This document shows positions 1 to 55,645 of a stretch of DNA of 55,645 bases, piece after piece (position 1 is the first letter of the stretch; each line of letters begins with the position of its first letter). The translations under genes were made by a program, and so were the position numbers. The notes under the pieces are model-generated. The model did not search any database, was not told where the DNA came from, and worked only from the letters and a program-made list of their open reading frames with translations. The DNA lies in contig JAFQVY010000008.1 of assembly GCA_017407755.1 (NCBI GenBank), forward strand, positions 1 through 55,645. Direction: 5' to 3'. Source of the DNA: Clostridia bacterium (GTDB lineage Bacteria; Bacillota; Clostridia; Oscillospirales; Acutalibacteraceae).

Positions 1-28
1 AAAAATGACATTTTTGTAAAAAAAGGTG

Positions 29-57
29 TTGACGGCTTGACTTTTATGTGGTACAAT
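29..57 (+). promoter_or_regulatory. Sigma-A-type promoter of the rpmG operon
   Basis: TTGACG (29-34) and TACAAT (52-57) are separated by 17 bp and sit about 90 bp before the rpmG start. A second TTGACT at 37-42 is too close to the -10 to serve. This is the only convincing promoter before rpmG, so it probably drives rpmG-secE-nusG and, by read-through, the ribosomal genes behind them. Confidence 0.7.
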
Positions 58-145
58 GTCTTTACCTCATAAAGGGGGCTTATTTTTTTGTGCCTTTTTT
101 GAGGGAGGCCGGATTATTCCGAAAAACTACGGGAGGTGCCGTTAA

Positions 146-295
146 ATGAGAGTAAAAATTGTTCTTGCATGTACAGAGTGCAAACAGCGTAACTACAACA
201 CAATGAAGAACAAAAAGAATGATCCTGACAGACTCGAGATGAACAAGTATTGCCGCTTCTGCAGAAAGCATACTGTTCACAAGGAAACTAAGTAA
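146..295 (+). CDS. rpmG: 50S ribosomal protein L33
   Basis: This 49-residue protein belongs to the large ribosomal subunit. It begins [13 protein letters not shown] and carries two CxxC pairs (CTEC near the start, CRFC near residue 37), so it is the zinc-binding form of L33 rather than the Cys-free paralogue made under zinc shortage. The ATG at 146 follows a strong GGGAGGTG ribosome binding site at 131-138. It is the first gene of the run rpmG-secE-nusG, an order typical of Firmicutes. The Lys/Arg-rich composition and 49-residue length fit the family. Confidence 0.95.
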
Positions 296-312
296 TCACG
301 GAGGATACAGCA

Positions 313-531
313 ATGGCAGAAAAGAAGAAAAACATTTTTCAGAAAATCGCCAAGTATTTTCGTGAGTGCGTAGGCGAGATTAAAAAGATCTCTTGGCCCA
401 CACTTTCTCAGACCACCAAAAACTTTCTTATCGTTCTTGTGGTAGTTCTTGTTATGGGTATTCTCATCTATGCTCTTGACCAGGGACTTTACTTTGTCCT
501 TAACAGAGTAATGGGTGTTATTCCCCAGTAA
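313..531 (+). CDS. secE: Preprotein translocase subunit SecE
   Basis: SecE is the small essential membrane subunit of the SecYEG protein-export channel. The 72 residues show a basic, amphipathic cytoplasmic N-terminal part with the family motif VGEIKKISWPT, followed by one hydrophobic transmembrane segment at about residues 38-62 rich in Val, Leu and Ile. The single-span form is normal for Gram-positive bacteria. It starts 17 bp after rpmG and precedes nusG by 31 bp, the conserved order of this operon. Confidence 0.96.
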   Translation: MAEKKKNIFQKIAKYFRECVGEIKKISWPTLSQTTKNFLIVLVVVLVMGILIYALDQGLYFVLNRVMGVIPQ

Positions 532-562
532 GACTAAAGAGATTTGAAAGGACGGGTGAACT

Positions 563-1087
563 GTGTCCGGTGAGGCAAGATGGTATGTAATCCATACCTA
601 CTCAGGCTACGAAAACAAGGTAGCGTCCAACTTGATGACTACTGCTGAGAACAGAGGCATGCAGGATATGATTCTTGAGGTCAAGGTTCCCACCGAAACA
701 GTTACCGAGATTAAGGACGACAAAACCAAAGAGGTTGAGAGAAAACTCTACCCCGGTTACGTTTTCGTCAAGATGATCTACACCGACGAAACCTGGTATA
801 TCGTACGTAATGTACGCGGTTGTACAGGCTTTGTTGGTCCCTCCTCAAAGCCCATTCCTCTTACAGAGGCTGAGGTTTACAGGATGGGTGTAGAAACCCG
901 CGTTGTTGAGGTTTCTTATGAAGTCGGCGACTCTGTTCGCATTATCGACGGTCCTTTGGAGGACTTTATCGGTACTGTTGAAGAGCTTAATACCGACAAA
1001 AATTACGTTCGCGTTATTGTTTCAATGTTCGGACGTGAAACTCCGGTTGAGCTTGAGCTTAATCAGGCAGAGCCGGTTTTAGACTAA
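563..1087 (+). CDS. nusG: Transcription termination/antitermination factor NusG
   Basis: NusG binds RNA polymerase and modulates pausing, and in many bacteria couples transcription to translation. The 174 residues contain the N-terminal NGN domain (ARWYVIHTYSGYENKV, later LYPGYVFVKM) and a C-terminal KOW domain (VGDSVRIIDGPLEDFIG). The start is GTG at 563, preceded by AAAGGACGG; no in-frame ATG would preserve the start of the conserved NGN domain. It lies between secE and rplK as usual. Confidence 0.96.
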   Translation: MSGEARWYVIHTYSGYENKVASNLMTTAENRGMQDMILEVKVPTETVTEIKDDKTKEVERKLYPGYVFVKMIYTDETWYIVRNVRGCTGFVGPSSKPIPLTEAEVYRMGVETRVVEVSYEVGDSVRIIDGPLEDFIGTVEELNTDKNYVRVIVSMFGRETPVELELNQAEPVLD

Positions 1088-1117
1088 GGAATTTAGCGTT
1101 AATGCTTTTTTCAGAGA

Positions 1118-1133
1118 GGAAGCAAAAGCTTCC
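1118..1133 (+). other. Perfect hairpin between nusG and rplK
   Basis: GGAAGC and GCTTCC form a 6-bp stem around an AAAA loop; the stem can be extended by two weaker pairs. No U-run follows, so it is not a typical intrinsic terminator. It lies directly before the L1-site-like motif and may be a processing or stability element separating the nusG and rplK-rplA messages. Confidence 0.4.
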
Positions 1134-1135
1134 TT

Positions 1136-1179
1136 GTGGGAGGAAATCAAAATCTTTTAAGGTTTCCGCCATTAACCAC
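1136..1179 (+). promoter_or_regulatory. Putative ribosomal protein L1 binding site in the rplK leader
   Basis: The RNA can fold as GUGG (1136-1139) with CCAC (1176-1179), an asymmetric internal loop (GA on the 5' side, purine/UUAA-containing on the 3' side), then a perfect 7-bp stem GGAAAUC/GGUUUCC. The GUGGGAGG...UUAACCAC frame resembles the L1 site of 23S rRNA, where GGUGGGAGG pairs near ACCACC. In other bacteria L1 represses the L11-L1 operon through such a mimic. A second, shorter copy precedes rplA. Fold and similarity were read by eye. Confidence 0.6.
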
Positions 1180-1201
1180 GAATTTTGGAGGTGCAAACAC
1201 A

Positions 1202-1627
1202 ATGGCTCAGAAGGTAGTAGGCTTTATTAAGCTTCAGATTCCTGCCGGCAAAGCTACCCCGGCACCGCCTGTTGGTCCTGCTCTTGGTCAGCACGGCGTT
1301 AACATCGTTGCGTTTACAAAGGAATTTAACGAACGCACAAAGAATGACATCGGAATGCTCATTCCTGTTGTAATCACTGTTTATGCAGACAGATCTTTCT
1401 CTTTCATTACAAAGACTCCCCCTGCAGCAGTGCTCATCAAGAAGGCTTGCGGTATTGACAAGGCTTCTGGTGTTCCCAACAAGAATAAGGTTGCAAAGAT
1501 TTCAAGCGAGCAGATTAAGAAAATCGCTGAGACAAAAATGCCCGACTTAAACGCTGCTTCTCTTGAGGCTGCTATGAGTATGATTGCTGGTACAGCTCGC
1601 AGCATGGGCGTTACTGTTGAAGACTAA
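1202..1627 (+). CDS. rplK: 50S ribosomal protein L11
   Basis: L11 forms the GTPase-associated centre of the large subunit together with 23S rRNA and the L10/L12 stalk. The 141-residue product begins [30 protein letters not shown], cited here only for its Pro/Gly-rich start, and contains the [14 protein letters not shown] segment of the family. The ATG at 1202 is chosen over an upstream in-frame start at 1136 because it follows TTTTGGAGGTG and gives the usual family length; the upstream start would lie in the L1-site hairpin. rplA follows. Confidence 0.96.
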
Positions 1628-1643
1628 TAGCTCGTTATTATCC

Positions 1644-1672
1644 GGGTGGGAGGATTATCCGCTTAACCACCT
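1644..1672 (+). promoter_or_regulatory. Second putative L1 binding site, between rplK and rplA
   Basis: GGUGG (1645-1649) pairs with CCACC (1667-1671), extendable by a G-U pair; inside are GA on the 5' side, GCUUAA on the 3' side and a short GGA/UCC stem. The frame GGUGGGAGGA...UCCGCUUAACCACC repeats the motif before rplK in a more compact form. It lies 22 bp before the rplA start, well placed to let free L1 block its own translation. The role is inferred from the known L1 autoregulation mechanism. Confidence 0.6.
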
Positions 1673-1693
1673 AACAATGGAGGAAAAATCTTT

Positions 1694-2401
1694 ATGAAAC
1701 ACGGTAAGAAATATGTTGATAGCGCAAAGCTTATCGACAGAACAAAACTTTATGATACAAACGAAGCACTTGACCTTTGTGTAAAGGCTGCTTCTGCTAA
1801 GTTTGACGAGACTGTTGAGCTTCACGTAAAGCTCGGCGTTGACTCACGTCATGCTGACCAGCAGGTTAGAGGTGCTATCGTTCTTCCTAACGGTACAGGT
1901 AAAAACGTTAAGGTTCTTGCTATCTGCAAGGGCGACAACGAGAAGCTGGCTCAGGAAGCAGGCGCTGACTTCGTTGGTGCTGAGGACATGACAGCAAAGA
2001 TTCAGAACGAGGGTTGGATGGACTTCGATGTTCTTATTACAACTCCCGACTGCATGGGTCTTGTTGGTCGTCTTGGTAAAATCCTCGGTCCCCGTGGTCT
2101 TATGCCTAACCCCAAGGCTGGTACAGTTACTCCTGACATTGCTAAGGCTATCAAAGAAGCTAAGGCTGGTAAGATTGAGTACCGTCTTGACAAGACAAAC
2201 ATCATTCACTGTCCCATCGGTAAGGTTTCCTTCGGTGCAGAGAAGCTTCAGACTAACTTGGAGACTCTCATGGATGCTATCGTTAAGGCTAAGCCTGCTG
2301 CTGCAAAGGGTCAGTACATCAAGTCCTGCGTTGTAACTTCTACAATGGGTCCCAGCGTTAAGCTCAACCCCAACAAGTTCACAGCTGCTACACAGGCATA
2401 A
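1694..2401 (+). CDS. rplA: 50S ribosomal protein L1
   Basis: L1 forms the mobile stalk that helps release deacylated tRNA from the E site, and in many bacteria represses its own mRNA. The 235 residues show family landmarks: [15 protein letters not shown] at the start, [16 protein letters not shown] in the centre (domain II border) and [20 protein letters not shown] near the end. GGAGG precedes the ATG at 1694. It follows rplK with the L1-site-like hairpin between them. Confidence 0.96.
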
Positions 2402-2429
2402 TTTAAGCTATTTAGAGCTTAGCTCTGAA

Positions 2430-2543
2430 TATAAAATCGCTGTTCTAAAGACAGCAGGTGTCTGTTTTCAGATATAATGGATTAATTCCGCCTGCCGAGG
2501 AAGAAGCTATTACAAACCCATTGGGTATATTTTGTAATTTCAG
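2430..2543 (+). promoter_or_regulatory. Ribosomal protein L10 leader RNA
   Basis: The untranslated region before rplJ contains the L10-leader hallmarks: GACAGCAGGUG (about 2450-2460) complementary to CCGCCUGCCGAGG (2488-2500), the conserved L10(L12)4 binding core with its kink-turn-like element. A terminator hairpin follows at 2544. In Bacillus such leaders let surplus L10/L12 complex cause premature termination. Boundaries are approximate. A TATAAT at 2473-2478 has no good -35 and is treated as part of the leader. Confidence 0.75.
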
Positions 2544-2573
2544 GCCTCTTTCTCAGGAAAGAGGCTTTTCTCT
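2544..2573 (+). terminator. Attenuator terminator in the L10 leader
   Basis: GCCTCTTTC (2544-2552) pairs perfectly with GAAAGAGGC (2557-2565) around a TCAG loop and is followed by TTTTCTCTT. It stands between the L10-binding core and the rplJ start, the arrangement expected of a regulated rather than constitutive terminator. Confidence 0.75.
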
Positions 2574-2611
2574 TATGAACTGCGTTATCAATTTAACGGA
2601 GGTGAAATTAG

Positions 2612-3217
2612 TTGCCAAGTCAGAAAGTATTAGAGCAGAAGCAGCAGTTAGTTGCTGATGTTACTGAAAGAGTTCAGAATTCTGTTACAGGTCTTCTCGT
2701 TTCTTATGAGGGTATCAACGTAGCAGACGACACAAAGCTCAGAAAAGATCTTCGTGAGGCTGGCGTTAAGTACACTGTTATCAAGAACACTCTCTTAGAG
2801 CGTGCTTTTGAAAACACAGGTATGAGTGAGCTCAACGTTCACTTAGCAGGTACTACTGCACTTGCTACAAGTGATGAAGATTATGCAGCTGCCGCAAGAA
2901 TTCTCTGCGGTTATGCTGACAAGAGCAAGACTTTTGAGGTTAAGGGCGGTTACCTTGACGGTGAGGTTATCGGCATGGATAAAATCACTGCTCTCGCAAA
3001 GCTCCCCTCAAGAGAGATTCTTCTCGCAAATGTTCTCGGTGCATTCCAGGCACCCGTTGCATCTTTCGCAAGAGCTATTCAGGCTATTGTTGATAAGGGT
3101 GGCGTAGAGAACTGCGAAACTAAGGCTGAAGAGGCAGCTCCCGCTGAGGAGGCTCCCGCAGCAGAGGTAGCAGAGGCTCCCGCAGAGGAAGCTCCTGCAG
3201 TAGAAGCAGCAGAATAA
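2612..3217 (+). CDS. rplJ: 50S ribosomal protein L10
   Basis: L10 anchors the L7/L12 dimers to the ribosome and represses its own operon. The 201 residues contain the N-terminal rRNA-binding domain (VTERVQNSVTGLLVSYEGI, VIKNTLLERAF) and helices for L12. The start is TTG at 2612, supported by ACGGAGGTGAAA just upstream and by the conserved start MPSQKVLEQK. The protein is longer than the usual 165-175 residues because of an acidic Ala/Glu/Pro tail of about 35 residues, low-complexity but in frame. rplL follows after 55 bp. Confidence 0.95.
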   Translation: MPSQKVLEQKQQLVADVTERVQNSVTGLLVSYEGINVADDTKLRKDLREAGVKYTVIKNTLLERAFENTGMSELNVHLAGTTALATSDEDYAAAARILCGYADKSKTFEVKGGYLDGEVIGMDKITALAKLPSREILLANVLGAFQAPVASFARAIQAIVDKGGVENCETKAEEAAPAEEAPAAEVAEAPAEEAPAVEAAE

Positions 3218-3272
3218 TTGCTGCAAAACAAATTTAAAAAATAACTTATAATTATATTGGAGGTTTACTAAA

Positions 3273-3644
3273 ATGTCTGAGAAGATTACTTCTATCATTG
3301 AAACACTTAAAGGCCTCACAGTTCTCGAGCTTTCTGAGCTCGTTCACGCTGTAGAGGAAGAGTTCGGCGTATCCGCTGCTGCTGCTGTTGCAGTTGCAGG
3401 TCCTGCAGTTGCTGCTGCAGCTGAGGAAGAGAAGACAGAGTTCGACGTAGTTCTTAAGTCTGCTGGCGGCAACAAGATTGCTGTTATCAAGGCTGTTCGT
3501 GAGGCTACAGGTCTCGGTCTTAAGGAAGCTAAGGAAGTTGTTGACGGCGCTCCCAAGACACTCAAAGAGGGCGTTTCCAAGGACGACGCTGAGGCTCTCA
3601 AGGCTAAGCTCGAAGAGGCTGGCGCAGAGGTTGAGGTTAAGTAA
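3273..3644 (+). CDS. rplL: 50S ribosomal protein L7/L12
   Basis: L7/L12 is the flexible multimeric stalk protein that recruits translational GTPases. The 123 residues have the N-terminal dimerisation helix hairpin, an Ala/Val-rich hinge (residues about 34-55) and the C-terminal domain with [32 protein letters not shown] and [19 protein letters not shown] precedes the ATG. It closes the operon: a strong terminator lies 30 bp downstream. Confidence 0.97.
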
Positions 3645-3673
3645 TTTAACCCCCTTTAATGTTTTCAAAAATT

Positions 3674-3704
3674 ACGGACGACTCGTGTGAGTCGTCCGTT
3701 TTTT
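3674..3704 (+). terminator. Intrinsic terminator of the ribosomal operon
   Basis: An 11-bp perfect stem, ACGGACGACTC with GAGTCGTCCGT, encloses a GTGT loop and runs into TTTTTT. It ends the rplJ-rplL transcript. Confidence 0.9.
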
Positions 3705-3764
3705 CGTATATTTGGCAGAATTATAGGGTTTTATTAAGGGTAAAATAACTTTGAGGTGAATATT

Positions 3765-3965
3765 ATGGCTAATAAAGCACAGAATTTAAGCGATAAAAGT
3801 GTACGTAAAAGCCCCACAAAGCGAAATAAGCCTTGTGACCAAAGCATAGTAAACGTAGTTAAGCACGAGTGCTGCCCCGGTAAGGCTGACTGCCCTGCCG
3901 AAACCCAGAACAGTACCAGTGCCTATGCTAAACTTGCTAAAAATGCGCAGAGATTTGATGTATAA
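3765..3965 (+). CDS. Small Cys-containing protein of unknown function
   Basis: A 66-residue basic protein not recognised as a known family. The first half is rich in Lys, Ser and Thr; the middle has four cysteines (KPCDQ, then HECCPGKADCPAE) with one His, which could bind a metal, and the tail reads AKLAKNAQRFDV. The ATG at 3765 is chosen because GAGGTG lies 6 bp before it; an upstream GTG at 3756 is inside that ribosome binding site. It stands alone between two terminators. Coding support rests on the ribosome binding site and the clean gene-terminator layout. Confidence 0.6.
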   Translation: MANKAQNLSDKSVRKSPTKRNKPCDQSIVNVVKHECCPGKADCPAETQNSTSAYAKLAKNAQRFDV

Positions 3966-3968
3966 GAA

Positions 3969-3997
3969 AGCCACTCCTATTAGGAGTGGCTGTTTTT
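3969..3997. terminator. Bidirectional terminator between convergent genes
   Basis: AGCCACTCC and GGAGTGGCT form the stem; GTTTTTATTT follows on the plus strand. It lies between the small Cys protein and the minus-strand membrane protein gene, whose stop overlaps the T-run. Confidence 0.8.
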
Positions 3998-4412
3998 ATT
4001 TGGATTTTATTATTAAGATAACAAGTACTATGTTGGCTATTGCCAGTGTAGCTGCAATAAAGGGTAATGCTGTGAACTGAGTACCTTTTAAAACTGCTGA
4101 AATCACCAGAGTAATTGAAGATATCAGCATAATCAAAGATGACAATAAGGGAAGAATGGTTGGAGCATATTGCTTTTTGATGAAGTAAAGTACCAGCGAA
4201 GGTGTGCTTAACGCCTGTGATAGCCAGAACATAAACACTAACAGTGTGCTAAGCCAAAGTTCAAAATTTACTTTTTGATTATATGCAGTCAACATCATAA
4301 TTGAGGAGCTTTCATTGTTAAATGTTAACCAAGGCAAAAAGGGAAGTATGGCGGAAATTCCCAATATCACCATTGAAGCAATGACAAAAGGTGTAAATCT
4401 ATATTTTTTCAT
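3996..4412 (-). CDS. Predicted four-pass membrane protein, unknown function
   Basis: A 138-residue hydrophobic protein with four likely transmembrane segments (about residues 7-28, 54-80, 82-104 and 110-135). It has a short basic start MKKYRFTP and a basic end IKSK, giving both ends inside. No family motif is recognised. Its start overlaps the stop of the upstream GNAT gene by 4 bp, so the two are translated together; membrane topology is the only functional clue. Confidence 0.7.
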   Translation of the reverse strand: MKKYRFTPFVIASMVILGISAILPFLPWLTFNNESSSIMMLTAYNQKVNFELWLSTLLVFMFWLSQALSTPSLVLYFIKKQYAPTILPLLSSLIMLISSITLVISAVLKGTQFTALPFIAATLAIANIVLVILIIKSK

Positions 4413-4849
4413 AATTTGACCTCCGATGAATAGTTTATATAATTAAAGCGCTTGAATCCGTGACGTTTGTAAAGCTCCTGAGCTTTAATGTTTTCAGGCT
4501 CGGTTTCAAGTCGATAACGCTTTGCAGGGATATTTTCCTTGACATAGTTGATGAATTCTGAGCCTAAGCCTTGGTTACGGAAATCTTCTTTTACATATAT
4601 TTCCTCAATCCAAATAACTGTTCCGCCTACTTCCTGAGAGTAGGTTTTGGCAATAAGACCGTAGCCCGCAATAGTTTCATTAAATTCAAAAATGAATGCC
4701 TCTGCATAGGTATCGCTTTTCATAAGTTCATCAAAGGTGTTTTCGAAATTAACAGTGGGCACAGGGGAAAGTACAGCAGAGGAATTATAAAAATCCCCTG
4801 CCATTTTTATGTAAACGGCTTTGTCTTTTAGTTCTATTTTTCTAATCAT
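4409..4849 (-). CDS. GNAT-family N-acetyltransferase
   Basis: The 146 residues follow the GNAT fold, which transfers an acetyl group from acetyl-CoA to an amine. The acetyl-CoA loop is visible as NQGLGSEFINYVKE (about residues 92-105), after the strand IWIEEIYVKEDFR; near the end AQELYKRHGFKRF is the usual last helix and strand of the fold. The substrate cannot be told. It is the first gene of a two-gene unit with the membrane protein behind it, overlapping by 4 bp. Confidence 0.88.
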   Translation of the reverse strand: MIRKIELKDKAVYIKMAGDFYNSSAVLSPVPTVNFENTFDELMKSDTYAEAFIFEFNETIAGYGLIAKTYSQEVGGTVIWIEEIYVKEDFRNQGLGSEFINYVKENIPAKRYRLETEPENIKAQELYKRHGFKRFNYINYSSEVKL

Positions 4850-4895
4850 CGTATCACCGATATTATAATAGCATAGACAATGATAAGTTTCAAGT

Positions 4896-4931
4896 TAAAA
4901 GAAAACTGCACAGGTTTTAGCCTGTGCAGTT
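4896..4931 (-). terminator. Terminator of the hydrogenase operon
   Basis: Read on the minus strand, AACTGCACAGG pairs with CCTGTGCAGTT and is followed by TTCTTTTAA. It lies 15 bp beyond the hndD stop and ends the ten-gene operon. Confidence 0.8.
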
Positions 4932-4945
4932 GAATCTTTTAAAAA

Positions 4946-6688
4946 TTAATACTTGCTACGCTCAACGTAGGTTGTGTGTAAGAGCTCGTGTGCCTTGTGG
5001 CCGCCGGGCTCGCCGAGGTACTCCTCGTAAACCTTCTTGATGAGGGGGCTCTCGTGAGACTTTCTCTTGGGAAGGTTCTTGTCCTCATTGTAGAGAACCT
5101 TTGCACGCTCTGCTTTGATGTCAACATAGTTTCTTACAGAAGCGGGCTGAATGGGCTGACCGCCGCCGTTTACACAACCGCCGGGACAGCACATAATCTC
5201 AACAAACTGATAATCAGCCTTGCCGGCACGAATGTCGTCAAGAATCTTAGAAGCATTCTCAAGACCTGAAGCTACAGCAACCTTAACAGGCATACCAGCT
5301 ACCTCGTAAGCTGCATACTTAATGCCGTCTGTACCACGAACATCTGTGTAGTCGATTTCCTTAAGGTCTTCGCCTGTAAGAACGTCAGCAACAGTTCTTA
5401 AAGCAGCTTCCATAACGCCGCCTGTTGCACCGAAGATAACAGCAGCACCGGTGAAGTCACCCATTGCGGGGTCATACTGCTCGTCGGGAAGGTTTGTAAA
5501 CTGAAGGCCTGCCTTCTTAATCATATCAGCAAGCTCTCTTGTTGTGATAACGATATCAACGTCCTGCATACCGTCACGGCCCTCGTTGTCACGCTTATGC
5601 TCGAACTTCTTAGCAGTACAGGGCATTACGGAAACGCTTACAATTTTCTTGGGGTCGATTCCTTCCTTCTCAGCATAGTAGGACTTAATCATAGCACCTG
5701 TCATCTGCTGAGGAGACTTACAAGTAGAAAGGTTGGGGAGAAGGTCAGGATAGTAGTGCTCGCAGAACTTAACCCAGCCGGGTGAGCAGGAGGTAATCAT
5801 GGGCAGAACGCCGCCGTTCTTAACTCTCTGGATAAACTCTGTGCCTTCCTCCATAATTGTAAGGTCTGCACCGAAGTTTGTGTCAAATACCTTGTCAAAG
5901 CCAAGGCGTCTGAGGGCTGCAACCATCTTGCCCTCTACGTTTGTGCCGATAGGCATACCGAAGTCTTCGCCAAGAGCTGCTCTTACAGCAGGAGCTGTCT
6001 GAACAATAACAATCTTTTCGGGGTCAGCAAGTGCCTCGAATACCTTTGCGGTCTCGTCTTTAACAATAAGAGCACCTGTGGGGCAAACTACAGTACACTG
6101 ACCGCAGGATACACATGCTACATCAGCAAGGTTTTGGTCAAATGCACAACCGATTTCTGTATCAAAGCCGCGGTTATTTGCACCGATAACGCCAACGTGT
6201 TGCTCCTTACAAGCGGCTACACAACGGCGGCAAAGGATACACTTGTTGTTGTTTCTAACAAGGTGGGGAGTAGATAAGTCAATAGGAAGAACAGGGTTCT
6301 CGCCTGCAAAACGGTCTTCGTTGTCAACGCCGAACTCCTTGCACATTGCCTGAAGCTCACAGTTGTTGCTTCTTTCGCAGGAAAGACACTTTTTGTCGTG
6401 GTTAGAAAGGATAAGCTCAAGTGTAGTCTTTCTTGCCTCCATAACCTTGGGAGAGTTAGTGATAATCTCTGTACCCTCACGGTCAATGGGATAAACACAA
6501 GCTGCAACGAGTGAACGAGCACCTACAACCTCACAAACACACATACGGCAAGCGCCAATCTCGTTCATATCGCGAAGATAGCAAAGTGTAGGAATCTTAA
6601 TTCCGAACTGATGGCAAGCATCAAGAATTGTTGTATTCTTCTCAACAGAGAAAGGCATACCGTTAATTTTAATGTTAATCATTTCCAT
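4946..6688 (-). CDS. hndD: [FeFe]-hydrogenase catalytic subunit (HndD/HydA type)
   Basis: The 580-residue catalytic subunit reduces protons or oxidises H2 at the H-cluster. In order: a [2Fe-2S] ferredoxin-like domain (Cys36, 47, 50, 64), a His-Cys3 [4Fe-4S] domain (His97, Cys101, 104, 110), two CxxCxxCxxxC [4Fe-4S] sites (Cys150-160 and Cys192-202), then the H-cluster domain and a small-subunit-like tail. The H-cluster motifs are TSCSPGW (299-305), MPCTAKKFE (355-363) and, near the end, MCCPGGCVNGGGQP. TSCSPGW differs from the textbook TSCCPGW. With hndC, hndB and hndA in the operon it should form an NAD(P)-linked, possibly electron-bifurcating, cytoplasmic complex. Confidence 0.95.
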   Translation of the reverse strand: MEMINIKINGMPFSVEKNTTILDACHQFGIKIPTLCYLRDMNEIGACRMCVCEVVGARSLVAACVYPIDREGTEIITNSPKVMEARKTTLELILSNHDKKCLSCERSNNCELQAMCKEFGVDNEDRFAGENPVLPIDLSTPHLVRNNNKCILCRRCVAACKEQHVGVIGANNRGFDTEIGCAFDQNLADVACVSCGQCTVVCPTGALIVKDETAKVFEALADPEKIVIVQTAPAVRAALGEDFGMPIGTNVEGKMVAALRRLGFDKVFDTNFGADLTIMEEGTEFIQRVKNGGVLPMITSCSPGWVKFCEHYYPDLLPNLSTCKSPQQMTGAMIKSYYAEKEGIDPKKIVSVSVMPCTAKKFEHKRDNEGRDGMQDVDIVITTRELADMIKKAGLQFTNLPDEQYDPAMGDFTGAAVIFGATGGVMEAALRTVADVLTGEDLKEIDYTDVRGTDGIKYAAYEVAGMPVKVAVASGLENASKILDDIRAGKADYQFVEIMCCPGGCVNGGGQPIQPASVRNYVDIKAERAKVLYNEDKNLPKRKSHESPLIKKVYEEYLGEPGGHKAHELLHTTYVERSKY

Positions 6689-6709
6689 AGTTAAACTGAC
6701 TCCTTTCTC

Positions 6710-8533
6710 TTAGTCTTTATAAATTGCACCGGGCTTACAGTTAGCAAGACAAGCACCGCACTTAACACACTTGTTAAGGTCAATTGTGTAAGAGGGAAGC
6801 TTGTGACCGGGAGCAATGTAATCAGTCTTAACAATAGCATCAGCAGGACAGTTCTTTGCACATCTGCCGCAACCGATACATTTATCTTTATCAATAATAA
6901 AGGAAAGAAGATCCTGACATACGCCAGCGGGACACTTCTTGTCAACACAGTGAGCTACATACTCATCACGGAAGAACTTAAGTGTAGAGATAACAGGGTT
7001 GGGAGCTGTCTGACCAAGACCGCAGAGAGAGTTCTCTTTGATGTAGTAGCAAAGCTTTTCCATCTCGTCAACAAGCTCAAGTGTGCCATTGCCGGATGTA
7101 ATCTGGTTAAGCATCTCAAGAAGTCTCTTTGTACCGATTCTACAGGGGGTACATTTACCGCAAGATTCATCAACGGTGAACTCAAGGAAGAACTTAGCCA
7201 TATCAACCATACAGGTGTCTTCGTCCATAACGATAAGACCGCCGGAGCCCATCATACAACCGATAGCTGTAAGGTTGTCGTAGTCAACTTCTGTATCAAT
7301 AAGGCTTGCAGGAATACAACCGCCGGAAGGACCGCCGGACTGTGCAGCCTTGAACTTCTTACCACCGGGGATACCGCCGCCGATATCATAAATGATTTCG
7401 CGTAAAGTTGTACCCATGGGGATTTCAACAAGACCTGTGTTGTGAATCTTACCGCCAAGAGCGAATACCTTAGTACCCTTAGAGCGTTCTGTACCCATAG
7501 ATGCAAACCAGTCGGCACCCTTAAGGATAATCTGGGGAACGTTTGCAAATGTTTCAACGTTGTTTTCAACTGTGGGTTTGCCGTAAAGACCCTTAACTGC
7601 AGGATAAGGAGGACGGGGACGGGGCTCACCGCGGTTACCCTCGATAGATGTCATAAGAGCTGTTTCCTCACCGCATACGAAAGCACCTGCACCGAGACGG
7701 TTGTCAAGGTCAAAGTCAAAGCCTGAGCCGAAAATGTCTTTACCTAAAAGACCCATTTCCTTAGCCTGGTCAATAGCAATTCTTAAACGGTTAACAGCGA
7801 TGGGGTACTCAGCACGAACGTAAACATAACCCTGAGTAGCACCGATTGCATAACCTGCAATTGCCATAGCCTCAATAAGAGCATGGGGGTCACCCTCTAA
7901 GATTGAACGGTCCATAAATGCACCGGGGTCACCTTCGTCAGCGTTACATACAACGTACTTCTGGTCAGCCTGATTAGGAGCAGTTAAAGCCCACTTTCTA
8001 CCTGTGGGGAAGCCGCCGCCGCCACGACCGCGAAGACCTGAAGCTGTAATAACATCAATAACCTCCTGAGGAGTCATCTCTGTAAGTACCTTACCTAAAG
8101 CGGCATAACCGTCCATAGCTATGTACTCGTTGATGTCCTCGGGGTCAATAACACCGCAGTTACGAAGAACTACACGGTTCTGAGTTTTGTAGAAAGCAGT
8201 GTCGTTAAGTGAAAGATTAGCAACGTCGATATCAGTTGCTTCTTCGCCTGTGTCGCTGTAAACAAGACGCTCAACAACACGACCCTTTAAAAGATGCTCA
8301 GAAACGATTTCGTCAACATCCTCAGGCTGAACCATACTATAGAATGTGCCGTCGGGATGAACGATAACAACAGGGCCTAAGGCACAAAGACCAAAGCAAC
8401 CTGTCTGTACAAGCTTTACTTCTTCAGAAAGACCATACTTTTCAATGGATGCAATGAACTGCTCCTGAATTTTCTGGCTGCCTGAAGAGGTACAACCTGT
8501 ACCGCCGCAAATAAGAACATGTGCACGAATCAT
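6710..8533 (-). CDS. hndC: NADH/NADP-binding flavoprotein subunit of hydrogenase (NuoF/HndC type)
   Basis: The 607-residue diaphorase subunit moves electrons between pyridine nucleotide, FMN and iron-sulfur clusters. It has a thioredoxin-like [2Fe-2S] domain at the N-terminus (Cys9, 14, 46, 50), the NuoF core with GRGGGGFPTGRKW (FMN/nucleotide site), an SLBB region, CGKCTPCRIGTKR for a [4Fe-4S] cluster, and two ferredoxin-type [4Fe-4S] motifs at the C-terminus. The start at 8533 is preferred over one 11 codons upstream because it follows GAGGAG on the minus strand and leaves the conserved MIRAHVLICGG start. It sits between hndB and hndD. Confidence 0.95.
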   Translation of the reverse strand: MIRAHVLICGGTGCTSSGSQKIQEQFIASIEKYGLSEEVKLVQTGCFGLCALGPVVIVHPDGTFYSMVQPEDVDEIVSEHLLKGRVVERLVYSDTGEEATDIDVANLSLNDTAFYKTQNRVVLRNCGVIDPEDINEYIAMDGYAALGKVLTEMTPQEVIDVITASGLRGRGGGGFPTGRKWALTAPNQADQKYVVCNADEGDPGAFMDRSILEGDPHALIEAMAIAGYAIGATQGYVYVRAEYPIAVNRLRIAIDQAKEMGLLGKDIFGSGFDFDLDNRLGAGAFVCGEETALMTSIEGNRGEPRPRPPYPAVKGLYGKPTVENNVETFANVPQIILKGADWFASMGTERSKGTKVFALGGKIHNTGLVEIPMGTTLREIIYDIGGGIPGGKKFKAAQSGGPSGGCIPASLIDTEVDYDNLTAIGCMMGSGGLIVMDEDTCMVDMAKFFLEFTVDESCGKCTPCRIGTKRLLEMLNQITSGNGTLELVDEMEKLCYYIKENSLCGLGQTAPNPVISTLKFFRDEYVAHCVDKKCPAGVCQDLLSFIIDKDKCIGCGRCAKNCPADAIVKTDYIAPGHKLPSYTIDLNKCVKCGACLANCKPGAIYKD

Positions 8534-8546
8534 AAATCTAATCTCC

Positions 8547-8918
8547 TCACTTAGCAATATTAGCAAAAGTAAACTCTGTTACAACTTTGCCGCCCTTAAG
8601 ATGCTCCTGGACAACCCTCTTTGCTTTTTCGGGAGTCATCTTAACATAAGTAACCTTTTCTTTGCCTGCTTCCATAACCTCTACAACAGGCTCATACTGG
8701 CAGATACCGATGCAGCCTGTCTGAGAAACTGTAACCTTTCCGGCTAAGCCCTCGTTTGCTACTTCTTCTACAAATGCACTGAGTACAGGACGTGCACCTG
8801 CTGCGATACCGCAGGTAGCCATACCTACTACTACTCTCATTTCACCGCTGCCGTCTCTGAGGGCAACTTTTTGCTGCATTTTCTCCTTGATTGCCTGGAG
8901 TTCTGCTAATGATTTCAT
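8547..8918 (-). CDS. hndB: [2Fe-2S] thioredoxin-like ferredoxin subunit (HndB type)
   Basis: A 123-residue protein with one thioredoxin-like [2Fe-2S] domain. Cysteines lie in VGMATCGIAAGA and SQTGCIGICQYEP, the spacing seen in HndB and in the N-terminus of HndC. The N-terminal helix (LAELQAIKEKMQQKVALRDG) is typical of HndB. It probably relays electrons inside the hydrogenase complex. The gene lies 13 bp before the hndC start. Confidence 0.9.
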   Translation of the reverse strand: MKSLAELQAIKEKMQQKVALRDGSGEMRVVVGMATCGIAAGARPVLSAFVEEVANEGLAGKVTVSQTGCIGICQYEPVVEVMEAGKEKVTYVKMTPEKAKRVVQEHLKGGKVVTEFTFANIAK

Positions 8919-8943
8919 ATCATTGTTTCCTTTCTATTGTTTA

Positions 8944-9495
8944 TTATTTTAACGCCTCATATTGCTCCTTGAGGTATTCCTCTATCCAGAGGATAACCTC
9001 AAATGTATCTAAAGGGACATCTCCTAAAGTTTTCCTCAGTTCTCTTGTGTCAACACCTACTTGTCCTGAAGTCAGTGTGTGTTTAAAAAGAAAATCTGTG
9101 TCGGGACTGCCCTGAATCAGGGTAGTGATTGAAGAAGGAATGTCACCCAAAGGAGTAAAATCAATGTGGTTTTTATTGAATACTGCTGTGACCACTGTGC
9201 CGTGATTATCGGGATATTCGCTTTCGTGCTTTGACTTGATTTCAAAGCTGCCGCCGGTCATTTCAGCCGCAAGCTTTAAAAGAGGAATTCCCATTCCCAC
9301 AGACCTTGTGGTGCGGGTAGTTGTGAAAGGGTCAGTAACTGAGGCTACCATTTCTTTTTTCATACCGCAACCATTGTCTCTTATGGTAAGGGTCAGAACA
9401 CTGTCTGTTTCATCAAGCAAAATTTCTGTAAGAGTTGCACCTGCTTTTACAGAGTTTTTCGAAATATCCAGAATGTTAAGTGAAAGCTCTTTCAT
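8944..9495 (-). CDS. GHKL-type ATP-binding protein with extra C-terminal domain
   Basis: The 183 residues start like a histidine-kinase ATPase domain: LNILDISKNSVKAGAT (N box), LTIRDNGCGM (G1 box), then VGMGIPLLKLAAEMTGG (G2 box) and NHGTVVTAVF. There is no dimerisation/His domain, sensor or membrane segment, so it is an ATPase or protein kinase module rather than a full sensor kinase. About 75 further residues (from NKNHIDFTPLGD) form a domain I do not recognise. It lies 2 bp after the PHP gene and before hndB, in the regulatory part of the operon. Confidence 0.85.
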   Translation of the reverse strand: MKELSLNILDISKNSVKAGATLTEILLDETDSVLTLTIRDNGCGMKKEMVASVTDPFTTTRTTRSVGMGIPLLKLAAEMTGGSFEIKSKHESEYPDNHGTVVTAVFNKNHIDFTPLGDIPSSITTLIQGSPDTDFLFKHTLTSGQVGVDTRELRKTLGDVPLDTFEVILWIEEYLKEQYEALK

Positions 9496-9497
9496 AT

Positions 9498-10223
9498 CTA
9501 CCTCAGTAGCTCAAAAATTTTCCGCCTTACCAAATCAGAGCTGTAAGGCTCATCATCAATAAGAAAGTACCTGTTTTCATCTCTCATATTCCAAAGATAA
9601 TGTGCATCGGAAGAAACAACACACTTTCTGTTACCTAAATCGTAAGTCTTGCGAAGTTCTTCTTCCTTTTCGCCGTCATTAAGCTCAAACACCTTGAAGC
9701 CTTTGATATCGGGAAAAGTACCCAAGGTTGCGATAATGCCGTTTGCCTGCCTGTCTATGTGAGCAGGATAACAGATTGCACCGTATTTTTCAGCAAGCTT
9801 GGGGCAATCGTCAACAGAAATTGTAGTAGCATTTGATAACAGATGCTTTTCTATGCCTATAATCTCATCGTTGCCGTTCATTATCATTTGTTCACCGTAA
9901 ACGTCAACACGGTTATCTATGAGGATTCGTTTGTCTTGCAAATCCTCGTCAAATTTAAGGGCAGTTTTAAGGTCCTCAAAAAGAAAGATAACGTGAATGT
10001 CCTCAGCTGTTGTAAGCTCCATTCCCGCAATGGGAATGATGCCGTGGCGTTTAGCCGCCTCAAAAAAGCCGGGACAGTTACGGGTTGTATTGTGGTCAGT
10101 AAGAGCTACCACGTTAAGCCCGTTAAGCGTTGCCATACCTGCAATGCTGTTGGGTGTGGACTCATCGTCGCCACAGGGTGAGAGACAGGAGTGAACATGT
10201 AAATCGTAGTAATACTTGTTCAT
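9498..10223 (-). CDS. PHP-domain metal-dependent phosphoesterase
   Basis: The 241 residues match the PHP fold. The N-terminal DLHVHSCLSPCGDDE carries the HxH metal motif; VALTDHNTTRNCPGF, IPIAGMELTTAEDIH and the late VVSSDAHYLWNM supply further His, Asp and Glu ligands of a three-metal site. Stand-alone PHP proteins hydrolyse phosphate esters of nucleotides or small molecules; the substrate here is unknown. Its stop is 2 bp from the following ATPase gene and its start overlaps the preceding DRTGG gene by 4 bp, so it is part of the hydrogenase operon. Confidence 0.9.
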   Translation of the reverse strand: MNKYYYDLHVHSCLSPCGDDESTPNSIAGMATLNGLNVVALTDHNTTRNCPGFFEAAKRHGIIPIAGMELTTAEDIHVIFLFEDLKTALKFDEDLQDKRILIDNRVDVYGEQMIMNGNDEIIGIEKHLLSNATTISVDDCPKLAEKYGAICYPAHIDRQANGIIATLGTFPDIKGFKVFELNDGEKEEELRKTYDLGNRKCVVSSDAHYLWNMRDENRYFLIDDEPYSSDLVRRKIFELLR

Positions 10224-10552
10224 AGTTTAAGTACAGAATAAAGCTTAAGAGCTGCCGAGTAAGACGAAAGCGGGGTGGAGATTACATTAATACCCTTCGC
10301 CTGAGCGGTTTCCTTGACACCTTCGTCAAGAGAAACTCCTTCAGCAAGAATTATACAAGATGTATCGGCAAGGGTGGCAACTGCCAGGGTGTTTACGTTT
10401 GACATAATGGTTATCCAGGCGTCGCCGCTTTTGGCTCTGCCCATAACCCAGCTTAACAAATCGCCTATGTATACTCCTTGGATTTCTCTGTCTGCTTCAC
10501 AAAGAACTACAGAAGAAAAACCCTCTACCTTTAAAAGGTCATTTACAGTCAT
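10220..10552 (-). CDS. DRTGG-domain protein (second copy)
   Basis: A 110-residue protein resembling the small DRTGG domain, known as a regulatory or ligand-binding module beside CBS domains and in phosphotransacetylase-like proteins. VYIGDLLSWVMGRAKSGDAWITIMSN and CIILAEGVSLDEGVKETA show the alternating strands and helices. The start at 10552 is chosen because AAAGG lies about 9 bp upstream; the ATG at 10561 abuts that site. It is a diverged relative of the protein encoded at 12277-12630, so the operon has two such modules. It overlaps the preceding gene by 14 bp. Confidence 0.75.
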   Translation of the reverse strand: MTVNDLLKVEGFSSVVLCEADREIQGVYIGDLLSWVMGRAKSGDAWITIMSNVNTLAVATLADTSCIILAEGVSLDEGVKETAQAKGINVISTPLSSYSAALKLYSVLKL

Positions 10553-11834
10553 TACTCTCATCCTTTGATTTAAGGAAATCTAAAAGCTCACTGCGGTGAG
10601 AGATTATACAGCCGCTAAGGTCTGCATTTCCTCTTACAACATCTTCTGCAAATGCTCTGCAATTGGGAGCACCGCAGGAGCCGCAGTCAATACCCGGAAG
10701 AGTTTCCCTGAGCTTTTGGATTTCAGAAAGCATCCGCATTGATTCGCTTCTGCTTTCAGAAAGCCTTGAGATGGGATAATAGCTTGGTATCTCATCAAAG
10801 AAAAAGCTTTGTGGAATTGCCTGTTCTTCTTCTTTTGAAAGGAAGTTCTGAGAAACAGGCAGGTATCTTCTCAGGGTTTGTAGCTTCGCTTTTGCAATAA
10901 AAGGATTCTGCATTGTAAGCACACCGCCTACACAACCACCCGTGCAGGCATTAAGCTCGATAAATTCAAGCTCAGGTATATTACCGTTTTCAATCTGATC
11001 CAGCACGCGGTTTACGTTGTCTATTCCGTCAGCAGCCAAATACGCCTCGTTAAAGAGTGCCGTTGCCTCACCGCCGGAAGAAGCCCAGCCTATGCCAATC
11101 ATACCTGAATGCAGAATTGTTTTAATTTCATCGTTTCTGCTCATTGCATTAATGAGCTGGAAGTAAATATCGCTGATTGATACCACAACGTCAACCTGAC
11201 TTTTGTAATTGCCAAAGCCGTTTTTAACGTAGCTTGCTTTTGCAGGACAGGGAGAAATAAAGCAAATGCCGATTTCCTCGTCCTTTAGCTCAGGATGCTC
11301 CTTTTTAGCCTTTTCTCTTGCAAGGGAAGCCGCAATTTCCATAGGCGGAAGCATTGGCATGATGTTATCTGCAAGGGAAGGGTAGCGAAGGCATATAAGC
11401 CTTATAACCACAGGGCAGGCTGAGCTTATAACGGGCTTCTGAGGATTTTTGTTTTTAAGGTAAACTCTTGTATATGCAGAAACAAGCTCTGCGGCGGTTG
11501 AAACCTCAAAAACATCGTCAAAGCCGATATTAAGCAAACCGTTTAAAATGTAGTCAACATCGTCCATATTCTCAAACTGACCGTAAAGGGTAGGGGCGGG
11601 AAGTGCAATTTTCCATTTGAAACGGTCCATTTCACTAAGCTTGCTTAGCTTTGCCTTTTTAGCCTTTTTGGGGCAAACCCTAATACATTCACCGCAGTCG
11701 ATGCACCGCTTTTCGTTAATAACGGCGTGCCCGTCTTTAATGCGGATTGCTTCAGTAGGGCAATGTCTGAGACAGGTGGTACAACCGATACATTTACTTA
11801 CATCCAAGAAAACTGAATGCTCATAATTGTTCAT
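10539..11834 (-). CDS. Hydrogenase-like iron-sulfur protein, putative sensory (HydS/group D-like)
   Basis: The 431 residues have two [4Fe-4S] motifs (Cys15-25 and Cys44-54), an [FeFe]-hydrogenase H-domain, and a C-terminal four-Cys iron-sulfur domain (Cys384, 387, 392, 409). The H-cluster motifs are altered: SSACPVV (137-143), SPCPAK (195-200) and ELNACTGGCVGG (293-304). All four cluster cysteines are present (140, 197, 297, 301), but the preceding proton-relay cysteine is Ala139. This pattern and domain order fit the putative sensory hydrogenases described from Thermoanaerobacter (HydS, group D). No PAS domain is seen. A signalling rather than bulk H2-producing role is inferred from these changes and from its ATPase, DRTGG and PHP neighbours. 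Confidence 0.85.
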   Translation of the reverse strand: MNNYEHSVFLDVSKCIGCTTCLRHCPTEAIRIKDGHAVINEKRCIDCGECIRVCPKKAKKAKLSKLSEMDRFKWKIALPAPTLYGQFENMDDVDYILNGLLNIGFDDVFEVSTAAELVSAYTRVYLKNKNPQKPVISSACPVVIRLICLRYPSLADNIMPMLPPMEIAASLAREKAKKEHPELKDEEIGICFISPCPAKASYVKNGFGNYKSQVDVVVSISDIYFQLINAMSRNDEIKTILHSGMIGIGWASSGGEATALFNEAYLAADGIDNVNRVLDQIENGNIPELEFIELNACTGGCVGGVLTMQNPFIAKAKLQTLRRYLPVSQNFLSKEEEQAIPQSFFFDEIPSYYPISRLSESRSESMRMLSEIQKLRETLPGIDCGSCGAPNCRAFAEDVVRGNADLSGCIISHRSELLDFLKSKDESNDCK

Positions 11835-11857
11835 AAATGCACCTCTTTGTACCTTAA

Positions 11858-12280
11858 TCAGATATTTACTTTCATAGTAATTGTGGTACCTTTGCCGACT
11901 TCTGACTCAATGTTCATAAAGTCTGTGTACCTTTTCATATTGGGAAGTCCCATGCCTGCACCAAAGCCTAAAGAGCGGATTGCATCAGGAGCAGTTGAAA
12001 AGCCCTCCTGCATAGCCTGCTCAATATTCGGTATACCCGGACCTTGGTCTTTAAGTACGATAATAACCTGGTCTTCAGAAACAGACACATCAGCTTCGCC
12101 TCCGCCTGCATGAATAACCATATTAATTTCGCCTTCGTACATTGCAATGGAAACTCTTCTGATTGTGTCAGGGGAAATACCCAGCTGCCTTAAGTTCTTT
12201 TTTATCTGTACGGAAGCTTGTCCCGCAGATGTAAAATCGTCCCCGTCAACATCAAAGTGAAATGTCAGTAAATCGCTCAT
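11858..12280 (-). CDS. RsbT/anti-sigma-like GHKL ATPase
   Basis: The 140 residues form a complete small ATPase of the RsbW/RsbT/SpoIIAB type. Landmarks are RVSIAMYEGEINMVIHAGGG (N box), VLKDQGPGIPNIEQAM (G1 box), EGFSTAPDAIRSLGFGAGMGLPNMKR (lid and G2, seen in RsbT-like proteins) and GKGTTITMKV at the end. Such proteins act as Ser/Thr kinases or partner switches. No matching anti-sigma antagonist or sigma factor lies nearby. It overlaps the upstream DRTGG gene by 4 bp and precedes the hydrogenase-like gene by 23 bp. Confidence 0.88.
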   Translation of the reverse strand: MSDLLTFHFDVDGDDFTSAGQASVQIKKNLRQLGISPDTIRRVSIAMYEGEINMVIHAGGGEADVSVSEDQVIIVLKDQGPGIPNIEQAMQEGFSTAPDAIRSLGFGAGMGLPNMKRYTDFMNIESEVGKGTTITMKVNI

Positions 12281-12630
12281 GATCTTAGCTTGTTACCTAC
12301 AAGTCCGTTTGTATAAAGGATTCCGCAAGCATCGTACATACGCTTTTTAGAGCTTAAAAGCACGATACCGCTTTCCTTTGCAAGTTCAATCATCTCAGGA
12401 GTTGGCAGCTTGGAACGTACCAAAACGACGCATACCATATCCATCATTTCAGCAGTTCTTATAACCTGAGAATTCACAAGTCCTGTAAGAAGTACTGCCT
12501 GGTCTTTTACAAAAGCCAGAACGTCGCTCATCATATCACTGCCACAGGCTGAGTAAACGTGATTTCCTAAGTTTTCCTCGCCGCATACTATGTCAGCCTC
12601 AAGCAGCTCTTTAATCATACTGATTTTCAT
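12277..12630 (-). CDS. DRTGG-domain protein (first copy)
   Basis: A 117-residue protein related to the one at 10220-10552. It has MIKELLEADIVCGEENLGNHV followed by ACGSDMMSDVLAFVKDQAVLLTGL and VCVVLVRSKLPTPEMIELAKESGI, a pattern of small DRTGG-like domains. Its ligand is unknown. It is second in the operon, 24 bp after hndA, and overlaps the RsbT-like ATPase by 4 bp. Close packing with the ATPase suggests a sensor-plus-ATPase pair. Confidence 0.75.
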   Translation of the reverse strand: MKISMIKELLEADIVCGEENLGNHVYSACGSDMMSDVLAFVKDQAVLLTGLVNSQVIRTAEMMDMVCVVLVRSKLPTPEMIELAKESGIVLLSSKKRMYDACGILYTNGLVGNKLRS

Positions 12631-12654
12631 ATCATTTACCTTTTAGTTTAAGTG

Positions 12655-13152
12655 TTAGTCAGCGTACTTGTCTAAGATGCCCTGTACGTCGTCAACAACC
12701 AAACGACCGTAAACATCGTCGTTAATTGTAAGAACAGGTGCAAGACCGCAAGCACCGATACAACGGCATGCTGTAAGTGAGAACTTACCGTCTGCTGTGC
12801 ACTCTTCTGCACCGATACCTAAAAGCTCGCTGAATTTGTTCATAAGGTCGCCTGAGCCTTTAACATAGCAAGCTGTACCGAGACAGATTGAAATGTTATA
12901 CTTGCCCTTGGGGGAAAGTGAGAACTGAGAGTAGAAAGTAGATACTCCGTAAACTTCCTCCACAGGAACATCAAGACCCTTAGCAATCATTGTCTGAACC
13001 TCAATGGGAAGGTAGCCGTAGATTTCCTGTGCTTCCTGTAAAACAGGCATAACAGCACCGGGGTCATCTTTGTGGGCCTCGATTACTTCCATGAGCTTTG
13101 CTTCCTGCTCCGGTGTGCCGGAGAAGGGTAATGTGCCGATTTTCTTTCGCAT
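12655..13152 (-). CDS. hndA: [2Fe-2S] NuoE/HndA subunit of hydrogenase
   Basis: The 165-residue protein is the thioredoxin-like [2Fe-2S] subunit that works with the NuoF-type flavoprotein. The N-terminal helical part (LMEVIEAHKDDPGAVMPVLQEAQEIYGYLP) and VYGVSTFYSQFSLSPKGKY are typical; the cluster cysteines are in CLGTACYVKGS and TACRCIGACGLAP. GGGAGG lies before the start on the minus strand. It is the first gene of the operon although its partners hndBCD are last, with the whole regulatory module between. Confidence 0.95.
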   Translation of the reverse strand: MRKKIGTLPFSGTPEQEAKLMEVIEAHKDDPGAVMPVLQEAQEIYGYLPIEVQTMIAKGLDVPVEEVYGVSTFYSQFSLSPKGKYNISICLGTACYVKGSGDLMNKFSELLGIGAEECTADGKFSLTACRCIGACGLAPVLTINDDVYGRLVVDDVQGILDKYAD

Positions 13153-13225
13153 TTTTTATCCTCCCTGAATAAGAATGTGGTATGTGTTTTATATCTGCGA
13201 CTTTCAGTCGTATACATACGTGTTA

Positions 13226-13254
13226 ATTTTATCACAAAGTTTTAGAAATGTCTA
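13226..13254 (-). promoter_or_regulatory. Promoter of the hydrogenase operon
   Basis: On the minus strand TAGACA (13254-13249) and TAAAAT (13231-13226) are separated by exactly 17 bp, about 75 bp upstream of hndA. Just downstream, near the expected transcript start, lies the inverted repeat CGTAT-AC-ATACG (13209-13220), a possible operator. The rest of the 333-bp gap between hndA and alr is AT-rich, and apart from this and the alr promoter I see nothing in it. Confidence 0.65.
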
Positions 13255-13411
13255 CATTTAATGCTATGATTTTTCAAATTAAATTTGGAAAATCTGACAC
13301 ATTTTTTAGCAAAAACATAAAAATTATGGGTTTTGTAATTTTTTTATAGCTTATTTACAAATAAACCTCAATATATCACATTATATAAGTAAGTAAATTT
13401 ACATTAAAATA

Positions 13412-13440
13412 TTGATTTATCTGCCTCTTGGTAATATAAT
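13412..13440 (+). promoter_or_regulatory. Promoter of the alr-polA operon
   Basis: TTGATT (13412-13417), 17-bp spacer, TATAAT (13435-13440), 46 bp before the alr start. Confidence 0.7.
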
Positions 13441-13485
13441 TATAATAGGTAAATTTAAGCATTTGCTATTTGCGGAGGAAATATT

Positions 13486-14655
13486 ATGCATATTATGAGA
13501 AGAACCTGGGCGGAGGTTGACCTTACTGCCGCCGAACATAATTTCAATATAATCAAAGCTAAGGCAGAAAACAGTAAAATCTGCTGTGTTGTTAAGGCTG
13601 ACGGCTATGGTCACGGAGCAAAGGTGCTATCAAAGCTTTATGAAAGCCTTGGTGCCGATTTTCTCGCGGTTTCTAATATTGACGAGGCAGAGGAGCTCAG
13701 AGATTACGGTGTTAAGCTACCCATTCTTATTTTAGGCTATACACCTGCCAATGATGCAAAAAGGCTTTTAAAGCTTAGCTTAACACAGGCAGTTTATTCT
13801 ATTGACTATGCAAAAGAGCTTTCAGCAAAATGCGAACAGTTAGGCGGCAGTCTTGACGTTCATATTAAAATCGACACGGGTATGAGCCGCATCGGCTTTA
13901 TGTGCCAGAGTTTTCCAAGAGATTCAGCTTCTATTGATGAAATAGCTGAGGCTTGTTCTCTTAAAGGACTTAATGCTAAAGGAATAATGGCACATTTCTC
14001 AGTTGCTGACGAAGGTCAGGAGGGTAAAGAATACACCGAAAGACAGCTTAAAAACTTTGACTATACAGTGAAAGCTTTAAGTGAAAAGGGCATAGAGTTT
14101 GACATAATCCACCATGCAAATTCTGCAGGAACAGAGGATTACGAAAATGCTCATAAAACTATGGTAAGAGCCGGTATAATTCTTTACGGTTTAGCTCCTT
14201 CGCCTAAGCTTAAAGGTGCACTTCCTTTAAAACCAATGATGACCCTAAAAACCTCGGTTGCTTCCGTGAAAAAGATTTATAAGGGTACAACTGTAAGCTA
14301 CGGCAGAACCTTTGAAGCCCAGAGAGATATGACAGTTGCAACCGTAACAATAGGCTATGCCGACGGTTATTTCAGGGATTTTTCAAACAAAGGCTATATG
14401 CTCTTAAAAGGCAAAAAATGTCAAATTTTAGGCAGGGTTTGTATGGACCAGACGATTATCGACGTCAGCGGCCTTGAAAATGTAAAAATCGGTGATGAGG
14501 TAATAGTTTTTTCTGCTACCGAAAGTCCTACCGCCGATGACTTGGCAGTCTTTGCAGATACTATAAATTACGAGATTATCTGTGCAGTATCAAAACGAGT
14601 GCCCAGATATTACCACAAAAACGGAGAAACAGTGGATGTGATGTATAAGCTATGA
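13486..14655 (+). CDS. alr: Alanine racemase
   Basis: Alanine racemase is a PLP enzyme converting L-alanine to D-alanine for peptidoglycan. The 389 residues show the N-terminal barrel with the PLP lysine in CCVVKADGYGHGA, the barrel motif DTGMSRIGF, HHANSAGT, and the C-terminal domain with VSYGRTF, IGYADGYFR and the catalytic region GRVCMDQTIIDVSG. GGAGG precedes the ATG at 13486; an alternative ATG three codons later is possible. The stop overlaps the polA start (ATGA). Confidence 0.96.
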   Translation: MHIMRRTWAEVDLTAAEHNFNIIKAKAENSKICCVVKADGYGHGAKVLSKLYESLGADFLAVSNIDEAEELRDYGVKLPILILGYTPANDAKRLLKLSLTQAVYSIDYAKELSAKCEQLGGSLDVHIKIDTGMSRIGFMCQSFPRDSASIDEIAEACSLKGLNAKGIMAHFSVADEGQEGKEYTERQLKNFDYTVKALSEKGIEFDIIHHANSAGTEDYENAHKTMVRAGIILYGLAPSPKLKGALPLKPMMTLKTSVASVKKIYKGTTVSYGRTFEAQRDMTVATVTIGYADGYFRDFSNKGYMLLKGKKCQILGRVCMDQTIIDVSGLENVKIGDEVIVFSATESPTADDLAVFADTINYEIICAVSKRVPRYYHKNGETVDVMYKL

Positions 14656-17198
14656 AACTTTTAGCAGTAGACGGAAATTCCATAATGAACCGTGCATTCT
14701 ACGGTATTCGCCCTCTTACCACCAAAGACGGGCAGTTTACCCATGCTATTTACGGCTTTCTTACAATGCTTTTAAAAATAAAGGCTGATACAAATCCCGA
14801 TGCAGTTGCAATTGCTTTTGATTTGCACGCTCCTACTTTTCGCCATAAAGCGTATTCAGGCTACAAAGCAACTCGTAAAGGTATGCCTGAGGAGCTTAGA
14901 TGTCAGGTTGAGCCGTTAAAAGAGCTTTTAAAGCTTTTAGGCTACAAGCTTGTATCTGTAGAAGGCTTTGAGGCTGACGACATATTGGGAACTTTTGCAA
15001 AAAACAGCTCTAAGAAAGGCTATGAGTGTGTTATTGCAACAGGAGACCGCGACTCTTTTCAGCTTATAAGCGATACTGTCACCGTGCGTTTTGCCGCTAC
15101 AAAGCAGGGTACACCCTCTGCAGAAATTTACGACAAGCAGAGAATTGTCGAGGAATACGGCGTTACACCTCGTCAGCTTATTGATATTAAGGCTATTCAG
15201 GGCGATACCTCTGACAATATTCCCGGTGTCTCGGGTATTGGTCCAAAGGGTGCCGCAGACCTTATAAGCCGTTTCGAAAATCTTGATTATATCTACGAAA
15301 ATATTGATACAATCGACATCAAAGAGGGCGTCAGAAACAAGCTGAAAGCTGATAAAGAGAATGCTTACTTAAGCCGTATGCTTGGTGAAATTAATTGCGA
15401 AGTTCCCATTGATACAGATATCGAAAATTATAAGGTTGAAATGGCAGATAAGGACAGTGCCGCAAGATTTATGGCATCTTTAGAGCTGTTTAAGCTTATT
15501 GAAAAAGTAGGTTTGGCTGATGCTGATACCACCGCACTTCCTGCAGTAGAAAAAACGGTTGTAAAAAAAGTGGAAAAGCTCGAAAAGCCTGTTAAAGACT
15601 GCGTTATAGATGTGCTTTTTGAGGGAGACAGCATAAAAAGCTTTGTGGCTTCAGCCGAGGACAAGGCTTACATTAGCGAGGATGAGGAACTTTTAAAGAA
15701 AATCCTCAGTGACAAAAAGCTTCCTAAGGTTGTTTACGACAGCAAGCCGCTGTTTTCTTATGCAGATAAAAACGGCTTTGAGGTAGAGAATATATGCTTT
15801 GACGTATCATTGGCGGCTTATCTTTTAAGTCCCTCTTCTACCGATTACAGCATAGAAAGACTGTGCACCGAATACAGCATTCCTTTGCCTCATATAGAGG
15901 GTGAGGGCATATCTCAATATGAGGCGGCACTTTGGGAAGTTTATCTTAAGCTTAAAAATCTGACAAAAGAAAAAGAGCAGGAAAAGCTTCTTTGCGATAT
16001 CGAAATACCCCTTGCCCGAGTTTTGGCAAGAATGGAAAATTTAGGCTTTGCGGTAGATGCAAAGGGTATTGAGGATTACGGTGTTGTTATTAACGAGAAG
16101 CTTAAAGTTATGGAGCAAGAAATTTACAAAGAGGCAGGCTACGAGTTTAATATTAATTCTCCCAAACAGCTTGGCGAGGCTCTCTTTGTAAAATTACAGA
16201 TTCCCACAGGTAAAAAAACCAAAAGCGGTTATTCTACCAGTGCTGATGTGCTTGACTCTTTAAAGGACCGCTATCCTATAGTTAAGCACGTTTTGGAGTA
16301 CAGAACCTACGCAAAGTTAAAGTCTACCTATTGCGACGGACTTTTAAAGGTTATAGCTGATGATGGCAGAATACATTCAAGCTTTAATCAGAAAGAAACC
16401 CGTACAGGCCGTATAAGCTCTACCGAACCTAATTTGCAAAATATCCCTGTTCGTACCGAGATTGGCAGAGAACTGCGAAAGTTTTTCAAAGCCGCCGAGG
16501 GCTGTGTGCTTGTAGATGCTGATTATTCTCAGATAGAATTAAGAGTCCTTGCGGATATTGCTAATGACAAAGAAATGGTAAAAGCTTTTACCGATAATGT
16601 GGATATACACACTGTCACCGCTTCTCAGGTTTTTGCACTGCCTGTAGATATGGTTACACCAATTCACAGAAGCAGAGCAAAGGCTGTAAACTTCGGTATA
16701 GTTTACGGAATAGGTGCCTATTCCTTGGCTAAGGATATAGGCGTTACCAATAAAGAGGCTAAAGCTTATATTGATAATTATTTAAAGCACTACTCGGGTA
16801 TAGACAGCTATATGAAAAACGTCATTGAAAGAGCTAAAAACGAAGGCTTTGTAGAGACGATTTTCGGCAGACGCAGATACCTGCCCGAGCTTACGGCGTC
16901 TAATCATATGACCCGTGCCTTTGGAGAAAGAGTAGCCCGCAATATGCCTATTCAGGGTACTGCCGCTGATATCATAAAAATCGCTATGATTAAGGTGGAC
17001 AAGCGACTGAACGATGAGAATTTGTCTGCAAGGCTGATTTTACAGGTGCACGATGAGCTTATTGTAGAGTGTCCTCAGTTTGAAGCAATGCAGGTTGCTA
17101 TGATTTTGCAGGAGGAAATGGAACGTGCCGTTAAGCTTTCTGTACCTTTAGTTGCTGAAGCTGCAGTAGGCAAAACTTGGTATGATGCAAAGGGTTAG
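14652..17198 (+). CDS. polA: DNA polymerase I
   Basis: The 848 residues fit Pol I, which fills gaps and removes RNA primers. The N-terminal 5'-3' exonuclease domain (about 1-290) has DGNSIMNRAFYGI, EADDILGT, ATGDRDSFQL and GIKAIQGD/SDNIPGV-type metal sites. The middle domain (about 300-440) lacks the Asp-x-Glu residues of an active 3'-5' exonuclease, so proofreading is probably absent, as in Bacillus and Thermus enzymes. The polymerase domain has DYSQIELRVLA (Asp624), RAKAVNFGIVYGIG and QVHDELIVE (Asp801, Glu802). It is translationally coupled to alr. Confidence 0.97.
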   Translation: MKLLAVDGNSIMNRAFYGIRPLTTKDGQFTHAIYGFLTMLLKIKADTNPDAVAIAFDLHAPTFRHKAYSGYKATRKGMPEELRCQVEPLKELLKLLGYKLVSVEGFEADDILGTFAKNSSKKGYECVIATGDRDSFQLISDTVTVRFAATKQGTPSAEIYDKQRIVEEYGVTPRQLIDIKAIQGDTSDNIPGVSGIGPKGAADLISRFENLDYIYENIDTIDIKEGVRNKLKADKENAYLSRMLGEINCEVPIDTDIENYKVEMADKDSAARFMASLELFKLIEKVGLADADTTALPAVEKTVVKKVEKLEKPVKDCVIDVLFEGDSIKSFVASAEDKAYISEDEELLKKILSDKKLPKVVYDSKPLFSYADKNGFEVENICFDVSLAAYLLSPSSTDYSIERLCTEYSIPLPHIEGEGISQYEAALWEVYLKLKNLTKEKEQEKLLCDIEIPLARVLARMENLGFAVDAKGIEDYGVVINEKLKVMEQEIYKEAGYEFNINSPKQLGEALFVKLQIPTGKKTKSGYSTSADVLDSLKDRYPIVKHVLEYRTYAKLKSTYCDGLLKVIADDGRIHSSFNQKETRTGRISSTEPNLQNIPVRTEIGRELRKFFKAAEGCVLVDADYSQIELRVLADIANDKEMVKAFTDNVDIHTVTASQVFALPVDMVTPIHRSRAKAVNFGIVYGIGAYSLAKDIGVTNKEAKAYIDNYLKHYSGIDSYMKNVIERAKNEGFVETIFGRRRYLPELTASNHMTRAFGERVARNMPIQGTAADIIKIAMIKVDKRLNDENLSARLILQVHDELIVECPQFEAMQVAMILQEEMERAVKLSVPLVAEAAVGKTWYDAKG

Positions 17199-17201
17199 TT
17201 T

Positions 17202-17630
17202 ATGAAAAAAGTTTTATTTGTATGCACAGGCAATACCTGTCGCAGTCCCATGGCGGAGCTTATATTTAACAAATTTGCCAGAGAAAATGATGTGGATGCC
17301 CATGCTCAAAGTGCAGGGCTTTGCACCATTGAGGGACTTTTGATTAATGACAATTCAAAAGAAGCCTTGAGCGAAATAGGCATAGAGTCCGACTTTTTCC
17401 GCAGTGCGGATATTTACGACCTTGATTTAAGTTCCTTTGACCTTATTATAGGTATGACAAAGGAGCACGTAGCCGAGCTTAAGTCAATGGGTATTGACGA
17501 GGGCAAAATCCGTATGCTTAACGAAAACTCAGGCGGAGTTGCCGACCCATATGGCGGTAGCTTGTTGGTTTACAAGGCCTGCCGAGATGAAATCTTGAAT
17601 TCTTTAAAAGAAATATTTGGCGAATTATGA
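17202..17630 (+). CDS. Low-molecular-weight protein phosphatase
   Basis: The 142 residues match the LMW tyrosine/arginine phosphatase family. The P-loop CTGNTCRSPMAE (Cys8 nucleophile, Arg14) is intact and the general-acid Asp lies in GVADPYGGS near residue 112. In Firmicutes such proteins (YwlE, PtpB) remove phosphate from arginine or tyrosine; which one cannot be told here, although Thr11 resembles the residue that favours phosphoarginine in YwlE. It starts 3 bp after polA and overlaps rimI by 4 bp. Confidence 0.92.
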   Translation: MKKVLFVCTGNTCRSPMAELIFNKFARENDVDAHAQSAGLCTIEGLLINDNSKEALSEIGIESDFFRSADIYDLDLSSFDLIIGMTKEHVAELKSMGIDEGKIRMLNENSGGVADPYGGSLLVYKACRDEILNSLKEIFGEL

Positions 17631-18064
17631 TAATAAGAAGAATGACTAACGCCGACATTCCTTTTGCGGCAGAAATTGAGAAAAAATGCTTTGTACACCC
17701 TTGGTCTGAGCAAAGCATAGAAAGTGAACTTATAAGAGGAAAATCAGTTTTTCTTATGGCGTTTGACGACGAAATACCCATAGGCTACGTAGGCTTAAGC
17801 ACAGTGCTTGACGAAGGCTATATGGGCAATCTGGCAGTAATAGAAGCTTACCGCCAAAGAGGTATGGGAAAAGCACTTATGAAGGAGCTTATCCGTGAGT
17901 GCAAAGCTATGGATTTGGCCTTTGTTACTCTTGAAGTCAGAGCCTCCAACACACCTGCCATTAAGCTTTATGAAGCTTTAGGTTTTGTTCAGGTAGGATG
18001 TAGAAAAAACTATTACAAGGAGCCTCTTGAGGATGGCTTGCTTTTGACTCTTAATTTTAAATAA
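17627..18064 (+). CDS. rimI: Ribosomal-protein-alanine N-acetyltransferase RimI-like
   Basis: A 145-residue GNAT protein. It begins IIRRMTNADIPFAAEIEKKCF and has the acetyl-CoA loop YRQRGMGKALMKELIREC, followed by FVTLEVRASNTPAIKLYEALGFV and GCRKNYY, a sequence pattern typical of RimI, which acetylates the N-terminus of ribosomal protein S18 and sometimes other proteins. Its place directly before tsaD is common in Firmicutes and supports the call. Confidence 0.92.
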   Translation: MIIRRMTNADIPFAAEIEKKCFVHPWSEQSIESELIRGKSVFLMAFDDEIPIGYVGLSTVLDEGYMGNLAVIEAYRQRGMGKALMKELIRECKAMDLAFVTLEVRASNTPAIKLYEALGFVQVGCRKNYYKEPLEDGLLLTLNFK

Positions 18065-18086
18065 ATCAATTATTAAGGTGAGATAT

Positions 18087-19112
18087 ATGAAAATTCTTGC
18101 AATCGAATCATCCTGCGACGAAACAGCCGCCGCAGTAGTAGAAGACGGCAGGAAGGTGCTGTCCTCGGTAATAGCTTCACAGGTAGAGGAGCATCGTATT
18201 TACGGCGGTGTTGTGCCTGAAATTGCCTCTCGACGTCACGCTGAAGCAATTGTGGGCGTAGTGGACGAAGCTTTGAAGCAGGCGGGTTGTACCTTAGAGA
18301 ACATAGACGCCTTTGCAGTAACCTTTGCCCCCGGTCTTATCGGTGCACTTCTGGTAGGCGTAAACTTTGCAAAGGGTCTTTCGCTTGCTACAGGTAAGCC
18401 TCTTATTCCTGTGCATCACTTAAGAAGCCATATTGCCGCCAATTACGTAACAAGTCCTCAGCTTAAACCGCCCTTTTTATGCTTGGTTGCCTCAGGCGGT
18501 CACAGCCACATTGTAGCTGTTAAGGATTATACGGATATGGTAGTTGTAGGCCAGACAAGAGATGATGCGGCAGGCGAAGCCTTTGACAAAGCCGCACGAA
18601 CCTTAGGTATGTCTTATCCCGGCGGAATTGAAATGGATAAGGTCGCCGAAAATGGTAACCCCGATGCCTTTACTCTGCCTCGTCCCACAGTTGCGGGTTC
18701 TGCCTATGACTTCAGCTTTTCAGGCCTTAAAACTGCGGTTATTAATCTTATTCACAATGCTGAGCAAAAGGGTATAACCCTTTCTAAGGAAGACGTAAGT
18801 GCATCCTTCAGAAAGGCAGTTGTAGGCTGTCTTACAGATAATCTTTTCAAGGCGGCAGAAGACTTAGGTGCAAAAACCATTGTAGCCGCAGGTGGTGTTT
18901 CGGCAAATTCGCTTTTACGCAAAGAGCTTAAAAGAATATGCGGTGAAAAGGGCATGGATTTATATATTCCGGACCTTAAATTATGCGGTGATAATGCGGC
19001 TATGGTAGGCTCTCAGGCTTATTATGAATTTTTAAGCGGGAATTTGGCTGAGCTTGACCTTAATGCAACTGCAACACTGCCTATAGATTATTCCACAAAA
19101 AAACAGGGATAA
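18087..19112 (+). CDS. tsaD: tRNA t6A37 threonylcarbamoyltransferase TsaD
   Basis: TsaD transfers threonylcarbamoyl to A37 of ANN-decoding tRNAs. The 341 residues have the ASKHA ATPase fold with ILAIESSCDETAAAVV, the metal-binding HHLRSHIAA (His pair), SGGHSHIV, DDAAGEAFDKAART, and near the end AAGGVSANSLLR and CGDNAAMVG. ATG 18087 is preferred to the GTG at 18078, which lies within the AAGGTGAG ribosome binding site. TsaB and TsaE partners are not in this window. It ends the alr-to-tsaD gene run. Confidence 0.96.
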   Translation: MKILAIESSCDETAAAVVEDGRKVLSSVIASQVEEHRIYGGVVPEIASRRHAEAIVGVVDEALKQAGCTLENIDAFAVTFAPGLIGALLVGVNFAKGLSLATGKPLIPVHHLRSHIAANYVTSPQLKPPFLCLVASGGHSHIVAVKDYTDMVVVGQTRDDAAGEAFDKAARTLGMSYPGGIEMDKVAENGNPDAFTLPRPTVAGSAYDFSFSGLKTAVINLIHNAEQKGITLSKEDVSASFRKAVVGCLTDNLFKAAEDLGAKTIVAAGGVSANSLLRKELKRICGEKGMDLYIPDLKLCGDNAAMVGSQAYYEFLSGNLAELDLNATATLPIDYSTKKQG

Positions 19113-19140
19113 AAATTTTAAAAAAGTTTCAATTTGTTCA

Positions 19141-19169
19141 TTGATATTATTTAACTCTTATGGTATAGT
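19141..19169 (+). promoter_or_regulatory. Promoter of pckA
   Basis: TTGATA (19141-19146), 17-bp spacer, TATAGT (19164-19169), giving a leader of about 55 nt before the pckA start. Confidence 0.65.
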
Positions 19170-19228
19170 GTTATATGGAATACTTTTTGTATTCTTTAAT
19201 TTAGATTTTTATGCGAAGGAGATTTCAC

Positions 19229-20995
19229 ATGACAAATAACAAATCAGTTCTTGCATGGCTTGACGAAATGAAGTCTCTCCTTACTCCCGACGAGGTAGTA
19301 TGGATTGACGGCTCTGAGGAGCAGTTAGAAGCTTTAAGAGCAGAGGCTTGCAAGACAGGCGAAATGATTAAGCTTAACGAGGAAAAGCTTCCCGGCTGTT
19401 ACCTCCACAGAACAGCAGTAAACGACGTTGCCCGTGTTGAGGGCAGAACATTTATCTGCTCTAAGAACGAAGAGGATGCAGGCCCCACAAACAACTGGAT
19501 GGACCCCGACAAAGCTTACAAGATGCTCTTTGATATTGCTCGCGGCAGTTACAAAGGCAGAACAATGTACATCATTCCTTACTCCATGGGTCCTATCGGT
19601 TCTCCTCTTTCTCAGATTGGTTTAGAGGTTACTGACTCTATCTATGTTGTACTCAACATGGCTATTATGACTCGTGTTGGTAAGGCTGTACTTGATTGCC
19701 TTGGCGACTCTGAGGATTGGATCAAGGGTCTTCACTCTCGTTGTGAAATCGACGAAGAGAAGAGATACATCTGCCACTTCCCCGAGGATAACTACATTAT
19801 CTCCGTAAACTCAGGTTACGGCGGAAACGTACTTTTAGGTAAAAAGTGCTTTGCACTTCGTATTGCTTCTTACCTCGGTAAGAATGACCAGTGGATGGCT
19901 GAGCACATGCTCATTCTCGGCATTGAGGACCCAGAGGGCAACACAACTTATGTTGCAGCTGCATTCCCCTCTGCTTGCGGTAAGACAAACCTTGCTATGC
20001 TTATTCCTCCCGAGGGATATAGAGCCAAGGGCTACAAGGTATTCACAGTTGGTGACGATATCGCTTGGATGCGTAAGGGCGAGGACGGCAGACTTTATGC
20101 TATCAACCCCGAAAACGGCTTCTTCGGCGTTGCTCCCGGTACTAACGTTAAGTCTAATCCCAACGCTCTTGCTTCTACTCAGAAGGGCACAATCTTCACA
20201 AACGTAGTTCTCAACAATGATGACAATACAGTTTGGTGGGAAGGCTTAGATAAGAATCCTCCCGCAAATGCAGTTGACTGGAAGGGTAACCCCTGGAACG
20301 GCAAGGAATCTACCGAGAAGGGTGCACATCCCAACAGCCGTTTCACAGCTCCTGCCAAGAACTGCCCCTGCATTAGCCCTGAGTTTGACTCTACAAAGGG
20401 CGTTCCCATTTCCGCTATTATCTTCGGCGGCCGTCGTGCTCAGACAACTCCCCTTGTTTACCAGTCAAGAGATTGGAACAACGGTGTGTTCGTAGGTTCT
20501 ATTATGGCTTCAGAGACAACAGCTGCTGCTACAGGTGCAGTTGGTGTTGTTCGCCGTGACCCCATGGCTATGCTTCCTTTCTGCGGTTACCACATGGGCG
20601 ACTACTTCGCACATTGGATTGAGATGGGCGAGGTTTTAGGCGACAAGGCTCCCAAGATTTTCAACGTTAACTGGTTCCGTCTTGATGACGAGGGCAACTT
20701 CCTCTGGCCCGGCTTCGGCGACAACTTCCGCGTTCTTGAGTGGATTGTTGCTCGTTGCAACGGCGAAGCCCAGGCTAACGAAACAGCTATCGGCTACGTT
20801 CCTTCTGCATCTGACATTAACCTCGAAGGTCTTGATATGGACATCAAGGTTTTAGAAGATATCCTTTACGTTGACAATGCTAAGTGGCTTAAGGAGACTG
20901 AGGGTATCGAGGAATTCTACCAGAAGTTTGGCGACAGACTCCCTGAGGAGCTCAAAAACCAGCTTCTTGGTCTTAAGGAAAGACTTTCTAAGTAA
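19229..20995 (+). CDS. pckA: Phosphoenolpyruvate carboxykinase (GTP)
   Basis: This enzyme interconverts oxaloacetate plus GTP and phosphoenolpyruvate plus CO2 plus GDP; in fermenters it often runs toward oxaloacetate on the way to succinate. The 588 residues carry the GTP-class P-loop FPSACGKTNLAML with its reactive cysteine, the nucleotide/metal region VGDDIAWM, the substrate region GRRAQTTPLVYQ and an FRVLEWI segment. ATG 19229 follows GAAGGAG at the right distance; an in-frame ATG at 19211 lies before that site. Its codons favour AAC, TTC, TAC and GGC, as in the ribosomal genes, pointing to high expression. Confidence 0.97.
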   Translation: MTNNKSVLAWLDEMKSLLTPDEVVWIDGSEEQLEALRAEACKTGEMIKLNEEKLPGCYLHRTAVNDVARVEGRTFICSKNEEDAGPTNNWMDPDKAYKMLFDIARGSYKGRTMYIIPYSMGPIGSPLSQIGLEVTDSIYVVLNMAIMTRVGKAVLDCLGDSEDWIKGLHSRCEIDEEKRYICHFPEDNYIISVNSGYGGNVLLGKKCFALRIASYLGKNDQWMAEHMLILGIEDPEGNTTYVAAAFPSACGKTNLAMLIPPEGYRAKGYKVFTVGDDIAWMRKGEDGRLYAINPENGFFGVAPGTNVKSNPNALASTQKGTIFTNVVLNNDDNTVWWEGLDKNPPANAVDWKGNPWNGKESTEKGAHPNSRFTAPAKNCPCISPEFDSTKGVPISAIIFGGRRAQTTPLVYQSRDWNNGVFVGSIMASETTAAATGAVGVVRRDPMAMLPFCGYHMGDYFAHWIEMGEVLGDKAPKIFNVNWFRLDDEGNFLWPGFGDNFRVLEWIVARCNGEAQANETAIGYVPSASDINLEGLDMDIKVLEDILYVDNAKWLKETEGIEEFYQKFGDRLPEELKNQLLGLKERLSK

Positions 20996-21008
20996 TAATT
21001 AAAAAATT

Positions 21009-21035
21009 AAGGGACAGCACACCTTGCTGTCCCTT
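21009..21035 (+). terminator. Hairpin terminator after pckA
   Basis: AAGGGACAGCA pairs with TGCTGTCCCTT around CACCT. The plus-side tail is only weakly T-rich (GATTTG), so termination may be partial. TTGATT in the tail and TATATA near 21056 could form the promoter of the next gene. Confidence 0.6.
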
Positions 21036-21087
21036 GATTTGAATATGGAAGAGTATATATACGTTTAAAATTATAAGGAGATAAAAG

Positions 21088-22452
21088 GTGAAAATTAGAC
21101 TTACTCTGATTTGTGTTTTGCTGAGCATATTTTTGCTTTTCACCGCTTGCGACGGAAACAAACCGCCTGAAAACAGTGTTAATGAGTTAAATCCCGACAA
21201 CACTATTCAGCCTGTATCCGATTACGCCTTAGAGACTGTTGCCGTAAAGGATGCTTACGGTGTTCTTTACGACTTTGCCGACACTAAGGCTTATCCCGTG
21301 TCGGTTCGCTATGGCGGTGCACAGCTTAATCAAGGCTATAAAAGCTTAACTTTAGAGGCTCAGCGTCTGCTTTATAATGAAATGGAAGAAAGCGTTTATT
21401 ATATTGCTCAAGAGCCTGACGGTGAGCTTTACGATGTTCTGGATATTAAAATCTGGAATGTAGAGCTTAGTGAAGCTGAGATTCGACAGGTAATTGTTGC
21501 TTTTAGCCTTGATAAGCCCCATATTTTCTGGCTTGATAATAAATTTGGCTATGCAAACACAACAGGCAGTACCATTTTACAACTTTACTCTTTCCTCAGT
21601 GCAGATGAGGTTTCACGCTATAGCGATGAGTTGAACCTGAAAATTCAGGAGCTTCACTTAGGACTCCTTTCCGATATGACTGAATATTCCCGTGAAATTT
21701 ATATTCACGATTGGCTTATATCAAATTGCAACTATGCTGAAGATGTTTCTAAAATCAGCGATGACTTTTTAAGCTTTACAAGCTACGGTGCAATGGTTAA
21801 TCAAAAAGCTGTTTGTGAAGGCTACACAAGAGCTATGCAGCTTATGCTTGCCACAGTGGGTATAGAAAGCCTGCCGGTTTTAGGTAACGGCAACGAAGGT
21901 CTTCACATGTGGAACGGTATAAAGCTTGACAATGAATGGTATTATGTTGATGCTACATGGAATGACACCGAAAAGGGCAGTGGCTACGATTATTTTAATA
22001 TTACTACCGAGCAACTTTTGTTTGACCACACTATTTTGCCTGTGTATTCTCAGCTTACTGAGGAGCAGATTTGCGGTATTGACGACGGTGTTGCAGATAG
22101 CTTTAATCTGATTGTTCCTGTTTGCTCCAGCACTGCTCAGAACTATTTCGTAAAGAATTCTTTGATTGTAAACGACCTTGATGATATTTCAAAAGAAAAT
22201 ATCAAAACAGGACTTCGCGTTGCACAGGGCTCACTGGCAGAAACCGTTACACTGAGAATTTCAGATTCTCTTGATTACGAAGACACCCTTGATGAGCTTT
22301 TCTACAGCGGCGACTACATATTCTTTGAATGCTTAGATGCCGTAAACGAAGAGCTTGAAGAAAATTTCTTTGACCGCAACAATGTTTCCATAAGCAAAAA
22401 ACCTCACCTTAAGGTGGTAACGGTGATTTTGCAGTATACTGATGAGGTGTAG
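21088..22452 (+). CDS. Lipoprotein with transglutaminase-like domain
   Basis: A 454-residue exported lipoprotein. The N-terminus is a lipoprotein signal ending LLFTAC (Cys near residue 20), followed by an acidic linker. The centre holds a transglutaminase-like papain-fold domain with candidate triad Cys in KAVCEGYTRAMQ, His in GLHMWNGIKL and Asp in YYVDATWND. Such domains act as peptidases or cross-linking enzymes at the cell surface; the substrate is unknown. The last 130 residues have no recognised motif. The start is GTG at 21088 after AAGGAG. ruvX follows after 3 bp. Confidence 0.88.
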   Translation: MKIRLTLICVLLSIFLLFTACDGNKPPENSVNELNPDNTIQPVSDYALETVAVKDAYGVLYDFADTKAYPVSVRYGGAQLNQGYKSLTLEAQRLLYNEMEESVYYIAQEPDGELYDVLDIKIWNVELSEAEIRQVIVAFSLDKPHIFWLDNKFGYANTTGSTILQLYSFLSADEVSRYSDELNLKIQELHLGLLSDMTEYSREIYIHDWLISNCNYAEDVSKISDDFLSFTSYGAMVNQKAVCEGYTRAMQLMLATVGIESLPVLGNGNEGLHMWNGIKLDNEWYYVDATWNDTEKGSGYDYFNITTEQLLFDHTILPVYSQLTEEQICGIDDGVADSFNLIVPVCSSTAQNYFVKNSLIVNDLDDISKENIKTGLRVAQGSLAETVTLRISDSLDYEDTLDELFYSGDYIFFECLDAVNEELEENFFDRNNVSISKKPHLKVVTVILQYTDEV

Positions 22453-22455
22453 TTT

Positions 22456-22857
22456 ATGCTTATAATGGCAGTTGATTTAGGCAAAGCCCGAACAGGAATT
22501 GCCGCCTGTGACAACGGATTTTTGGCGTATCCTGTAACAGTGATTTGTGAAAAGCGAAAAGAAGTACTTCTTGAAAAGGTGGCAGAAGAAGTAAAAAAAG
22601 CCGACCTTGTGGTGGTGGGGCTTCCTAAAAATATGGACGGCAGTGAAGGCGAAAGTGCCCAAAACGCCCGTGCTTTTGCCGAAAGCCTTACTGAAAAAAC
22701 AGGTATCAAAACAGTTATGGCTGACGAAAGAAGCACAACCGTTATGGCTCACGGCTTTCTTAATGAGACCAACACCCGCGGCAAAAAACGAAAGGCAGTG
22801 GTGGACAGTGTCGCCGCCGTGGTAATCTTACAAAGCTACATTGACAGTTTGAAGTAA
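22456..22857 (+). CDS. ruvX: Putative pre-16S rRNA nuclease YqgF (RuvX family)
   Basis: A 133-residue RNase H-fold protein. MAVDLGKARTGIAACD supplies the first catalytic Asp, DLVVVGLPKNMDGSEG is the second strand and loop, MADERSTTVMA the Glu-containing motif and DSVAAVVILQSYID the last Asp-bearing helix. The family trims the 5' end of 16S rRNA and has also been linked to Holliday junctions. It follows the transglutaminase lipoprotein gene directly and is closed by a terminator. Confidence 0.93.
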   Translation: MLIMAVDLGKARTGIAACDNGFLAYPVTVICEKRKEVLLEKVAEEVKKADLVVVGLPKNMDGSEGESAQNARAFAESLTEKTGIKTVMADERSTTVMAHGFLNETNTRGKKRKAVVDSVAAVVILQSYIDSLK

Positions 22858-22860
22858 TAA

Positions 22861-22886
22861 AAGGCTCCCTTTTGGGAGCCTTTTTA
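22861..22886. terminator. Bidirectional terminator
   Basis: AAGGCTCCC and GGGAGCC(TT) form the stem with a TTTT loop and TTTTT tail. It separates ruvX from the convergent metal-binding lipoprotein gene, and its T-run touches that gene's stop codon. Confidence 0.85.
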
Positions 22887-23792
22887 GTTAAGCGCAATAT
22901 CAAGATTTTCAATATTCCTGCTCATTATGTCGATGTATGTTTTGCCGCTTTCAAAATCGTCCTTTGAAACTTTGTGACAGGAGTAAAAGGTTTTAACCTC
23001 TGCGCCTGTTTCCTTTGCAATCTGCTCAGCAATTGATGTGTTTGAAAGCTCATTGATAAACACAACGGGGATTTTATTTTCCTTTACATAGTCAATCAGG
23101 CTTGCAACAGTAGATGCACTTGCTTCGGTGTCTTCGCTGCAGCCTGAAAAAGCCGCCAAATATTCAAGGTTATAGCTTTTGGCAAAGTAAGCAAGGGGAA
23201 AACGATCCCCGAAAACAAGAGTGTTTCTATTTATGCTTTTCGTAACGCCTTTGATATTTTCGTCAAGGTCTTTTAGCTTTTCACAGTATGCCTTTGAGTT
23301 TTTCTCAAAGGCTTCTTTGTTTTCATTGTCAATTTCAGAAAGGGCATCTTTTATTGAATTTACAATAGAAATTGCATTTTCAGGAGAAGTCCATACGTGT
23401 TCGTCAACTGTATATTTATCGTGATTATGTTCTTCGTTATAAAGATTTTCTACACAGCTTACCATAGTCAGAGTGTTTATTTCTTTGTCTACAGATTTAA
23501 GCATATTATCTACCCAGGTGTCACTTTCGCCTCCTGTATAGATAAACAAATCGCAATCCCCAACTGCCTTGATGTCAGAGACCGTAGGCTCATATCCGTG
23601 AGCTTCTCCGGCAGGGGGAATAAGCATAGTAATTTTAGCATTATCACCGGCAACGGCTCTTGCAAAATCGTATTCGGGAAAGGACACCGTAACAATACTT
23701 AGCTTGTTATCTTCGGCGTTTTCTCTGTTTTCACAACCGCAAAAAATAAAAACTGTAAACAAAGCCATAATAAGGCACAAAAGCTTTTTCAT
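22884..23792 (-). CDS. Zinc/manganese ABC transporter substrate-binding lipoprotein (ZnuA/MntA-like)
   Basis: A 302-residue lipoprotein of the cluster A-I metal-binding family. The signal ends IFCGCENREN. Likely metal ligands are the His in GEAHGYEPT and the His in VDEHVWTSPEN; the third position reads GDRFPLAYFA, with Asp where ZnuA has His. A short His/Asp/Glu-rich stretch (EEHNHDKYTVDEH) also resembles ZnuA. The start at 23792 follows TTTGGAGGAATT; an ATG 7 codons upstream is less well placed. No permease or ATPase gene lies beside it, so it is an orphan here. Confidence 0.88.
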   Translation of the reverse strand: MKKLLCLIMALFTVFIFCGCENRENAEDNKLSIVTVSFPEYDFARAVAGDNAKITMLIPPAGEAHGYEPTVSDIKAVGDCDLFIYTGGESDTWVDNMLKSVDKEINTLTMVSCVENLYNEEHNHDKYTVDEHVWTSPENAISIVNSIKDALSEIDNENKEAFEKNSKAYCEKLKDLDENIKGVTKSINRNTLVFGDRFPLAYFAKSYNLEYLAAFSGCSEDTEASASTVASLIDYVKENKIPVVFINELSNTSIAEQIAKETGAEVKTFYSCHKVSKDDFESGKTYIDIMSRNIENLDIALN

Positions 23793-23892
23793 AATTCCTC
23801 CAAAAGTTAGCATAGACTTATTCTAACACGAAAGTATAAAAAAATAAAGTTAATTTTTGTTTAACAAAATTCGCCATAAATCTATTGAGCTT

Positions 23893-23906
23893 AAAAGTAT
23901 ACTTTT
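23893..23906. promoter_or_regulatory. Perfect 14-bp palindrome before the acyl-CoA ligase gene
   Basis: AAAAGTATACTTTT lies 25 bp before the start at 23931. A half-site AAAGTATA recurs at 23831-23838 on the side of the divergent metal-binding lipoprotein gene. The position fits an operator shared by the two divergent genes, but the bound regulator is unknown. Confidence 0.35.
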
Positions 23907-23930
23907 ATCATCAAAGCAAAGGAAATTTCT

Positions 23931-25529
23931 ATGAATTACGATGAATTTGAAGCTTTAAGCATCAGCGAAGCGGTACTTTCTGTTGCAAAAGAGAATTTGA
24001 AAAACACAGCAATAACCTATATGAACAAAAAAATAAGCTACAAAACCTTTTTGCAAAAGATTAAAAAGCTTTCCTTAGCTTTTTTCTCTTTTGGAGTAAA
24101 AAAAGGGGACGTAGTTCTTGTAGCCTTACCTAATATTCCTCAGGCGGTTTATATCCTTTATGCACTTAACCGAATCGGTGCAGTGCCTGCATTTGTGTCG
24201 CCGCTGTCGGCAGAGGCTGAGCTTGAGCTGTATATAAGAAAATGTAAAAGCAGTATTATTGTTGCCCTTGATGAGCATTATGAAAAGCTTCTTAGGGTGA
24301 TGGCAAAAACGGGGGATAAAACCCTTATTTTGACTTCAGCTTTTGATGAGATTATTTTTACAGCAAAGAAATCTTTGCCTAAGGTAGTACGTTGGAACGC
24401 TTTATTCAAAAACAAATCCGAAAATATTTATATAAGTCCTCTAAAACCAAAGGACACGGCGGTTATTCTTTTTTCAGGCGGAACCACCGGCACTCCCAAG
24501 GCAGTTGAGCTTACAAACCTTAACCTTAATGCATTGGCTCTCGGTACAGAATCAGCTTGTGAAAAAGGCGTAGAAAGGGTAAAAATGCTCTCTGTTCTTC
24601 CTGTTTTTCACGGCTTCGGTCTTGGAATTGCTATTCATACCGTGCTTTTTTTCGGCGGCAATATTTTGCTTATGCCCCGGTTTAATGCTGAAAAAGTTGG
24701 CAGGATTATCAAAAGAAATAAACCTGATTATTTAGCATTTGTCCCTGCTATTCTTGAGCCGATTATTAATGCGAAGACACTCAAGAGTGCAGATTTATCC
24801 CACATTTTGGGAGTTTTTTCGGGGGGAGACGCTTTAAATAGCGAGCTTAAAAATCGTTTTGATACGTTTCTTTCAAAGCATAAGGCAAAGACACATATTC
24901 GTCAAGGCTATGGACTGACAGAGTGTGTGGCGGCATCATGTTTAATGCCTGATAACAAAAGCAAAACTGATAGCGTTGGTTTACCTTACAGGGACACTGA
25001 ATATAAAATCGTTACACCTTACACCTGCGATGAAGCTCCGGAGGGTTCAACAGGTGAGATTTGCATTAGCGGAAAAACAGTGATGAAAGGCTATCTTGAT
25101 GATAAATATGAAACTCAAAGAGTGCTTAAGCACCATAGCGACGGCAATTTGTGGCTTCATACAGGGGATTTAGGTTGCATAGATGACGAGGGCTTCGTGT
25201 ACTTTAAAGGAAGGCTTAAAAGGGTGATTATTTCAAACGGTCATAATGTTTATCCTTCTGAAATTGAAAATGCACTTAATAAGCTTCCTTATATTAAGGA
25301 ATGTTGTGCGGTAGGGGTAAGCGACAACAGGAAAGTTCAGGCTGTGGCTTTGTTTGCGGTATTAAAGCAGAATGAGATTGTCAAAAAAGAGGATATTTTA
25401 AAACACCTTCAAAGCTACGTTTCAAAGTATGCATTGCCTGAGTATGTTTATTTTATCGACTCCTTGCCCAAAACACACTTAGGTAAAGTTGCTTTTAAGG
25501 AACTTGAAAAAAACTGCCGAAGATTATAA
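23931..25529 (+). CDS. AMP-forming acyl-CoA synthetase/ligase
   Basis: The 532 residues follow the ANL adenylate-forming family, which activates a carboxylic acid with ATP and usually passes it to CoA. Visible motifs are FSGGTTGTPKAVELT (P-loop-like A3), QGYGLTECVA (A5), LHTGDLG (A7), GRLKRVIISNGHNVYPSEIE (hinge, A8) and the catalytic Lys in KTHLGKVAFKE. The substrate, probably a fatty or aromatic acid, cannot be read from sequence. It begins MNYDEFEALSISEAV after AAAGGAAA and stands alone between the divergent lipoprotein and a convergent gene. Confidence 0.92.
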   Translation: MNYDEFEALSISEAVLSVAKENLKNTAITYMNKKISYKTFLQKIKKLSLAFFSFGVKKGDVVLVALPNIPQAVYILYALNRIGAVPAFVSPLSAEAELELYIRKCKSSIIVALDEHYEKLLRVMAKTGDKTLILTSAFDEIIFTAKKSLPKVVRWNALFKNKSENIYISPLKPKDTAVILFSGGTTGTPKAVELTNLNLNALALGTESACEKGVERVKMLSVLPVFHGFGLGIAIHTVLFFGGNILLMPRFNAEKVGRIIKRNKPDYLAFVPAILEPIINAKTLKSADLSHILGVFSGGDALNSELKNRFDTFLSKHKAKTHIRQGYGLTECVAASCLMPDNKSKTDSVGLPYRDTEYKIVTPYTCDEAPEGSTGEICISGKTVMKGYLDDKYETQRVLKHHSDGNLWLHTGDLGCIDDEGFVYFKGRLKRVIISNGHNVYPSEIENALNKLPYIKECCAVGVSDNRKVQAVALFAVLKQNEIVKKEDILKHLQSYVSKYALPEYVYFIDSLPKTHLGKVAFKELEKNCRRL

Positions 25530-25561
25530 AAAACAAAAATGACCGCAGCTATCTGCGGTCA
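25530..25561 (-). terminator. Terminator of the nucleotidyltransferase gene
   Basis: On the minus strand TGACCGCAG pairs with CTGCGGTCA and runs into TTTTTGTTTTTT. On the plus strand no T-run follows, so it works best for the minus-strand gene. Confidence 0.8.
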
Positions 25562-25564
25562 AAA

Positions 25565-26722
25565 TTATTTGATATTATTTTTTGTAGCAAGCTTGCGTAC
25601 TTTGCGTATGTCTTTAAACTTTTTACTGTTAAGATTTTTTATATTGTCTGTTTGCTGCTTAAAGGCACTACGCTTAAAGAACAGCGAATAAAAGAACCTT
25701 CGCACCCAGCAAACGGGAAGCAAAACAGGTGCTTTGTTAAGCACGGGATACCTGAAAGCCAACTCTTTTGCGGGAGGAAACCAGATTTTTAAGAGGTATT
25801 TAAATTTCTCTAAAAAATTCAAGTTAGCAAAGCGGTTCTTAGATGTTTCAATTGTTTTATTTTTTAAAATAAATTCAGCAACGGTTAAGGTGTTTTCGTC
25901 TGCTACTTCATCGAAGAAAAAGTAACCCATAAGTTTTTGCACTGAATTATAAAAGTCCAGCATATTATGCTGCTTAAGCGTATCTTCTACAAACTGGTAG
26001 TCTGTATTTTTAATAAATTGCTGAAAGACAAGCAAATCTGTAAAAAAACGTATTCCGCATCCTCGATCCCTAAAATGGGAATATAAGTGAAAAAACAAAT
26101 GAAGATAAAAATGCTCATTGTTTAAAACACAGCTTAAATTGTTTTGAGATAATGATATGGCTTTAGTAAAAGGATTTAAAAAAACCACATGATCAAAAGA
26201 GGATTCTGGAGTTATCGGATTATGGATTTCATATATATAAAAATCATCTTTTCCGTATTCGTCGTGATAATCAATTGTGCTCTTGAGCTTATACCCTAAA
26301 TCTTTCATTATAGATTTGGCTTTTTCTCTGTCTTCTTTGCTTACATATATATCAACATCACTGAATACTCTCATATATGGGGCAGGATAATGGTCTTTAA
26401 TATGAATTCCTTTGAGTTTAATATATTTAATATTATTATCCTCTAAAGTTTTAAAAACACGCTCTGCTTCAATTGCTTGTCTGGTGGTACGAGCAACGAT
26501 TTTGTTTTTTTCTTTTGTGAAAAGCGTTTTTGCATCATCGGGAATATTCATGGTTTCAATTGCACTATATACAATTGTGACAGAATCATGCTTTTTTGCA
26601 AGATTAAAGAATTTAACCCAGTTGATATCATCAAAAGGAGCAGGAGCAGCGGTGTTTAAAATTACAGAAGAAATAAGAGAGGTAAGGTATTTGCCGTATT
26701 TAAGTAGCTCTTTCTCTTCCAT
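25565..26722 (-). CDS. Nucleotidyltransferase-family protein (NTP_transf_5-like)
   Basis: A 385-residue protein with a minimal nucleotidyltransferase core. IKYIKLKGIHIKDHY and PYMRVFSDVDIYVSKED supply the paired acidic residues (SDVDIYV) of the polymerase-beta fold. The rest is a helical region with HLFFHLYSHFRDRG and a basic C-terminal tail (KKFKDIRKVRKLATKN). Related proteins often lie in capsule or peptide-modification clusters, but none is seen here. Its codons are markedly AT-rich compared with neighbours, which could mean acquisition or low expression. Function is unknown. Confidence 0.8.
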   Translation of the reverse strand: MEEKELLKYGKYLTSLISSVILNTAAPAPFDDINWVKFFNLAKKHDSVTIVYSAIETMNIPDDAKTLFTKEKNKIVARTTRQAIEAERVFKTLEDNNIKYIKLKGIHIKDHYPAPYMRVFSDVDIYVSKEDREKAKSIMKDLGYKLKSTIDYHDEYGKDDFYIYEIHNPITPESSFDHVVFLNPFTKAISLSQNNLSCVLNNEHFYLHLFFHLYSHFRDRGCGIRFFTDLLVFQQFIKNTDYQFVEDTLKQHNMLDFYNSVQKLMGYFFFDEVADENTLTVAEFILKNKTIETSKNRFANLNFLEKFKYLLKIWFPPAKELAFRYPVLNKAPVLLPVCWVRRFFYSLFFKRSAFKQQTDNIKNLNSKKFKDIRKVRKLATKNNIK

Positions 26723-26799
26723 ATCTTCACCGCCTTTACGAAATATAAAATTATTATAACAGAAGGCATAACAAAAATCAACAATATAATTGACAAATA

Positions 26800-27729
26800 T
26801 TATTCGAAAAGTTTGGTAGAAAGGTATCTGTCGCCTGTGTCGGGTAAAAGTACAACGATATTTTTGCCGCTGTGTTCTTCTTTTTTGGCAAGCTCAATTG
26901 CAGCAAAAAGCGCTGCTCCTGAGGAAATTCCTACGAGTATACCCTCAAGCTTTCCCATAAGCCTGCTGGCTTCAAAAGCGTCGTCTGTTGAAGCGGTAAT
27001 GATTTCATCATAAATTTCAGTATCCAGCACATCGGGCACAAAACCTGCACCGATTCCCTGAAGGTTATGACTGCCGGCACTTTTGCCTGAAAGAACCGCC
27101 GATGTGTCAGGCTCTACAGCAACAACTCTTATATTGCTGTTTTTTGATTTAAGAAACCTGCCTGTACCCGTGATAGTGCCTCCTGTGCCTACACCGGCAA
27201 CAAAAATATCAACCTTGCCGTCTGTATCATTAAAAATTTCAGGACCTGTTGTGTCAAAATGTGCCTTTGGATTAGCGGGATTAGTAAACTGACCTGCAAT
27301 AATACTGTCAGGCAAAGTCTTGTTAAGCTCATTGGCTTTCTCTATGGCACCTGCCATACCTTTACTGCCTTCAGTAAGCACGAGCTCTGCACCATAAGCC
27401 TTCATAAGAATTCTTCGCTCCATACTCATTGAGTCGGGCATAACAATAATAACCCTGTAACCCCTTGCGGCTGCCACAAGAGAAAGACCTATTCCTGTAT
27501 TTCCTGATGTTGGTTCAATAATAACCGACTCTTTAGTTAAAAGTCCTTTTGCTTCATATTCATCTATCATTGCTTTGGCAACTCTGTCTTTAACAGAGCC
27601 GCCGGGATTTAAAAATTCAAGTTTAGCAAAAATTTTGGCTTTAAGATTGAGTTTTGCCTCGATGTTTGAGAGCTCAAGTAAAGGGGTATTTCCAATAAGT
27701 GCATCAGCAGATTTATATATTTTAGCCAT
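26800..27729 (-). CDS. cysK: Cysteine synthase (O-acetylserine sulfhydrylase)
   Basis: The 309-residue PLP enzyme makes L-cysteine from O-acetylserine and sulfide. The PLP lysine lies in NPGGSVKDRVAKAM, the substrate loop is PTSGNTGIGLS, the phosphate-binding loop GVGTGGTITGTG, and ISSGAALFA comes near the end. Length and motifs are standard for CysK. It has its own promoter. No other cysteine gene lies beside it. Confidence 0.96.
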   Translation of the reverse strand: MAKIYKSADALIGNTPLLELSNIEAKLNLKAKIFAKLEFLNPGGSVKDRVAKAMIDEYEAKGLLTKESVIIEPTSGNTGIGLSLVAAARGYRVIIVMPDSMSMERRILMKAYGAELVLTEGSKGMAGAIEKANELNKTLPDSIIAGQFTNPANPKAHFDTTGPEIFNDTDGKVDIFVAGVGTGGTITGTGRFLKSKNSNIRVVAVEPDTSAVLSGKSAGSHNLQGIGAGFVPDVLDTEIYDEIITASTDDAFEASRLMGKLEGILVGISSGAALFAAIELAKKEEHSGKNIVVLLPDTGDRYLSTKLFE

Positions 27730-27756
27730 AATTAAGCAACTCCTTTATAATGAAAT

Positions 27757-27785
27757 ATATTATCACAGGTGAAAATTTGTGTCAA
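27757..27785 (-). promoter_or_regulatory. Promoter of cysK
   Basis: Minus-strand TTGACA (27785-27780), 17-bp spacer, TAATAT (27762-27757), 28 bp before the cysK start. The -35 is a perfect consensus. Confidence 0.7.
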
Positions 27786-27840
27786 TTCATTTGATTTAAT
27801 ATTGATGTGGCAAATTCTGCATTAAATTTACAAAAAACTG

Positions 27841-27869
27841 TAGATTTCTTTTGGTGTTTATGATAAAAT
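27841..27869 (+). promoter_or_regulatory. Extended -10 promoter of the acyltransferase operon
   Basis: TGATAAAAT (27861-27869) is an extended -10; a weak -35-like TAGATT lies 17 bp upstream of its hexamer. It stands 33 bp before the GTG start at 27902. Confidence 0.45.
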
Positions 27870-27901
27870 AACCATATATGTTTGCTCAAAGGGGTGGTTA
27901 A

Positions 27902-29041
27902 GTGAAAAAGCGTCATAAAATAGTCTGGAGTGTTTTGCGTGCTCCCGTTGGCCTTTTTTTAAAGCTTAAGTTTGGCTATAAGTACGAGATTGCCAAAAAC
28001 TTACCCGAAAATTATATTGTCCTTTCAAATCACGTTACAGATTGGGACCCTGTGTTTGTAGGCGTAAGCTTCAAGAAAAATATGTACCTTGTGGGAAGCG
28101 AGCACATTTCCCGTTGGAAGTTTGCCTATAAGCTTTTAAAATGGGGTTTTGAGCCTATCATGAGGCCAAAGGGAACTGTTGCTTCGGCAACGGTGCTTGA
28201 TATAATAAGACATGTGCGAAAAGGCAAAAATGTATGTATGTTTGCCGAAGGTGCCAGGTCTTGGGACGGCGTAACCAACCCGATTTTACCTTCAACTGCA
28301 AAGCTTATCCAAAGTGCAAAATGCGGTCTTGTTACATATAAGCTGACAGGCGGATATTTTGTAAGTCCAATGTGGAGTACCAATTTAAGGCGTGGCAGTA
28401 TCAGCGGTAAAGTCAAGAATATTTATACCAAAGAACAACTTTCCGAGATGAGCACTGATGAAATTTATAATATTATTATCACAGACCTTTACGAAGACGC
28501 CTATGCCCGCCAGCTTGAAAATCCTCAAAAATACAAAGGCAAGAACCTTGCAAGAAGCTTAGAAAAGCTGGTGTTTATTTGCCCAAAGTGCGGTGCGCGT
28601 GAAACTCTTTGCTCAAAGGGCGACACAATTACCTGCAGTAAATGCAGTTTAACCTTTAAATACACTGAGTACGGAATGCTTGAAGGGCTTGATTTTAAAA
28701 CTGTAAAAGAACTTTCAAACTGGCAAAAGCAAGAAATTGAAAAAGATTTTTTGAATGGCACAGAGTATTTTACTCAAGAAGCGGTTCTTTCAACTGTTAA
28801 AAACCACGTAGAAACTGAAGTTGCAAAGGGCAGAATAAGTATGAATGCGCAAAGCCTTATTTGCGGCGGATATGAAATTTTACTTGAAGATATATCCGAT
28901 ATGGCTATGCACGGACAAAACGCTTTGGTTTTCTCTGTGGGTAAGGATTACTATGAGGTGCTTACCCCGAAAGATACCAATGCACTTAAATTTATGCTTT
29001 ATTATCAGATAATTAAAAGCAAAAAGCTTACGGAGGCGTAG
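27902..29041 (+). CDS. PlsC-type acyltransferase with C-terminal zinc ribbon
   Basis: The first 210 of 379 residues resemble 1-acyl-glycerol-3-phosphate acyltransferases. The catalytic HxxxxD motif is NHVTDWDP, with MRPKGT and FAEGARSWDG as the phosphate- and acyl-binding blocks. A zinc ribbon follows (CPKC at 227-230, CSKC at 245-248) and then about 130 residues with no recognised fold. Usual PlsC proteins are 200-260 residues with no zinc ribbon. The start is GTG at 27902 after AAGGGGTGG. The carrier gene begins 3 bp after the stop, so both are one operon. Confidence 0.85.
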   Translation: MKKRHKIVWSVLRAPVGLFLKLKFGYKYEIAKNLPENYIVLSNHVTDWDPVFVGVSFKKNMYLVGSEHISRWKFAYKLLKWGFEPIMRPKGTVASATVLDIIRHVRKGKNVCMFAEGARSWDGVTNPILPSTAKLIQSAKCGLVTYKLTGGYFVSPMWSTNLRRGSISGKVKNIYTKEQLSEMSTDEIYNIIITDLYEDAYARQLENPQKYKGKNLARSLEKLVFICPKCGARETLCSKGDTITCSKCSLTFKYTEYGMLEGLDFKTVKELSNWQKQEIEKDFLNGTEYFTQEAVLSTVKNHVETEVAKGRISMNAQSLICGGYEILLEDISDMAMHGQNALVFSVGKDYYEVLTPKDTNALKFMLYYQIIKSKKLTEA

Positions 29042-29043
29042 AT

Positions 29044-30423
29044 ATGGACTATTCAGCGGCTAATACGTCGCTATGGAACCCTATTATTCAGGTGGGTATC
29101 ATTGCGGCACTTATTATTTTATCAAATATTTTAAGACGTAAGGTTAAGTTTATTCGTCAAAGTCTTATGCCTACTGCGGTAATTGCAGGTTTTATTCTGC
29201 TTATTATGAGGTCAACAAATGTTATCCATGTTGACCCTGTTTTCCTTGAAAAGGTGACTTATCACGCTTTAGGTTTTGGATTTATTTCCCTTTCTCTTAA
29301 GGTTCCTGAAAAAGATACGTCAGAAACTCCCCTTACAGGAGCAAAAAGCGGTGCGCTCATAGTAGGCACATATCTTGTACAGGCGGTAGTCGGACTTGTA
29401 GTCACCCTTACCCTTGCTTACACCTTTATGCCTGAGCTTTTCAAGGCAAGCGGTGTTTTGCTTCCTATGGCTTACGGACAGGGCCCCGGTCAGGCAAATA
29501 ATATCGGTACTTTATATGAGCAGGCGGGTATGCCCGGCGGCAAGTCTTTCGGCCTTTCCTTAGCGGCTGCCGGTTTCTTGTGCGCTTGTATTATTGGTGT
29601 AATTTATCTTAATGTGCTCAGCAAAAAGAATAAGCTTGTAAGAGTAAAAGAAAAACGTAACATCTCAGGCTCCGTAACAGTTGACACTTATCAGCATACA
29701 GGTGAAATTCCCATAGCCGAATCCATCGATAAATTCAGCATTCAGTTTGCTTTGGTGGCTATGGTTTATCTTGCAACATTTTTGCTTACTCTTGGTATTG
29801 AATCCTTAGCAGGTCTTATTTCAAATGACATTAAAAATACCGTGAGCTCATTCTTGTGGGGTTTTAACTTTATTTTAGGCTCCTTGGTAGCTATTATTAC
29901 ACGTACAATAATTGTAGGCTTGAGAAAAACAAAGCTTATGACCAGACAGTATCAGAATAACTATCTTTTAAGCCGAATTTCAGGTCTTGCTTTTGACCTT
30001 ATGATTATTACAGGTATTGCAAGCATTGATATTTCAGATTTGAAGGGTTACTGGGTTCCCTTTATTTTACTTGCAGTTATCGGCGGTTTGGCAACATTCC
30101 TGTTCCTCAGGTTTATGTGCAAAAAGCTATATCCCAAATATCCTTACGAAGCGTTCCTTTCTATGTTTGGTATGCTTACAGGAACAATAAGCTCAGGTGT
30201 TCTTTTATTAAGAGAAATCGACCCCGAATTTGAAACGCCCGCCTCAAATCAGCTTGTTGTAGGCAGTTCTTTCGGTATAGCCTTTGGTTTTCCCGTGTTG
30301 CTTTTAGTTAAATTCGCCGCACGAGGTGAGGCGGCGGTCTGGATTGCATTAGGACTTGCGACTTTGTATTTAGCTGCTTTAATGGTGTTTATGCTTTTTG
30401 CAGGCAAAAAGAAAAAGAAATAA
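29044..30423 (+). CDS. GltS-family sodium/glutamate symporter-like protein
   Basis: A 459-residue protein of about 11-12 transmembrane segments. It resembles GltS in layout, with a Gly-rich re-entrant loop in the first half (GQGPGQANNIGTLYE) and a matching loop in the second half (FGMLTGTISSGVLLLREID), both typical of inverted-repeat carriers. The charged C-terminus ends GKKKKK. Glutamate with sodium is the likely cargo, but the loop differs from the classic GltS sequence, so another acid is possible. It is co-transcribed with the acyltransferase gene. Confidence 0.75.
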   Translation: MDYSAANTSLWNPIIQVGIIAALIILSNILRRKVKFIRQSLMPTAVIAGFILLIMRSTNVIHVDPVFLEKVTYHALGFGFISLSLKVPEKDTSETPLTGAKSGALIVGTYLVQAVVGLVVTLTLAYTFMPELFKASGVLLPMAYGQGPGQANNIGTLYEQAGMPGGKSFGLSLAAAGFLCACIIGVIYLNVLSKKNKLVRVKEKRNISGSVTVDTYQHTGEIPIAESIDKFSIQFALVAMVYLATFLLTLGIESLAGLISNDIKNTVSSFLWGFNFILGSLVAIITRTIIVGLRKTKLMTRQYQNNYLLSRISGLAFDLMIITGIASIDISDLKGYWVPFILLAVIGGLATFLFLRFMCKKLYPKYPYEAFLSMFGMLTGTISSGVLLLREIDPEFETPASNQLVVGSSFGIAFGFPVLLLVKFAARGEAAVWIALGLATLYLAALMVFMLFAGKKKKK

Positions 30424-30427
30424 ATAA

Positions 30428-30450
30428 AACTCTCGGTTTAAAGCCGAGAG
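30428..30450. terminator. Bidirectional terminator
   Basis: AACTCTCGG pairs with CCGAGAGTT around TTTAAAG, followed by TTTCTTTT. It lies between the carrier gene and the convergent threonine aldolase gene. Confidence 0.85.
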
Positions 30451-30458
30451 TTTTTCTT

Positions 30459-31484
30459 TTACAGTAAAGCTATTAATTTGTCTACAGCCTCGTCTGTAGT
30501 TGCCCAGCTTGAAGCAAAGCGTACTACGGTGTGGTTTTCGTCGTACTTTTCCCAAAAGCCGAAAGAAACAGATTTTTTAAGCTCTTGCATCTTACTGTTT
30601 TCAAGAACAATAAAAATCTGATTTGTAATGGTTTCGATAAAAATTTTGTAGCCCTTTTCTTTAAAGGCGGCTCTCATTCTGTCTGCTTTATCAATGGCGT
30701 TTTTAGCAATTTTGAAGTAAAGGTCGTCGGTAAAAAGGGTATCAAACTGAACGCCTAAAAGTCTGCCTTTGGCTAAAAGAGCACCGTGTTGCTTAATGCT
30801 TGTGAAGAAGTGCTTGGGGGCATTTTTATGTGTAAACACTACCGCTTCACCGCAAAGTGCACCTACCTTGGTGCCGCCGATGTAAAACACATCGCAAAGC
30901 CTTGCAATGTCTTTAAGGGTAACGTCTGTGCCCTTGCTCATAAGACCGTAACCCAGTCGTGCTCCGTCAAGGAAAAGAGGAATGTTATATTCCTTGCACA
31001 CATCTGAAATTTCAGTAAGCTCAGAAAGCGAGTAAAGGGTGCCGTATTCAGAGGGGTGAGAGATATAAACCATACCGGGGAAAACCATGTGGTCGTGATT
31101 GTCGTCGGCGTAAAAGGTTTCTAAAAGCTCTTTAAGGTCGGTGCTCTTCATTTTTCCCAGATGATGAGCAACAGTAAGCACCTTGTGACCTGTAAATTCA
31201 ACAGCACCTGCTTCGTGGCCTTCTATGTGACCTGTTGTGGTGCTTATTACGCCTTCGTAAGGGTTAAGCACAGTGTCAATAACAAGCTGGTTTGTCTGAG
31301 TACCTCCTGCGAGCAGAAAAACCTCTGCATCCTCAAGAGAGCAAGCTTTTTTGATTTTTTCTTTGGCTAAGTCGCAGTATTTGTCAAAGCCATAGCCGCT
31401 TAACTGCTCAAAATTAGTGCGGACTAAGGCGTCAAGTATAAGGGGATGTGCACCTTCGGTATAGTCGCTTTCAAAAGAAAACAT
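30459..31484 (-). CDS. ltaE: Low-specificity L-threonine aldolase
   Basis: The 341-residue PLP enzyme splits threonine into glycine and acetaldehyde. Key segments are FLLAGGTQTNQLVIDT, TTTGHIEGHEAGAVEF, the PLP-binding PLFLDGARLGYGLMS and the Schiff-base lysine in YIGGTKVGALCGEAVVF. It follows azlC-azlD by 12 bp on the minus strand, so an amino-acid exporter and an amino-acid-cleaving enzyme share a transcript. The closest alternative is another fold-type I beta-eliminating enzyme, which I think less likely. Confidence 0.92.
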   Translation of the reverse strand: MFSFESDYTEGAHPLILDALVRTNFEQLSGYGFDKYCDLAKEKIKKACSLEDAEVFLLAGGTQTNQLVIDTVLNPYEGVISTTTGHIEGHEAGAVEFTGHKVLTVAHHLGKMKSTDLKELLETFYADDNHDHMVFPGMVYISHPSEYGTLYSLSELTEISDVCKEYNIPLFLDGARLGYGLMSKGTDVTLKDIARLCDVFYIGGTKVGALCGEAVVFTHKNAPKHFFTSIKQHGALLAKGRLLGVQFDTLFTDDLYFKIAKNAIDKADRMRAAFKEKGYKIFIETITNQIFIVLENSKMQELKKSVSFGFWEKYDENHTVVRFASSWATTDEAVDKLIALL

Positions 31485-31496
31485 AGTAAAACTCCT

Positions 31497-31817
31497 TTAT
31501 ATTAAATATGTCATAATAATCTCGACCACAAAAACCGTTACACAAGCGGCAACGGCAACTATGGTAAGTCCTTTGCCTTTAATAGCAAGAAGTATTGCCA
31601 CAAAAAGTCCTGAAGCGGCGGCGTAAATATTTCCTGTAGCGTAAAGTGCCGCAGGAAAAGTCATAGCCGACAAAACGGTGTAGGGAATATAATAAAGAAA
31701 AGAGCGAATGAATTTATTCTCGATTTTCTTTCTCATTGCCCCAAAGGGAATGGCTCGTATCAGGTATGTAGAGCCTGCCATAATTAAGAGATAAATGAAA
31801 AAGCTTTTGTTATCCAT
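31497..31817 (-). CDS. azlD: Branched-chain amino acid exporter small subunit AzlD
   Basis: A 106-residue protein with three to four transmembrane spans. The motif STYLIRAIPFGAMRKKIENKFIRSFLYYIPYTVLSAMTFPA (quoted in part: YLIRAIPF and YIPYTVLSAM) is typical of AzlD. It works with AzlC to export branched-chain amino acids. It overlaps azlC by 8 bp. Confidence 0.93.
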   Translation of the reverse strand: MDNKSFFIYLLIMAGSTYLIRAIPFGAMRKKIENKFIRSFLYYIPYTVLSAMTFPAALYATGNIYAAASGLFVAILLAIKGKGLTIVAVAACVTVFVVEIIMTYLI

Positions 31818-32511
31818 TTGTGTTTTCCTCCTTTACGGGGAAAACTACTGCGCCGAAAACCGCCGCTAATATAGCACAAATGCATATTGCCAAGCCGCTT
31901 GAAATTTCGCTTAAAACAGGCAGATAATAAAAAGCACAGCTAAGAGCAACGCTTAAGCCTGCTACCAAAAGCAAAGCAAGCGACTCTTTAGCCTTAGGTG
32001 CCACTATAGCCACAAACATACCGTAAATGGCAAGGCATAGGGCGTTCATAATTATAGCAGGAAGTACGTTGCCGAGCACGCTTCCTAAAAGAGTTCCCAG
32101 TACCCAGCCAATATAAGGGAAAACCGTAAGACCTGAGAAAAACGTAACGCTTACTTTGTTTTCATTAGAGGCAACGGCAAAAATTTCGTCTGTCATAAAA
32201 AAGCCAAAAATCCATCGCTTAATTCCTGTAAACTGAGGAGTAACTTTTTGCGAAAGGGATAGCGACATAAAAGAATACCTTACATTAATTGTAAGCTGGC
32301 TTAAAAACATTTCTAAATACTGAGCGGGATTTATCATAATGCCTATACCTGCAAGCTGACCAGCCGAGGTCAGGTTGGTCATTGATATAAGCACCGCTTG
32401 CCACCACTCAAACCCAAGGCTTATAGCCATTATGCCAAAGGCAAAGGATACAGAAAGGTAACCCAATCCTATAGGAATACCGCTTTTAAGCCCCTTTAAA
32501 AAATCGTTCAT
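31810..32511 (-). CDS. azlC: Branched-chain amino acid exporter large subunit AzlC
   Basis: A 233-residue membrane protein with about six to seven spans. The N-terminal SGIPIGLGYLSVSFAFGIMA and the central NLTSAGQLAGI plus LTINVRYSFMSLSLSQ are hallmarks of AzlC, whose partner AzlD is encoded next. Export of leucine-type amino acids or analogues is the known function. It is the first gene of azlC-azlD-ltaE. Confidence 0.94.
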   Translation of the reverse strand: MNDFLKGLKSGIPIGLGYLSVSFAFGIMAISLGFEWWQAVLISMTNLTSAGQLAGIGIMINPAQYLEMFLSQLTINVRYSFMSLSLSQKVTPQFTGIKRWIFGFFMTDEIFAVASNENKVSVTFFSGLTVFPYIGWVLGTLLGSVLGNVLPAIIMNALCLAIYGMFVAIVAPKAKESLALLLVAGLSVALSCAFYYLPVLSEISSGLAICICAILAAVFGAVVFPVKEENTNG

Positions 32512-32583
32512 TTATATAAAACCTTACTTTATAAAAATCTCAGTATATTTTATCACAGAGAATATAACTTTTCAATAGCAATT

Positions 32584-32615
32584 AAAAAGCTGACAGTTTT
32601 ACGCTGTCAGCTTTT
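32584..32615. terminator. Terminator beside the YdcF-family gene
   Basis: AAAAGCTGACAG pairs with CTGTCAGCTTTT around TTTTACG. Its A- and T-runs on both sides allow termination in either direction; it serves the minus-strand gene 32621-33298. Confidence 0.8.
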
Positions 32616-32620
32616 GTGCT

Positions 32621-33298
32621 TTAATCATTCGTAAGATTGCCGTCACCATTTACGGGGATTGCTTCGCCTAAATATGTAGGATAGGGTTTAAAAATTGCAG
32701 TGAAAAAGTCTTTGTTTCTGGCTAAAATTTCTCGTATATCTCGCATAGTCTGCCCTGCATAAATGTAATAATCACTTGAAACGCCGTGTGCCTCAAGTCC
32801 AAAGCTTTTTGCAAGATAAAGTGCACGGTAAAGATGATATTCCTGAGTAACGATTACTATATTGTCAGCACAGAAAATTTCTTTGGCACGATAAATGCTT
32901 TCGTAAGTTGAAAAGCCTGCATGGTCCATAAAAACATCTTCTGAAGGCACGCCTTTATCGATTGCATATTGCTTCATAATATTTACTTCGTCGTATTCTA
33001 CCCTGCCGTGGTCCCCACTCATCAAAAGCTTAGGTGCAACGCCGGAAAAGTAAAGCTCAATGCTACGCTCCAAGCGGTCTCTGAGCATATCTGAGGGTGT
33101 GCCGTCGTCTCTGACTCCGCAGCCTAACACGAGTATACAGTCAACATTCTTAAGCTCAGTTGCACTTTCAGGTGTAACCATAAGCTTTTTGCCCACACTT
33201 TTTACATAGGCGTTAATAGAAAATACCGCCACAACGCTTAATATTGCTAATATCAGCAGTGCGATAATTATTGATTTAAAAACTTTTCTTTTTTTCAT
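32621..33298 (-). CDS. YdcF/SanA-type DUF218 membrane protein
   Basis: A 225-residue protein with one N-terminal transmembrane segment (about residues 10-30) and an extracellular DUF218 domain. The domain shows VDCILVLGCGVRDDGTPS, LLMSGDHGRVEYDEVNIM, MDHAGFSTYESIYRA and IVTQEYHLYRALYLA, the conserved blocks of SanA/YdcF proteins. SanA is linked to vancomycin tolerance and cell-envelope integrity in enterobacteria; the biochemical activity is unknown. It stands between two terminators as a single gene. Confidence 0.9.
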   Translation of the reverse strand: MKKRKVFKSIIIALLILAILSVVAVFSINAYVKSVGKKLMVTPESATELKNVDCILVLGCGVRDDGTPSDMLRDRLERSIELYFSGVAPKLLMSGDHGRVEYDEVNIMKQYAIDKGVPSEDVFMDHAGFSTYESIYRAKEIFCADNIVIVTQEYHLYRALYLAKSFGLEAHGVSSDYYIYAGQTMRDIREILARNKDFFTAIFKPYPTYLGEAIPVNGDGNLTND

Positions 33299-33357
33299 AA
33301 TACCATTCCTTTATATCCTTTTGTTTGAATATACCATATATGCCTGCTTCGTGCAAG

Positions 33358-33388
33358 AAAAAATGCTCTGCTTTATGCAGAGCATTTT
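33358..33388. terminator. Terminator of the guaA-like gene
   Basis: AAAATGCTCTGC pairs with GCAGAGCATTTT around TTTAT. On the minus strand the T-run follows directly. Confidence 0.82.
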
Positions 33389-33399
33389 AAGGTTACTGA

Positions 33400-34401
33400 T
33401 TATTCCCACTCAATAGTGCCGATGGGCTTGGGAGTAAGGTCATAAAGCACGCGGTTTATGCCCTCTACCTCGTGAGTGATTCTGTCGGTGATTTTATGAA
33501 GAAGTGCATAGTCGATTTCCTCGATTGTAGCACTCATAGCATCTGTGGTGTTTACTGCACGGATAATTGCAGGCCAGCCTTCGTAGCGGCTTTCGTTTCT
33601 TACGCCAACGCTCTTGATATCGGGTACAGCAATAAAGTACTGCCAAACCTTGCCCTCAAGTCCTGCATTTGCAAATTCCTCTCTGAGGATTGCATCAGCC
33701 TCTCTTAAAGCATTAAGTCTGTCTCTTGTAATGGCACCTAAGCATCTAACGCCAAGACCGGGGCCGGGGAAGGGCTGACGGTAAACCATAGCGTGGGGAA
33801 GACCCAAAGCCTCGCCAACAACTCTTACTTCGTCTTTGAAGAGGAGCTTAATAGGCTCAACAAGCTCAAAGTTAAGGTCCTCAGGAAGACCGCCAACATT
33901 GTGGTGTGACTTAACAGCCTTTTTGCCCTCGGCAGCCTTGAAGCTTTCTAAAATATCGGGATAAATTGTACCCTGTGCAAGGTAAGCAATGCCCTCAAGC
34001 TTTCTTGCCTCGTCAGCAAAAACATTAATAAACTCAGCGCCGATAATCTTTCTCTTCTTTTCGGGGTCAGCAACACCTGCAAGAAGGTCAAGAAAACGGT
34101 CGGTAGCATCAACATAAACAAGGTTTGCATCGAGCTCTTTGCCAAACATATCAATAACTGCTTCGCTTTCGCCCTTGCGCATAAGACCGTGGTTAACGTG
34201 AACACATACGAGCTGTTTGCCGATAGCCTTAATAAGCAATGCCGCAACTACAGAAGAGTCAACGCCGCCTGAAAGTGCCAAAAGCACCTTTTTGTCGCCA
34301 ACCTGTGCTCTTACTGCCTCAACCTGCTCAGCAATAAATGCATCTGCAAGCTCTTTTGTAGTAATGCGCTGCATGGTTTCGGGTCTTTTGTTTTGTTCCA
34401 T
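33400..34401 (-). CDS. guaA: GMP synthase, ATP-pyrophosphatase subunit only
   Basis: The 333 residues correspond to the C-terminal two thirds of GMP synthase, which adenylates XMP and aminates it to GMP. The PP-loop LLALSGGVDSSVVAALL, AQGTIYPDILES, KSHHNVGGLP and the XMP-binding end YDLTPKPIGTIEWE are intact. The usual N-terminal glutamine amidotransferase domain (about 200 residues) is missing, and the 180 bp upstream cannot hold it. The start at 34401 follows GTGAGGTG and is preferred to an upstream in-frame start whose extra residues look like translated AT-rich leader. It must use a separate glutaminase subunit or free ammonia. Confidence 0.93.
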   Translation of the reverse strand: MEQNKRPETMQRITTKELADAFIAEQVEAVRAQVGDKKVLLALSGGVDSSVVAALLIKAIGKQLVCVHVNHGLMRKGESEAVIDMFGKELDANLVYVDATDRFLDLLAGVADPEKKRKIIGAEFINVFADEARKLEGIAYLAQGTIYPDILESFKAAEGKKAVKSHHNVGGLPEDLNFELVEPIKLLFKDEVRVVGEALGLPHAMVYRQPFPGPGLGVRCLGAITRDRLNALREADAILREEFANAGLEGKVWQYFIAVPDIKSVGVRNESRYEGWPAIIRAVNTTDAMSATIEEIDYALLHKITDRITHEVEGINRVLYDLTPKPIGTIEWE

Positions 34402-34444
34402 ATAAAACACCTCACAGTAAATTATAAACAAAATTATAAAAATT

Positions 34445-34473
34445 ATTATAAAGTAAAATTTCGCCCTTTGCAA
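34445..34473 (-). promoter_or_regulatory. Promoter of the guaA-like gene
   Basis: Minus-strand TTGCAA (34473-34468), 17-bp spacer, TATAAT (34450-34445), 44 bp before the start codon. Confidence 0.7.
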
Positions 34474-34528
34474 TATTTTTTTGTGATAAAATTCGGAGTT
34501 TTTCGCTATTTCTATGCTTTAATTTTTG

Positions 34529-34557
34529 TTGATTTTTAATATATGTTGTGATAGAAT
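34529..34557 (+). promoter_or_regulatory. Promoter of the ppa gene
   Basis: TTGATT (34529-34534), 17-bp spacer, TAGAAT (34552-34557), 32 bp before the ppa start. It is divergent from the guaA-like promoter. Confidence 0.6.
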
Positions 34558-34589
34558 GAATTAACTGATTATGTCTTGAGGTGATAAAT

Positions 34590-35123
34590 ATGAATATATG
34601 GCACGATATTTCCGAAGAACGTATTGCGGCGGAGGACTTTATTGCCGTTGTTGAAATTTCTAAAGGTAGTAAAAATAAATACGAGCTTGACAAAGAAACA
34701 GGTCTTATTATGCTTGACCGTATTCTTTATACATCAACCCACTATCCCGCAAATTACGGCTTTATTCCCCGTACTTATGGCGACGATAAGGACCCTCTTG
34801 ACGTGCTTCTTATCTGTGCCGAGGAAATTCAGCCTCTTACATTGGTGCATGCTTATCCAATCGGCGTTATTGATATGGTTGACAATGGCGCTCACGACGA
34901 AAAGATTATAGCGATTCCTTTCGGTGACCCTAACTACAATATGTTTAAAGAAATTGACGAGCTCCCTGAGCATATCTTTCAGGAAATGACTCACTTTTTC
35001 TCGGTTTATAAAAACCTTGAGGGCAAAGACACAAAGGTAGATTCCGTCAGAGGCAGAAAGGCAGCCATTAAGGTTATCAACTCCGCCATCGAAAACTACA
35101 AAAAGTGCTTTTGCGGCGGCTAA
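34590..35123 (+). CDS. ppa: Inorganic pyrophosphatase (family I)
   Basis: The 177-residue enzyme hydrolyses pyrophosphate released in biosynthesis. Family I active-site residues are visible in KYELDKETG, YPANYGFIPRTYG, DDKDPLDVLLI (DxDPxD signature), DNGAHDEKIIAIP and VYKNLEGK. ATG 34590 is preferred because the GTG at 34581 is inside the TTGAGGTG ribosome binding site. A terminator follows and then a second, shorter relative. Confidence 0.95.
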   Translation: MNIWHDISEERIAAEDFIAVVEISKGSKNKYELDKETGLIMLDRILYTSTHYPANYGFIPRTYGDDKDPLDVLLICAEEIQPLTLVHAYPIGVIDMVDNGAHDEKIIAIPFGDPNYNMFKEIDELPEHIFQEMTHFFSVYKNLEGKDTKVDSVRGRKAAIKVINSAIENYKKCFCGG

Positions 35124-35134
35124 ATAAAAACAAA

Positions 35135-35160
35135 TGCCCGATTTATTCGGGCTTTTTTTA
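35135..35160 (+). terminator. Terminator after ppa
   Basis: GCCCGA pairs with TCGGGC around TTTAT and is followed by TTTTTTTA. Only 12 bp separate its end from the next start codon, and I see no separate promoter for that gene, so some read-through is likely. Confidence 0.85.
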
Positions 35161-35171
35161 TAGGTATATTT

Positions 35172-35519
35172 ATGGATGATTTAAATGAATTTTTAGGAAA
35201 AGAAGTTTATATTGTTATCGACAGGCCATTAGGCTCTGTTCATCCCAATGACAGTGATATTGTGTATCCTGTGAATTACGGATATATTCCAAACACTGTA
35301 AGCGGTGATGGTGAAGAGATTGACGTTTATCTTTTGGGCGTTTCTGTACCTGTAAGAGATTTTGTGTGTCGGATAATTGCGGTAGTCGTAAGACTTGACG
35401 ACAATGAGAATAAGCTGGTAGCCGCACCTGTTGGGGCAGAGTTTACAAAAGAAGAGATTGAAAGCCTCATAAGCTTTCAGGAGCAGTACTTTGACACAAG
35501 AATTATTACAGAGGTCTGA
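35172..35519 (+). CDS. Short inorganic pyrophosphatase-like protein
   Basis: A 115-residue relative of family I pyrophosphatases that keeps only the core: YPVNYGYIPNTVSGDGEEIDVYLLG, with DGEEID where the full enzyme has DxDPxD, and DDNENKLVAAPVG. The N-terminal KYE block and C-terminal lid of the adjacent full-length enzyme are missing. It may be a reduced pyrophosphatase or bind another phosphate compound. The stop is 2 bp before the radical SAM gene, so the two are coupled. Confidence 0.7.
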   Translation: MDDLNEFLGKEVYIVIDRPLGSVHPNDSDIVYPVNYGYIPNTVSGDGEEIDVYLLGVSVPVRDFVCRIIAVVVRLDDNENKLVAAPVGAEFTKEEIESLISFQEQYFDTRIITEV

Positions 35520-35521
35520 AA

Positions 35522-36358
35522 ATGCCGAACAAAGCTTATCTTGAAATTACAAATGTCTGCAATCTTAACTGCAGTTTTTGCCACGGAACAATCCGCGAAC
35601 CGAAATTTATTTCTGTAAAAGAATTTAAAGCTGCGGCAACACGTTTAAGACCCTTTGCCGACTACCTGTATTTTCACCTGTTGGGCGAGCCGCTTTTGCA
35701 CCCCGATTTGGCTGAGTTCTTCGCTATTTCAGAAGAGCTTGGTTTTAAGGTTAACCTTACCACCAACGGCACTTTGCTCAAAGATAGGAAAGACGTGCTT
35801 TTAAATGCAAATGTCTTGCGGAAAATCAGCATTTCTCTGCATTCTTACGAGGTTAATTCTATAGGAATGAGCCTTGATGAGTACCTTTCTATGTGCTTTG
35901 AATTTTCAAAAAAAGCGGCAGAAAATAAAAAGATTGCCGTAATGCGGCTTTGGAACAAAGGTGGTTTTGATAGCCTTAATGCTGAGATTTTAGAGAAGAT
36001 GCATAAGGCATTTGAGGGGCATTGGCAAGAGCTTTACTCTGGATATAAACTTTGCGAGTATGTATTTTTAGAGTGGGGCGAGCTTTTCGACTGGCCCGAC
36101 AAAAATGCTGAGGATATAGGATCTAACCATTCCTGCTATGGTCTGAGAGACCAGATAGGTGTTCTCTGCGACGGTACCGTAGTGCCTTGTTGCTTAGATG
36201 CAGAGGGAACCATAGATTTAGGCAATATTTTTGAGAGCGACCTTGAAGAAATACTTTCAAGTGAACGTGCTGAAAATTTAAAGAAGTCTTTCCAGACCAG
36301 AAACGTTATAGAGGATTTGTGTCGCAGATGCGGTTATGCAAAAAGATTTATAAAATAA
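35522..36358 (+). CDS. Radical SAM protein with SPASM-like C-terminus
   Basis: The 278 residues have the radical SAM cluster motif CNLNCSFC (CxxxCxxC) close to the start and LLGEPLLHPDL and LTTNGTLL for the barrel. The C-terminus has a Cys-rich segment (GVLCDGTVVPCCLDAEGTIDLGNI and DLCRRCGYAKRF) like the SPASM auxiliary-cluster domain of peptide-modifying and anaerobic sulfatase-maturing enzymes. Substrate unknown; no precursor peptide gene is evident nearby. It is coupled to the short pyrophosphatase-like gene and ends at a terminator. Confidence 0.88.
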   Translation: MPNKAYLEITNVCNLNCSFCHGTIREPKFISVKEFKAAATRLRPFADYLYFHLLGEPLLHPDLAEFFAISEELGFKVNLTTNGTLLKDRKDVLLNANVLRKISISLHSYEVNSIGMSLDEYLSMCFEFSKKAAENKKIAVMRLWNKGGFDSLNAEILEKMHKAFEGHWQELYSGYKLCEYVFLEWGELFDWPDKNAEDIGSNHSCYGLRDQIGVLCDGTVVPCCLDAEGTIDLGNIFESDLEEILSSERAENLKKSFQTRNVIEDLCRRCGYAKRFIK

Positions 36359-36362
36359 AACT

Positions 36363-36390
36363 AAGCCTCACCTTTGTGGTGAGGCTTTCA
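36363..36390. terminator. Bidirectional terminator
   Basis: AAGCCTCACC pairs with GGTGAGGCTT around TTTGT, between the radical SAM gene and the convergent rmuC gene. Confidence 0.82.
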
Positions 36391-36391
36391 T

Positions 36392-37648
36392 TTATTCTTC
36401 GTCTATGATAAGCGGCATATTAACCGAGAAAGTTTCAATAGGGATATTATTTGTTTCTACCGCTTTAAGGTGGCGGTTGATAGCCCTTGTTCTTACACCT
36501 ACGAGCTTATCAAGCTCGGCGTTTGCCTGCTCTAAACGCTTCTGGGTATCGTCGATAACCTTTTCAAACTTTTCAAATTCATTCTTCACAGAGCCCAGAA
36601 CCTTCCATACCTCTGCACTTCGCTTTTGAACTGCTAAGGTTTTAAAGCCCATCTGCAGTGAATTTAGGAGTGCCGCCATAGTGCTGGGGCCTGCGATGTT
36701 TACTCTGTATTTGCTCTGCAAAGTTTCAATCATACCGCGGTTAACCGCCTCGCAGTAAAGACCCTCGGTAGGCAGAAACATAATGGCAAATTCGGTGGTG
36801 TAGGGAGGCTCTATGTATTTCTCGTGAATATCCTTTGCTTCTTTTTTAAAGGTTTCTGTCAGGTTTTTTGCCGCAGTCTCAACAAGCACAGGGTCACCGC
36901 TTTCATAAGCGTTCTGCAAAGCCATATATGTGTCTGCAGGGAACTTAGAGTCAATAGGCAGGTAGATAAAGCCGTCGTCCTCGGCAGGAAGCTTCACGGC
37001 AAACTCAACTCGCTCAGCACCCTTTGATTTTGTAACCACGTTTTCATCAAATTGCTCAGAAGCTAAAATTTCTTTAAGTATTGCACCAAGCTGAATTTCC
37101 CCTAAAATTCCCCTTGTCTTTACGTTTGAAAGCACCTTTTTAAGGTCGCCAACGCCTACGGCTAAATTCTGCATTTCGCCAAGACCCTTGTAAACCTCTT
37201 GGAGCCTTTCGTTAACAAGTCCGAAGGACTGCTGCATAGTGCTTTCTAAGGTTTTCTGAAGCTTTTCGTCAACGGTCTTACGCATTTCATCAAGCTTTTT
37301 GTTGTTGTCTTCCTGAATGTATGAAAGCTGAGTCGAAACGGTTTTTCGTATATTGTCAAGCTTTTGCTCGTTTTCTAAGGAGAAGGTTTTGAAGCGGTTT
37401 TCAAGGTTTGCAATATTCTGGCTTTGGCTTGTGTTAATCATATCGCCCATATTTTTGATAGAAGCCTGAGTAGAGCTTGCAAGCTCCTGCCTTAGCAGTG
37501 CGGCGTCTTGTTTTGAGTCCTCGCGAATCTGATTTCTCAGGTCGCCGTTTTCTGATTTTTTCTTTGAGTTTATTATAATAAGCATAATTGCAACACCAAG
37601 CAGAACGGTCTGCAAAATTGCTAATACGATTAAGATTGTGGTACCCAT
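36392..37648 (-). CDS. rmuC: DNA recombination protein RmuC homologue
   Basis: The 418 residues have an N-terminal transmembrane anchor (about 4-26), a long coiled-coil region rich in Asn, Gln, Lys and Glu (about 35-150), and the RmuC domain. The latter includes KTRGILGEIQLGAILKEILA, YLPIDSKFPADTYMAL, FAIMFLPTEGLYCEAV and NSLQMGFKTLAVQKRSAEVW. The PD-(D/E)xK-like core suggests a nuclease; in E. coli RmuC limits inversion at short repeats. A promoter with TTGACA lies just upstream. Confidence 0.93.
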   Translation of the reverse strand: MGTTILIVLAILQTVLLGVAIMLIIINSKKKSENGDLRNQIREDSKQDAALLRQELASSTQASIKNMGDMINTSQSQNIANLENRFKTFSLENEQKLDNIRKTVSTQLSYIQEDNNKKLDEMRKTVDEKLQKTLESTMQQSFGLVNERLQEVYKGLGEMQNLAVGVGDLKKVLSNVKTRGILGEIQLGAILKEILASEQFDENVVTKSKGAERVEFAVKLPAEDDGFIYLPIDSKFPADTYMALQNAYESGDPVLVETAAKNLTETFKKEAKDIHEKYIEPPYTTEFAIMFLPTEGLYCEAVNRGMIETLQSKYRVNIAGPSTMAALLNSLQMGFKTLAVQKRSAEVWKVLGSVKNEFEKFEKVIDDTQKRLEQANAELDKLVGVRTRAINRHLKAVETNNIPIETFSVNMPLIIDEE

Positions 37649-37674
37649 ATTATCAGCTCCTTTGTGTTATTTAT

Positions 37675-37704
37675 ATGATAACATCAGGGAGCTTTCTTTG
37701 TCAA
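37675..37704 (-). promoter_or_regulatory. Promoter of rmuC
   Basis: Minus-strand TTGACA (37704-37699), 18-bp spacer, TATCAT (37680-37675), 26 bp before the start. The leader is short. Confidence 0.55.
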
Positions 37705-37734
37705 CAAAACACAGGGTCAATAATAGGACAATGC

Positions 37735-38658
37735 TCAGCAAAATCTGGTAGCAATAAATTTTTCGCAGTTTTCGGGTGAGTAAATAAATTCGTCTATGTG
37801 ATTTCCTTCATAAAAATATTTCGGCTGAGTGGGGGCATAGTTTTCTTCAAAGGTTTCTACAATAATCAGCTTAACCTTCATTTTCTGAGGGATAATGCTT
37901 TTTATGTAAACACTTGCCTGTTGCCCGACTTTTATGCCGTCTTTGCATTCGGCAAGTCCTGCAAGATTGGGGCTAAGCTCAACAAAAGCACCGTAGCTTT
38001 CTACCGAGCGTACAACTCCTGCCACCGTTTCGCCGGGTTTAAAGTTGTCGGCGTTTTCCTGCCATGTGCCTAAAAGCTCCTTGTGGCTCAGAGAAATTCT
38101 GCCGTTTTCAATTGATTTTATTACAGCTTTTATGTTCATTCCAACTTCAAAACGCTCTCTGGGATGCTCTATACGCGAAACGGAAATTGTATCAATAGGC
38201 ATAAGTGCCACAATTCCGCAACCGATATCGGCAAAAGCACCGAAGGTTTCAAGGTGGGTGATGCGGGCATCGACAATATCTCCGCAAGAAAGAGTGGATA
38301 CAAAGCTTTGCATACATCGGCGCTGAGCCTTTTCTCTTGAAAGTATGGCAACGGTCTGGCCGCTTGAATCTCTGTCAAAGCCTGTAATAACAAAGCTTAC
38401 AGGGCGGTTTACTCTGGAAATTACAGCAATATCCCTTACCTTGCCTTCTTTGATACCTATAGCTCCCTCTTTTCTGGGAATAATTCCCTTAATGGGGCCA
38501 AGGTCAACAGTAAGGTTGTGGTTAGAGTCGCAGACGGTGGCTCTTGCTTCTAAGATTTTCTGCTCTCTGTAGGCTTCTGTAAGACCGGTAATACTCTGCA
38601 TATACATAGAGTTTGAGTCCTCTTCTATAAGACAACCCTCAGGTAAAAAGTCGCTCAT
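37735..38658 (-). CDS. S1-domain RNA-binding protein
   Basis: The 307 residues contain two clear S1 (OB-fold) repeats at about 125-195 (GDIVDARITHLETFGAFADIGCG...GMNIKAVIKSIENGRISLSHK) and 210-270 (GETVAGVVRSVESYGAFVELSPN...GQQASVYIKSI), after a less conserved first repeat. These resemble ribosomal protein S1 segments, but the protein has fewer repeats than full S1 (4-6), as in many Firmicutes. The tail (NHIDEFIYSPENCEKF) has no known motif. Role in translation or RNA metabolism is inferred. Confidence 0.85.
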   Translation of the reverse strand: MSDFLPEGCLIEEDSNSMYMQSITGLTEAYREQKILEARATVCDSNHNLTVDLGPIKGIIPRKEGAIGIKEGKVRDIAVISRVNRPVSFVITGFDRDSSGQTVAILSREKAQRRCMQSFVSTLSCGDIVDARITHLETFGAFADIGCGIVALMPIDTISVSRIEHPRERFEVGMNIKAVIKSIENGRISLSHKELLGTWQENADNFKPGETVAGVVRSVESYGAFVELSPNLAGLAECKDGIKVGQQASVYIKSIIPQKMKVKLIIVETFEENYAPTQPKYFYEGNHIDEFIYSPENCEKFIATRFC

Positions 38659-38748
38659 TTATAAACCTCCGCTAAATTTCATTTGTAACTATACTTATGA
38701 GTTGTTTTTTTAAGTTATGTGTACGGAGGATGAAATTTTCCTTTTTGC

Positions 38749-38777
38749 TTGAAAAAATCGCCAATAACGATTATAAT
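38749..38777 (+). promoter_or_regulatory. Promoter of the lipoprotein-cyclophilin operon
   Basis: TTGAAA (38749-38754), 17-bp spacer, TATAAT (38772-38777), 37 bp before the GTG start at 38814. Confidence 0.65.
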
Positions 38778-38813
38778 TAAATTAATGTTTATAATAGGGA
38801 GGTATATGGTATT

Positions 38814-39470
38814 GTGAACGGTAGAAAAATAATAGCAGCAAGCCTCTGTATACTTCTTTTGTGTGCAGTAGCTTTAAGCGGTTGCAACAATGAGGGAAGC
38901 ACCCCCGACGAGGCGACGGTTACTACAACAATAGCTTCGACATCAGTGGTTTCTCAAACTGTGAAAACCACCTCGTCAGAAGTAGAGACCGAGCCTAAGA
39001 CCGAAGCTTCAAGGGTTGAAACTCCTCTTTATTTTGAAACCGAAGAACCTGAGACAGAAGCTCAGGTTTGTACGGTAAATGTAGAAGGTAAGTCTTATAC
39101 TTGTTATACAGGTGACACGATAAATTATGTGTTTTACCTTAAAACCCCTGAGGCGTTGGAGGATTTTCAGGCTACTACCAATTACGATTCAAGTATGCTT
39201 GAAGTTATAGAAACCGAATTTCCCATAGCAGGCAGTTCGGTAATCAGCAACTCTGATATGCCCAATATGGTTAAATTCAACGCTGTTAATTTAAGCGGTA
39301 TGGATTTTACTAACGGAGGAAATCTTATTTCTATTACATTCAGGGTTATTGACGGCGGTTCGGTTGCCATTGGTACAACCCTTGAGTATATGGACTCGGT
39401 AAAAAGCGAGCCTTACGTAAGCGATTATAAAATTGTCGGAGACATTGAGTACTCCGAAGAAATAAATTAA
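38814..39470 (+). CDS. Lipoprotein with a possible cohesin-like domain
   Basis: A 218-residue exported lipoprotein. The signal ends VALSGCNNEG, then a Thr/Glu/Ser-rich linker of about 55 residues, then a beta-rich domain from about residue 85: VNVEGKSYTCYTGDTINYVF, FQATTNYDSSMLEVIET, NMVKFNAVNLSG, and GGNLISITFRVIDGGSVAIG. The periodicity and the NYDSSMLEV and ISITFRV segments recall cohesin/CBM-like jelly rolls, but the match is by eye and weak. The start is GTG at 38814 after GGGAGG. It heads an operon of four genes. Confidence 0.6.
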   Translation: MNGRKIIAASLCILLLCAVALSGCNNEGSTPDEATVTTTIASTSVVSQTVKTTSSEVETEPKTEASRVETPLYFETEEPETEAQVCTVNVEGKSYTCYTGDTINYVFYLKTPEALEDFQATTNYDSSMLEVIETEFPIAGSSVISNSDMPNMVKFNAVNLSGMDFTNGGNLISITFRVIDGGSVAIGTTLEYMDSVKSEPYVSDYKIVGDIEYSEEIN

Positions 39471-39489
39471 ACCCGAAAGGATAAAAATT

Positions 39490-40416
39490 ATGAAAATCAA
39501 GAAAATTTTAAAAACAGTTTTGCTCTCATCTCTTACACTTTGCTGTGGCTTAAGTCTTGCTTGCTGCAATGGCGGCACAACACCCTCAGGCGACAACGAG
39601 GGTACAACAGGTGCGGCTTCTTCTGTAACACTTCCTTCTGTTAATCCTTTGGTTAAGAATGATACTGAGCATAAGATTGGATATCAGCTTGAAATGCCCA
39701 AAGAAGGCGACACAATTGCAATTCTTCACACATCAATGGGCGACATTACCTGGCGATTCTTCCCCGAAAATGCTCCCAAGGCTGTTGAGAACTTTATAAA
39801 CCTTGCAAAAGACGGCAAGTATAATAACACAATTTTCCACCGCGTAATTGATAATTTCATGATTCAGGGCGGCGACTATGAAAAACACAACGGCACAGGC
39901 GGTAAAAGCTTCTACGGCTCTGCTTTTGAGGACGAGTTTGCCGATACTCTTTATAATATCCGCGGTTCAGTAGCTATGGCAAACAGTGGTGTTAATACCA
40001 ACGGAAGCCAGTTCTTTATTAACCAGAACGGCTCCTTCAGCCGTGACAGCGTTGCTGATTATGCTGAAATGTATGCAATGTACGAGAATTATTATAATCA
40101 GTATGTTGCTTCTTACGGTGCCCAGTTTACTACTATGTATCCCACAGTTGATTCTTTCATTACAGCAAATGGCGGAATTTCCCCCTTAAAGCACGTTATT
40201 ACTGAGGATGTTTATAAGCTTTATGAAGAAAACGGCGGTAACATTCACCTTGACGGTGCTCTGCGTGCCTCAGGCGGACACACAGTATTTGCACAGGTAA
40301 TTGACGGTATGGACGTTGTTGATGCGATTGCCAAGGTAGAGGTAAATGCTGAAGATAACAAGCCCATTACAGATGTTAAGCTTGAGTCTGTAGAAATTAC
40401 AACCTATCAGGGCTGA
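39490..40416 (+). CDS. Cyclophilin-type peptidyl-prolyl isomerase lipoprotein
   Basis: A 308-residue lipoprotein with signal ending GLSLACCNGG and a Gly/Thr linker. The cyclophilin domain begins near residue 75 with AILHTSMGDITWRFFPENAPKAVENF and includes TIFHRVIDNFMIQGGD, GSVAMANSGVNTNGSQFFI and HTVFAQVIDGMDVVDAI; the catalytic Arg is in FHRVI. About 60 extra residues (GSFSRDSV...NGGNIH), rich in Tyr and Met, interrupt the fold between FFI and HTVF. It probably helps exported proteins fold. It lies 19 bp after the preceding lipoprotein gene. Confidence 0.9.
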   Translation: MKIKKILKTVLLSSLTLCCGLSLACCNGGTTPSGDNEGTTGAASSVTLPSVNPLVKNDTEHKIGYQLEMPKEGDTIAILHTSMGDITWRFFPENAPKAVENFINLAKDGKYNNTIFHRVIDNFMIQGGDYEKHNGTGGKSFYGSAFEDEFADTLYNIRGSVAMANSGVNTNGSQFFINQNGSFSRDSVADYAEMYAMYENYYNQYVASYGAQFTTMYPTVDSFITANGGISPLKHVITEDVYKLYEENGGNIHLDGALRASGGHTVFAQVIDGMDVVDAIAKVEVNAEDNKPITDVKLESVEITTYQG

Positions 40417-40446
40417 TAATATTAATTTTGGCAAAGGAGAGTTTTT

Positions 40447-41295
40447 ATGCAAGCAGAGCCTATTATAGCAATTATGTACGACTTTGATAAAACCCTTTGC
40501 ACCCGTGATATGCAGGAGTACGACCTTATCCCGAAGCTTGATATGAGTGCATCTGACTTTTGGAGTGAGGCGAATGATTTTGGCAGAGCTCAGAAAATGG
40601 ACGGTATTCTTGCATATATGTATACCTGTATTAAACGATGCCGTGAAAAAGGTGTTTCACTAAAGCGAGAAAGCTTTGTAAGTAGTGGCAAAAACGTTGA
40701 GCTTTATAAAGGCGTTGACACTTGGTTTGACCGCATCAACACCTTCGGCAAAGAGCAGGGAGCGAAAGTTGAGCACTATGTAATTTCCTCAGGTATGAAA
40801 GAAATTATTGAAGGCACCTCAATTGCCGACAAGTTTACCGAAATTTTTGCCTGCGAGTTTTATTATGACGAAGAAGGTAACGCCGCTTGGCCTAAAACTG
40901 CGGTAAATTACACCAACAAAACCCAGTTTGTTTACAGAATTAACAAGGGTGTTTTGGACGTTTCCAACGACGTTGACCTTAATCGCTCAATGCCCGACGA
41001 CTCTAAGCGTGTACCCTTTACAAATATGATTTACATAGGCGACGGTCTTTCCGACGTACCCTGTATGAAAATGATGAAGGCATACGGCGGTCAGGCTATT
41101 GCTGTGTATCAGGAAAATTCCAAGGCTAAGGTTGAGGAGTTGCTTATAAAAGACAGGGTTGATTTTATCTTTCCTGCCGACTATTCGCTTGGCGGTGAGC
41201 TTGACACAACCGTTAAGAATATTATCAAAAAGATAGTTATAAGCGACACTCTTACCGACATTAATCAGATGCAGTTAAAGGGTATTGGAGAATAA
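40447..41295 (+). CDS. HAD-superfamily phosphatase
   Basis: A 282-residue HAD hydrolase. YDFDKTLCTRD holds the nucleophile and acid Asp pair, HYVISSGMKEII the second motif, and YIGDGLSDVPCMKMMKAYGG the acidic fourth motif; the helical cap is between residues 20 and 100. It resembles phosphoserine phosphatase-like proteins, but the substrate is unknown. It begins 30 bp after the cyclophilin gene, within the same operon. Confidence 0.85.
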   Translation: MQAEPIIAIMYDFDKTLCTRDMQEYDLIPKLDMSASDFWSEANDFGRAQKMDGILAYMYTCIKRCREKGVSLKRESFVSSGKNVELYKGVDTWFDRINTFGKEQGAKVEHYVISSGMKEIIEGTSIADKFTEIFACEFYYDEEGNAAWPKTAVNYTNKTQFVYRINKGVLDVSNDVDLNRSMPDDSKRVPFTNMIYIGDGLSDVPCMKMMKAYGGQAIAVYQENSKAKVEELLIKDRVDFIFPADYSLGGELDTTVKNIIKKIVISDTLTDINQMQLKGIGE

Positions 41296-41297
41296 TA

Positions 41298-42050
41298 GTG
41301 GAAAAGGGAATGGAAAAAGGAAATATAAATAACAGTGATAAAAAATACTTGCTTAAAAGGCGTATTTTTGCGGGTGCCTCGATTGTTGTTCTAATTGCCT
41401 TAAGTGTCTGGCTTACGTGGTTTTTGTGGAAAAAGGTCGGTATTTTTGAGCTTTCTCACATATCTGACTTTCAGACGCGTATAGACTCCTTTGGCACTTG
41501 GGGTTGGTTTGTAGCCCTTGGCATACAGGTTTTGCAGGTAATCGTGGCACTTATTCCCGGCGAGGTTGTAGAGGTTGGGTGTGGCTTGGCTTTTGGCTTT
41601 TGGGGCGGACTTGCTGTCTGCCTTTTAGGCTCAGCCATAGGCTCGGCGATAATTTTCTTGCTTGTTCGTAAATTCGGAGTTAAGCTTGTAGAGGTTTTTG
41701 TATCCCGCGAAAAGATTAACAGCCTTAAGTTTTTAAGTAACGAGCGTAAGCTTAAAAGCATAATATTTCTTGTGTTTTTTACCATAGGAACTCCTAAAGA
41801 TTTGCTCACGTATTTCGTAGGGCTTACAAATATTAAGCTTCACGAGTTTCTTATTATTTCAACAGTTGCGAGGATTCCCTCGGTTCTGACTTCGATTTTG
41901 GTAGGCGACACCCTAAGCGAAGGCAACTTCGTTACCTCAATTCTAATTTTTGCGGCGTCAGCCGTGTTGGGGCTTATGGGCGTTTTAGCCTACAATAAAT
42001 TTGTGGATAAACGGCAAAAATATAAAGAAGCAAAGAAAAAAGGCGATTGA
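41298..42050 (+). CDS. TVP38/TMEM64-family (VTT) membrane protein
   Basis: A 250-residue membrane protein with a basic cytoplasmic N-terminus and five to six spans. The VTT signature is visible as IPGEVVEVGCGLAFGFWGGLAVCLLGSAIGS (quoted for its Gly pattern around E and G) and FFTIGTPKDLLTYFVGLT. VTT proteins such as YngC and DedA relatives are linked to lipid scrambling and membrane homeostasis. The start is GTG at 41298 with GGAGA upstream; ATG 41310 is an alternative. The stop lies inside the terminator stem. Confidence 0.85.
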   Translation: MEKGMEKGNINNSDKKYLLKRRIFAGASIVVLIALSVWLTWFLWKKVGIFELSHISDFQTRIDSFGTWGWFVALGIQVLQVIVALIPGEVVEVGCGLAFGFWGGLAVCLLGSAIGSAIIFLLVRKFGVKLVEVFVSREKINSLKFLSNERKLKSIIFLVFFTIGTPKDLLTYFVGLTNIKLHEFLIISTVARIPSVLTSILVGDTLSEGNFVTSILIFAASAVLGLMGVLAYNKFVDKRQKYKEAKKKGD

Positions 42051-42077
42051 ATTTCTGTCAATCGCCTTTACTGTTTT
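42039..42077. terminator. Terminator overlapping the VTT gene's stop codon
   Basis: AAAGGCGATTGA pairs with TCAATCGCCTTT around ATTTCTG. The TGA stop of the VTT gene is part of the stem. The minus strand gives the better T-run (TTTTTTC) and serves potD; on the plus strand ACTGTTTTTTA follows. Confidence 0.85.
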
Positions 42078-43148
42078 TTATTCAGCCTTAACTTCTATGA
42101 ATTTTTCCTGCATATAGGAGTAAACTTCCTTGTCAAGGTCTGCAAAGGAGTAGCACTTGCTTAAATATTCTTCCGAAGGATAAATCAGCTCGGAGCTTTG
42201 GATTTCTTCGGGTAAAAGCTTAAATGCCTCAGAGTTAGGTGTTGAGTAACCGATATACTCAGCGTTTGCGGCGCCTACCTCAGCCTCTAACATAAAGTTG
42301 ATGAAAAGCTCTGCACCCTCTTTGTTCTGAGTAGATTTAGGAATACACATGGAGTCAACAAAGAAGTTTGAGCCTTCCTCAGGGAGGCAATAAGCAAGAT
42401 TCTCGTTGTTCTGAATCATTGAATATATATCGCCTGCATAGTAAGGAGCAATGGCTGCCTGCTCACCCTCCATTTCGGTGAATACCATGTCCATAACGTA
42501 TTTTTTAAGAAGAGGCTTCTGCTCAGAAAGCTTCTTAGCGGCAGTGTCAACCTCAGCCTTTGTAAATTTGTCGGGGGTAATGCCCGAAAGCTGCATTGCA
42601 ATTGCCATAGCATCACGGCTGTTGTCAATCATCAGAATTTCGCCCTTGAGGTTTTCATTCCATAAATCTGCAAATCCCTTGATAGTTTCATTACCTATCA
42701 TATTTTTGTTGTAGCAAAGTGCAACCACACCCCATGTGTAGGGCACAGAATACTTGTTGTCGGGGTCGAAGGGCAGGTTTTTATAGGTGTCAGCGATGTT
42801 CTTGTAATTTGGTACATTCTCAAAGTTAATTTCTGTTAGCAAATCCTCCGAAACAAGCTTTTCAATCATATAGTCAGAGGGAATTACTATATCGTAGCTT
42901 GAATTGGATGAGCTTAAAATTGAGTAAAGCTCTTCGTTTGTTTCGTAGGTTGTGTAATTAACCTTGATATTAAACTTATCTTCAAACTCTCTGATAACGT
43001 CCATAGAGCCATCGGTGCCGTCGCTGATGTTCTCGCCCCAGTTGAAAACGTTGATTTCGCTGTCATAGGATTTGAAGCAACCGCTAAGTGTCAAAGTCAT
43101 TGACACTGCGAGAACAAGTACCATTAAAATGCAGACTGTTTTTTTCAT
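42078..43148 (-). CDS. potD: Spermidine/putrescine-binding lipoprotein
   Basis: The 356-residue solute-binding protein delivers polyamines to the PotABC transporter. The lipoprotein signal ends TLTLSGCFKS. The PotD fold shows INVFNWGENIS, EDKFNIKVNYTTYETNEELY, YDIVIPSDYMIEKL and SVPYTWGVVALCYNKNMI, with the late FFVDSMCIPKSTQNKE. Acidic and Trp residues in WGENIS and YTWGVV are typical of polyamine contacts. It is the last gene of potABCD. Confidence 0.95.
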   Translation of the reverse strand: MKKTVCILMVLVLAVSMTLTLSGCFKSYDSEINVFNWGENISDGTDGSMDVIREFEDKFNIKVNYTTYETNEELYSILSSSNSSYDIVIPSDYMIEKLVSEDLLTEINFENVPNYKNIADTYKNLPFDPDNKYSVPYTWGVVALCYNKNMIGNETIKGFADLWNENLKGEILMIDNSRDAMAIAMQLSGITPDKFTKAEVDTAAKKLSEQKPLLKKYVMDMVFTEMEGEQAAIAPYYAGDIYSMIQNNENLAYCLPEEGSNFFVDSMCIPKSTQNKEGAELFINFMLEAEVGAANAEYIGYSTPNSEAFKLLPEEIQSSELIYPSEEYLSKCYSFADLDKEVYSYMQEKFIEVKAE

Positions 43149-43161
43149 TTATCTATCTCCC

Positions 43162-43965
43162 TTATTTTGAACTTTGAAGTTTTTTCTCCGCTTTGTAATC
43201 GCGGATATTTGTGATAATCAAAACCGCAAATACAACTAAAAACAGAATTGTTGAAAGTGCATTGATTTTCGGAGATATACGCTTTCTAATCATTGTGTAT
43301 ATCTCAATGGGCAGGGTCTGGAATTTACTGCCGCGGGTAAAGTAGGTGATTACAAAGTCGTCTAAAGAGTAAGTAAAGCTTATAAGAAAACCCGAAAGAA
43401 TGCCGGGCAAAAGCTCAAAGAACACTACCTTGAAAAACGCCTCTATCTGATTGCAACCTAAATCCAGTGCTGCCTCATAGATGTTGTGGTCCATTTGGCG
43501 GATTTTCGGTGCAACAGAAAGTATAACATAAGGCGTGCAAAATCCGATATGAGCCAAAAGAACGGTTAAAAATCCCATTTCAAAGTTAAACATTCTGCCT
43601 AAGAATGTAAAGAAAAGCATTAAGGAAACACCTGTTACAATCTCAGGGTTAATAATGGGAATGTTTGAAACGGTCTGAAAAATCTTTCGTGGAGCACCGC
43701 GGAAGTTGTACATTCCGATTGCTGCAAGGGTACCTAAAAGGGTAGACACCAACGCGGCTAACAGTGCAACCGTCAGAGTGTTGTAAAGAGACGTCATAAT
43801 TGACGAATCTTTAAATAATTCAATGTACCAGTCAAAGGTAAAGCCCTTCCAGACGGTGGTTTTTCCGTCATTGAAGGAGTAAGCTATAAGCACGGCAATT
43901 GGTGCATAAAGAAACATCATAATAAGCAGAACATAAAGCTTACTGCCTAACTTCATTTTTTTCAT
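43162..43965 (-). CDS. potC: Spermidine/putrescine ABC transporter permease PotC
   Basis: A 267-residue inner-membrane permease with about six spans. The ATPase-coupling loop is EAALDLGCNQIEAFFKVVFFELLPGI (EAA motif, quoted in part). The family start LYVLLIMMFLYAPIAVLIAYSFNDG and FTYSLDDFVITYF match PotC. It overlaps potB by 4 bp and is followed by potD after 13 bp. Confidence 0.94.
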   Translation of the reverse strand: MKKMKLGSKLYVLLIMMFLYAPIAVLIAYSFNDGKTTVWKGFTFDWYIELFKDSSIMTSLYNTLTVALLAALVSTLLGTLAAIGMYNFRGAPRKIFQTVSNIPIINPEIVTGVSLMLFFTFLGRMFNFEMGFLTVLLAHIGFCTPYVILSVAPKIRQMDHNIYEAALDLGCNQIEAFFKVVFFELLPGILSGFLISFTYSLDDFVITYFTRGSKFQTLPIEIYTMIRKRISPKINALSTILFLVVFAVLIITNIRDYKAEKKLQSSK

Positions 43966-44756
43966 ACGCCAACCGCCTCCTCATCGCCGAAGCGGTTCAT
44001 AACAATAATGAACAGCAAAATTATAACCATAAGGCAAAGCGAAAGTGCTGAGCCAGTGTGTCTGTCGGTCTGGAAAACCTTTTCGATAACGTCACCAATC
44101 ATAATGTCGTCGGTACCGCCTAAATACTGAGAAACAAGGAAGGTACTTGCAGTAGGCACAAATACCATTGTAACTCCCGATACAATACCGGGAACGGAAA
44201 GCGGAAGCACTACCTTGCTGAAAACCTTTAAGCCGTTACTTCCCAAGTCCTGAGCGGCTTCAATAAGGCTTTTGTCGATTTTTCCCATTACAGTATATAA
44301 GGGTAAAATCATAAAGGGCAAAAATTCGTAAACCATACCAAGCACAACGGCGCCTGTGTTTCCGATAAGGGGAACGTGCACTCCGAAAAGCCCTAATATT
44401 GAATCAAGAGGGCCGTTTTTTGAAAGAAGAACCACCCAAGCGTAAATACGAAGGAGGAAGTTCATCCACATTGGCACCATTACAAGCATAATAACAGTTC
44501 GCTGAGTTCTTGCTTTTGCCCTTGATATTATGTAGCTTAAGGGATAAGCCAGCAAAAGGCAAATTGTTGTAGAAAGAAGTGCTACCCACAGCGAATGCAA
44601 GAATACATCTCTGTAGCCCCAGGCTTTGCTGATAAACTCAAAGGTAAAGCGGCCGCCGTCGTCTCTTATGGCAAAGGCAACAACCATACCCAAAGGCACC
44701 AGCACAAACACAAGCATCCACAGAATGTAGGGAAGAGCTAACTTTTTAGACTTCAT
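43962..44756 (-). CDS. potB: Spermidine/putrescine ABC transporter permease PotB
   Basis: The 264-residue partner permease has six spans and the EAA loop [42 protein letters not shown] and [17 protein letters not shown] are typical PotB segments. The start at 44756 has CGGAGGGCG upstream on the minus strand; the earlier start at 44771 would displace it. The gene overlaps the end of potA by 11 bp. Confidence 0.93.
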
Positions 44757-46164
44757 TTTCGCCCTCCGCATCGTCTTTAAGGGTGATTACAGCATCTTTA
44801 AAGTCAAAGCAAATAGGTGCATAAGTAGCTACCTGCTCGTCTTGTGCACTGTGCATCAGCCACTTTCTCTCGTCAGACTCAACAATAATTTCATTGTATT
44901 CGCCTTTCCAGATTACCGACTCAATGTAAACGTCGTCAATCTGACCTACACCATCGCCTGCGATGTAAATACCTGTAGGCGGCAGAATAATGTTAAGCTT
45001 AGCGTCTTTTTCAAAGTATCTGTCTTTAATCTCAACCTCTTTGCCTTCAATGATTATTGTGGTTGTGTTTTCTTCTTCGTCTGAATAAGAAACCACAGCC
45101 TCAAATTCATTGTAAGGAGTGGGGAAGAGTTTTCGCATTATATGAATGTTGTCAGGTGTGACATACATACCTATGGTTTCGCCCACGCTCTGGCTTACTG
45201 TAGAATGAATAAGCAAAGTACAGTTCTTGCACTTAACCTCCATCTCATAGTGAACACCCTTGAAAACCGTGTTAACAACCTTGCCTGATATAATGCCGTT
45301 TTCCACAGGCACCACTAAAATATCCTCAGGTCTTATAACAACATCAACAGGTGTATTTTTGCCAAAGCCTGCATCTGTACACTTAAACTCCGTGCCCAAG
45401 ATATTTACCTTGTAATCCTCAATCATAGTGGCGTTAAGGATATTAGCCTCGCCTATAAAGTCAGCAACAAAGGCGTTTGAAGGTTCGTTATATATATCGG
45501 TAGGAGTTCCTATCTGTTCAATTACACCGTTGTTCATAACTACAACCCTGTCGCTCATTGTAAGAGCCTCTTCCTGGTCGTGAGTTACGTATACAAAGGT
45601 TTTCTTGGTCATTTTCTGAATACGCTTTAGCTCAATCTGCATATCCTTTCTGAGCTTTAAGTCAAGTGCACCCAAAGGCTCGTCCAAAAGAAGAACGTCA
45701 GGGTCGCACACAAGTGCTCTTGCAATAGCAACTCGCTGCTGCTGACCGCCCGAAAGCTGGCTGACACTACGTTTGTCATATCCTTTAAGGTCTACAACTG
45801 AAAGCATATACTTTACTTTCTTTTTAATTTCAGCTTTAGGAAGCTTCTTAAGCTTCAAACCGAAAGCTACATTGTCAAAAACATTCAGGTGAGGGAAAAG
45901 CGCGTATTTCTGAAATACGGTGTTAATATTTCTCTTGTGGGGCGGAGTACCGTTGATGCGATTTCCTTCGTAGAAAAGGTCACCGCTGTCGGGCTCTAAA
46001 AATCCGCCTATAATCCTGAGAGTTGTGGTTTTACCGCAGCCTGAGGGACCTAAGAAGGTTATAAACTCCTCGTCCATAATATCAAGGCTGATGTTGTTGA
46101 TGATTACCTCGCCGTCAAAGCTTACGTTTATATCTTTAAGCGAGATAATGGTGCTGTCCTTCAT
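44746..46164 (-). CDS. potA: Spermidine/putrescine ABC transporter ATPase with long C-terminus
   Basis: The 472 residues include a complete ATPase: Walker [11 protein letters not shown]-loop [12 protein letters not shown], signature [15 protein letters not shown], Walker [13 protein letters not shown], and the switch His in YVTHDQEEA. The C-terminal TOBE_2-type domain begins near residue 280. The protein is about 100 residues longer than usual PotA (about 370); the extra part, from [11 protein letters not shown], contains a Glu/Thr-rich stretch and ends with [12 protein letters not shown] and [10 protein letters not shown]. Its role is unknown. It is the first gene of the operon. Confidence 0.94.
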
Positions 46165-46221
46165 AAAAAGCCACCCCCAAAATCATATTATAAGGGCAGA
46201 ATACCCTATTATCAAAATGAA

Positions 46222-46250
46222 ATTATATTATGTATTAAGAATTTTGTCAA
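46222..46250 (-). promoter_or_regulatory. Perfect-consensus promoter of potABCD
   Basis: Minus-strand TTGACA (46250-46245), 17-bp spacer, TATAAT (46227-46222). Both hexamers match consensus exactly. A short hairpin AGGG...CCCT lies at about 46193-46207 in the leader, a place where control could act. The rest of the 267-bp gap to the amylase start is AT-rich. Confidence 0.8.
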
Positions 46251-46355
46251 TTCTTTTGGCATTTATAATGTTTACAAAGTCTCAAAAAATTTCGTGAAAA
46301 ATTATTTTTTGTAATATATGACAAAAAATAGCCATAATTATGTATAATTATCCCA

Positions 46356-46383
46356 TTGCCAAAAGTTAAGGTTTTGGTATAAT
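46356..46383 (+). promoter_or_regulatory. Promoter of the amylase gene
   Basis: TTGCCA (46356-46361), 16-bp spacer, TATAAT (46378-46383), 48 bp before the start at 46432. It is back to back with the pot promoter. Confidence 0.65.
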
Positions 46384-46431
46384 GTATTTGTAGGATTTTC
46401 ACTTATTGTGATAAACGAAAGGATGATTAAG

Positions 46432-49400
46432 ATGAACAAATGCAAAAGACTGCTGTGTTTACTGCTTACTTTCGCAATGGTAATTTCTCTTTGTGCAGTA
46501 GGTTTCACAGCAAGTGCTGCAGGGGTAGAGGTTGCAGGCGTTTCTGCTGCTCCTACAGCTGCTGACGACTTTACTTGGGACAATGCAACTGTTTATTTCT
46601 TGCTTACTGACCGTTTTAATAACGGCAACACAAGCAACGATAACAGCTACAATCGCGGTCTCAACCAGAACGGCTCTAAAGCAAGCTACAATAATGTAGC
46701 AGCTTTCCAGGGCGGCGACTTTAAGGGTATTACCCAGAAAATCAACGAAGGCTACTTCGACGATTTAGGTATCAATGCCATTTGGGTTGCAGGTTGGTTT
46801 GAACAGACTCACGGCTACGTAGTAGGCGGTGACGGTAAAAGCTCCTTCCCTCACTACTCATACCACGGTTACTATGGTCTCGACTTTACAGAGCTTGACA
46901 AGAACTATGGTACAGAGGCAGAGTTCAAAGAGATGATTGATACAGCTCATGAGCACGGTATCCGTATCGTTCTTGACGTTGTTCTCAACCACCCCGGTTA
47001 CAACTCTATCTATGATATGAACGAGTACAACTTCGGTACACTTACAGGCAACTGGCAGAGTGTTTACTACAACTGGAACAGCATCAACCAGACTAACTAC
47101 CACGGTTGTATCAAATACAACGACGGTCAGGCTTCTGACTGGGCAAACTGGTGGGGCAGAGATTGGGTACGTGCAGGTATGGCAGGCTACGATAACAACG
47201 GTGGTGGCGACCTTACAGGTGCAGTTACATACCTCCCCGACTTCAAGACAGAAAATACAGCAACAGTAAGCCTTCCCAAGATTCTTCAGAACAAGTGGAC
47301 TAAGGAAGGTACATACAACGCAAAGGTTCAGGAGATTGACCAGACCTTCTCCAAGTATAACCTCGGCAACAAGACAGTTCTAAACTACCTTGTTTCTTGG
47401 TATGCTAAGTGGGTTGAAGAGTATGGTATCGACGGCTTCCGTTGTGACACAGCAAAGCACGTTGACACTTCTTGCTGGAAGAAGCTCAATGATGCTTGTA
47501 CAAAGGCTCTTCAGAATTGGAGAACTGCTAATCCTAACGCAGTAGGTGCAGACTGGGACGAGGATTTCTGGATGACAGGCGAAAACTTCGGTCAGGGTGT
47601 TGCTAACAACCACTACTACCAGAACGGCTTCGATTCTATGATTAACTTCTCCTTCTCAGGTGACAGCCAGGGTAACGGCTGTAACGGTATGAAGAAGGTA
47701 GGTAACCTTAACCAGACATATGCTGATTACGCAAATCAGATTAACAACAACGCAAACTTCAACGTTCTTACTTACATTTCTTCTCACGATACAGGTCTCT
47801 GCCGTGATGACCTTTACTATCAGGGCTCTGCACTCCTCCTCTTACCCGGCGGCGTTCAGATTTTCTACGGCGACGAGACTAACAGACAGTATGTTGAGTG
47901 TACTATCCACGACCATGAATCCAGAGGTTTCATGAACTGGAATAACACAGATAAGAACATTCTTGCTCACTGGCAGAAGGTTGGTTCTTTCAGAAACGAC
48001 CACGTTGCTGTTGGTGCAGGCTCTCATAAGAACCTCTCTGCTACAAGCGGTACAGCTTTCAGCCGTGAATATAACAAAAACAATGTTAAAGATACAGTTG
48101 TTTGTGTAATCGGTGCAAACAAGAATGCAAGCACAACAATTACACTTAACGGTGCATTTGCTGACGGTACAAAGGTAGTTAACGCTTACACAGGCGACAC
48201 TGCTACAGTAACAGGTGGCAAGGTTACATTCAATAGTGGTGCTCAGGGCACAATTCTCGTAGAGGTTGATGAAGCAACAGTTGTAGTACCTACAACAACT
48301 CCTATTCAGACAACTGCTCCTACAGAGCCCCAGAAGCCCACAACAGTAACAACTGCTCCTACAACTCCTTCTGAGCCCGTAAATCCCACAACTACAATTT
48401 CCACAGAACCCTCTGAGGAAATTCCCACAACAACAGCTCCCGACAAAATTACAACTGCTCCTACAGAGACTACTACAGCTCCTGTTGGTCCCGCAGAGTA
48501 CGTAGTTCTCGGTGATGCTGACTTCTCCGGCAAAGTAAACATCAAGGATGCTACTTTAATTCAGAAGCACATTGCAAAGATTGAAATTCTTGATGACAAG
48601 GCAATTTTCGCAAGTGACGTTGATGCAAGCGAAGTTCTCAATATTCGTGACGTAACATTTATCCAGAAGTGGCTTGCAAAGATGTCCATAGACTTCGCAG
48701 TAGGCACAGAGGTGCTTTATAAGGGTTCTGAGGAGTCTACAACTCCCAACGTTAAGCCTTCAGGCTCACCCATTATCATTCCCGGCAATCCCACAACTCC
48801 TACAGAGACAACAGTTGTAGAGCCTACAGAGACATCTACAACAGTAGAGCCTGTTGTTACAGAGCCTCAGCCTATCGTTACTGAGCCTCAGCCCATTGTT
48901 ACAGAGCCTCAGTACACAGAACCCCAGTATACAGAACCCGATATTCCCGATAATCCCGTAGGTGACACAATCACAATCTACTTTGAGAATACATACGGCT
49001 GGAACAGTGTTTACTGGCATGCATGGAATGATGCAGGCGGCACAAACACACCTTGGCCCGGTGACCCCATGACCAACGTAAGCGGTAATATCTATTCTGC
49101 TGAGGTAAGCACTGAGTTTACAGGTATTATCTTCAACGACGGTTCAGGTAGCGACTTCAACAAGACAACTGATACTACAATTGCCGGCGACGGTATGATG
49201 TTCTCTAATGGCTCTTGGGTAGCTTACGACCCCAACGGCGGCGGTAATGACAATCCCAATCCTCCTACACCCGGCACAAGCACAATTTACGTTAGGGATA
49301 GCGCAGGCTGGGGCACAGTATATTGTCATTCTTGGAGTGACTCAAGTGGTACAATATGGCCCGGCACACAGATGACAAATCTTGGCAATGGTGTATACAG

Positions 49401-49803
49401 CATTGATATTGATTCAAGTCATACAGGCGTAGTATTCAATAACGGCAGCGGTACGCAGACAGGCGACCTTACACCTAACTTCGGTCAGATTTTCGACAAC
49501 GGCACAAACAGCTGGAGTGCTTACGATGGCGGCAATGGCGGCGGTAACAGCGGCGGCGACGTAGTGGTTTCAGGCGATTACGTTTACTTTACAGATAACG
49601 CCGGTTGGGGCACAGTTTACTGCCATACTTGGAATACAGTAGGCGGCACAACCACATGGCCCGGCGTACAGATGGAAAATACAGGCGGCAACCAGTACCG
49701 TGTAATGGTTGACGGTAGCCACACAATGGTTAAGTTCAACAACGGCAATGGCGTTGAAGGATCGGAAGCTGAGCTTGTTCTCGGTAACACATATTCTAAC
49801 TAA
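46432..49803 (+). CDS. Secreted GH13 alpha-amylase with dockerin and three CBM26-like modules
   Basis: A 1,123-residue exported starch-degrading enzyme. Signal peptide about 1-30. The GH13 barrel (about 45-600) has DVVLNH (182-187), catalytic nucleophile Asp339 in DGFRCDTAKH, acid/base Glu384 in TGENFG and Asp453 in SSHDTG. A Thr/Pro-rich linker follows, then a dockerin (about 690-757) with two calcium-loop repeats, GDADFSGKVNIKDAT and SDVDASEVLNIRDVT. After a TEP-repeat linker come three starch-binding modules (about 846-933, 950-1033, 1049-1123), each with YGWNSVYWH- or AGWGTVYCH-type aromatics. The start at 46432 has AAAGGA 8 bp upstream. Codons favour C-ending forms, as in highly expressed genes. 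The dockerin implies attachment to a cohesin scaffold. Confidence 0.94.
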   Translation: MNKCKRLLCLLLTFAMVISLCAVGFTASAAGVEVAGVSAAPTAADDFTWDNATVYFLLTDRFNNGNTSNDNSYNRGLNQNGSKASYNNVAAFQGGDFKGITQKINEGYFDDLGINAIWVAGWFEQTHGYVVGGDGKSSFPHYSYHGYYGLDFTELDKNYGTEAEFKEMIDTAHEHGIRIVLDVVLNHPGYNSIYDMNEYNFGTLTGNWQSVYYNWNSINQTNYHGCIKYNDGQASDWANWWGRDWVRAGMAGYDNNGGGDLTGAVTYLPDFKTENTATVSLPKILQNKWTKEGTYNAKVQEIDQTFSKYNLGNKTVLNYLVSWYAKWVEEYGIDGFRCDTAKHVDTSCWKKLNDACTKALQNWRTANPNAVGADWDEDFWMTGENFGQGVANNHYYQNGFDSMINFSFSGDSQGNGCNGMKKVGNLNQTYADYANQINNNANFNVLTYISSHDTGLCRDDLYYQGSALLLLPGGVQIFYGDETNRQYVECTIHDHESRGFMNWNNTDKNILAHWQKVGSFRNDHVAVGAGSHKNLSATSGTAFSREYNKNNVKDTVVCVIGANKNASTTITLNGAFADGTKVVNAYTGDTATVTGGKVTFNSGAQGTILVEVDEATVVVPTTTPIQTTAPTEPQKPTTVTTAPTTPSEPVNPTTTISTEPSEEIPTTTAPDKITTAPTETTTAPVGPAEYVVLGDADFSGKVNIKDATLIQKHIAKIEILDDKAIFASDVDASEVLNIRDVTFIQKWLAKMSIDFAVGTEVLYKGSEESTTPNVKPSGSPIIIPGNPTTPTETTVVEPTETSTTVEPVVTEPQPIVTEPQPIVTEPQYTEPQYTEPDIPDNPVGDTITIYFENTYGWNSVYWHAWNDAGGTNTPWPGDPMTNVSGNIYSAEVSTEFTGIIFNDGSGSDFNKTTDTTIAGDGMMFSNGSWVAYDPNGGGNDNPNPPTPGTSTIYVRDSAGWGTVYCHSWSDSSGTIWPGTQMTNLGNGVYSIDIDSSHTGVVFNNGSGTQTGDLTPNFGQIFDNGTNSWSAYDGGNGGGNSGGDVVVSGDYVYFTDNAGWGTVYCHTWNTVGGTTTWPGVQMENTGGNQYRVMVDGSHTMVKFNNGNGVEGSEAELVLGNTYSN
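48850..48945 (+). repeat. Tandem repeats in the amylase linker
   Basis: Imperfect tandem units encode VTEPQPI (twice), VTEPQ and YTEPQ/YTEP (twice) in the linker between the dockerin and the first starch-binding module. Third-base differences between units show they are not recent copies. Such Thr/Glu/Pro linkers are usually flexible and can be glycosylated. Confidence 0.8.
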
Positions 49804-49815
49804 TTGCTAAAAATT

Positions 49816-49850
49816 AAGGCAGTCTCACGTCTGTGAGGCTGCCTTTTTAT
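49816..49850 (+). terminator. Terminator of the amylase gene
   Basis: AAGGCAG-CTCAC pairs with GTGAG-CTGCCTT with one unpaired base on each side, followed by TTTATTATTTTTA. Confidence 0.85.
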
Positions 49851-49878
49851 TATTTTTATGTGTTCATACTTTGTTTCA

Positions 49879-49906
49879 TTGACAAATCCTCAAAAAGATA
49901 TATAAT
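49879..49906 (+). promoter_or_regulatory. Promoter of the polysaccharide exporter operon
   Basis: TTGACA (49879-49884), 16-bp spacer, TATAAT (49901-49906), both perfect hexamers, 55 bp before the TTG start at 49962. Confidence 0.75.
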
Positions 49907-49961
49907 GTTATTTGTAATACTATGGATAATTGTGTCCGTAATTTGAGGAGGTAATAACAGC

Positions 49962-50783
49962 TTGTTTCAGATTTTTAAAGAACACAAGGGTTTCGGCAAG
50001 CAGATAATGCTTTTAGCCGTTAATGACCTGAAAAAAACATATAAGGGTGCCGCTATCGGCCCCCTCTGGGCAGTAATCAAGCCTGCCTTTACGCTTTTTG
50101 TATATTGGTTCGCTTTTACTATAGGTCTTAAGACAGGAAATACAGAGGCTTATCACGGTCTTGAATACTCAAAGTTCATTTTTCTTTTAGTAGGTTTTGT
50201 GCCTTGGTTTTTTATAAACGACAGTATCACTTTAGGTGCAAAATCAATCAGAATGAATCGACAGTTTGTTACCAAGGTTTCTTTCCCTGTTTCGACAATT
50301 ATGACCTTTACGGCAGTAGCAAGGCTGTTTGTTCATATTTTTCTTGCAGCCATTATGTATGTAATACTCATATTAAATAAGTCTACAGATATTCTGACCC
50401 CCTCGATTTATAACCTGCAATTTTTCCTTTATTGTCCTCTTATGGTGATTTTCTTTGTGGCACTTACTTGGTCAACTGCACCTATGGCGGCGTTTTCTAA
50501 GGACTTTGAAAATATGGTTATGTCTATAATGTCTGGTGTTTTCTGGCTTTCGGGTATTATTTATAACACCTATGCATTAGAAAGCGAAACACTTAAGACA
50601 GTTATGCTTTTTAATCCCATTAATTTCTTCGCCAATGGTTATCGTAAGGCTTTTCTTTACGGCGAGTGGTTCTATGAAAATCCCGTTGAACTTTATATAT
50701 TCTTAGGTGAGTTTTTACTGGTGTTTGTGTTAGGTCTTTGGAACTATAAACGCCTCAGAAAAGCTCTGCCTGACGTGCTTTAA
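49962..50783 (+). CDS. Polysaccharide/teichoic-acid ABC exporter permease (TagG/Wzm-like)
   Basis: A 273-residue ABC-2-type permease with about six spans. The N-terminal LAVNDLKKTYKGAAIGPLWAVIKPAFTLFVYW (core KTYKGAAIGPLWAVIKP) is a hallmark of TagG/Wzm; FLYCPLMVIFFVALTW and FWLSGIIYN follow. The start is TTG at 49962 behind GAGGAGGTAATAAC. The partner ATPase gene begins 12 bp after the stop. Cargo is likely an undecaprenyl-linked wall polymer. Confidence 0.9.
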   Translation: MFQIFKEHKGFGKQIMLLAVNDLKKTYKGAAIGPLWAVIKPAFTLFVYWFAFTIGLKTGNTEAYHGLEYSKFIFLLVGFVPWFFINDSITLGAKSIRMNRQFVTKVSFPVSTIMTFTAVARLFVHIFLAAIMYVILILNKSTDILTPSIYNLQFFLYCPLMVIFFVALTWSTAPMAAFSKDFENMVMSIMSGVFWLSGIIYNTYALESETLKTVMLFNPINFFANGYRKAFLYGEWFYENPVELYIFLGEFLLVFVLGLWNYKRLRKALPDVL

Positions 50784-50795
50784 GGAGGTTTTGCT

Positions 50796-51533
50796 ATGGA
50801 AAATCCTATTATTTCCTTTAAGAATGTCAGCAAAGAGTATACTCTTTATAAAAGCGACAGAGAGAGGTTCAAGGCGTTATTTTTTAAAAGCAAAAACGCT
50901 AAAATCAACAAAGCCCTTAAAAACGTTTCGTTTGATATAAACAGAGGTGAAGCGGTAGGCTTTATCGGTGACAACGGTGCAGGTAAATCTACTATTTTAA
51001 AGCATATTACAGGCGTTGCTTTCCCCACTGAGGGCGAGGTAATTGTTAACGGTAAGGTTGCTGCTCTTTTAGAGCTTACTGCAGGCTTTTCTATGGAAAT
51101 GACCGGCAGAGAAAATATTTACCTCAAGGGCTATATCTTAGGCCTTACAGACAAAGAGATTAAGCGTCTGGAGGAGCGTATCGTCGATTTTGCAGAGCTT
51201 GGCGATTATATTGACCAGCCTGTAAGAACCTACTCAAGCGGTATGAAAATGCGTCTTGGTTTTGCCATTAACGTTAATATCGAGCCCGACGTGCTGGTTA
51301 TTGACGAGGCTCTTTCTGTTGGTGACGCTACATTTAAAAAGAAATGTAAGCAAAAAATTGCAGATACTATAAAAAGCGGTGTTACTGTGCTCTACGTTAG
51401 CCATAACCCCGAAAGTGTAAAAGAGCTTTGCACACGTGCAATTTACCTTAAAAAGGGTCAGCTTATGTACGACGGCACAGTTGAGGACGCTTTAAAATCT
51501 TATCAGGCAGACAAAGCAAAGAAAGGAAAGTAA
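50796..51533 (+). CDS. Polysaccharide/teichoic-acid ABC exporter ATPase (TagH/Wzt-like)
   Basis: The 245 residues form one ABC ATPase: Walker A GDNGAGKST, signature TYSSGMKMRLGFAI, Walker B VLVIDEALSVGDATF and switch His in YVSHNPESV. The variant SSGM signature and VGDATFKKKC are typical of Wzt/TagH. No C-terminal carbohydrate-binding domain is present, so cargo specificity lies elsewhere. TAAGGAGG precedes the start. Confidence 0.93.
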   Translation: MENPIISFKNVSKEYTLYKSDRERFKALFFKSKNAKINKALKNVSFDINRGEAVGFIGDNGAGKSTILKHITGVAFPTEGEVIVNGKVAALLELTAGFSMEMTGRENIYLKGYILGLTDKEIKRLEERIVDFAELGDYIDQPVRTYSSGMKMRLGFAINVNIEPDVLVIDEALSVGDATFKKKCKQKIADTIKSGVTVLYVSHNPESVKELCTRAIYLKKGQLMYDGTVEDALKSYQADKAKKGK

Positions 51534-51536
51534 TTT

Positions 51537-52277
51537 ATGGCACACGTATTGGTTTTCGCCGGTGGTATCGGCGCCAGAATGAAGTCTAACGACATTCCCA
51601 AGCAGTTTATTGATGTTGACGGCAAGCCTATTATTATTCGCACACTTGAGCATTTTGAAAAGCATGCTCAGGTTGAGGACATTGTGATTTCCTGCCTTGC
51701 CGAAAAAATTGATTATATGAAAATGCTTGTTGCAAAGTATAATATTTCGAAGGTTATTTCTGTTGTTCCCGGCGGTGCAAACGGCCACCAGAGCATTCAC
51801 AACGGCCTTGTTGAAATTGAGAAAAACTCAAAGCCTGAGGATATTGTGCTTATTTGCGACGGTGTACGTCCTATGCTTTCGGAAAAGCTTATTACAGATT
51901 GCATCGACACTGCAAAGGAGTTTGAAACCGCCGTTCCTGTAACTCCAAGTATTGATTCTGTGCTTGAATCCCCCGACGGCAAGACCTGCTCAAAGTCTCT
52001 TCCCAGAAAGCAGATGTTTATTACTCAGGCGCCTCAGGGCTACACAATGCGCAAAATTATGTGGGCTCACGACGAAGCAGAAAGAAGGGGAATAACAAAC
52101 CCCATTTCTTCATCAGAGCTTTTAATCGAGCTTGGCGAGACTGTTCAGATTTTCCAGGGAATCCGTGAAAACATCAAGGTTACAACTCCCGAAGATTTGC
52201 AGACTTTACGCTCTTATTTTTATTACGAAAGCTTCAAAAATTTCGCAAAAGAAGAGCTTAAATACGACCAGATTTAA
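51537..52277 (+). CDS. IspD/TarI-family cytidylyltransferase
   Basis: The 246 residues belong to the CTP:sugar/isoprenoid-phosphate cytidylyltransferases. The CTP loop AGGIGARMKSNDIPKQF, CDGVRPMLSEKLI and RKQMFITQAPQGY are the family blocks, ending GETVQIFQGIRENIKVTTPEDL. The family splits into IspD (MEP isoprenoid path) and TarI (CDP-ribitol for teichoic acid). Its place 3 bp after the TagGH-like pair favours a TarI-like role, but sequence alone does not settle it. Confidence 0.85.
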   Translation: MAHVLVFAGGIGARMKSNDIPKQFIDVDGKPIIIRTLEHFEKHAQVEDIVISCLAEKIDYMKMLVAKYNISKVISVVPGGANGHQSIHNGLVEIEKNSKPEDIVLICDGVRPMLSEKLITDCIDTAKEFETAVPVTPSIDSVLESPDGKTCSKSLPRKQMFITQAPQGYTMRKIMWAHDEAERRGITNPISSSELLIELGETVQIFQGIRENIKVTTPEDLQTLRSYFYYESFKNFAKEELKYDQI

Positions 52278-52287
52278 ATATTTGACA

Positions 52288-52316
52288 TTGACTTTTCTGC
52301 CGTGCTTTGATATAAT
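52288..52316 (+). promoter_or_regulatory. Promoter of the tRNA genes
   Basis: TTGACT (52288-52293), 17-bp spacer, TATAAT (52311-52316), 36 bp before tRNA-Leu. TTGACA at 52282-52287 is too far from the -10 to serve. Confidence 0.75.
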
Positions 52317-52351
52317 CTTTAAGTCGGCAGAAAAGTTTTCTGTTTATATAT

Positions 52352-52438
52352 GCGGATATGGCGGAATTGGCAGACGCGCATGGTTCAGGTCCATGTGAAA
52401 GCAATTTCATGCAGGTTCAAGTCCTGTTATCCGCACCA
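52352..52438 (+). tRNA. tRNA-Leu (anticodon CAG), CCA encoded
   Basis: GCGGATA pairs with TATCCGC in the acceptor stem, discriminator A, CCA encoded at 52436-52438. The anticodon loop TTCAGGT gives CAG (52386-52388), reading CTG. A long variable arm (GTGAAAGCAATTTCATGC region) marks it as class II, as leucine tRNAs are. The T-arm is CAGG-TTCAAGT-CCTG. All parts look intact, so it should be functional. Confidence 0.95.
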
Positions 52439-52439
52439 A
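52421..52439 (+). repeat. Direct repeat copy 1 (tRNA-Leu 3' end)
   Basis: GTCCTGTTATCCGCACCAA at the T-loop-to-CCA end of tRNA-Leu is repeated exactly at 52633-52651. The repeat starts in the T-loop, the usual crossover point for tRNA-targeting integrases. Confidence 0.9.
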
Positions 52440-52632
52440 AATTGTGGCACTGCTTTTATAGTGGTGCCACATAATAAAATTAAAATTCCTTTTTAGGGAC
52501 TTGAACCTTAAGAAGGTGAGCGACGTCAATAAAACAGTCCGATGGACTGTTTTTAGACGCGAAGTACGAAGGCGGGTACCGAAAGCGTAAGCTTTGGGTC
52601 GCCGAGTACAGATGATTTTGCATAAAATCATC
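52440..52632 (+). mobile_element. Structured non-coding insert between tRNA-Leu and tRNA-Val, possible small integrated element or remnant
   Basis: The 193-bp insert lies between exact 19-bp repeats of the tRNA-Leu 3' end and holds no credible gene. It is packed with inverted repeats: TGTGGCAC/GTGCCACA (52443-52471), AAAACAGTCC/GGACTGTTTT (52531-52554), nested GTAC/GTAC, GGCG/CGCC and AAAGC-GTAA-GCTTT (52564-52609) and GATGATTTT-GCAT-AAAATCATC (52611-52632), the last abutting the repeat. A 12-nt antisense to the tRNA T-arm is at 52497-52508. It could be a non-autonomous element, a decayed integration relic or a structured RNA; no integrase is visible. Confidence 0.55.
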
Positions 52633-52651
52633 GTCCTGTTATCCGCACCAA
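52633..52651 (+). repeat. Direct repeat copy 2 (duplicated tRNA-Leu 3' end)
   Basis: Exact copy of 52421-52439 lying just before tRNA-Val. No matching 5' tRNA half precedes it, so it is a fragment, as expected at the far end of an element integrated in a tRNA gene. Confidence 0.9.
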
Positions 52652-52654
52652 TAC

Positions 52655-52730
52655 GGGAGCATAGCTCAGCTGGGAGAGCATCTGCCTTACAAGCAGAGGG
52701 TCACAGGTTCGAGCCCTGTTGTTCCCACCA
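52655..52730 (+). tRNA. tRNA-Val (anticodon TAC), CCA encoded
   Basis: GGGAGCA pairs with TGTTCCC in the acceptor stem (one G-U), the D-arm AGCTCAGCTGGGAGAGC is standard, the anticodon loop CTTACAA gives TAC (52688-52690), and the T-arm is CAGG-TTCGAGC-CCTG, followed by ACCA. The 76-nt length is typical. It is probably transcribed through the insert from the tRNA-Leu promoter, since no separate promoter is seen; AAACAGTCC...TTTTT in the insert could limit read-through. Confidence 0.96.
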
Positions 52731-52737
52731 AAATGAG

Positions 52738-52765
52738 AAAGCACTACAACTGTAGTGCTTTTTTC
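52738..52765 (+). terminator. Terminator after tRNA-Val
   Basis: AAAGCACTAC pairs with GTAGTGCTTT around AACT and continues into TTTCT. Confidence 0.88.
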
Positions 52766-52795
52766 TATATTAAAAATTGCTTTTAAGGTCACTTT

Positions 52796-52821
52796 TGTAA
52801 CCTTTTATATTATTTTGCGAC
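52796..52821 (+). promoter_or_regulatory. ECF-type promoter of the sigma factor operon
   Basis: TGTAAC (52796-52801), 16-bp spacer, CGAC (52818-52821), 21 bp before the sigma gene start. The hexamer pair resembles the SigX/SigW class of B. subtilis (TGTAAC, N16-17, CGAC), so autoregulation by the encoded ECF factor is likely. The near-palindrome GGTCAC-TTTT-GTAACC overlaps the -35. Confidence 0.6.
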
Positions 52822-52842
52822 TTAATGTAAAGAGGTGATTTT

Positions 52843-53403
52843 ATGACAGATAATGAAATAATAACATTATATTTTAAACGCGACCCTGAAGCGATTTTTT
52901 ATACAAGCCGGAAGTACGGCAGGCTTTGCTATAGCATTTCCTTAAATATTTTGGGTAGCGAAGAAGACTCAAAAGAGTGTGTCAATGATACTTACATAAA
53001 AACATGGAACAGTATTCCGCCTCATAAGCCTGATGTGCTTTCTGCTTTTCTGGCTAAAATTACCCGCGCGCTCAGCATTAGCAGGCTAAGAATGCTGAGG
53101 GCACAAAAACGTGACGTAAAGGCTGCTGTTTCTTTTGATGAGCTTAATGATTGTATTGCTGAAAAAGGCAGAGTGTATGAGAATATAGAAGCTGAGGAAC
53201 TTAAAAATATTATTGAAAGCTTTCTTAAAAATCAAAATGACAACGAGCGTAATATTTTTATCTGTCGTTACTTCTACGGCGACTCAATCTCTGATATCTG
53301 TAAGCGTTTTCATTTTTCTCAAAGTAAGGTAAAAACCACCTTGTATCGAACACGAAAAAAGCTTAGAGAGCATCTTGTTAAGGAGGGCGTTTTTGATGAA
53401 TAA
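52843..53403 (+). CDS. ECF-type RNA polymerase sigma factor
   Basis: The 186 residues show region 2 (AIFYTSRKYGRLCYSISLNILGSEEDSKECVNDTYIKTWNSIPP, with EDSKECVNDTYIKTWN the recognisable core) and region 4 (NERNIFICRYFYGDSISDICKRFHFSQSKVKTTLYRTRKKL, ending in the HTH SQSKVKTTLYR). No other sigma region is present, as expected of an ECF factor. GAGGTGA precedes the ATG. The next gene overlaps its stop by 8 bp, the common layout for sigma/anti-sigma pairs. Confidence 0.92.
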   Translation: MTDNEIITLYFKRDPEAIFYTSRKYGRLCYSISLNILGSEEDSKECVNDTYIKTWNSIPPHKPDVLSAFLAKITRALSISRLRMLRAQKRDVKAAVSFDELNDCIAEKGRVYENIEAEELKNIIESFLKNQNDNERNIFICRYFYGDSISDICKRFHFSQSKVKTTLYRTRKKLREHLVKEGVFDE

Positions 53404-54268
53404 CCAAAAGCTTGTAGATGCTATAGGTCTTTTAGACGACAATATGATATTAGATGCGCACAATGGAAAGCCTAAAAAAACTTTTATTCTAAAAGCGGTG
53501 GCGGCTGTACTTGCAATAATCCTCGTGCCAACTATTGTGATTTTCAGCGGCGGATACATTTTCGGGCATATCGGCAGCGATGTTTATGACCCGACACTTA
53601 AATACGCCTTTACCCAAGAGGCTCTTATGGATATTTGTCAGCAACATATCGGCAGTATTTCTGCTACATCAGACCCTCCCGAATATGTGAGCGTAGGTGC
53701 AAACCCTCCCGAAATTCACTACGCTGACGAAGAAAAAATTGTCTTCACCACCCTTGAAGGCGTTTTTGTTTATAATTATAATACTTTGCAGATTGAGAAA
53801 AACTATTCCTTAGAAAAAATCGGAATACCTTTTTTTGCACAGGGAGACAGGGGGACCTGTATAAGTGTTGATGAAAGCGGCGACTACGCCTTGCTTACCT
53901 CAAGTGAAAATATGTCGAGTGTTGACAGAGCACTTGAATACCGCATACTTGATTTCAATAGCGGGAAGGCGGACAAAATCAAAAGCTCTGAAATTCCCGA
54001 AAATTTCAAAGCTTTCAAGGTAGAGGAAAATATTTATAAGCCAAAGAATGACGGCGACTTTTCTTTTGAACTTTACGAGTCAAAGGATTTCCCAAGCTCT
54101 CAGATGGTAAGCTTCGGTGATAAAGACTTCTTCCTTGTTATTGATATTCAAGAGGACACAATGTATAATGCTCTTTTAGGTTGTGCTGAAGTTGTAATAG
54201 TAGATTCAAAGGGCAGTTTCATAACCAAAAAGCTTTTTTCCGACTTTTCTAAAAGCGTTTTAGAATAG
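53396..54268 (+). CDS. Putative membrane anti-sigma factor for the adjacent ECF sigma
   Basis: A 290-residue single-span protein. The short cytoplasmic start MNNQKLVDAIGLLDDNMILDAH resembles the N-termini of clostridial proteins encoded behind ECF factors, and is followed by a basic stretch, one transmembrane segment (about 33-53) and a large extracellular domain of about 235 residues with no known motif. The start at 53396 is favoured by AAGGAGGG; it overlaps the sigma gene. Sigma binding is inferred from gene order only, and no zinc-binding HxxxCxxC motif is present. Confidence 0.75.
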   Translation: MNNQKLVDAIGLLDDNMILDAHNGKPKKTFILKAVAAVLAIILVPTIVIFSGGYIFGHIGSDVYDPTLKYAFTQEALMDICQQHIGSISATSDPPEYVSVGANPPEIHYADEEKIVFTTLEGVFVYNYNTLQIEKNYSLEKIGIPFFAQGDRGTCISVDESGDYALLTSSENMSSVDRALEYRILDFNSGKADKIKSSEIPENFKAFKVEENIYKPKNDGDFSFELYESKDFPSSQMVSFGDKDFFLVIDIQEDTMYNALLGCAEVVIVDSKGSFITKKLFSDFSKSVLE

Positions 54269-54284
54269 CTGAAAACCCCATTGC

Positions 54285-54316
54285 AAAGCCAATTCTCATT
54301 TTTTGAGAGTTGGCTT
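54285..54316 (+). terminator. Weak terminator after the anti-sigma gene
   Basis: AAGCCAA-TCTC pairs with GAGA-TTGGCTT with one mismatch, around ATTTTTT. No good T-run follows, so efficiency is uncertain. Confidence 0.5.
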
Positions 54317-54329
54317 AACGTTTGCGACG

Positions 54330-54358
54330 TTTACTTCTCAGCACCATTAAGTTAAAAT
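54330..54358 (+). promoter_or_regulatory. Putative promoter of the XRE regulator gene
   Basis: TTTACT (54330-54335), 17-bp spacer, TAAAAT (54353-54358), 35 bp before the start at 54393. Confidence 0.45.
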
Positions 54359-54392
54359 ATGGGTGAAATAAAGAGAAAAGCGAGGATAACTT

Positions 54393-55319
54393 ATGAGCAC
54401 AATGAGCGAAATAATCAGAGAAAGACGGCAAGCCTTAGGTATAACTCAGCGTGAGCTTGCAGATATGCTTTCAATATCAGATAAAACTGTTTCAAGGTGG
54501 GAAAGTGCAAATCAGATGCCCGATGCAATTCTATTGCCCGATTTAGCCGAGGCACTGAAAATTTCTATCAATGACCTTTACGGAATATCTTCCACCGAAA
54601 AAGAAACAGAAGTTAAAGCGTTTCCAAGACCGAAGTCTCATATAACCGTAAGCTATAAAGCGGCTATGATAATAGGACTTGTTCTTTTCCTTTTTGGTGC
54701 AATCCTTCTTGTTCATATCAACACAATTCGTTTTGATACCGGCGATAGGGCACTTGGCAACATTTTTATGTATATCGGCAGCGGCCTTTGCCTTGCCGCC
54801 GAAATCGTTTATATAGTTCTCTACAGAAACAAGTTTTTCTATAATCCTGTTTATCTTTTTGACGATATAAGGCTTGGAAATACCTGTGCTTTAAGCATAC
54901 TGGCTGTACTTATAGTAATTTTTCCTATGTGTCTCACACTGCGAATTACATATTTGTATGAGCTTCTGGTGGTTTTACTGCTCGGTGCTACAATGGTAAT
55001 GATGATTTTTCAGAAAAGAAGCCTCAGAGCAGAGGAAATAAATACCAGCAAAATTATTAGCATAATCACCGTTTCTGCTATTTCACTTTGCATTTTGATT
55101 ATGGCAGGGGTATATGTTTACTTTAGATTTATCTATAAAGACCCTCTGGCAGAAAACGACCCTATGATGCAGCTTATAATAGAACTTGCAGGTGAATCCC
55201 CCTACGAGGTAAAAGCACGTATGTATAGCTTTATGCTGTTAGCAGCGGTAATGCTTTCGCTACTCTTAATGAACCACATAGAACTCATAATAAAATCAAA
55301 ACGGCATCACACTTCGTGA
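54393..55319 (+). CDS. XRE-family regulator with C-terminal membrane domain
   Basis: A 308-residue protein. Residues 1-70 form a Cro/CI-type helix-turn-helix (IIRERRQALGITQRELADMLSISDKTVSRWESANQMPDAILLPDLAEAL, with the recognition segment SDKTVSRWE). The remaining 230 residues have six or so transmembrane segments with short loops, some charged (KSKRHHTS at the end). Such membrane-tethered XRE regulators may sense envelope state. The start is ATG 54393 after GAGGAT. The stop codon lies inside the terminator hairpin. Confidence 0.85.
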   Translation: MSTMSEIIRERRQALGITQRELADMLSISDKTVSRWESANQMPDAILLPDLAEALKISINDLYGISSTEKETEVKAFPRPKSHITVSYKAAMIIGLVLFLFGAILLVHINTIRFDTGDRALGNIFMYIGSGLCLAAEIVYIVLYRNKFFYNPVYLFDDIRLGNTCALSILAVLIVIFPMCLTLRITYLYELLVVLLLGATMVMMIFQKRSLRAEEINTSKIISIITVSAISLCILIMAGVYVYFRFIYKDPLAENDPMMQLIIELAGESPYEVKARMYSFMLLAAVMLSLLLMNHIELIIKSKRHHTS

Positions 55320-55329
55320 TGCCGTTTTT
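55301..55329 (+). terminator. Terminator overlapping the XRE gene stop codon
   Basis: ACGGCATCAC pairs perfectly with GTGATGCCGT around ACTTC, followed by TTTTGG. The TGA stop (55317-55319) is within the 3' arm. Confidence 0.82.
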
Positions 55330-55407
55330 GGTGCGGGTGTTCATAACGGACTTGATTAAAAAGTATTGAATAACCGGCAGAAACACACATATTTTTCATC
55401 CACACAT

Positions 55408-55436
55408 TTGTGTATTTCAAGGTTTCTTCGTAAAAT
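55408..55436 (+). promoter_or_regulatory. Putative promoter of the DUF6809-like gene
   Basis: TTGTGT (55408-55413), 17-bp spacer, TAAAAT (55431-55436), 28 bp before the start at 55465. ACACA...TGTGT repeats around 55383-55413 could be an operator. Nothing else is evident between the terminator and this gene. Confidence 0.4.
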
Positions 55437-55464
55437 AAAACTACAGAAACGAGGAAACAAGATT

Positions 55465-55645
55465 ATGTCAAAATTTATTGAAGAACTCTATTATGGTAAC
55501 ATTGATCCCCAAGCACGAAGTACTAAGCAGAACAAAACAGTTCAAAAGCAGATGGAAGTCCTAATGCTCAACGAGGAATTTCTAACTGAAGCACTCACGG
55601 GTGAAAACAAAAAGAAATTTCTTGATTTTGTCAATGCTTGGAGTA
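55465..55645 (+). CDS. DUF6809-like protein, 5' part only
   Basis: Only the first 60 codons are present; the window ends inside the gene. The start MSKFIEELYYGNIDPQARST and the segment EEFLTEALTGENKKKFLDF are the conserved beginning of the small DUF6809 family (about 100 residues), common in gut Clostridia and often on mobile elements. Function is unknown. GAGGAAAC lies before the ATG. The sequence ends ...FVNAWS in frame. Confidence 0.75.
   Translation, partial: MSKFIEELYYGNIDPQARSTKQNKTVQKQMEVLMLNEEFLTEALTGENKKKFLDFVNAWS

Follow-up and report, generated by a model that had tools for sequence, protein, structure and literature searches.

The window, i.e. the whole stretch of 55,645 nucleotides that was analysed, carries an intact tRNA-Leu(CAG) gene that forms a pair with tRNA-Val(TAC), and between the two genes lies a hairpin-rich insert (Table 1). 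A sequence-only reading of this region had described an exact repeat of the tRNA-Leu 3' end, preceded by no tRNA 5' half and separated from the tRNA by folded DNA whose last hairpin touches the second repeat. All of this proved correct in the window: positions 59-76 of the tRNA (hereafter T) recur exactly, as 18 nt or as 19 nt with the next A, at a start-to-start distance of 212 bp and with 194 nt between both copies. The insert is strongly folded as RNA (z = -7.8), and a DNA fold of the insert with both T copies gave z = -6.25 on the plus strand and -5.57 on the minus strand. Overlooked at that stage were an inverted, tRNA-matching segment (the T-arm of tRNA-Leu(CAG) is present in inverted form at 52497-52508), the covariation of the core, and targets at the gene rpsI.

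The adjoining tRNA-Val(TAC) suggests that the second T of the window would be the one that belongs to the native flank, and locus comparison places the Leu tail before tRNA-Val also in genomes G174 and G089. The 194-nt insert holds no integrase gene of its own, and the one open reading frame in it that reaches 60 aa lies on the antisense strand and extends into the tRNA; this 74-aa frame (52407-52631, minus strand, ending ..VRITGLEPA) spans parts of tRNA and insert and is very probably spurious. Rfam 15 at gathering thresholds, applied to the window and 10 related loci, returned the tRNAs and, in another part of the window, an L10 leader, and no match to the insert, while a relaxed Rfam 15 search of the insert reached a best E of 2.7, with matches to rli52 and CyVA-1 far below gathering. 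Elsewhere in the window, positions 46408-49803 encode a 1131-aa protein in which Pfam recognises an alpha-amylase domain, a dockerin and three starch-binding modules of family CBM26.

Table 1. Features of the tRNA-Leu(CAG) locus, in window coordinates (rcT, inverted copy of part of the tRNA)
Feature	Position	Strand	Basis
tRNA-Leu(CAG), intact host gene	52352..52438	+	ARAGORN; Rfam tRNA
T, first copy = tRNA positions 59-76, GTCCTGTTATCCGCACCA	52421..52438	+	exact repeat comparison
Hairpin h behind the tRNA, no T-run	52443..52471	+	fold; locus comparison
rcT = inverted copy of tRNA positions 54-62, across the 58/59 junction; candidate guide	52497..52505	-	inverted repeat; covariation
Small core hairpin CCTTAAGAAGG	52506..52516	+	core alignment, helix 1
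Core motif: stem GCGAC/GACGC, internal loop, hairpin AAAACAGTCC-GAT-GGACTGTTTT	52520..52560	+	core alignment, covariation
Core hairpin GGCGGGTACC...TTTGGGTCGCC	52571..52603	+	fold; loci compared
Terminal hairpin abutting the second T copy	52611..52632	+	sequence; stem count across elements
T, second copy = exact repeat of tRNA positions 59-76	52633..52650	+	repeat comparison
tRNA-Val(TAC), next gene of the tRNA pair	52655..52730	+	ARAGORN

Anatomy and distribution of the family

The insert is one copy of a widespread and apparently undescribed gene-less family of about 200 bases in Clostridia-type bacteria. Its units of about 150-240 bp share a common layout: the host tRNA reads TTCRA up to position 58 and is followed by T (59-76), hairpin h, rcT, the core, a terminal hairpin and T again. 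The core consists of a GTTAAG-like internal loop with a AAAACAGTCC-type hairpin plus further hairpins, and rcT is an inverted segment of roughly 10-12 nt that begins at position 54 of the host tRNA and spans the 58/59 junction. No description of such elements came up in searches of the open-licence PMC literature, and the passages on tRNA and repeats in PMC2864571 and PMC8040213 contain nothing like them.

Searching the genome and its relatives for the insert, as the sequence-only reading had suggested, yielded a second copy in the window genome behind tRNA-Leu(GAG), 77% alike over the matched part and with its own 18-nt tail repeated, and BLAST matches in 32 of 59 relatives. A core covariance model, which was built from 27 aligned cores and describes rcT and core, not the T copies, finds six places in the window genome; reading the loci there added an element behind tmRNA, which appears at two contig ends, and an element remnant behind tRNA-Met. 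At E 0.01 the model has matches in 137 of the 150 genus genomes (69 of the 75 good ones) and at E 1e-6 in 71 of 394 genomes of the order, in 39 of 167 genera; the figures over 150 genus genomes (core model, Y1, IS110, tyrosine recombinase) are compared on the assumption, suggested by the genome handles, that they refer to one and the same genome set. Cores lie behind 25 tRNA kinds including tmRNA.

Outside the genus, 28 loci were listed and two were dropped since their genomes had fed the model. Among the 26 left, 20 have a tRNA upstream with tail or rcT, the tail is repeated behind a directly preceding tRNA in 19 of the matches listed (exactly 18 nt in 11), and the exact inverted 54-62 segment is present in 19. 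The tail repeat at tRNA ends is therefore not a matter of chance. Nearness to a tRNA and tail copies lie outside model R1; the model includes rcT columns, so that the presence of rcT in its matches is partly selected while its match to the resident tRNA is not. The six other loci include a tRNA-Pro cut by the contig end, a tRNA-Trp 3' half, one locus without T and L373, and two of these six have a T-like tail at the far end with no tRNA upstream.

Loci were collected by core similarity, so the following counts over 130 and 62 tRNA ends describe a biased sample: an exact tail copy (at least 12 nt within 500 bp) was found at 80 of the 130 tRNA ends with a core hairpin nearby and was absent in 50, vs 9 of the 62 ends without such a hairpin. 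When these nine exceptions were read, seven turned out to be cores missed by the hairpin rule, one was a tandem tRNA-Val and one a Treponema case. Some tRNA labels in the tail-copy count are upstream neighbours of the real target, and the core tree (see below) keeps the nearest tRNA. Tail-copy lengths peak at 18 nt (36/80) and 14 nt (14/80), and position 59 is the commonest start (36/80). On a check that the sequence-only reading had proposed, other copies do lie at tRNA ends and often share the boundary seen in the window, but not all of them do: in the 14-nt subtype T starts at position 63, and in the 21-22-nt tail copies (11/80) the element end reads (T)CRA before T. In a Treponema locus (L113) a tRNA-Val has a 22-nt tail copy 218 bp downstream, with a diverged GTTAA..hairpin..TAG motif recognised by eye in reverse orientation, and something similar may exist in spirochaetes. 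Besides the family, a segment AAAAAGAAGTAACTTTTGTCTACC..TATCCAAGC lies behind different tRNAs in three genomes (L322, L326, L047) and represents another tRNA-linked repeat.

Units also occur in tandem, with two identical 192-nt inserts at one locus (L042) and four cores about 198 bp apart at another (L118). A one-off duplication, which had been considered for the window, does not agree with a layout that recurs behind many tRNAs, nor does the scar of a deleted island agree with one conserved unit that recurs in many genera and also in tandem. An origin as the remains of a lost prophage or island, or by decay of a tandem tRNA array, could draw on G174, where a prophage-like region ends at this very junction, running straight into GTCCTGTTATCCGCACCA and then tRNA-Val, with its other end beyond the contig. 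However, many genera share one conserved architecture, what is repeated is a tail of fixed extent (59-76 or 63-76), rcT stands in inverted orientation, and the inserts read showed no 5' tRNA parts; such an origin is refuted as a general account and highly improbable.

A pattern scan of the genome collection returned at least 120 stretches, and 59 of the 120 matches listed lie within 700 bp of a tRNA. In six of the matches listed a comparable layout is found at the 3' end of rpsI, the gene for ribosomal protein S9, which was identified by NCBIfam and Pfam scans of five of the six loci. Here the gene tail through the stop codon is followed by a hairpin, an inverted segment, a core in reverse orientation and the gene tail again; the tail copy is exact in L123, has 1-3 mismatches in four loci and runs off the contig in L109. 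Where the gene sequence varies, the inverted segment varies with it (CTGCGG for CCGCAG, CTGAGG for CCTCAG). Among the matches listed, the hairpin motif also occurs away from tRNAs in Treponema, Bifidobacterium, a Sphingomonas and a Rhodobacterales genome, there mostly without a bracketing repeat of 12 nt. The AAAACAGTCC hairpin motif was seen in intergenic places of Treponema, by eye between palindrome arms in L087 and L113, and in Bifidobacterium biavatii, B. goeldii and B. amazonense, and a core hairpin of Sphingomonas panni was read by eye between apparent rpsM and rpsK (L095, about position 1562).

Target matching, covariation and occupied sites

The segment rcT follows the tRNA behind which the element lies. 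Across 142 elements it matched the resident tRNA at position 57 in a fraction of 0.93, at 59 in 0.92 (131/142), at 63 in 0.83, at 64 in 0.58 and at 65 in 0.60, vs 0.55, 0.34, 0.48, 0.29 and 0.33 for foreign tRNAs with the anchor re-optimised, and the match fades by position 70. A first version of this test had chosen the anchor on the element's own tRNA, and the repeat used the re-optimised control and an anchor blind to the tRNA. With the blind anchor (138 elements) the fractions at the same five positions were 0.82, 0.75, 0.71, 0.51 and 0.51 for the own tRNA and 0.50, 0.31, 0.42, 0.26 and 0.30 for the foreign control. The excess falls exactly where tRNAs differ. Position 57 of rcT matches in 73 of 75 elements that lack TCRA at their own right end (61 of 72 with the blind anchor), and rcT therefore matches the target side and not only the T of the element itself. 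It might act as a guide, though passive copying of the target would predict the same match. Mismatches in rcT comprise both G.T (50 cells) and A.C (43 cells) and say nothing on DNA vs RNA folding.

A junction-spanning segment of this length that follows the target sequence is also what a guide RNA would offer, with rcT as the target-binding loop of a bridge-RNA- or seekRNA-like molecule and an IS110-type recombinase acting in trans. However, DEDD_Tnp_IS110 scores over the cut-off in just 25 of the 150 genus genomes, any match to it occurs in 34 of 137 carriers and 2 of 13 non-carriers, the elements contain no IS110 gene, and G.U pairs are few, which together make RNA-directed insertion of this kind quite unlikely. 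The few genomes also led us to reject IS110 as a helper, and weak matches inside very long frames were a false lead; the window genome has two weak matches, of which one is by Pfam a BadF/DUF2229 CoA-enzyme activase and the other resembles it by its sequence start only.

The fold of the elements is conserved by compensatory change. The outer stem around the core hairpin, which played no part in finding the elements tested, has 303 of 395 Watson-Crick cells in 79 elements vs a mean of 166 (maximum 191) in shuffles that ignore relatedness, with only 7 G.U and 2 A.C cells. In the core alignment 93.7% of helix cells pair, and both sides have changed in 57 cells vs 15.7 in shuffles; the helices hold 468 Watson-Crick, 6 G.T, 4 A.C and 28 other cells. 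By comparison, G.U makes up 7.5% of the paired cells in tRNA helices of the same loci (168 tRNAs). Among 45 elements with 17-18-nt tails, 36 have a stem directly against the second T, vs 1 of 45 shuffled. The near-exclusive Watson-Crick swaps favour selection on a folded DNA strand rather than on an RNA.

At the locus of tRNA-Leu(CAG) behind a presumptive ispD (named by resemblance), 11 of 30 fetched loci were read, and both filled and empty sites were found among relatives, a comparison that the sequence-only reading had proposed. The locus is filled with exact tails in four genomes (window, G097, G010, G089), has an element without an exact tail in G112 and G068, and is empty in the readable 155-420 nt of G020, G028, G101 and G142, two of which show less than 210 nt downstream; in L329 the tRNA is absent at the ispD locus. 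The sequence right after T is common to G010 (filled) and G020 (empty). This segment is itself a repeat, found also after tRNA-Arg in G028, and the pair is thus a strong, not a perfect, case of a filled and an empty site. In G089 a similar hairpin h stands behind both T copies, while the window has no second h. The prophage-like region of G174 (L202, contig C19, about 5140-9902) carries a GH25 endolysin and a tail-fibre-like GDSL protein and ends at the 58/59 junction of tRNA-Leu(CAG), and the tRNA-Val next to it bears a small element of its own.

A tree was built from 76 cores, which come from 41 genomes and represent 25 tRNA kinds. It has few columns, is weakly resolved (14 of 74 inner branches well supported in a near-identical 77-row version) and needs 43 changes of tRNA kind vs a shuffled mean of 61 (minimum 54) and 62 changes of genome vs a shuffled mean of 65.8 (minimum 63). 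With kind changes below the shuffled range, jumps are therefore not frequent. Elements seem mostly to keep their tRNA kind across species and yet to have switched repeatedly, with both T and rcT differing.

This clustering of cores by tRNA kind across species, together with the strong fold and a hairpin h that lacks a T-run inside the Leu-Val pair, would also fit an old structured 3' appendage of tRNA operons, involved in RNA processing or termination, which is now immobile and vertically inherited and whose second T is kept like the tRNA by gene conversion. Presence and absence at one locus among relatives, identical tandem inserts, similar cores at different tRNAs, the occurrence at rpsI as well, and a rarity of G.U pairs that is unusual for an RNA argue against it, and we consider immobility unlikely. 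Even if immobile now, the elements would account for odd repeats and contig breaks as well as for the copies of tRNA tails found behind tRNA genes.

Proposed insertion mechanism and search for a helper

We tentatively favour gene-less, non-autonomous elements that resemble integron cassettes and are inserted via a folded single-stranded site by a recombinase encoded elsewhere. Insertion would take place between tRNA positions 58 and 59 (TTCRA/N), the T of the element itself would rebuild the tRNA, and the old T would stay at the far end. The unit is predicted to fold as a single strand with rcT:T pairing closing the fold, and rcT might align the insertion site. The reaction would be like the insertion of an integron cassette, with the recombinase supplied in trans and host Xer or tRNA-targeting integrases as candidates. 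The target would survive insertion, and repeated events would therefore give tandem arrays. In favour of this account speak the exact tail repeats at many tRNA kinds, the position-specific match of rcT to the resident tRNA, the covarying helices, the filled and empty sites at one locus, the identical tandem inserts, the junction shared with the prophage-like region and the comparable layout at rpsI. The comparisons show the family, its boundary, its target-matched inverted segment and its covarying fold, while movement as a folded single strand by site-specific recombination is inferred from them. Points that count against the cassette-like account are that the elements contain no recombinase and none of the families tested tracks them, that there is no GTTRRRY at the junction, that cores are mostly faithful to tRNA kind, that 50 of 130 tRNA ends are without an exact tail and that the elements may instead have an RNA role.

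The sequence-only reading had proposed a minimal, recombinase-less element copied by a helper; a minimal and recombinase-less element at a tRNA end is what was found, but a helper was not. There is no recombinase in the elements, and none of the families tested tracks them in the genus genomes. Y1_Tnp matches 78 of the 150 genus genomes (74 of 137 carriers, 4 of 13 non-carriers, Fisher p 0.15), is absent from 63 of 137 carriers and from both Bifidobacterium genomes with the motif (2/2), and is present as one gene in the window genome. A simple hairpin rule applied to the Y1 genes of 12 loci found no adjoining core-type hairpin with a GTTAAG-like foot. The Y1 transposase was rejected as a helper on the p value and the carriers that lack it; yet one copy in G010 adjoins a Y1 gene. 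This genome has extra tRNA-Leu element copies away from a complete tRNA (L036 on contig C90, L038 on C18), and the copy next to the Y1 transposase gene is that on C18, where a 3' portion of tRNA-Leu is also present.

These counts bear on another reading, in which the repeat is a true 18-bp target duplication and rcT a fold-back copy, both produced by transposition or a copy mechanism such as single-strand transposition by a Y1 enzyme (IS200/IS605/RAYT) that cuts after TTCRA, or synthesis primed by a hairpin at the tRNA terminator. The fixed TTCRA, the flanking hairpins, right-end variants reading (T)CRA at the junction and the complementary segment resemble the anatomy of IS200/IS605, and a very similar core that is combined with a different T and rcT at each of Tyr, Cys and Asn (L139, L147, L153) looks as if both were target-derived. 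However, Y1 is missing from many carriers and from the Bifidobacterium genomes, and elements are found at gene 3' ends and not at any TTCRA, so that we regard a duplication as improbable, though a carried T and an 18-bp target duplication cannot be told apart from sequence alone.

A tyrosine recombinase match occurs in 144 of the 150 genus genomes, and the six genomes without one are all carriers, among them G145, which is 94% complete. The window genome has one full-length tyrosine recombinase and one fragment; the full-length protein scores best on XerC (224 bits vs a cut-off of 335) and reaches 80.9 vs 265 on integrase_gron. In G091 a tyrosine recombinase lies near a tRNA-Asn array, but it was set aside since recombinases of its type occur elsewhere in the company of other genes. 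The host Xer or tRNA-targeting integrases that are present transiently may be considered helper candidates. Homing by a guided nuclease (TnpB type) was rejected on logical grounds, because filled sites retain an intact target. A larger, gene-bearing version was sought by reading 12 cores without a close upstream tRNA and listing the ORFs of L083, and none was found. Carriage by phages or plasmids was dismissed as well: one exact core pattern had 0 matches in viral contigs, and the window insert by blastn had 0 matches in phages and 0 in plasmids.

A bolder version of the cassette-like account is nucleic-acid-guided insertion of gene-less DNA, with rcT as a rewritable guide of about 10-12 nt and a host recombinase (e.g. 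of Xer type) acting on folded single-stranded DNA, which we hold to be rather doubtful. If true, the same core could be re-aimed at almost any tRNA, at tmRNA or at a conserved gene end, and each insertion would rebuild the host gene. We know of no earlier case of a target-matching guide in gene-less elements.

Comparison with known systems

If the cassette-like account holds, the elements would form an unrecognised class of mobile DNA that is smaller than a gene, common in Clostridial genomes (137/150 of one genus), spares its target gene and carries a target-matched sequence. Xer-type or other host recombinases might then prove to act on a new kind of substrate, and the elements would provide a compact, gene-sparing insertion site, while a helper of integron or phage type would make them less of a departure from known systems.

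Integron cassettes possess a folded attC site with an inverted R''/R' pair, form tandem arrays and leave the primary site usable. Likewise, the elements have the inverted pair rcT/T, one fixed point, tandem arrays and a usable primary site, and their stems vary in sequence and not in pairing. A folded site of inverted boxes with structure-conserved stems is thus found here too, and the strand would presumably fold in this way in the cell. In contrast to integrons, there is no GTTRRRY box and the junction reads TTCRA/NTCC in the loci compared, the elements are gene-less, and the target is the tRNA T-arm and tail or the end of rpsI, with many targets per genome. Moreover, the window genome has no intI with attI, and its full-length recombinase lies far below the integron-integrase cut-off.

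Prophages, ICEs, islands and satellites at tRNA genes likewise rebuild the tRNA 3' end and repeat the tail at the far end, and the prophage-like region of G174 uses the same junction. Our elements differ from them in being only about 200 bp long, without genes or an integrase of their own and with an inverted T-arm, and in occupying 25 tRNA kinds and rpsI while not being found in viral, phage and plasmid collections. IS200/IS605, REP/BIME and RAYT elements are similarly short and hairpin-rich, lie behind a short fixed sequence and use guide-like pairing, whereas here an 18-nt gene tail is repeated, rcT is tRNA-specific and there is no significant association with Y1. With the bridge RNA or seekRNA of IS110/IS1111 the elements share a structured non-coding part and a target-matching segment across the insertion point; they differ by the lack of a recombinase gene, DNA-like pair changes and the lack of a genomic association. 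Casposons and their miniature derivatives insert at tRNA 3' ends with a long direct repeat, from which the 18-nt repeat, the distribution over multiple tRNAs in bacteria and the inverted T-arm set our elements apart. Failing defining features of each, the elements nonetheless resemble integron cassettes in topology and tRNA islands in target.
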